Shown piece after piece: positions 1 through 22,569 of a stretch of 22,569 nt of DNA; within the stretch, counting starts at the first letter, position 1; each line of letters opens with the position of its first letter. The notes beneath the pieces were generated by a model that worked only from the letters and a program-made list of their open reading frames with translations, did no database searches and was not told the DNA's origin. The DNA comes from a virus. The stretch spans positions 1 to 22,569 of IMG/VR virus record IMGVR_UViG_3300009285_001708. One strand, written 5' to 3'. Both the position numbers and the translations under genes were made by a program.

Positions 1-2057
1 TGCGCCGACACCAATACCGATGCTACGCCGCTAATTGAAGCAGTAAATGCACCGTTTGCGTTTGTTTTCAGGGCATTCGTGTAGATTATATTTGAACCGC
101 CGCCAGCGGGAGCAATGGTGTAGCCGATTATCGAAGATGTGGCTCCCGAAAGTGTCACCAACACGCTAGCTGAACCCATATTTGCAAGTTGTAGTCCCGT
201 AATGTATGTGAACACGGACGCTCCTTGCGCGGCGATTACGGCTACCGAGCCGCCTGTGCTACCTCGCAAGTCAGCAGTACCCTGAACCCACTTTGTAATG
301 GGTGCGTTAGCTACGACGTTCTCTCCTATTGGGCCGACAGCAACGGGTGAGTAGTCTCCGTCGGCACTGGTCATTGAAGAGAGAGTGTCGTTTCTCACTC
401 CGAGCACGAAAACACCTTTGTCGGCGGTTGCGTGAGCGACATCTTCAGTGTAAGTGCCAACAATTGACGGCGCTTGCAGGACGGCGATGACGGAACCTTG
501 AGAAATCGCTACAACAGAACCGGTATTTATTGCTATAAGAGAAGAAGTCTGCAACACCCCTATGACGGATGCATTTGAACTACCAAGTAATATGGAGCCT
601 GAAACATTTACAGCACCTGAAACTGATTGGTTTCCTGATGGACTAAACGAACCCTGTACGGAACCGGTAATAATCCACGGATTTGTTCCTTGTAGAGTTG
701 CAACCGAGCCAAGTGGAGCCGTTCCAGCTGGTAGTTGACCGAATATTGAAGCCCCAACAAGCACACTAGAGGGGGTGCTACTTACTATTGAGGTGATTGT
801 TGTCCCTGATTGTGTTGTTGGGACTGTACCGACAACACTGGCACCAACAGTGCCCGAAACAGACTGATTTGCAGTGGAAGACGTGAGAATTGAACCTCCT
901 ACGATGACTACTGGGGCGTGGCCTATAACAGATGCTCCGACGGTACCAGAAACTGATTGGTTAGCGGGTGGCGTGAAAGTAGCGGCGATAGAACCACCTA
1001 TAATTACTGTGGCAACCGAACCTTGTATCACTCCTATAGTTGATGTGTTGCTTGGCTGTGTCGGAACCCATCCCAAAACCGAGGCATTAACTGTTCCTGA
1101 GACCGAAGCCCCCTGTAGCCCAGATACAACAGCAAAGACAGAGCCGGATATGTTTCCGTATACCGAACCGATAGTCCACGGCGTCGTCCCCTGAAAAGCT
1201 ACAACTGAACCGGGGATTGTTCCGATGTTTATTGTGCCACTTATTGAAGGAGTGCCGACTACGGTTACCGCTCCCGAAATAGAGGGAGTACCCATCAACG
1301 CCGTAGCCACGGAACCTCGGATTAAAGCTATCACCGATGAACCGCCAGTCGAAACAAGTGCTCCAATGCTAGAATCTCCGCGCAACCTGTCCCACCCAGT
1401 AATGCTACTGTTGTATACATAGTTAGCCATTCCTATGGGAGAGTTCGAGTTTGTCGCCTGCCCTGCAATCAGGTGTAGCTGAGAAGCGTTATCAGACCCC
1501 GCACTTACTACGTTTCTTGAGATAGCGACATCAGGTGTTCCTAAGATAGATGCACCTATGGTTCCGGACACTGACGTATTGCCAACTATTGTCACGGCAC
1601 CTGAAATAGAAGGAGTGCCCGTCAGTGTCGCAGTTACCGTACCAGATATTGAGGCCGCCACTGCACCAAGGACAGCATTGCCTGCTGGGAGTGCGCCGAA
1701 TATTGAAGCGCCCACGATAACGGACGAAGGCACCGTGCTAACTAGTGAGGTTATTTGTGTTCCGCCTTGGAATGCGACGACAGAACCCGGTATCACTCCA
1801 ATATTTACTGTTCCACTGATTGAGGGTGTCCCGACTACCGTCACTGCACCCGATATGCTGGGCGTGCCAGAAAGTGTTGCGGTGATTGTCCCCACTACCG
1901 ATACTTTGGCCGAGCCGTCGGGAGCAATGCCCCATACCGAAGTGGAGCCTGTCTCGCCACCGACAACCTTAATCTTTTGATATTGCACGGCTCCTATCTG
2001 CTCTGTAGCAACTGATGCTGTGCCTGAACCTGCGGTAATTGGAATGTTAGAAGCCAT
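1..2057 (-). CDS. Long repetitive virion protein, tail or surface decoration candidate (3' end cut by window edge)
   Basis: One uninterrupted minus-strand frame runs from ATG at 2057 to the left edge: 685 codons with no stop, C-terminus missing. It is very rich in Gly, Ser, Val, Thr, Ala and Ile, with short beta-strand-like units such as SISGAV, SVSGTV and GASIFG. Two blocks are duplicated. About residues 62-99 recur at about 255-291 (GTPSISGAVTVVGTPSISG, then IPGSVVAFQG). About residues 102-131 recur at 421-450 (PSSVxVGASIFGxLPAG). Residues 539-582 differ in character and contain TSADGDYSPVAVGP, a pattern I associate with phage structural proteins. No catalytic motif is visible. It is last in the head gene cluster, where adaptor, tail or decoration genes lie. 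A beta-repeat fibre or surface protein is an inference. Plus-strand ORFs across this region are shadows of the repeats. No clear SD precedes the start. Confidence 0.85.
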   Translation of the reverse strand, partial: MASNIPITAGSGTASVATEQIGAVQYQKIKVVGGETGSTSVWGIAPDGSAKVSVVGTITATLSGTPSISGAVTVVGTPSISGTVNIGVIPGSVVAFQGGTQITSLVSTVPSSVIVGASIFGALPAGNAVLGAVAASISGTVTATLTGTPSISGAVTIVGNTSVSGTIGASILGTPDVAISRNVVSAGSDNASQLHLIAGQATNSNSPIGMANYVYNSSITGWDRLRGDSSIGALVSTGGSSVIALIRGSVATALMGTPSISGAVTVVGTPSISGTINIGTIPGSVVAFQGTTPWTIGSVYGNISGSVFAVVSGLQGASVSGTVNASVLGWVPTQPSNTSTIGVIQGSVATVIIGGSIAATFTPPANQSVSGTVGASVIGHAPVVIVGGSILTSSTANQSVSGTVGASVVGTVPTTQSGTTITSIVSSTPSSVLVGASIFGQLPAGTAPLGSVATLQGTNPWIITGSVQGSFSPSGNQSVSGAVNVSGSILLGSSNASVIGVLQTSSLIAINTGSVVAISQGSVIAVLQAPSIVGTYTEDVAHATADKGVFVLGVRNDTLSSMTSADGDYSPVAVGPIGENVVANAPITKWVQGTADLRGSTGGSVAVIAAQGASVFTYITGLQLANMGSASVLVTLSGATSSIIGYTIAPAGGGSNIIYTNALKTNANGAFTASISGVASVLVSA

Positions 2058-2058
2058 A

Positions 2059-2277
2059 TTATGTAGTTGGTTTAGGAATTGTTGTCCACGAAGCTGTCGT
2101 CGGTTTTGTTACATTTACCCAATCGCTCACTGCGATATTTGTAATCGTGCTGTATGTGAGTGCTAGTAAAAGTCCGATCGGGTCGCCCCCTGAGTATGTG
2201 ACTACATTCGGGTTCGACGGCTTGGGTACGTCAGTCCAGCCTTGCGTCGTCGGTTTTGTTACATTTGTCCAAGCCAT
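2059..2277 (-). CDS. Small Trp/Pro/Thr repeat protein, structural candidate
   Basis: A 72-residue protein begins at ATG 2277, and its stop lies one base before the next gene's ATG. It holds two copies of a unit of the form W-x-N-V-T-K-P-T-T-x-x-W-x-x-x-P-K-P, at residues 3-20 and 53-70. Between them is a hydrophobic stretch (about 33-48) with GGDPIGLLLALTYS. No signal peptide or catalytic residues are visible. It sits between the adaptor-like gene and the long repeat protein, so a minor virion component is the simplest guess. I do not recognise a named family. Confidence 0.7.
   Translation of the reverse strand: MAWTNVTKPTTQGWTDVPKPSNPNVVTYSGGDPIGLLLALTYSTITNIAVSDWVNVTKPTTASWTTIPKPTT
2096..2266. 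repeat. Two identical 21-bp copies 150 bp apart inside the 72-residue gene
   Basis: The plus-strand 21-mer that begins gtcgtcggttttg occurs at 2096-2116 and again at 2246-2266. It encodes the N-V-T-K-P-T-T core of the two protein repeats. Identity at silent positions suggests recent duplication or conversion. Confidence 0.8.
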
Positions 2278-2278
2278 A

Positions 2279-2965
2279 TCAGTAGCCCCACCCCGTTATT
2301 GCTAATCTCTGCGGTTGTATCGGTTGTTGTGTCCCCGGCTCCACGACACGGATTATTTTGCTTATTCTCTGTTGGTATTCCTGCTCGTAGATAGAGGCCA
2401 TTTCCGCATCGTTCTGACTTTTGTAATACATGGAAGCCATTTTTGTGGATAGGGTACGCGGGTCAAGCAATTGGGGATACGGTATCGCGTCATCTACACT
2501 CGTCGCATCGGTAGGCTTGAGGAAGTAAAAGATGCGTATGCCTTGTGAGTTGCCCACTGTCGGGGTCGGGAATATCTCAAACTGGTCACCTCTGTTGTCG
2601 AACAGCGGCTCCTGCTGACTTTGGTTCGCACGAAGCCATGAGAATGATTGGTTTTGTATGTTTGCTACGTCTACAGTACGCGCTTGGATATAGTTTTGCT
2701 CCGTCGTATCTTCCCAATTCACCTCGATGGTCTTCAAAGAGAACATATCGTCAGGCCACAAGTATGTGTTGGGGGAATCGGTAGACAAATCGCGGTACGA
2801 TTCCTGCGTCTGCGCCGCATCCATATTTTTGTTGAGCATATCCCTCGTCCATTCCATGCGAGCGTCGTTATAGAGCGCCAACCCCAACACACTTCCAATG
2901 TTATTAGAATCAGTCTGTGCCAACTGTTGCGTATAGGTAATTGCGGCTAGAACTGAAGTTGACAT
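2279..2965 (-). CDS. Head-tail adaptor / connector-like protein
   Basis: A 228-residue protein that starts at ATG 2965. It has a helical N-terminal half, where residues 1-60 include QLAQTDSNNIGSVLGLALYN. Then comes a pattern I associate with phage neck or adaptor proteins: WPDDMFSLKTIEVNW (about 70-84), FDNRGDQFEIFPTPT (about 121-135), IRIFYFLKPTD (about 143-153), and a C-terminal helix with ASMYYKSQNDAEMASIYEQEYQ. No enzyme motif is visible. The position just after the major capsid gene supports a role in closing the portal vertex or joining the tail. The family call is by pattern recognition only. A tail-tube or other virion protein remains possible. Upstream is a strong hairpin at 2981-3021. 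Confidence 0.6.
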   Translation of the reverse strand: MSTSVLAAITYTQQLAQTDSNNIGSVLGLALYNDARMEWTRDMLNKNMDAAQTQESYRDLSTDSPNTYLWPDDMFSLKTIEVNWEDTTEQNYIQARTVDVANIQNQSFSWLRANQSQQEPLFDNRGDQFEIFPTPTVGNSQGIRIFYFLKPTDATSVDDAIPYPQLLDPRTLSTKMASMYYKSQNDAEMASIYEQEYQQRISKIIRVVEPGTQQPIQPQRLAITGWGY

Positions 2966-2980
2966 AATGTTTTACTTGTG

Positions 2981-3021
2981 TCCATGAGCCTACCCATCAG
3001 AAATGATGGGTAGAACATGGA
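2981..3021 (-). terminator. Strong bipartite hairpin between capsid and adaptor genes (attenuator or mRNA stability element)
   Basis: A perfect 10-bp inverted repeat, CTACCCATCA (2990-2999) and TGATGGGTAG (3004-3013), is separated by four bases. An outer 6-bp pair, TCCATG (2981-2986) with CATGGA (3016-3021), extends the stem. It lies 6 bases after the capsid stop codon on the minus strand. No T-run follows on that strand, so a classic intrinsic terminator is doubtful. Partial termination, RNA processing or protection of the capsid mRNA 3' end would all fit. Confidence 0.7.
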
Positions 3022-3026
3022 GACAA

Positions 3027-4121
3027 CTAGAAGCTTGTCGCCGATTCAGTACGAACCACGCGGAACACTCCCGGTTTATCCTCGAAGCGAGTAACACCGA
3101 GAGTCACTTTGCCTCCGATTGAGGTAAAAAGGTTTAACGGGTTATTGCTATCCGGTGTAGTGACCAGAATAGGAGTCGGCTGTTGGAAGTAACCCCAACC
3201 GAACGATTGGTCACCGACGATAGTCGTCGGGAACACATTGACCGTCGAGTTGTAGTAACTCTGATGAGCCGTTTCAAGGTAACGCAAACCACGGAACGAA
3301 CCGAGCTTGCCTGCCTTTACGTCATCCACGCTAGAGTAGCGGGCCATATCCTGCCATGCACCCGTTTGCGAGTTGGATAGGAGGTCTCCTGCAACTGCGG
3401 GGTGAATGATAGCGACATAGTAACTACCGTCAAACGGTTTGACACCTGCGGCGTTTGCGGCACGCATCCAAGTGACACCCTTTGTCATCTCAGTCTGCGT
3501 AAGCACATCTCCTGCCGCGAGGCCGGTACGTGCAGTCTTGCCACCTGCGTAAATAACGCCATTCACGCCTGCGTTGACCACAACCTGAATGACTTTATCA
3601 ACAAGGCGAGCAAGCGCCTTATTCACTTCCTCGGACGCGGCATCAACGACTTCAATCGCCGAATCACGAACAAGGAGGTCTGATACCTGCACAAGGATAC
3701 CGAACTGGAACGGTCCTGAGCCGTATGCGGACGCACCCCACGTTACTGCCGTAGGATTCGTACCTTCAACGATTGCGGCGACACCAGCTGTCGAAGACAC
3801 TGGCGCTCCGGGCGCGGTAACCGCCTCACCTTCCACCGATGCACCTGCACCGTATACCGATCCCCCAATTCCGCCACCGACGAAACTGCCGAAGCTCGTA
3901 ACCGAACTGTTAATGTTGACGTTTATCTTGACCGGAATCTGGTTGACTTGCGGAAACGAGATTCGGTCATACCCTTTCGGGGCATCACGTCGCGTCCCCA
4001 GCTTTGCGTACTGCAACTCCGGTTCAAGTGCGCGGATTCTCTCGGTGAGATACGCCACGAGAAGTTCCGAAGTGTTGGCGCTTGCGCCACCCCAGCCGGT
4101 TCCTCTTAATGTAACTGCCAT
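3027..4121 (-). CDS. Major capsid protein, N4 gp56-like family
   Basis: A 364-residue protein from ATG 4121. The C-terminal half carries the pattern I associate with the N4-gp56 major capsid family (HK97 fold): YYVAIIHPAVAGDLL, then GAWQDMARYSS, then GKLGSFRGLRYLETAHQ (roughly residues 232-285), followed by VFPTTIVGDQSFGW. Early residues SELLVAYLTERIRALEPELQYAKLG match the usual N-terminal helix of this family, and the length is typical. A Gly/Ala/Ser-rich segment (about 77-125) may be a surface loop or E-loop. The neighbours fit: a scaffold candidate directly upstream (21 bases) and an adaptor-like gene downstream. The product would assemble the procapsid shell with the scaffold and portal. 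The leader has GGGGAG, but about 15 bases before the ATG, which is too far for a strong SD. Confidence 0.88.
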   Translation of the reverse strand: MAVTLRGTGWGGASANTSELLVAYLTERIRALEPELQYAKLGTRRDAPKGYDRISFPQVNQIPVKINVNINSSVTSFGSFVGGGIGGSVYGAGASVEGEAVTAPGAPVSSTAGVAAIVEGTNPTAVTWGASAYGSGPFQFGILVQVSDLLVRDSAIEVVDAASEEVNKALARLVDKVIQVVVNAGVNGVIYAGGKTARTGLAAGDVLTQTEMTKGVTWMRAANAAGVKPFDGSYYVAIIHPAVAGDLLSNSQTGAWQDMARYSSVDDVKAGKLGSFRGLRYLETAHQSYYNSTVNVFPTTIVGDQSFGWGYFQQPTPILVTTPDSNNPLNLFTSIGGKVTLGVTRFEDKPGVFRVVRTESATSF

Positions 4122-4142
4122 AGTAAATTCTTTAATCTCCCC

Positions 4143-4589
4143 TTACTGCCAGATGAGTTCTTTTGCGAGTGCCGCACGTCGTTCATCCTGTGACATCTCC
4201 GCAACAGGCTTTTCGGCCGATTGAGTGATGGCGTTCGGTGCTGAACCGCCTGCGGGATTTTGGACAGGTTGCTGTGGCTGTGCGCCAAGCTTTCCCGCCT
4301 TTCCTAGCACTGCGTATGTGGCGTCTTCAACTGTGTAGCCTGACTTTACTTTGGAAAGTATGTCGTCCTTGTGGTCTTTAGCCGCAGGGTTTGTCGCTAC
4401 AACGTCGGAGAAGCCGGCATAGAAGTCACGCTCGCGCTGAAGTTCTGATTTCTCCCGTTCAGCTTTCTCGCGTCCCTCCGCCTCTTGTCTGACTTTATCA
4501 GAGAGCTGTGTAATCCTTTCTTCGGCCCTCGACGGCTCTTTTGGAGTCTCGGGAGTCGGAGTAGGTTGAGTAATAGGTTCGTCTGCCAT
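4143..4589 (-). CDS. Capsid scaffolding protein candidate
   Basis: A 148-residue protein from ATG 4589. It has a Pro/Thr-rich start, then a long charged coiled coil (about residues 18-55, rich in E, K, R and Q), a middle part (58-100) and a Gln/Pro-rich linker. The end, MSQDERRAALAKELIWQ, is a short helix of the kind scaffolds use to bind the coat protein. There is no protease motif. Its place directly before the major capsid gene is the usual place for a scaffold. The call combines composition, size and position rather than a recognised domain. Confidence 0.72.
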   Translation of the reverse strand: MADEPITQPTPTPETPKEPSRAEERITQLSDKVRQEAEGREKAEREKSELQRERDFYAGFSDVVATNPAAKDHKDDILSKVKSGYTVEDATYAVLGKAGKLGAQPQQPVQNPAGGSAPNAITQSAEKPVAEMSQDERRAALAKELIWQ

Positions 4590-4604
4590 AGTATTTAATT
4601 TATT

Positions 4605-4679
4605 TTATCTGCGTTGCAGGGAGGCGATTCCACTGCCCGCGTAATGGTTTCTTACTGTACTGCGGTCAACCAATTCCAC
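4605..4679 (-). CDS. Possible 24-residue protein between scaffold and Zn-finger genes
   Basis: A short frame with a GTG start at 4679 and a TAA at 4605-4607 fills most of the 97-base gap between two genes. It reads MELVDRSTVRNHYAGSGIASLQRR with the first codon read as Met. There is no SD and no ATG. Packed head gene clusters often hold such tiny genes, but this could be chance. Confidence 0.35.
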   Translation of the reverse strand: MELVDRSTVRNHYAGSGIASLQRR

Positions 4680-4686
4680 AGCACGA

Positions 4687-5112
4687 TTAGTTTGCGACCT
4701 TCCACCTCTGCTCATGCTTTCTCAAGCACTCGTAAGAGTTGCAGTGGACTATCAGTTTGCGCGGATGGTCGGGGTGTTGCATAACACGCAGAACCGAGTG
4801 GTTTATCACGTCGTCTACGTCTTTTGAACCCGGACAATACGAACACTGAAGTTGCTTTCCTCTGTAGTGAGGACACAACTTATACTGATAATGCGACGGG
4901 TAATTCCCATCTATCACACCGCAGAACTCACAAATGCCTCCACGAACTTCGGGAAAGACAATCGTCATTCCTGATGCAAGGCCGCCAACACGCTCAATAT
5001 CCATATCCCGAGGGGTTAGATATTGAGGAGTTTGGGCTACTGGCGCGGTGGTAACAGGAGCAGTTACGCGCTCCGTCGCGGCCGTTTCCGGCTTGTCATT
5101 CTGTTTTGCCAT
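4687..5112 (-). CDS. Zinc-finger protein of the head gene cluster, unknown function
   Basis: A 141-residue protein from ATG 5112. The first 35 residues are polar and Ala/Thr/Pro-rich, probably disordered. The rest holds a set of metal-binding pairs: CEFC (about 61-64), a lone Cys in KLCPHY, CSYC (about 90-93), and VHCNSYECLRKHEQR near the C-terminus with further His and Cys. At least one zinc site is likely. There is no nuclease or protease motif. The gene overlaps the 3' end of the preceding gene by 17 bases and lies among structural genes. A virion component or assembly factor is possible. I cannot assign a function. An AAGGAT upstream of the ATG is one of the few SD-like sites in this window. 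Confidence 0.75.
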   Translation of the reverse strand: MAKQNDKPETAATERVTAPVTTAPVAQTPQYLTPRDMDIERVGGLASGMTIVFPEVRGGICEFCGVIDGNYPSHYQYKLCPHYRGKQLQCSYCPGSKDVDDVINHSVLRVMQHPDHPRKLIVHCNSYECLRKHEQRWKVAN

Positions 5113-5440
5113 ATAGTCTTATCCTTATTGCTTTTAATTCGACCCGAAGCGTGTTCTCCAACTTTTCCAAGTCCGAGAATCGCTCTGCCCATTTCAACTC
5201 TCCCGTAATACGGTTGAGCAAATTGGTGTTCGGGTCTTCTTTTTTGGCTTCACTAAGCAAACTCTTTCGGAGCATACTTGGCAAGCCGTCAAAGATTTCT
5301 GTTTTCAATGTACTCCAATCTTGCGATTGTTTTATCCTCTGTATCGCCTCGATAGTCTTTACCAAAGACGCTTCCCGTTCTTGGGTTTTGACTTTCCCCT
5401 CATCGTGAGGTTCTTCGAGGTGTATAAGAGAATTATTCAT
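5096..5440 (-). CDS. Helical protein of unknown function
   Basis: A 114-residue, highly charged, mostly helical protein from ATG 5440. The start codon overlaps the previous gene's stop as TAATG, which indicates coupled translation. Residues about 17-42 and 80-110 look like amphipathic helices (QRIKQSQDWSTLKTEIF; LKWAERFSDLEKLENTL). There is no Cys pair and no membrane segment. It could be a small assembly or connector protein, but nothing in the sequence decides this. Confidence 0.7.
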   Translation of the reverse strand: MNNSLIHLEEPHDEGKVKTQEREASLVKTIEAIQRIKQSQDWSTLKTEIFDGLPSMLRKSLLSEAKKEDPNTNLLNRITGELKWAERFSDLEKLENTLRVELKAIRIRLYGKTE

Positions 5441-5931
5441 TACGCCGTTGCGGACTGACTGTTCACTTTCACTTCGGTTGTAATGACTGCGCTTGCGGTC
5501 AAGTCACCTGTAATGCGGATTGCGATTCGTCCATGCTGAGAAAGTATGGGGAGTCCCGATACTTGCTGTGAGCCGAGCGTTGATGCCGCGTTGCCGATAC
5601 CGACCGTAAGGAGCGAAGAAGACTGGTTTACAGCCGTTCGTAGTCCTTGGCCGATGACCGGTGAAGAAATCCACTGTGCCGTATCAACATTCGCATTCGA
5701 TACGACGCTTGTACGAGCGATTTCATACCACGTTGTTCCACCATCATCCGTTGTCTGAAGCGTTGCCGAAACAGCACCGCCGACTGTTGATGCCCTGAAT
5801 TTAACTAATACGTTATCGGTGTCTTGCGGGAGCGTGAACGTGTGGGCTATGATACCACCTACCGAACCTGCCCCAACTTCCGCCGCATCGCTAAACGTCG
5901 CCACTGTCTTGAGAGGTAATCTGATTGCCAT
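5440..5931 (-). CDS. Beta-rich structural or decoration protein candidate
   Basis: A 163-residue protein from ATG 5931. It is rich in Val, Thr, Ser, Ala and Gly with alternating hydrophobic pattern: VLVKFRASTVGGAVSATLQTT, then DDGGTTWYEIARTSV, then GRIAIRITGDL and VITTEVKVN. The whole looks like a single beta-sandwich of about 150 residues. The segment from DNVLVKF to GGTTWYEIA resembles small capsid decoration or tail-associated beta domains. There are no catalytic residues. It is placed between portal and capsid genes, so a virion role is likely. The family is not recognised. Confidence 0.7.
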   Translation of the reverse strand: MAIRLPLKTVATFSDAAEVGAGSVGGIIAHTFTLPQDTDNVLVKFRASTVGGAVSATLQTTDDGGTTWYEIARTSVVSNANVDTAQWISSPVIGQGLRTAVNQSSSLLTVGIGNAASTLGSQQVSGLPILSQHGRIAIRITGDLTASAVITTEVKVNSQSATA

Positions 5932-5948
5932 AGTTATTTTATATTTGG

Positions 5949-6095
5949 TTAGTAAACTCGACCATTTTGATACTTTCCGCCGAAGGCCTTTTGTGCGGCG
6001 CTTTTCACTTTCGATTTATGCGTTTTCATCATCTGCTTCATCGGTTTCTCCATCTTTGGGTGTTTCAAGTTCATCATCTTCATGTTCTTTGCCAT
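5949..6095 (-). CDS. Small basic protein, 48 residues
   Basis: The frame runs from ATG 6095 to TAA 5949-5951. The product is strongly basic: the first 35 residues are mainly Lys and Met (MAKNMKMMNLKHPKM, then KPMKQMMKTHKSKVK). The end, AAQKAFGGKYQNGRVY, is a compact Gly/aromatic motif. GGAGG lies 12 bases before the ATG, a little far for an SD. The charge suggests DNA or RNA contact, or binding to an acidic partner inside the head. It lies between two structural genes, 17 bases before the next start. Its first part overlaps another frame at 6016-6114. Confidence 0.6.
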   Translation of the reverse strand: MAKNMKMMNLKHPKMEKPMKQMMKTHKSKVKSAAQKAFGGKYQNGRVY

Positions 6096-6114
6096 ACACG
6101 TCAATGTCCTCCAT
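6016..6114 (-). CDS. Possible 32-residue very acidic protein overlapping the basic gene
   Basis: ATG 6114 to TAA 6016-6018, in the +1 frame relative to the basic 48-residue gene and covering its first 26 codons. About 16 of 32 residues are Asp or Glu. The ATG is embedded in ATGGAGGAC, so the GGAGG may simply be the ribosome site of the basic gene. Lys/Met-rich codons (AAG, ATG) read one base off tend to give Asp/Glu codons (GAT, GAA), so the acidic frame may be a by-product. Confidence 0.35.
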   Translation of the reverse strand: MEDIDVYGKEHEDDELETPKDGETDEADDENA

Positions 6115-6135
6115 AGGTATTAAGATGCTCGATAG

Positions 6136-6585
6136 TTAGTAGCTGTTAGACGAACCATACTGGGTAACGGCGATTATGGAAGTAACCGCTCCTATGTACG
6201 CCATGTTTGCGTAGAGTCCGTTCAGTGCGTTCGCGCCCTGCACCGAAGTGTGACTGTTAGGAATCACGGCGATTGGCACTACGAACCTCCGCACTGTGGC
6301 GGCGGGAATCACGTGGTCGAAGTTGGCACCAGCCCCCGTTGAGAGGATGCTTGTACCCGCGACACTGGAATCAACCGTACTTTGCGGAAGCCACCGTATG
6401 AATGCAGGGCCGCCCGTAGGACTCACTTCAATTGCCGTTGTGTTTGCGTTGAGTACGAGGATAGAAGACGTCGTGGTTGCCGCGTCCTTTACCGTCGTTG
6501 CAATTGCCTTCACCGGCGGCGGGGAGTCATATTGCGGGATGCCGTTGTTACCTACCGCCTTACCCTTTGAATAATTTTCTGCCAT
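6136..6585 (-). CDS. Small structural protein candidate
   Basis: A 149-residue protein from ATG 6585, three bases after the portal stop. The N-terminus (MAENYSKGKAVGNNGIPQYD) is polar and flexible. The rest is beta-rich: SILVLNANTTAIEVSPTGGP, then FIRWLPQSTVDSS, a Gly-rich turn, TVRRFVVPIAVIP and YIGAVTSIIAVTQYG. This looks like a single all-beta domain, as in phage head decoration or neck proteins. There are no Cys pairs and no active-site motif. It follows the portal directly, so it is probably part of the virion. I do not recognise the family. Confidence 0.68.
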   Translation of the reverse strand: MAENYSKGKAVGNNGIPQYDSPPPVKAIATTVKDAATTTSSILVLNANTTAIEVSPTGGPAFIRWLPQSTVDSSVAGTSILSTGAGANFDHVIPAATVRRFVVPIAVIPNSHTSVQGANALNGLYANMAYIGAVTSIIAVTQYGSSNSY

Positions 6586-6588
6586 ATA

Positions 6589-8553
6589 TTATTGCTGATT
6601 TTGCTGAATATCTTGTAATGTTTCTTGTCTTAATGAAGAAGCCGCTTCAAGTGGATTCTGTTTAGCGACACCGACCTGCGGCTCGACAGGTTCCGGCGGT
6701 ACACCCGTCTGACCCTGCGGCGGCATTTGCGCTTGCATCATCTGTTGCTGTTTTTGCATAGCGAGCATTTCTTCATGCCACTGAACGTGAATCCACTTTG
6801 CCCATGAATTCTTTGCCATTCTGTGTACCAGAAGATGTTGCTCGTGATTATCGGTCGGGAGCACTTTTGAAAGCTCGTTAGCTCCCAAAGCCTCATTTTC
6901 CTCGGTAGCCTTCATCTCGTCAATAGAGTCGGGTAGGAGAACTTCGATAATCTGCGGGTCAAGACTCTGAAATTTAGGCAAAAAGACGTATTTGTAGAAG
7001 TTCCTCATCCCGTCAGGCGACAATGATGTCTGAAAGTCAGGAATAAGTTGCATCAGGTCTCTGCGCTCTACAAGCTCTTTGTATTCAGCTTCTTTGGCCG
7101 AAAACACAAGGACACCGGGCGGGAACTTCGTCTTAATGTCTCCAAGGTCAATCTTTTCAAACGTCATTCCCTTTACTCCCACGATAGTGGCAATCTTCTC
7201 ATCGCCGGCCTTGGTGTACCGCTTGTACCGCTGATACCAATGAGACCAGAACTCTGTCTCTCCGAACTGCATTACCTTACTTTGTAGTGACTGAGCAAGG
7301 TCATTCATTTGCTGTTGTATTGCGGCCTCTGTTGCTGTTTGCTTGCCCTTGGTCTGCTTCTCCATTGCCATACCCGTACCCACTGGGTCGGAGGCTTCTT
7401 GGTTGAGCACTTGCATGAACGCTTGGAGGCTCGGGTCCATCGCAGAGTCTTTGTTCAAGGGGGCAATAGCATCCACCGTATTAGTCACAGGGATGTGTTG
7501 TGATACTTGGCGCGAGAACAACTGCGACACGTCGCGTACCTTATCAGGGTCATACACATAGAGCGGATTAGCTTTATCCTTTGCCGCTATAAATGCGAGG
7601 TTGAGCAACACCGAACGCGCACGATGCTTGTCTTCAAGTAGGTCTGCGACAGAGAATACTACCGATGAGTGCGGCTCACGGAATGCTTCTTTGACTACAA
7701 TCGGCCACTTGGAGTTGGTCTTAATCACCTTTCCATCGGGAGCAACAATATCTTCCCCGTCACGCAAATCAAGTTTCTGGTAGTAGAGAATTTTACTAAA
7801 GTCCCTATCAAGCCAGTACACACACTTATCTCCCTCGCTGTCATAGCCAAAGAATTCAAGGATTTGGTGGATGTCGCCTTGATATGTGTCGCTCGCTTGT
7901 GGAGTGACGAATTTGGCGCGGTCACGAATCACCTTGTAGTTCCAAAGGAATGGGTCAATACCTGATGGGATGTCACTGGCATTTTTTATGTTGGTTATGA
8001 CACCGGCTTTGATAAGCGCGTTAATTTCGTGGGATGACTTTGTTATCCACTTCCAGTAATAGCGCCATTTCTGTGGTTCCTCGAAGAACGGGTCATATCC
8101 AAACACTAGTGGGTTGATGACACACGGGCGCATAATCTTACGCTCATGGTCGAACCGTATTGTTTCCATGTACCCCCTCCCAAAGAAAAGCGTGTCCCAC
8201 GTCCAATCGTAATCATGCTGTGCCTTATCCATCTCTCGGTAGTCATTCTGGGCGAGTATGTTCAGAGACTGCACTTTCTTTTGGTCTAGTTCCTCACCCG
8301 GTACGAACTTCACTTGCATCTTGTCGTCATAAAGATTCGACATGATGCGGTTAAACAATGTAAGCAGAAGCGTAGATGCAATGTTCTCATCTCCTCTTTG
8401 CAGGTTATTCAGAAGGACTATTTGTTGCGCTTGTCTACGCTTTCTCGGCTGGAGGAAATAGAAACTCTCCATGTATTTGGAGTAAATGTCCCTTGTCTCG
8501 AATGGCAATTTCTCGCGCACTTCGTGGTCTGTAAGATATTGTGTATCAGCCAT
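6589..8553 (-). CDS. Portal protein
   Basis: A 654-residue protein. I place the start at ATG 8553 (MADTQYLTDHEVREKL), which overlaps the previous stop in ATGGCTGA. An in-frame GTG at 8565 adds only four residues. The size, the position two genes after the large terminase, and the pattern fit a large phage portal: helical N-terminus with LQPRKRRQAQQIVLLNNLQRG, DYDWTWDTLFFGRGYMETIRFD in the core, and a central WKVI/KWPIVVKEAF region. The later part, GTGMAMEKQTKGKQTATEAAIQQQ (in pieces), resembles the tunnel-loop and long-helix region of portals. The C-terminus is Gln/Met/Pro-rich. It would form the dodecameric ring at the packaging vertex and dock the terminase. Transcription continues into the next small gene after three bases. 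Confidence 0.82.
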   Translation of the reverse strand: MADTQYLTDHEVREKLPFETRDIYSKYMESFYFLQPRKRRQAQQIVLLNNLQRGDENIASTLLLTLFNRIMSNLYDDKMQVKFVPGEELDQKKVQSLNILAQNDYREMDKAQHDYDWTWDTLFFGRGYMETIRFDHERKIMRPCVINPLVFGYDPFFEEPQKWRYYWKWITKSSHEINALIKAGVITNIKNASDIPSGIDPFLWNYKVIRDRAKFVTPQASDTYQGDIHQILEFFGYDSEGDKCVYWLDRDFSKILYYQKLDLRDGEDIVAPDGKVIKTNSKWPIVVKEAFREPHSSVVFSVADLLEDKHRARSVLLNLAFIAAKDKANPLYVYDPDKVRDVSQLFSRQVSQHIPVTNTVDAIAPLNKDSAMDPSLQAFMQVLNQEASDPVGTGMAMEKQTKGKQTATEAAIQQQMNDLAQSLQSKVMQFGETEFWSHWYQRYKRYTKAGDEKIATIVGVKGMTFEKIDLGDIKTKFPPGVLVFSAKEAEYKELVERRDLMQLIPDFQTSLSPDGMRNFYKYVFLPKFQSLDPQIIEVLLPDSIDEMKATEENEALGANELSKVLPTDNHEQHLLVHRMAKNSWAKWIHVQWHEEMLAMQKQQQMMQAQMPPQGQTGVPPEPVEPQVGVAKQNPLEAASSLRQETLQDIQQNQQ

Positions 8554-8965
8554 GAGCGATTTCACTTAGTGTCTGCGGCCTTTGAGTTAATATGTGACCT
8601 TTCATTGGGGTCGCGCCGACAAATATCTTGTAATTCATATTCTTTTCGTCTACTACGATTCTCGGATTTACATCAGGTATCACTTTCATACCATCTCTCC
8701 ACAAAGCAACTTCAATTCCCTTGTAATGAGAGTTGAACAATTCCTGTTTTGTCGGTTGATATTGTTTGAATGCTTCAGGGTTTATGCCAAATTGGAAGCA
8801 TCGGATAATCGCCGCATTACCGTGGCCAGTATCGTCCTCTAGTTTTGTCTTTGATTGGGCCTCAAGTGACTGCACATCATGGTCATAGCCGTGCATCTTT
8901 ACGTTTCCAATCTCTTCGGAGCCGCCGAACTTTTGAACGTCTACGGACTTCTTTACCCGCGCCAT
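8546..8965 (-). CDS. Unknown protein between terminase and portal
   Basis: A 139-residue protein from ATG 8965. The ATG overlaps the end of the large terminase gene by 13 bases, and the stop overlaps the portal start by 8. Features: a basic start (MARVKKSVDVQKFGG), a mixed middle with GHGNAAIIRCFQFGINPEAF, and a more beta-like end (GIEVALWRDGMKVIPDVNPRI, in part). It has no membrane segment, Cys pair or enzyme motif. The tight overlaps on both sides argue for a role in packaging or head assembly, but the family is not recognised. Confidence 0.7.
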   Translation of the reverse strand: MARVKKSVDVQKFGGSEEIGNVKMHGYDHDVQSLEAQSKTKLEDDTGHGNAAIIRCFQFGINPEAFKQYQPTKQELFNSHYKGIEVALWRDGMKVIPDVNPRIVVDEKNMNYKIFVGATPMKGHILTQRPQTLSEIAHG

Positions 8966-10317
8966 ATGTCAATAGTCTTGTCAATGAATACGTTACCCTG
9001 ATTCTTAATCATCCTCGTGTTTTTGATTGTTAGGTCTGTGATGCACTGTGTCAATACAGCCGCGTCAACACAATTTGGGGACAAGATGCCCTCTCTGAAT
9101 AACTCCTCCTTGGGTTGGATGATGATTTTGCCGTCTTTATTCTTATATCGGACATACTCAAATTCATTCCATGAGGTGTTTTGTATGAGTCGGCCGCCCG
9201 ATAGCATCCATTGCCTCTGTCGCCAATGCCATTCAGCTTTTAGGTTGGCAAACATTGGGTCTTCCGACTTCTCACCGAACGCGACACCTTTCACCGGATA
9301 ATCCATTTGCCTAAGTCGGTCATACACGCCCTGCCCGACGCCTGTCTTATCCACAACAATGAAATCCACCTTGCACTCTTTATATTTATCCTGAATAACT
9401 CCCACTAAATCCATCGTGTCTTGGAGTTTTTGATTGAACAGAATCTGTTGTAGGTTTCCTGACTTTAGTACTACTGCGCTGTTATCTCCCCCTGCGGCTG
9501 GGTCAACTCCTAGTATCTTATAGCCCGAGTGTTCACCGCTCGGTACAACGCACGCCTGCAATTCCCTATCGCTAATGAGACGCAAGTACCCTTTCTCATC
9601 CATCCCCTCATCAAAAGCGTCCCAATTGCCTTCTAAGTATGCTTTGCGTTGGTTCTCGGGCAGTGATTCAAGTGACTTATAGTATTCCTGTGGCAAGTGC
9701 GGGTTGTCTGTCGGTAATGCGGGCACAAACACAAACTCATATTGTTCTTTCTCCTCTGGTGGAAACATGCGCTTTACCCAAATATTCTTTACCCACGCTT
9801 CACCGAGCGGGTTACAGCCCGCAAGGAACTTTGTTTCTTTAATCCCCGGCCAACGCAAACGACTCCTTAGCATGTCAAATACGGGCTTGGGGTTTCTATT
9901 TATCTCGTCAACTCCCATTACTGCGAACTCAACTGAAAGATACTTCTGTGGGTCATCAAGGTTTCTAAATGCAATGATGCCGCTTCCATATTCGGGCGCT
10001 AATGTAAACTCATGGCGCTGTTGATTATGTGTTCCAAGCCATTCAGGAAACTCAAACTTTACTTTTGATAGGTGGCGGTCTTCGAGCGCAGGGTAGTCCT
10101 CACAAAATAATCCTGCTCTAATACCGGGAATGTCGTATTTGGAATATAGCTTCATCAGCCAATACACCATCATCCACCGTAGCCACCGTGATTTACCGCT
10201 TCCTACTGAACCTCCAAATAACGTAAACTTAAAACGCTTTGAGGCTTCCTTTGCCTCATTCTGTTTTGGAAAGAAGTTACTTAGTTCACTGAATTTAATT
10301 GTATCTTCTTCACTCAT
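8953..10317 (-). CDS. terL: Terminase large subunit
   Basis: A 454-residue DNA packaging motor. N-terminal ATPase: Walker A GGSVGSGKS (residues 35-43), Walker B ending VMGVDEINRN with D137 and E138, and the coupling motif FLAGCNP (164-170). C-terminal RNase H-like nuclease: ILGVDPAAGGD with D272, FIVVDKTGVGQG with D323, and PNCVDAAVL with D418, three acidic residues in the expected order. The length is normal. The start ATG 10317 overlaps the small-subunit stop in ATGAGTGA, indicating coupling. It would cut concatemers and pump DNA through the portal encoded just downstream. All motifs are intact. Confidence 0.95.
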   Translation of the reverse strand: MSEEDTIKFSELSNFFPKQNEAKEASKRFKFTLFGGSVGSGKSRWLRWMMVYWLMKLYSKYDIPGIRAGLFCEDYPALEDRHLSKVKFEFPEWLGTHNQQRHEFTLAPEYGSGIIAFRNLDDPQKYLSVEFAVMGVDEINRNPKPVFDMLRSRLRWPGIKETKFLAGCNPLGEAWVKNIWVKRMFPPEEKEQYEFVFVPALPTDNPHLPQEYYKSLESLPENQRKAYLEGNWDAFDEGMDEKGYLRLISDRELQACVVPSGEHSGYKILGVDPAAGGDNSAVVLKSGNLQQILFNQKLQDTMDLVGVIQDKYKECKVDFIVVDKTGVGQGVYDRLRQMDYPVKGVAFGEKSEDPMFANLKAEWHWRQRQWMLSGGRLIQNTSWNEFEYVRYKNKDGKIIIQPKEELFREGILSPNCVDAAVLTQCITDLTIKNTRMIKNQGNVFIDKTIDIWRG

Positions 10318-10657
10318 CTACTGAAACAAGCTTCTTGGTTATGACCAAGTGCTTTTCTGGGGCTTTGTCACCATGAACATCGAATACCATATCAGCGGCC
10401 TTTAGTCTATCTTTATCCTGTGCGCTTTTCTTATTGAGAATCTCGGCCACAACTCGCTTTGCGTTATCACTATGAAAACCCATTTCCTCTAGTGCTTCTT
10501 TCACTCCTTTTTGTTCAATTATGTCGGGTGCGTGACCTTCTGCTGTTTTTATGGCATAACCGCTTGAAATAACAAGCTCCTTTTTGTTCTTTGGCTTCTT
10601 TGCTTTGGCGTTTTTGATTATATTTTCCGCCAGATTCTTTTGCATTAAGGTTGCCAT
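10310..10657 (-). CDS. terS: Terminase small subunit candidate
   Basis: A 115-residue basic, helical protein from ATG 10657 that ends 8 bases inside the large terminase gene. Residues 20-60 look like a helix-turn-helix unit: KNKKELVISSGYAIKTAEGH, then a helix with IIEQKGVKEALEEMGF. The later part, DRLKAADMVFDVHGDKAPEKH, matches a pattern I associate with small terminases or packaging HTH proteins. It would recognise the phage DNA and hand it to the large subunit. The family call is from pattern and position, not a domain search. It starts inside the last codons of the GT17 gene, so packaging and sugar genes share a transcript. Confidence 0.72.
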   Translation of the reverse strand: MATLMQKNLAENIIKNAKAKKPKNKKELVISSGYAIKTAEGHAPDIIEQKGVKEALEEMGFHSDNAKRVVAEILNKKSAQDKDRLKAADMVFDVHGDKAPEKHLVITKKLVSVDE

Positions 10658-11439
10658 AGGAAGTTTTTATACTGCTGTTTGTTTTGTTTGAGATGTGCCG
10701 GCCATTCCGACTCGTCAATAGTAAAGGTAAACGGTCTGCCAAGAAAGTCAATACGGTCTTCTATATTTTGGGCCAGAGTATCTTGCACTTCTTTGGTGAA
10801 ATAGGTTTCATGTGTGTATGAATCGCTTAATTTACGTTCCACTTCTTTGGGGCCGCCCATGGATGTGAAGTGCCAACCTAAATATGGCCCCTTTGAGTAT
10901 AATGATTTGTCGCTTCTCATGTGGTTGAGGCATTTTCCTTTTATGTCGCCATATTGCGCCATGAGTGTGCCGTGGAATTGCTCGCTTGAACGATTATTGA
11001 GGTAGTATGTGTATACTCGTAGCTTTGCTTTTATTGGTGTGTCTGATTCAAATGAAATTGTCGGGTCAACTATCTCGTCCACATCGCCTATGAATACTGT
11101 GTCGTCGTCTTTTACCTTGTACTGTTTTAGGGCCTTTTGGATGTTCTCTTTGATATAAAACTCACGCTTCCAATGGTCAGCGCCCTTGGTATTGGGGCTT
11201 TGTAGAGCCATCTCCCAGATATGCGGGTCGTCCCAGTTGTTCACCACATAGTATTCTATTTTCTTCCACCACGGCTTGAAGTATCGTTGGTCACGGAAGA
11301 AATAGAGCGGCTTTGATTTGCCGGTGAATGTTTTGTTGGCTTCTACAATGATGAATTTATCAACATAATCATCCATGATATTAAGATGAAGCTTTAGTAT
11401 TTCGCGTTCCCCATTGAATGTGAAAATATCGTAGAGCAT
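10645..11439 (-). CDS. Glycosyltransferase family 17 (beta-1,4-GlcNAc transferase-like)
   Basis: A 264-residue protein from ATG 11439. The N-terminal pattern DIFTFNGEREILKLHLNIM, then VDKFIIVEANKTFTG, is characteristic of GT17, the family of N-acetylglucosaminyltransferase III. A metal-binding DxD appears as IGDVDEIVDP (about 117-126). WHFTSMGG near residue 192 is also typical. The product would add a sugar, often GlcNAc in eukaryotic members, to a glycan. The acceptor here is unknown. It is the last sugar gene and overlaps the small terminase gene by 13 bases. There is no signal peptide or membrane segment, so it probably acts in the cytoplasm. Bacterial and phage GT17 proteins mostly lack tested substrates. 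Confidence 0.85.
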   Translation of the reverse strand: MLYDIFTFNGEREILKLHLNIMDDYVDKFIIVEANKTFTGKSKPLYFFRDQRYFKPWWKKIEYYVVNNWDDPHIWEMALQSPNTKGADHWKREFYIKENIQKALKQYKVKDDDTVFIGDVDEIVDPTISFESDTPIKAKLRVYTYYLNNRSSEQFHGTLMAQYGDIKGKCLNHMRSDKSLYSKGPYLGWHFTSMGGPKEVERKLSDSYTHETYFTKEVQDTLAQNIEDRIDFLGRPFTFTIDESEWPAHLKQNKQQYKNFLWQP

Positions 11440-11440
11440 A

Positions 11441-12073
11441 TTATTTCCAAATCATGTAGTAACTACGTTCACAGCACTGCGCTTCGGCGGGTCGTGATGA
11501 GTGGGGTAATGTGTCTCTCATTGCTTCGTAATAGTCTTTGCTGTACCTATGCACTCGTTCCTTTGTGAGTATGTAATTGCCGCCGGGTGCGAAAGGTATG
11601 AAGCCGCTAAATGGCAGACCGAAGTGTTGTACCCACTCTTGCCAATTGTGAAAGAATTTCGCATCTACGCCTCCTGCATTGAAAAACCACGAGTCTGCAC
11701 GCTCACAGTATATATCGCCCTCGTATTTGTTCACCTCTCCGTATTTGTCAGAATAAATTCTGTGATTTAATGTGAGAAGTGGGGCGAAGTCACTCTTAAG
11801 AATCGCTTTATCTAACGTATCTTGCTCGACATACTTGAAGAGGTTTGTTTTGCCCCACAAAAACACATCTGGCAGATTATCGTAATGTTCAATGAGGTGG
11901 CCTAATTTGTCGTAGTCAACGTCTCCGATGTTTTGCGTCTGTATAACGCGCCCATACTGTTGTAAGTTTCTTTCTATTCCATCGTCCGAGCGGTCGTAAA
12001 TAGTTACGTCCAATTGCGGGTATGCTTTTAACCACACGGGGTCAAAGTTATAGTTCACGAGTATTGCTTTCAT
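11441..12073 (-). CDS. DUF3431-like protein, probable glycan-related enzyme
   Basis: A 210-residue protein. The start at ATG 12073 overlaps the previous stop as ATGA, so I prefer it over the longer frame. Features that match my memory of DUF3431: HLIEHYDNLPDVFLWGKTNLF in the middle (about 67-87), and a C-terminal part with FAPGGNYILTKERV, SKDYYEAM and a final CCERSYYMIW. That domain is often found near glycosyltransferases, but its reaction is not settled. No DxD motif is clear. Position between GT11-like and GT17 genes argues for work on the same glycan. Confidence in the coding call is high and in the family moderate. Confidence 0.72.
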   Translation of the reverse strand: MKAILVNYNFDPVWLKAYPQLDVTIYDRSDDGIERNLQQYGRVIQTQNIGDVDYDKLGHLIEHYDNLPDVFLWGKTNLFKYVEQDTLDKAILKSDFAPLLTLNHRIYSDKYGEVNKYEGDIYCERADSWFFNAGGVDAKFFHNWQEWVQHFGLPFSGFIPFAPGGNYILTKERVHRYSKDYYEAMRDTLPHSSRPAEAQCCERSYYMIWK

Positions 12074-12822
12074 ATGTATGTGAACCGCTTGTAGTAGCAA
12101 GCCGGTCTAGCCCACTTCCGTATGTTGCGTCTGGCCCAATACCTTGGAGCAATGACTTCCTTCGCATCGCCAAGAAGCGACGGGAGAATATAGAAAGCGC
12201 TATTGGCAATAATGAGGTGTTTTGCATATCGCACTGAACGCCAGTTGAGTCCTATGTCCTGTACTATTTTGTATTTTGGGAAGAATTGTTTTGCTAATAC
12301 AGGGTCATCAGTATGTACCTCGAACCGCATGTCGAATGACGCTCTGCCCTCGTACTTGCGGCGGATGATTTTGATTGCTTCATCATAGTACTCTTTGGGA
12401 AGCCCAAGGTTGGGGTCGGTATAATACTCTCCGCCTCGGAAGCCGATTATACAGAGGTCATCGGGCAAATTTAGCGGCTCTACCCTCAGCCAGTCCCGTA
12501 TATTGGCAAGATTGTGCCCCCAATATTTTTCATCCTCAAAACAACCGTCAATGATGGTGTAGTCTTCTACGAAGTTTATCTCGGGGTCGTATGAGCGTAT
12601 ATCTATCCCATTTTCTGTGATTTGTTTCTCGTTCCATTCAAGCGGGTTTAAAAGATTCAGAGGCTTCCCCGTATCTATGTTCATAAAAGACGCACCCTTG
12701 AAGGTGGCGGGGTTTACCATGCCCCAATCAAGCCCCTTTTCCTCCGCGAGCGTCCTTGTAGTTATGTATCGAAACAGTTGGTCTCCCAGCCCGCTACCTT
12801 GGTGAAAGATGCCAGCAATCAT
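12070..12822 (-). CDS. Divergent GT11-like (fucosyltransferase fold) protein
   Basis: A 250-residue protein from ATG 12822, whose ATGA overlaps the previous stop. The N-terminal HQGSGLGDQLFRYITTRTLA parallels the GGLGNQMFQYA motif of family 11 alpha-1,2-fucosyltransferases. IIGFRGGEYY (about 125-134) stands where HxRRGDY would be. Near the end, HLIIANSAFYILPSLLGDAK parallels IANSSFSWWAAWL. The GDP-binding HxRRGDY has lost its His and one Arg, so the donor may differ or activity may be reduced. A second, more typical GT11 lies at 16233-16823. The gene is in the middle of the sugar cluster. A nucleotide-sugar transferase is likely; its exact substrates are unknown. Confidence 0.7.
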   Translation of the reverse strand: MIAGIFHQGSGLGDQLFRYITTRTLAEEKGLDWGMVNPATFKGASFMNIDTGKPLNLLNPLEWNEKQITENGIDIRSYDPEINFVEDYTIIDGCFEDEKYWGHNLANIRDWLRVEPLNLPDDLCIIGFRGGEYYTDPNLGLPKEYYDEAIKIIRRKYEGRASFDMRFEVHTDDPVLAKQFFPKYKIVQDIGLNWRSVRYAKHLIIANSAFYILPSLLGDAKEVIAPRYWARRNIRKWARPACYYKRFTYI

Positions 12823-13340
12823 GCCCGTTTAATAACCGTGAGACCGCCGTTGTTGGTGCAATCTTCCGCCATTTCCCACTCGGGGTTTTTCTCTAGGAAG
12901 TCGTTTATACACTCCATCATTTCAGGTAATACCGCATGGTGCGTGTCGTGGAATGCTATGAACTTCTTTACTTTACTTGCGTGACGCGCCAATTCTTGGC
13001 TTAGCTGTTCCCTTGTGTGGATAGTGTCAATGAATAGGAAGTCATGCTCTGGTAGGTCTATTTTCAGTGACGAGTCTTGTAAAAAGCCGAATACAATTCC
13101 ATCTTTATCTGCGGCGTCAATGACTTCCCACAGGTTGCCTCCATACTTCTCGGGGTTCTCGATGTCCACTGACAGCATTACTTTGGGCTTTCCTGCAAGG
13201 AGTGCCCATGTTGATACAATCGCCCGTACTCCAAGCTCAACAATCGAATCAGACTGCTCGGCGTACTTTTTGAGCACTGGTAGATTCTCGTTTATGTCCG
13301 AGGGGATTTTGCACAATTGCTTGTATTTTTCCTGTATCAT
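12819..13340 (-). CDS. Class I SAM-dependent methyltransferase
   Basis: A 173-residue protein from ATG 13340. SIVELGVRAIVSTWALLAG (about 32-50) is a SAM-binding motif I with a helix after the first strand. VMLSVDIENPE (motif II) has the acidic end of strand two, and HDFLFIDTIHTREQLSQEL carries the D-x-x-H-x-x-E-x pattern of Methyltransf_24 or cephalosporin-hydroxylase-like proteins. FIAFHDTHHA follows, as in that group. The likely role is O-methylation of a sugar in the glycan made by the neighbours. ATGA overlaps link it to genes on both sides. The substrate is not predictable from sequence. Confidence 0.8.
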   Translation of the reverse strand: MIQEKYKQLCKIPSDINENLPVLKKYAEQSDSIVELGVRAIVSTWALLAGKPKVMLSVDIENPEKYGGNLWEVIDAADKDGIVFGFLQDSSLKIDLPEHDFLFIDTIHTREQLSQELARHASKVKKFIAFHDTHHAVLPEMMECINDFLEKNPEWEMAEDCTNNGGLTVIKRA

Positions 13341-13924
13341 AGTGAGTGAAATGCGAATGGTGTTAGTCCCTCGTTTTCAGGGATTGCGTGCTCTCGGCTG
13401 AAGTATTTTGCCACATCGAGCGGGGCGAACTTGCACCCATGCTCTTGCAGTATTTTACGATTGTGGACGCAAAGGAAGCCGTCCTCATTGGTATTCCCGT
13501 AGTAAGACTTCCATTCAAGTCCCAGTTGCGATGGTAATTCAAGTATCCTCTTTGAGCGGATAGAAACACTGTTGCCGACTCGTATGAGTTCCCCGTCCGG
13601 CGTAAGGTACGAGTAGTTATCTCGCGGAAGCGGCCACGGAGCGCCGATAAAGTCGTAATCGAGAAACTCATTGCGCCATGCAGATGGGTTGATAGGGTAT
13701 CCGTCAGCGTGGAAAAGAAACGCATAAGGTGTTTGCACATAGTGATGAAGCTCATAAATTATCTTGTAATTCCAATCGTCAATGGATTTGATTGACTCGT
13801 CCCATATGAGTTTGACTGCGCCCCATCTAATGTCCCTACATGATTCGTCAATTGCATATTTGTGAGCTTGAAAGTCTTTGTTTGTGATTGCGATTAAAGT
13901 TATTTGCGGAAGTTCAAGCGCCAT
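13337..13924 (-). CDS. DUF5672 family protein, probable glycosyltransferase-like
   Basis: A 195-residue protein. ATG 13924 overlaps the upstream gene by 11 bases; a longer frame would need a TTG start at 13936. Motifs of DUF5672: YELHHYVQTPYAFLFHADGY (in part), YDFIGAPWP, RVGNSVSIRSKRIL, NEDGFLCVHNR, and FSREHAIPENEGLTPFAFH. FHADGY holds the acidic residue that could serve as DxD equivalent. Members occur in polysaccharide gene clusters and have a GT-A-like pattern. The exact reaction is unknown. No signal peptide or membrane helix is present. Confidence 0.82.
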   Translation of the reverse strand: MALELPQITLIAITNKDFQAHKYAIDESCRDIRWGAVKLIWDESIKSIDDWNYKIIYELHHYVQTPYAFLFHADGYPINPSAWRNEFLDYDFIGAPWPLPRDNYSYLTPDGELIRVGNSVSIRSKRILELPSQLGLEWKSYYGNTNEDGFLCVHNRKILQEHGCKFAPLDVAKYFSREHAIPENEGLTPFAFHSL

Positions 13925-15077
13925 AGTACTTATCAAAGACCGATACCATGTAGTTTAGGTCGTCCTTGGTAAGTCGTGGATGACAACTAATCCAAAAGCT
14001 GTTCTTCAATATCCAGTCTGCATTGGGAAGTGACTTTGTATCCCATTTCAGGTGTTTATAGGCCGGATGACGTAATATGTTTCCGGCAAACATGGAGCGA
14101 GTCTCGATACCGTGCTTTTCCAAATGTGAGATTAGCGTACCCCTGTCGCCCCAGCGTGTTGAAAGCGGGAATGAAAACCACGACGGGTCTGCGCCTTTAA
14201 CCCACTGAGGCATCACAAGGTCAGTGTGTTTGCATAATTCAGAATACAAGTAGTGGAAGTTATGTTTGCGGAGCGCTTTGATTTTTGCCGTCTTTTTCAA
14301 CTGCACGCGCCCCATTGCGGCTTGTAGTTCAAGAGGGGACAAGTTGTATCCTATCTTTTCGTAGATGAACCGAGCGTCTTGGTCTTCGGGTAGGTCTTTC
14401 CATTTCTTTCCGTTGGCTCTGCGTGTGATGTCCGATTGTCGGCCCCAGTCTCGGTACATTCGCACCTTACGGGCAAGTTCTTTGTCGTTGGTAAAGATAC
14501 CACCGCCTTGACCCATTGCAACAATATGAGCCGCGTGGAATGAGGTGAAAGATATATTCCCGAATCCACCAACCTTTTTATTGCCAATAGTGCCTCCCCA
14601 CCCGTCGCAGTTGTCTTCGATGACATACGCTTTATACTTCTTAGCTAACCTCATAATGGCGGGCATATCACAGGGATTGCCCACTGCGTGGACACAGATA
14701 ATAGCCCGCACGTCTTTATTCTTTTTGAGTGCATCTTCTACAATTTCAGGGGTGAGGTTGTACGTCCCAATCTCTACATCAACCACTATCGGTGTTAGCC
14801 CGCACTGGAGGATGATATTAAAAATGGTGGGAAATGTTACTGCGGGAATAATTATCTTACTTCCCTTGGGTAGTTCAAGCGCGGTGAGAGCGAGAAGCCC
14901 CGCCGACGAGCCGGAGTTCGCAAGCACACCGTACTTCACCCTGAGAAACTTGGCGGCCTCCTTTTCCATCTTTTCTCCCTCGGTAGACAGCGGCCACCAA
15001 TTGTGGTTTATGACACGCATTATTGCTTTCTTTTCGTCGTCCCCAATGAGCGCACCGCCGTATCTTATTGAACGCAT
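13914..15077 (-). CDS. PLP/PMP-dependent sugar 3-dehydratase (DegT/RfbH/ColD-like)
   Basis: A 387-residue protein in the DegT/DnrJ/EryC1 fold. I start it at ATG 15077 (MRSIRYGG), overlapping the upstream gene by 13 bases. NSGSSAGLLALTAL (54-67) and EDNCD with D155 bind the cofactor. At the lysine site the sequence is SFHAAHIVAMGQGG, giving His184 where aminotransferases have Lys (SFxxxK). His at this point is the mark of 3-dehydratases such as RfbH/DdhC (E1) and ColD. DPSWFSFPL and RSMFAGNILRHPAY also match RfbH. The four Cys after RDWGR that bind [2Fe-2S] in E1 are absent, so a ColD-like, cluster-free reaction is more likely. It would remove the 3-hydroxyl from a nucleotide 4-keto-6-deoxyhexose, leading to a 3,6-dideoxyhexose. 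The sugar nucleotide (CDP or GDP) is not clear. Confidence 0.87.
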   Translation of the reverse strand: MRSIRYGGALIGDDEKKAIMRVINHNWWPLSTEGEKMEKEAAKFLRVKYGVLANSGSSAGLLALTALELPKGSKIIIPAVTFPTIFNIILQCGLTPIVVDVEIGTYNLTPEIVEDALKKNKDVRAIICVHAVGNPCDMPAIMRLAKKYKAYVIEDNCDGWGGTIGNKKVGGFGNISFTSFHAAHIVAMGQGGGIFTNDKELARKVRMYRDWGRQSDITRRANGKKWKDLPEDQDARFIYEKIGYNLSPLELQAAMGRVQLKKTAKIKALRKHNFHYLYSELCKHTDLVMPQWVKGADPSWFSFPLSTRWGDRGTLISHLEKHGIETRSMFAGNILRHPAYKHLKWDTKSLPNADWILKNSFWISCHPRLTKDDLNYMVSVFDKYYGA

Positions 15078-16075
15078 ACTTCGTTTGTTCTCGCAAAATC
15101 TTTGCAAATATCTTTGATTATATCTGATAAAGAATACTTGTAGTCCCATTCGGGATAGTCTTTTCTGAACTTTGATACATCGTGAACATCATACTGCCTG
15201 TCGCCCTCACGCCCCTCGTGCAATTCGTATGTGCATTTTTTGCCCGTTGCTTTTTCGATAAGGTCTACGGCTTCCAATACAGATACCGAACGGTCGTATC
15301 CGCCTCCCATGTTGTATACAGCGGCGACCTTAGGGTTTTGTATGAAGTACCAGAATGCGTTTACTAGGTCGTATGCGTGTATCTGGTCGCGCACCTGCTT
15401 TCCCTTGTAGCCGAAAATCTTGTACGTCTTTCCTTCCTTGATGCACTTTGCGAGATACGCGAGAAACCCGTGATACTCCGCTCCCTGATGGTTCCTACCC
15501 GTGATACACCCGCAACGAAAACACACGGTTTTCATGCCGAAGTAATTACCATATTCCTGCACATAAATATCTGCGGCGGTTTTTGAGCAACCGAACAATG
15601 ACCGCTTGCCGGCAAAATCCAACCCCAGTTCCTCACCGTATGGAAATAATGAACCATACCGAGTAGGAAACTCGGCACAGTCCCTTTTCATATTTTCCCC
15701 GTATACCTTGTCCGTACTCACATAGACAAATACGGCACTGGGACTGTACTTGCGGGTAGCCTCTAATAGAATAAGCGTCGCACGAGCGTTTATGTCGAAA
15801 TCTGTTAAAGGCTCCCGCCTCGCCCAATCGTGTGAGGGTTGAGCGGCGGCGTGAATTACGGCATCAAATGGGCCTTTCGTTTCAAATAACTGATAAACTT
15901 CTGTATCATTTCTGATATCCAAATTAATGTCTACGGGCTGTTCGGGTGTCCCGAAAAGCTTCGAGCGCATGTTGTTATCCACCCCGATGACTTCCCACTC
16001 CTTATCTGCAAAGAACTTCATCGCCTCCGAACCAACAAGCCCCGAACTTCCTGTAATAAGTACCTTCATACTCAT
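15065..16075 (-). CDS. SDR epimerase, CDP-paratose/tyvelose 2-epimerase-like
   Basis: A 336-residue extended SDR protein. ATG 16075 overlaps the small upstream gene's stop as ATGA. The Rossmann motif is TGSSGLVGS (8-16). VSTDKVYG (119-126), SLFGCSKTAAD (159-169) and GKQVRDQIHAYDLV (225-238) match the RfbE/tyvelose-epimerase branch, including the conserved KQVRD. The usual catalytic Tyr of YxxxK is Phe161 here, with K165 kept. I recall LFGxSK in related proteins, so this may be typical of a subfamily rather than damage. The likely substrate is a nucleotide-activated 3,6-dideoxyhexose or another deoxysugar from the neighbouring dehydratases. The next gene encodes the 3-dehydratase. Confidence 0.82.
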   Translation of the reverse strand: MSMKVLITGSSGLVGSEAMKFFADKEWEVIGVDNNMRSKLFGTPEQPVDINLDIRNDTEVYQLFETKGPFDAVIHAAAQPSHDWARREPLTDFDINARATLILLEATRKYSPSAVFVYVSTDKVYGENMKRDCAEFPTRYGSLFPYGEELGLDFAGKRSLFGCSKTAADIYVQEYGNYFGMKTVCFRCGCITGRNHQGAEYHGFLAYLAKCIKEGKTYKIFGYKGKQVRDQIHAYDLVNAFWYFIQNPKVAAVYNMGGGYDRSVSVLEAVDLIEKATGKKCTYELHEGREGDRQYDVHDVSKFRKDYPEWDYKYSLSDIIKDICKDFARTNEVCVQ

Positions 16076-16236
16076 TCGCGCATTAGCATTTTCTGTTGGT
16101 GTAAACCTGATTTGGTATACCAAAACGGTTTATCGTAATTCGGCAAACCACGGGACTCACGCCATTCTCTGTCAGCCGATACAAGCGCCTGCCACTGTTC
16201 GTTTCCCCTGTTCCCGTATCGGGTACGAAGTCTCAT
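16072..16236 (-). CDS. Conserved-looking 54-residue protein between GT11 and epimerase
   Basis: ATG 16236 to TGA 16072-16074. Both ends overlap the neighbours as ATGA: the start overlaps the GT11 stop and the stop overlaps the epimerase start. This is strong evidence for a real, coupled gene. The product begins MRLRTRYGNRGNEQWQAL and includes ADREWRESRGLPNYD and KPFWYTKSGLHQQK. It is polar and aromatic-rich, with no membrane segment or Cys. I do not recognise it. A small partner of a sugar enzyme is one guess. Confidence 0.72.
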   Translation of the reverse strand: MRLRTRYGNRGNEQWQALVSADREWRESRGLPNYDKPFWYTKSGLHQQKMLMRE

Positions 16237-16823
16237 ATCTGTATCCATTCATCGAGTAATTCCGTCCTTTGTATACCGTCAATAAACCAGTTTTTTGGAG
16301 TCACTATTGTCGGCTTGTGCGGGTTCAAAAATGCCGCCCACCATGAAAATGACGAGTTCGCCATGATAATGCCTTTGCACGACGCCATGAGGTTCATGTC
16401 CTCAGTCTCGTCCTCGTTCCACGGTGCTAGTTCCCATTTGATACCCAACACATCAAGATTCTTTTCACACCAAAGTCGGTCGCTTTCATCTTGTGAATCG
16501 TCTTGTCTATCTCGGCAAAATACTAAGAAAGTATCATTTGGGAACATCCGCACCGCGTTTTTGTAATAGTCGGTCTCCCAAAGGTTCACATGGAAGTTGT
16601 CTGCTTTGAGGTAGTCTCCCCGACGAATATGGAGCGCCACCCTATCTGTCTTACCGATGTTTTCAGAGAAGTATTCGCGTATTTGCTCCGCATGAGACCC
16701 CCAATGTTTCGCGCCCTGTAGGTAAATATCAGGAATCTTCCCGTCGAGTAGTTGACCGATAAGATACGCCTGCTTAAACATGATGTTTCCTAACCCTCCC
16801 ACGCATTGGCGAACTTTACGCAT
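16233..16823 (-). CDS. Alpha-1,2-fucosyltransferase, GT11 family
   Basis: A 196-residue protein from ATG 16823. Longer frames upstream would run into the divergent HNH gene and lie before the conserved start. Family 11 motifs: VGGLGNIMFKQAYL (8-21), VALHIRRGDYL (about 66-76, the GDP-fucose binding HxRRGDY), and IIMANSSFSWWAAFLNP (about 158-174). PKNWF follows. It is shorter than the usual 270-300 residues because the middle is compact, but all motifs are intact. It would move fucose (or a similar GDP sugar) onto a beta-Gal acceptor, the step that makes the H antigen in animals. It has no signal peptide. It is followed by the 54-residue gene. Confidence 0.9.
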   Translation of the reverse strand: MRKVRQCVGGLGNIMFKQAYLIGQLLDGKIPDIYLQGAKHWGSHAEQIREYFSENIGKTDRVALHIRRGDYLKADNFHVNLWETDYYKNAVRMFPNDTFLVFCRDRQDDSQDESDRLWCEKNLDVLGIKWELAPWNEDETEDMNLMASCKGIIMANSSFSWWAAFLNPHKPTIVTPKNWFIDGIQRTELLDEWIQI

Positions 16824-16860
16824 ATTGCATTTCTCCAATATTAGTGCTAACATTATCCAT

Positions 16861-17325
16861 ATGATTGAAGTTGCGTGTTTGACTTGTAAGAAGAGACTCA
16901 TCCGTTCTCCGTCTAAAGTTGAGCCAAGAAACTTTTGTTCTAGCGAATGTTATGCCTTTACAAGAAATAAAGAACTTGAGGAAAAGGGCAGTAAGACACG
17001 CTACACACACGGGCATCGTAAAAATCCTAAGTCCCACTATAGGGCGCTCGCACGATTGCTTGAGAATGACGGACATAAACTTTGGAAAGGTGATAGCGTC
17101 AGTTATCGTGGGCTTCACCAGTGGGTACGACGGAAGAAAGGGAAGCCGTCGGGGTGCGTAAGATGTGGTCGTAGAAGCCATAAGCCAAAGGTCATCCAGT
17201 GGGCGAACATTGACGGGAAGTATCATCGGATGTTGGAGGACTTTGTGTCTCTTTGCGCTTCTTGCCATAAAAATCACGACCTTGCTCTGAAATCCACTCG
17301 GGGTGCGCCAATTGCCATTCGATAG
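16861..17325 (+). CDS. HNH-type endonuclease with N-terminal Zn finger (only plus-strand gene)
   Basis: A 154-residue protein from ATG 16861. An N-terminal C4 finger (C6, C9, C26, C30) is followed by a basic linker. The C-terminal unit has LHQWVRRKKGKPSGCVRCG (85-103), WANIDGKYHRMLEDF and LCASCHKNHD (131-140). This is a pattern I know from phage HNH-like nucleases of the kind that mobilise themselves. It would nick or cut DNA at a target site. It is opposite in direction to all other genes. Residues 111-154, which include the second metal pair, overlap the 3' end of the dehydratase gene by 134 bases. The 37-base gap to the GT11 start has only a weak promoter-like TTGCAT-17 bp-TAACAT. It is probably an inserted selfish gene. 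Confidence 0.82.
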   Translation: MIEVACLTCKKRLIRSPSKVEPRNFCSSECYAFTRNKELEEKGSKTRYTHGHRKNPKSHYRALARLLENDGHKLWKGDSVSYRGLHQWVRRKKGKPSGCVRCGRRSHKPKVIQWANIDGKYHRMLEDFVSLCASCHKNHDLALKSTRGAPIAIR

Positions 17326-18355
17326 TCGCCTGTAATGAGTCCTCAAAACTCTTCGGTGACTTCCAACCAAGGTTAGTTATCTTCGTATTGTCGAGTCCAT
17401 AGTGGGGGTCGTGGCCAGGGCGCACGGAGTGAGTCTCGACCAGCTCATAATCCAACTCTTTCCCCATTTGTTTTGCTATAAGTTGAGCTAATTCGAGGTT
17501 GTCTAACTGCTTATCTCCGCCGATATTGTATCTGTCCGGCCTGTCCGCCATGTTCGGAATATGAATGTGCGGCTTGGTATTTTTCAGGAGAAACAAAACC
17601 GCGTCTGCGAAATTACGGGAATGAATATACGAGCGGGAACCTATCTTCCCTATTTGACCGTGAATCAAAGCTCTTTTCCCTTCCATAAGCCACTTTTGTA
17701 CCATCACTGGGAACTTGGACGCTTGTTGTAATTCCGCAAAATTATTCATTGTATTGGTGATGATGAGCGGGACTCCGTAAGTTCTCCAGTAAGAAATCGC
17801 AATCGCCTCTTGGCACGCTTTTGATGCGGCATATGGGTTACTTGGTACAATCGCGTCCCACTCTTTTGTCTTCGGGGCATCCTTGGCTTCTATCGGCCCA
17901 TACACTTCGTCAGTTGAGATTTGTAGGAATACTTCGGGCTTTATCTCCCGTGCGTATTCCAAAAGGTTGATAGTCAGGTTGACATTATTGGTTATGAACG
18001 GAACAGGGTCTTTGATTGACGCTTCGACATCGGACAGTGATGCCATCGAGATTATGTAATCTATCGGGCCGATGAAGTCTTTAGTAAGTGGGGAAAACGG
18101 CGCATTGAGGTCATGCGTGACAACCACGAGGCGATGCAACCACTCGGGATGCTCTTTTGTTATTTCACGAACGCGGTCGCACCATCCTTTGTGTCGGAAT
18201 GAGTCAATGCCGACAATTTCCCAGTCTGTGTTATGAAAAATGTGCGCTAAGAAATGCACCGCAATACTTCCGCCTATGCCGGTTAGGAGGCAACGGCGCG
18301 GAGACGCTTTCTCTTTAACCAATTTTTGTGGAGATTCGCGTGGCACTTGGAACAT
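17192..18355 (-). CDS. NDP-sugar 4,6-dehydratase, extended SDR family
   Basis: A 387-residue frame from ATG 18355. The domain proper starts near RRCLLTGIGGSIAVHF (21-36), a Rossmann motif with the third Gly changed to Ala. The catalytic TDE of 4,6-dehydratases is in ISTDEVYG (147-153), and YxxxK is YAASK (175-179). GSRSYIHSRNFADAV (239-253) and YNIGG (276-280) also fit RmlB-like enzymes. It makes 4-keto-6-deoxyhexose, the substrate for the 3-dehydratase. Both ends look altered: residues 1-19 are an off-frame reading of an HNH ORF, and residues past about 355 are antisense to the plus-strand HNH gene. A TTG at 18322 may be the real start. The sugar nucleotide is unknown. Confidence 0.87.
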   Translation of the reverse strand: MFQVPRESPQKLVKEKASPRRCLLTGIGGSIAVHFLAHIFHNTDWEIVGIDSFRHKGWCDRVREITKEHPEWLHRLVVVTHDLNAPFSPLTKDFIGPIDYIISMASLSDVEASIKDPVPFITNNVNLTINLLEYAREIKPEVFLQISTDEVYGPIEAKDAPKTKEWDAIVPSNPYAASKACQEAIAISYWRTYGVPLIITNTMNNFAELQQASKFPVMVQKWLMEGKRALIHGQIGKIGSRSYIHSRNFADAVLFLLKNTKPHIHIPNMADRPDRYNIGGDKQLDNLELAQLIAKQMGKELDYELVETHSVRPGHDPHYGLDNTKITNLGWKSPKSFEDSLQATIEWQLAHPEWISEQGRDFYGKKRKETQSPPTSDDTSRQCSPTG

Positions 18356-18564
18356 AATACTTGTAAATTATCTAAGCAGTTATTGTCTCTGTTTTTGTCC
18401 TTATGGTGGACGTGGATTTTATTTCCCCAATTGCCTCTGATACCACAAAGTTCACAAATTGGTGTACGTTCCCTAGCAACCCTTTTTGCGTAAGAACCTT
18501 TCCCACCAGTAAAACTCCAAACGCTTTGGTCTACTTTCCATATTTTTTCAGGAGGTAGGTAGTT
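18283..18564 (-). pseudogene. HNH endonuclease frame without a usual start codon
   Basis: An open frame between a stop at 18565-18567 and TAA at 18283-18285 encodes a clear HNH unit: CELCG, then IHVHHKDKNRDNNCLDNLQ, then LCSKCHANLH. The metal-binding pairs and the HH...N...H pattern are intact. No ATG, GTG or TTG is present in frame before the finger; only ATA at 18541-18543. An ATG at 18539-18541 is one base out of frame. Removing one A from the AAA at 18535-18537 would join it to the HNH frame (start MEVDQSVWSF). It may be a recent one-base frameshift, an assembly error or a gene with a rare start. It overlaps the GT2 stop and the start of the 4,6-dehydratase gene. Confidence 0.65.
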
Positions 18565-19127
18565 TCATTTTGTTTGTCAATAGAGGATATCGTATGAGTC
18601 AGTCTATCAGTCCTTTCTGTGATTACAAGCCCAAAATCCTCGTTAATGTGGGGATAATCGTATTTTAGGAAAAGGCGATAGTAGAGGTCACAATCAACGA
18701 GCCACTGTAACGGTTCCTCAAAAAGAAGGGCTTTATCTTTCCGCATGGAAAGGGTTGAGACCGAGCCAAGACGGTTATTGCCTATATATATATCGTCAGT
18801 CCACTTTGGCTGATGTGGATTGCAAATCTTGTTCTCAATGTCATGCACACAGGCGGTAATCTGCCAATCCGAGTTTTCTATCCCTTTCACAATGTTCTCC
18901 AATGCCATGCCATGGGCAAAATAGTCGTCCATTTGTAGCATTTGGATGTATTCTCCTTTGGCTTTGGTTATTGCGGCGTTGTGGTTGCGGGCGAATTGCC
19001 CCTCTTTTGTTAGGACAACTTCGTAATCTTTATATGTTTGTGCGTCTACCGATGCAAGTAGGCGCGATAGGAAAAATGCTGTCCTAGGAGTGTCGTGATA
19101 GGGAATGCAGATACTAATTTTGGCCAT
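18531..19127 (-). CDS. Glycosyltransferase family 2 (short)
   Basis: A 198-residue protein. I use ATG 19127 (MAKISICIPYHDT), which overlaps the previous GT gene by 14 bases. The longer frame is an extension into that gene. GT-A start SICIPYHDTP (5-14), FARNHNAAITKAKGEYI (45-61), and an acidic metal site QMDDYF with D67 and D68 follow the GT2 pattern; the DxD is reduced to DD. WLVDCDLYYRLF is the acceptor-side motif. It transfers one sugar from a nucleotide donor to an unknown acceptor. At its end it meets the HNH frame. Confidence 0.85.
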   Translation of the reverse strand: MAKISICIPYHDTPRTAFFLSRLLASVDAQTYKDYEVVLTKEGQFARNHNAAITKAKGEYIQMLQMDDYFAHGMALENIVKGIENSDWQITACVHDIENKICNPHQPKWTDDIYIGNNRLGSVSTLSMRKDKALLFEEPLQWLVDCDLYYRLFLKYDYPHINEDFGLVITERTDRLTHTISSIDKQNETTYLLKKYGK

Positions 19128-19824
19128 GTATCGTGTTCTCTTTAGCGAGGTCTTTAGGCAAAATGTGCGGAAAGTCCTTGTGGATTTGTCCCCACAACTC
19201 TTTACTGTGTTTAAGAGAATCTTGCCACATAGAATCAGTCTTTGTCCTATAAAGAACAAGCGGTTGCGGAATTGTGACAATTTTTTTCCCACGAGTTAGT
19301 AAATCGAACCACAGGTGGTAATCTTCCCACCCTCCCAGTGCGTCCATGCGTGGAGAGTACCCGCCCACTTCTTGCAAGGCAGAGCGTTTTATCATTGAGA
19401 AATAGCCGATACGGTTTCCTACCCTGAAATCATCTATTGTGGGACTTGCCATGAGGGTGACGGTTTCGCTCGACGTGCCGAATGTTTTGAGTGATGGGGC
19501 AATAACATCGGCTTGCGTTGCTTTTGCGACACGCACCAATTCCTTTACACAGTCTTCGAGAAGAATGTCGTCCGCATCCAGTGGCAAGAAATACTGTCCT
19601 CGCATCGCCATGATTGCGCTATTTCTCGCACTCGCTAGACCCTTGTTCACTTGTTCAATGAGTTTGACGGGATACTTCTTTGCTATTTCGCTTGTGTAAT
19701 CCGGTGAACCATCGTTGACGACAATCACCTCTATGTTTTTATACGTCTGGTTGAGTGCAGATTCTATGGCGTCGGGCAGATATTCCGCCTGCTTGTAACA
19801 TGGAATCGCAACAGTTACTTTCAT
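19114..19824 (-). CDS. Glycosyltransferase family 2
   Basis: A 236-residue protein. ATG 19824 overlaps the GT6 stop as ATGA. VTVAIPCYKQAEYLPDAIES (3-22) and VIVVNDGSPD (33-42) are the nucleotide-binding start of GT2. The DxD is PLDADD (81-86), and GGWEDYHLWF (164-173) is the ED motif with the likely catalytic Asp. All are intact. The length is that of a bare catalytic domain, with no membrane helix. The sugar donor and acceptor cannot be read from the sequence. It is the second gene of the transcript that starts at the promoter near 20900. Confidence 0.9.
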   Translation of the reverse strand: MKVTVAIPCYKQAEYLPDAIESALNQTYKNIEVIVVNDGSPDYTSEIAKKYPVKLIEQVNKGLASARNSAIMAMRGQYFLPLDADDILLEDCVKELVRVAKATQADVIAPSLKTFGTSSETVTLMASPTIDDFRVGNRIGYFSMIKRSALQEVGGYSPRMDALGGWEDYHLWFDLLTRGKKIVTIPQPLVLYRTKTDSMWQDSLKHSKELWGQIHKDFPHILPKDLAKENTIHGQN

Positions 19825-20882
19825 ACTTTCTTCATATCCATTTGGTGAGGTTGGCCGCTCCCGGGACATCTGACCACCCTATGAATCACGTGGCCGGGTA
19901 CGTCAAATATGTCATGACACGTCGGACATTCAAACGGTTGATGTTGCTGTGAGGCAGGCAATCCGCCTATTATTTCGTTGAGGTGCTTTCCGCCCTCTTT
20001 TGAAAGAGAAAAGGGTTTTGTGAGTGTGATAATCTTTGGCTTTAACTTCCGTCCCCAACGAGGCTCGTAATACTCCTTGATGAGCGAGTCGGGATGTATG
20101 TATTCTGGCCCCAGCACGATAATTTTCGTACCAAGAATCGGCCCTTTCTTGTCGAACATGTACTTGTTCCAATGGCTTTCATCATTCCAAATGGCCGTAT
20201 AATTTTGGTTGAAATCTTTATCTATGCTATCGCGCATTACTTTCATTGCTTTGATAAATTCCTTTGTAATGCCTCCTTGGAATCCGCCAGCGAGGTATAA
20301 CGGCTTGAAACGCGGTTTTCCGCCCTTGGCCATAATGTCTTGTGGAGTGCCTGCTTTTTGTGTTGCCTCGTCCACAATCTGCCCTAGGCGGGGAATGAAC
20401 GACGCTGAGTTGACGTTGGGTTCATATGGGGGGATGAACGTGGGGTTCAAGTCATACATCGGGTGGAGGGCGACAGTTAGGTCTTCTCCGAGAATCTCGT
20501 CGCTTATTTTATCCACAACGCGCATGTCGGCGTCGAGATAAAAAACATAATCGTAGTCCTTGAGCTTCTCTTCCTGTTGGAGAAAGAGGTGATAACGCAT
20601 TAGTGTAGGATGCGGCCACTCAATAGGCTCGGTGGGGATTACAGTCACGTCCTTTAGTTCGTTTTCCGGCATATCAGACCACACAAAGTAGTCCACCTTG
20701 TGTTGCGGCAAAAAGTTAGTCTTACAATCTTGCACCACTTGTTTGAGATATGGCCAATACCGCTCGTTTAGGCTTATGAAAAGCAATGCAACTCGCTTTC
20801 TCTCGGAGAATTGAATATCAAGCCCATCATCATTCACCTCAATATTTTTAATGTACTTTCCTTTTGGTAGTGGTACTTTCAT
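19821..20882 (-). CDS. Glycosyltransferase family 6 (ABO / alpha-Gal transferase-like) with C-terminal Zn-ribbon-like tail
   Basis: A 353-residue protein from ATG 20882. A longer frame upstream would cross the promoter, so this start is preferred. GT6 motifs in order: PTLMRYHLFLQ (92-102), YVFYLDADMRVV (112-123, a true DxD at 117-119), LHP (139-141), YLAGGFQGG (196-204) and AIWNDESHWNKYM (230-242, the WHDESHLNKY motif of A/B transferases). LGPEYIHPD follows. The enzyme would add alpha-Gal or alpha-GalNAc. From about residue 291 there is an unusual tail with CPTC (319-322) and a later Cys (339) plus His, like part of a zinc ribbon. Most bacterial GT6 proteins I recall have NxN, not DxD, which makes this closer to the animal and cyanophage forms. 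Confidence 0.88.
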   Translation of the reverse strand: MKVPLPKGKYIKNIEVNDDGLDIQFSERKRVALLFISLNERYWPYLKQVVQDCKTNFLPQHKVDYFVWSDMPENELKDVTVIPTEPIEWPHPTLMRYHLFLQQEEKLKDYDYVFYLDADMRVVDKISDEILGEDLTVALHPMYDLNPTFIPPYEPNVNSASFIPRLGQIVDEATQKAGTPQDIMAKGGKPRFKPLYLAGGFQGGITKEFIKAMKVMRDSIDKDFNQNYTAIWNDESHWNKYMFDKKGPILGTKIIVLGPEYIHPDSLIKEYYEPRWGRKLKPKIITLTKPFSLSKEGGKHLNEIIGGLPASQQHQPFECPTCHDIFDVPGHVIHRVVRCPGSGQPHQMDMKKV

Positions 20883-20888
20883 GTCTGC

Positions 20889-20915
20889 ATTATACGATAA
20901 TCCTGATAATGTCAA
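20889..20915 (-). promoter_or_regulatory. Strong sigma-70-type promoter for the glycosylation genes, leaderless start predicted
   Basis: Minus-strand TTGACA (20915-20910), a 15-bp spacer, and TATAAT (20894-20889): both hexamers are perfect consensus. The spacer is two bases shorter than ideal. The seventh base after the -10 is the A of the GT6 ATG at 20882, so the mRNA may start with the AUG itself. On the plus strand, GATAAT occurs twice (20896-20901 and 20905-20910), nine bases apart, and may be an operator. Confidence 0.72.
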
Positions 20916-20938
20916 CTGATGCCGGTACTCATATCTCG

Positions 20939-21280
20939 TTAGGTGAGGGATTTGATGTTGGCATCGGGACTTTGATATAAGTATCTTCCTTTGTCGAAAC
21001 CTTCTTTGTGCGCCCTTTTCCCCTCCTCTTTCAGACACTCAATGAGGAATTGTTTATGTTCGGCGCGGATTTGAATGCCTATGGCACAATCGTCGCAACC
21101 TGCCGCACGGCCGATTGAATCACTATTCTTATCTGGCCCGTCACTGCCGAACCTCTCATCAAACCGCGCCAAGTATGTGGAGTGGGGATTGTGGCAGGGA
21201 CAGTCTTTGTCATGGCAATAGTCGTGCTTGGAATAGTCAGGACACTTTAAGCACTTCTCGCAACAAGGTTTAGTCTCCAT
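20939..21280 (-). CDS. Cys-rich protein, unknown function
   Basis: A 113-residue protein from ATG 21280, overlapping the HNH stop by 11 bases. The first 33 residues hold nine Cys and two or more His (KPCCEKCLKC, then HDYCHDKDCPCHNPH), which would bind one or two zinc ions. GCDDC (about 61-65) adds another pair. The C-terminal half is helical and basic (HKQFLIECLKEEGKRAHKEG). Such Cys-rich proteins are common in phage early regions without known role. It lies just upstream of the promoter, so it ends the small early-like cluster. Confidence 0.75.
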   Translation of the reverse strand: METKPCCEKCLKCPDYSKHDYCHDKDCPCHNPHSTYLARFDERFGSDGPDKNSDSIGRAAGCDDCAIGIQIRAEHKQFLIECLKEEGKRAHKEGFDKGRYLYQSPDANIKSLT

Positions 21281-21695
21281 ATTTGTAGCGAGGCATCTTC
21301 TTATCAGTAATTCCTATTTTTCTCCGTGCCTTGAAAGAACGGTCGGCGTAACAGCGTTTGCAGTGACGTGTTTTCCTACCCAACTTGTCAGTGTGAATCC
21401 TTGTATTCTCTGCCGTGAATAAGTGCCCCCACATGCACGAATTACTCCTAGCGTTTCTTGCGGAGATTGCCTCACCACGCATCACGTTGTCTTTGAGAGA
21501 GACTAGTTCAAGATGCTGTGGATTAACGCACGAATGGTTGCGGCATAAGTGGTCGCACACCTTCTTCATTGGGATATTTCGGCCTGATAAAGCAACCGCT
21601 AGCCTGTGTGCAAACTGCTGTTTTCCGTTAATAAGAATCACGCCGTAACCTCGCTTGTTCTTCCTACCCCGCCACTCAATACATGCTGTTTCCAT
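21270..21695 (-). CDS. HNH homing endonuclease (HNH_3 type)
   Basis: A 141-residue protein from ATG 21695. CIEWRGRKNKRGYGVILING (5-24, in parts) and FAHRLAVALSG lead to the HNH core: VCDHLCRNHSCVNPQHLELVS (in parts), with C-D-H, C, C and P-x-H-L. The C-terminal part, CMWGHLFTAENTRI and CKRCYADRSFKARR, is a Zn-binding and basic DNA-binding end often seen in phage HNH proteins of this type. It would nick a specific DNA site and spread its own gene. It is the third HNH-type ORF of the window, and unlike the one at 18283-18564 it is complete. Confidence 0.88.
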   Translation of the reverse strand: METACIEWRGRKNKRGYGVILINGKQQFAHRLAVALSGRNIPMKKVCDHLCRNHSCVNPQHLELVSLKDNVMRGEAISARNARSNSCMWGHLFTAENTRIHTDKLGRKTRHCKRCYADRSFKARRKIGITDKKMPRYKYGD

Positions 21696-21703
21696 ATCTT
21701 GTT

Positions 21704-21712
21704 ATTGTAGCA
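21704..21712 (-). promoter_or_regulatory. Possible extended -10 promoter before the HNH gene
   Basis: Minus-strand TGC-TACAAT (21712-21704) forms an extended -10 element. No good -35 is found 17 bases upstream. The ATG of the HNH gene begins only eight bases after the hexamer, so any transcript would have almost no leader, as at the promoter near 20900. Confidence 0.4.
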
Positions 21713-21751
21713 CACCCTCGCAACACTTCTTCTCTGTGGTGTAGGGGGAGG

Positions 21752-21868
21752 TCATAGGAAGATAAGAGCGCCTGCAAGGGTGAAAATAAACAGCGTAATA
21801 GCTATTATTACCATGCCAATACCATTCAGCATGTGGCCGTAGTTTTCTGGTTCAAAAAAGAATTTCAT
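21752..21868 (-). CDS. Small single-pass membrane protein, 38 residues
   Basis: ATG 21868 overlaps the previous stop as ATGA. The product starts MKFFFEPENYGHMLNG and continues with one hydrophobic helix of about 20 residues that ends at the C-terminus (MVIIAITLFIFTLAGALIFL). It is likely an inner-membrane peptide. Possible roles include lysis, superinfection exclusion or host control, none supported by a motif. A 56-base gap follows before the HNH gene. Confidence 0.68.
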   Translation of the reverse strand: MKFFFEPENYGHMLNGIGMVIIAITLFIFTLAGALIFL

Positions 21869-22032
21869 ACGTTCTTAGATTTGGGGAGTGTGTAAGTGAT
21901 GGTACAGCGGATGATTTCGTCCTCAGTCTCAACACACTCGTCTCTTGCCGTCTTTTTATCCACAAAAGCCGAGACAAGCTTTTCAAAGTAAATTATCCCC
22001 CACCCCTTCACCGTCTTCTGTTTTTGTTTCAT
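21865..22032 (-). CDS. Small protein, 55 residues, unknown function
   Basis: ATG 22032 and TGA 21865-21867, with ATGA overlaps on both sides, which supports a real coupled gene. The product has a basic start (MKQKQKTVKGWGIIYFEKLV), a charged helix (DKKTARDECVETEDEIIR) and a beta-like end (CTITYTLPKSKNV). The single-domain layout could be a small alpha/beta fold. No family is recognised. Confidence 0.68.
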   Translation of the reverse strand: MKQKQKTVKGWGIIYFEKLVSAFVDKKTARDECVETEDEIIRCTITYTLPKSKNV

Positions 22033-22226
22033 ACCATTGGTTGATTATTGTCGGTCTCAAAATATTTATCCAGTGCGTAAGAAATTACTGCCATGTTTGG
22101 TATTTGTAGCAAAATCCCCCACCAATTTTCATTCGCTACCATTCGAGTACCCACGACCATAAGTAGCAACACGATGAATAAAATCGTTATCTTTGCTATT
22201 CTTAGTGCAATTTTATTCTTATCCAT
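22029..22226 (-). CDS. Small membrane protein with two helices, 65 residues
   Basis: I use ATG 22226 (MDKNKIALRIAKITILF); the longer frame runs back into the previous gene. Two hydrophobic segments, ITILFIVLLLMVVGT (about 13-27) and WWGILLQIPNMAVISYAL (about 34-51), suggest a hairpin in the membrane, with a charged C-terminus. There is no signal cleavage motif. The function is unknown. It starts one base after the previous stop. Confidence 0.72.
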   Translation of the reverse strand: MDKNKIALRIAKITILFIVLLLMVVGTRMVANENWWGILLQIPNMAVISYALDKYFETDNNQPMV

Positions 22227-22448
22227 ATCATTTTGGTTGATTATTCTTGGGAGGGTTAAGAGGCGCATTAAATATCTTGTCGCGGCACTCTAGACACATC
22301 TCAATTCTTTTAGCCGTCGCTCCCCACCAATTATCGTACTCAAAAGCATACATTCGCACTTGAGAAAGTGAGGCGGGATTCGGTTGCTCTCGGCAAACAT
22401 CGCAGATTTTTATTTCCATACATTCATTCTTTAGGTTGATTATTCTTG
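22039..22448 (-). repeat. Short repeat ahead of three consecutive start codons
   Basis: On the minus strand, CAAGAATAATCAACC occurs at 22448-22434 and 22249-22235. The shorter core AATAATCAACC occurs at 22049-22039. Each copy lies 6 to 14 bases before an ATG (22419, 22226, 22032) and none of the three has an SD. The copies also fall over the 3' ends of the preceding genes. Confidence 0.6.
22228..22419 (-). CDS. Small CxxC protein, 63 residues
   Basis: ATG 22419 gives MEIKICDVCREQPNPASL and later IEMCLECRDKIFNAPLN. Two CxxC pairs (6-9 and 42-45) separated by 32 residues suggest one zinc ribbon. The middle has FEYDNWWGATAKR. Longer in-frame extension upstream crosses the end of another gene and is not used. 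No function can be given; many phages carry such small zinc proteins. Confidence 0.7.
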   Translation of the reverse strand: MEIKICDVCREQPNPASLSQVRMYAFEYDNWWGATAKRIEMCLECRDKIFNAPLNPPKNNQPK

Positions 22449-22569
22449 TAAGAGAGTGGGGTTTTCGTAGATGTTGCCGAAGATTTCGTATCGGTCGCCT
22501 TCCAACAATAACAACACTTCTTTTTCGTTTCTGTCCGTGAGCCAAAAGAGCGCTCTCTCTCCCCTCCAA
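22440..22569 (-). CDS. C-terminal end of an unknown protein (5' part outside window)
   Basis: A frame from the right edge to TAA 22440-22442, 42 residues. It reads ERALFWLTDRNEKEVLLLLE, then DRYEIFGNIYENPTLLQ near the end. The amphipathic pattern and codon choice look real, and it ends 20 bases before the next ATG. Another longer frame over the same bases is Arg/His-rich and looks like a shadow. No family is recognised. Confidence 0.55.
   Translation of the reverse strand, partial: WRGERALFWLTDRNEKEVLLLLEGDRYEIFGNIYENPTLLQE

Follow-up and report, generated by a model that had tools for sequence, protein, structure and literature searches.

In the glycan-synthesis cassette of this phage, two different free-standing HNH genes have very probably settled at the two borders of a dehydratase gene that was already resident. 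The one on the plus strand, HNH+, most likely homes, and the one on the minus strand, HNH−, is probably a remnant. Both insertion points could be placed, both junctions are empty in related phages, and the 3' site is re-occupied elsewhere by an HNH lineage whose tree disagrees with that of the dehydratases, while the dehydratase core is intact; cleavage and homing are proposed for HNH+ from its sequence relationships. The earlier note on this DNA had suggested that homing insertions reshaped both ends of the gene. The empty alleles of both junctions in sister phages support the reshaping, for which homing would be the most likely route.

In the course of events that we favour, HNH+, a mobile gene with a promoter of its own, would insert antisense 9–10 nt beyond the last conserved dehydratase codon. 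When phages co-infect a cell, its nuclease would cut dehydratase alleles that lack an HNH gene, and repair with the HNH-bearing copy as template would place HNH+ at the same point. The end of HNH+ and the end of the dehydratase are now read from opposite strands of the same DNA. HNH− would have entered the overlap between the dehydratase and the preceding glycosyltransferase gene, GT2, parting the core from its native start codon; it would later have become start-less and truncated, and translation of the dehydratase would have to begin anew within what is left of HNH−. Neither insertion touches the dehydratase core, which is why the dehydratase remains intact.

Organization of the locus and empty junctions

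The window, that is, the whole stretch of DNA analysed (22,569 bases), is one IMG/VR virus contig from a single metagenomic assembly. Besides a terminase gene and structural genes, some of them capsid-like, it contains a long glycan-synthesis cassette on the minus strand. The terminase is 69–83% identical to those of the nearest viral contigs, and its cultured relatives are all at or below about 30% identity. A repetitive frame of 702 residues with SVSGTVGASV-like repeats (3–2108, minus) is cut off by the contig end and probably encodes a fibre or adhesin, and the long plus-strand ORFs at 874–1980 are its antisense.

The dehydratase ORF (17192–18355, minus, 387 aa) is preceded by GT2 (18531–19127, minus), which in the alignment has its native end LLKKYGK intact. 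The glycosyltransferase GT11 (16233–16823, minus, start 16823), recognized by alignment and Pfam Glyco_transf_11, lies downstream of the HNH+ insertion. HNH+ (16861–17325, plus, 154 aa) is antisense to the operon and overlaps the dehydratase ORF by 134 bp on the opposite strand. The HNH− frame (18283–18564, minus) extends into both neighbouring genes, overlapping the dehydratase ORF by 73 bp on the same strand. The coordinates and overlap lengths in the earlier note (134 and 73 bases) were reproduced exactly on recomputing the ORFs.

GT2 directly abuts the dehydratase, with no HNH gene between them, in 17 of the 20 contigs that have GT2 before the dehydratase. Because the ATG of the dehydratase lies inside the last GT2 codons, the GT2 stop in these 17 is placed −5 to +1 nt from the K-R codons of the dehydratase, as in the native overlap of L067 (AAAAAATATGGGTAAACGG). 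The window retains the GT2 end AAAAAATATGG, followed by 232 nt of HNH DNA, and the junction DNA of relatives places the native dehydratase start codon at ATG 18541–18539, inside the GT2 end. The dehydratase/GT11 junction is empty in 10 of the 13 contigs with GT11 after the dehydratase (gap −4 to +11 nt); 467 nt separate the last conserved dehydratase codon from GT11 in the window. The order GT2b-GT2-dehydratase-GT11-epimerase-DegT is common to the window and its HNH-free sister phages. Given this shared order and the empty junctions, the dehydratase is therefore resident and the HNH genes arrived later.

The earlier note had also raised the possibility that the insertions carried the gene in. 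Both HNH genes directly flank the dehydratase, and T-even phage genes near homing endonucleases are co-converted (PMC2988022), as would be expected if all three had moved as one cassette with the endonucleases bringing the dehydratase along. Such a transfer is nevertheless extremely unlikely, since HNH-free sister phages hold the dehydratase in the same order, the window gene falls within their clade in the dehydratase tree (98), and the core and its neighbours have the same G+C (0.472).

Other genes were seen at borders of these cassettes. An MT-A70-like methyltransferase ORF (L065:5064–5618; IYADPPWSYADQG) stands at the dehydratase/GT11 border of one contig, where the window has HNH+, and an endonuclease-VII-like ORF between GT11 and the epimerase of a related cassette (L002:319–762) is another border insertion.

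Core and ends of the dehydratase

The conserved core of the dehydratase comprises residues 20–355 (17291–18298, minus), as defined by alignments, Pfam GDP_Man_Dehyd (5.6e-38), AlphaFold and Foldseek. Five close viral relatives (58–65% identity) and a wider set of 80 align only within about residues 20–355/361, and 210 cultured-phage records align to about residues 20–356 only. At both ends, the alignments stop exactly at the start of the HNH DNA. The comparison with related phage dehydratases that the earlier note had proposed thus places the ends at residues 20 and about 355 and locates the empty sites, and the N- and C-terminal extensions, which might have been natural to such enzymes, are shared by none of the relatives examined.

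Native N-termini in the relatives read M(H/Q/K)(K)RVLLTG, and native C-termini extend 0–9 aa beyond PEW(I/L). In the window, residues 1–19 (18299–18355, minus), unaligned in every relative, are the HNH− C-terminus read off-frame, and residues 356–387 with the stop (17192–17290, minus) are antisense to HNH+. The resulting tail of 31 aa is alone among the relatives examined and has no relatives of its own. The new start codon is likely ATG 18355; no clear Shine-Dalgarno sequence precedes it, and no strong start signal was found for the dehydratase.

The catalytic S-T-D-E and YxxxK motifs are invariant among the relatives aligned and intact in the window. The AlphaFold model has pLDDT values mostly above 90 in the core, and a Foldseek search with it matched the core to RmlB-like enzymes. 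With pN about 0.20 and pS near saturation, the core appears to be under purifying selection. From its fold and motifs, the protein is predicted to be a nucleotide-sugar 4,6-dehydratase, and it is presumably active as an enzyme. It shares fold and catalytic motifs with dTDP-glucose 4,6-dehydratase (RmlB) and related SDR enzymes, but scores below the cut-off of the NCBIfam equivalog TIGR01181 (187 of 365 bits) and has both ends replaced. Conservation along the dehydratase DNA peaks at codons 199–207 and is average or low at the ends; the idea that the insertions there target the best-conserved stretches was therefore rejected.

At the 3' border, the last 14 codons of HNH+ (from 17281) lie past the core of its family and enter the dehydratase end. 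The HNH frame invades the conserved dehydratase end by 35 nt in both the window and L090, giving HNH tails of LALKSTRGAPIAIR and IKLKSTRDESVANQ, respectively, with KSTR of the HNH tail antisense to the dehydratase PEWI codons. In a third locus, L105, the complement of CTA, a Leu codon of the dehydratase, serves as the stop codon of the HNH gene. A dehydratase stop near the junction is kept in L090 and L105 and is missing in the window, which results in read-through into HNH antisense DNA.

That HNH DNA supplied the new ends as functional domains, and not as passive read-through, is very unlikely. Both are open and in frame, and a short helix (residues 358–370, mostly pLDDT below 50) is predicted in the tail. 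They are, however, common to no relative and are modelled with low confidence (pLDDT below 50 for residues 361–387, mean 56 for residues 1–10), and L090, with the same HNH at the same point, has a stop codon directly after the conserved dehydratase end.

The two HNH reading frames

HNH+ belongs to a family that in alignments combines a Cys4 N-terminal module with a WANxDxxY...CxxCH...D C-terminal module. Its relatives were found in more than 100 viral places with up to about 50% identity, including many other gene borders, where they are mostly in sense orientation, and they match PHROG HNH families (to 1e-7). The window copy itself has no Pfam HNH call, and its best Foldseek match is weak (E 0.06). 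Annotated HNH proteins of the Gordonia phages Gudmit and Lton are about 35–38% identical to HNH+ over 75–87 residues, a match that does not include its N-terminal Cys module. In bacterial genomes, the search for close relatives returned one distant match only, not beside a dehydratase. An Rfam search of 16000–19800 (E up to 1) yielded no catalogued intron or other RNA family. HNH+ appears to lie outside any intron or intein, with its insertion outside the conserved dehydratase core.

L090 and L105 likewise have a relative of HNH+ in antisense orientation at the 3' end of their dehydratase gene. The last conserved dehydratase codon is separated from the last HNH Asp codon by 10, 10 and 9 nt in the window, L090 and L105, and the genes beyond the insertion differ (GT11, an unrelated glycosyltransferase and the terminase region, respectively). 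With the antisense tail removed, the three HNH sequences form a clade (97/98, with a bootstrap value of 97, and 99 in another tree). By contrast, a single clade of the three carriers' dehydratases is rejected (AU p 2e-35), and their nearest dehydratase relatives are HNH-free (L062/L063, L006, L098). This combination of one HNH clade with scattered dehydratases suggests that three separate dehydratase lineages received one HNH lineage at an identical point and in an identical orientation, a signature of apparent site-specific homing. Only these three loci share the 3' site, and no members of the clade at dehydratase 3' ends besides L090 and L105 were found in IMG/VR.

The three HNH genes, being one clade, could also stem from an ancient shared insertion followed by many losses, with no horizontal homing, and the three changes on the tree could equally be one gain plus losses. 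That history is distinctly unlikely in view of the great distance between the dehydratases (the AU result above), their HNH-free nearest relatives and the different genes downstream of the insertion.

HNH−, located where GT2 meets the dehydratase, is an HNH nuclease with a truncated N-terminus. It is a stop-to-stop frame of 93 codons and was found only without a start-codon requirement, because it has no ATG, GTG or TTG anywhere; since the contig is a single metagenomic assembly, the missing start may be an assembly error. The frame is above the Pfam HNH cut-off, matches PHROG HNH families (phrog_1271 at 1.5e-10) and keeps its catalytic residues. Most of its relatives, typically 115–200 aa long, have an additional N-terminal part, a zinc finger or another module, which is absent in the window. 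HNH− is probably a dead remnant and not an active homing gene. Family comparisons confirm that both HNH+ and HNH− represent predicted real proteins and not chance ORFs; their origin as recent duplicates was rejected, as only 29 residues align.

Alternatively, HNH− could be produced by ribosomes that slip into frame −1 in the CTG AAA AAA TAT overlap and so extend GT2, giving a low-level GT2-HNH fusion. The frame is exactly −1 to GT2 and stays open throughout the overlap, which contains six consecutive A, and the HNH− catalytic motif is intact. We consider such a fusion unlikely, given that the N-terminal module of most HNH− relatives is missing in the window and that the A run was not added for slippage, because HNH-free relatives such as L067 have it too, as part of the codons for the native KKY end of GT2.

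Insertion at the 5' border, as favoured here for HNH−, has a parallel in L065, in which an intact HNH+-type gene in sense orientation occupies the same GT2/dehydratase border and the HNH end runs off-frame into a new dehydratase N-terminus. A third HNH type is located just upstream of the dehydratase in L087 and L089. The window contains a third HNH gene of its own (21270–21695, minus; phrog_826 at 5e-35, Pfam HNH_3), and in L087 and L089 its kin immediately precede the dehydratase. A duplicated dehydratase 5' end beyond HNH− was also considered and rejected (1 of 16 relatives, p 0.003, not significant after correction).

The HNH+ leader and known endonuclease genes

The leader of HNH+ (16825–16860, plus) contains a promoter-like sequence and a 19-nt near-copy, in reverse complement, of a dehydratase site. 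Of 71 HNH+ family members, 17 carry a TATAAT-like hexamer (at least 5 of 6) whose end lies exactly 6 nt upstream of the ATG; shuffled sequences gave a mean of 1.25 and a maximum of 5 at that position, and a maximum of 7 at any position. A −35-like hexamer at 17 nt spacing mostly accompanies it. The hexamer was noted upstream of the ATG in L139, L165, L168, L173, L176, L181, L184, L187, L197, L198 and others. The window leader is weaker (TTGCAT-N17-TAACAT, 7 nt before the ATG), L090 has TTGCAT-N17-TATAAT at 7 nt, and L105 has TTTACT-N17-TATAAT at 9 nt. These positions provide a lead that the family has its own promoter-like sequence placed for a leaderless mRNA starting at or near the AUG. A sigma-70 and terminator scan of the region gave no more sites than in shuffles, and a literature search found no paper linking leaderless transcription to such endonuclease genes.

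The near-copy is the reverse complement of TAATATTGGAGAAATGCAA, matches the dehydratase NNFGEMQ site at 18 of 19 nt, and overlaps the promoter-like sequence in the window. The match is better than in 150 of 150 shuffles, and all other sites with up to 2 mismatches from TAATATTGGAGAAATGCAA in the 1.8 Mb of fetched loci are at dehydratase NNFGEMQ codons, which lie in the most conserved DNA of the gene. A 12-mer of the near-copy occurs at the same place in L090, where the operator-like match is weak; the match is absent in L105. A search of other HNH+ family leaders gave no consistent support for operator-like copies: the match in L156 falls within the HNH coding sequence, that in L139 is weak (p 0.025), and none was found in L065, L070 or L105. 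The carriers have altered sites (NFAEL in the window, NWGQT in L090 and NLGEY in L105), each unique among 82 dehydratases. The GEM codons are altered in all three, but this alone is weak because they are altered in 30 of the 82 relatives overall. Read on the minus strand, the same 12-mer provides GGAG before the ATG of the downstream gene in the window (GT11) and in L090, a simpler reading than an operator. The putative operator is a post hoc lead drawn mainly from two loci. A scheme in which HNH+ is an autonomous homing element on the dehydratase, with a near-leaderless promoter working in either orientation, an operator copy of the homing site (NNFGEMQ) for autorepression and self-resistant sites in the carriers, is possible but on balance doubtful.

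On sequence grounds, the case can be assigned to the free-standing phage homing endonuclease genes, with antisense coding overlap, cross-phage site re-occupation and two flanking HNH families. In T4, such genes show presence/absence alleles and ORF overlaps, with one antisense case (segD), and the known sense overlaps of T-even mob and seg genes (HNH/GIY-YIG) with their neighbours are 11–24 bp (PMC2988022). The window resembles these systems in that its HNH genes lie between conserved genes, are absent in relatives and overlap neighbouring ORFs, with segD as the antisense precedent (PMC2988022). By contrast, the window has a 134-bp antisense overlap reaching 35 nt into conserved host codons, each gene supplies the C-terminus of the other, and two different HNH families flank one gene; homing is here proposed from sequence. 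I-TevI of T4 is autorepressed through an operator that resembles its homing site and overlaps its own promoter (PMC2988022). The near-copy of host-gene sequence over the HNH+ promoter-like sequence may be a similar arrangement, although HNH+ has no intron, belongs to a different nuclease family and is likened to I-TevI from sequence.

The locus is a natural case, with empty alleles, of endonuclease genes settling at gene borders while the host gene is spared, and of insertions that give rise to reading frames overlapping on opposite strands and to new ends of proteins. One HNH clade occupies the 3' site in three unrelated phages, and this site offers a homing target that can be tested. If the leads on promoter and operator hold true, they would account for the expression of such elements whatever their orientation, and they would extend the regulatory scheme known from T4 intron endonucleases.
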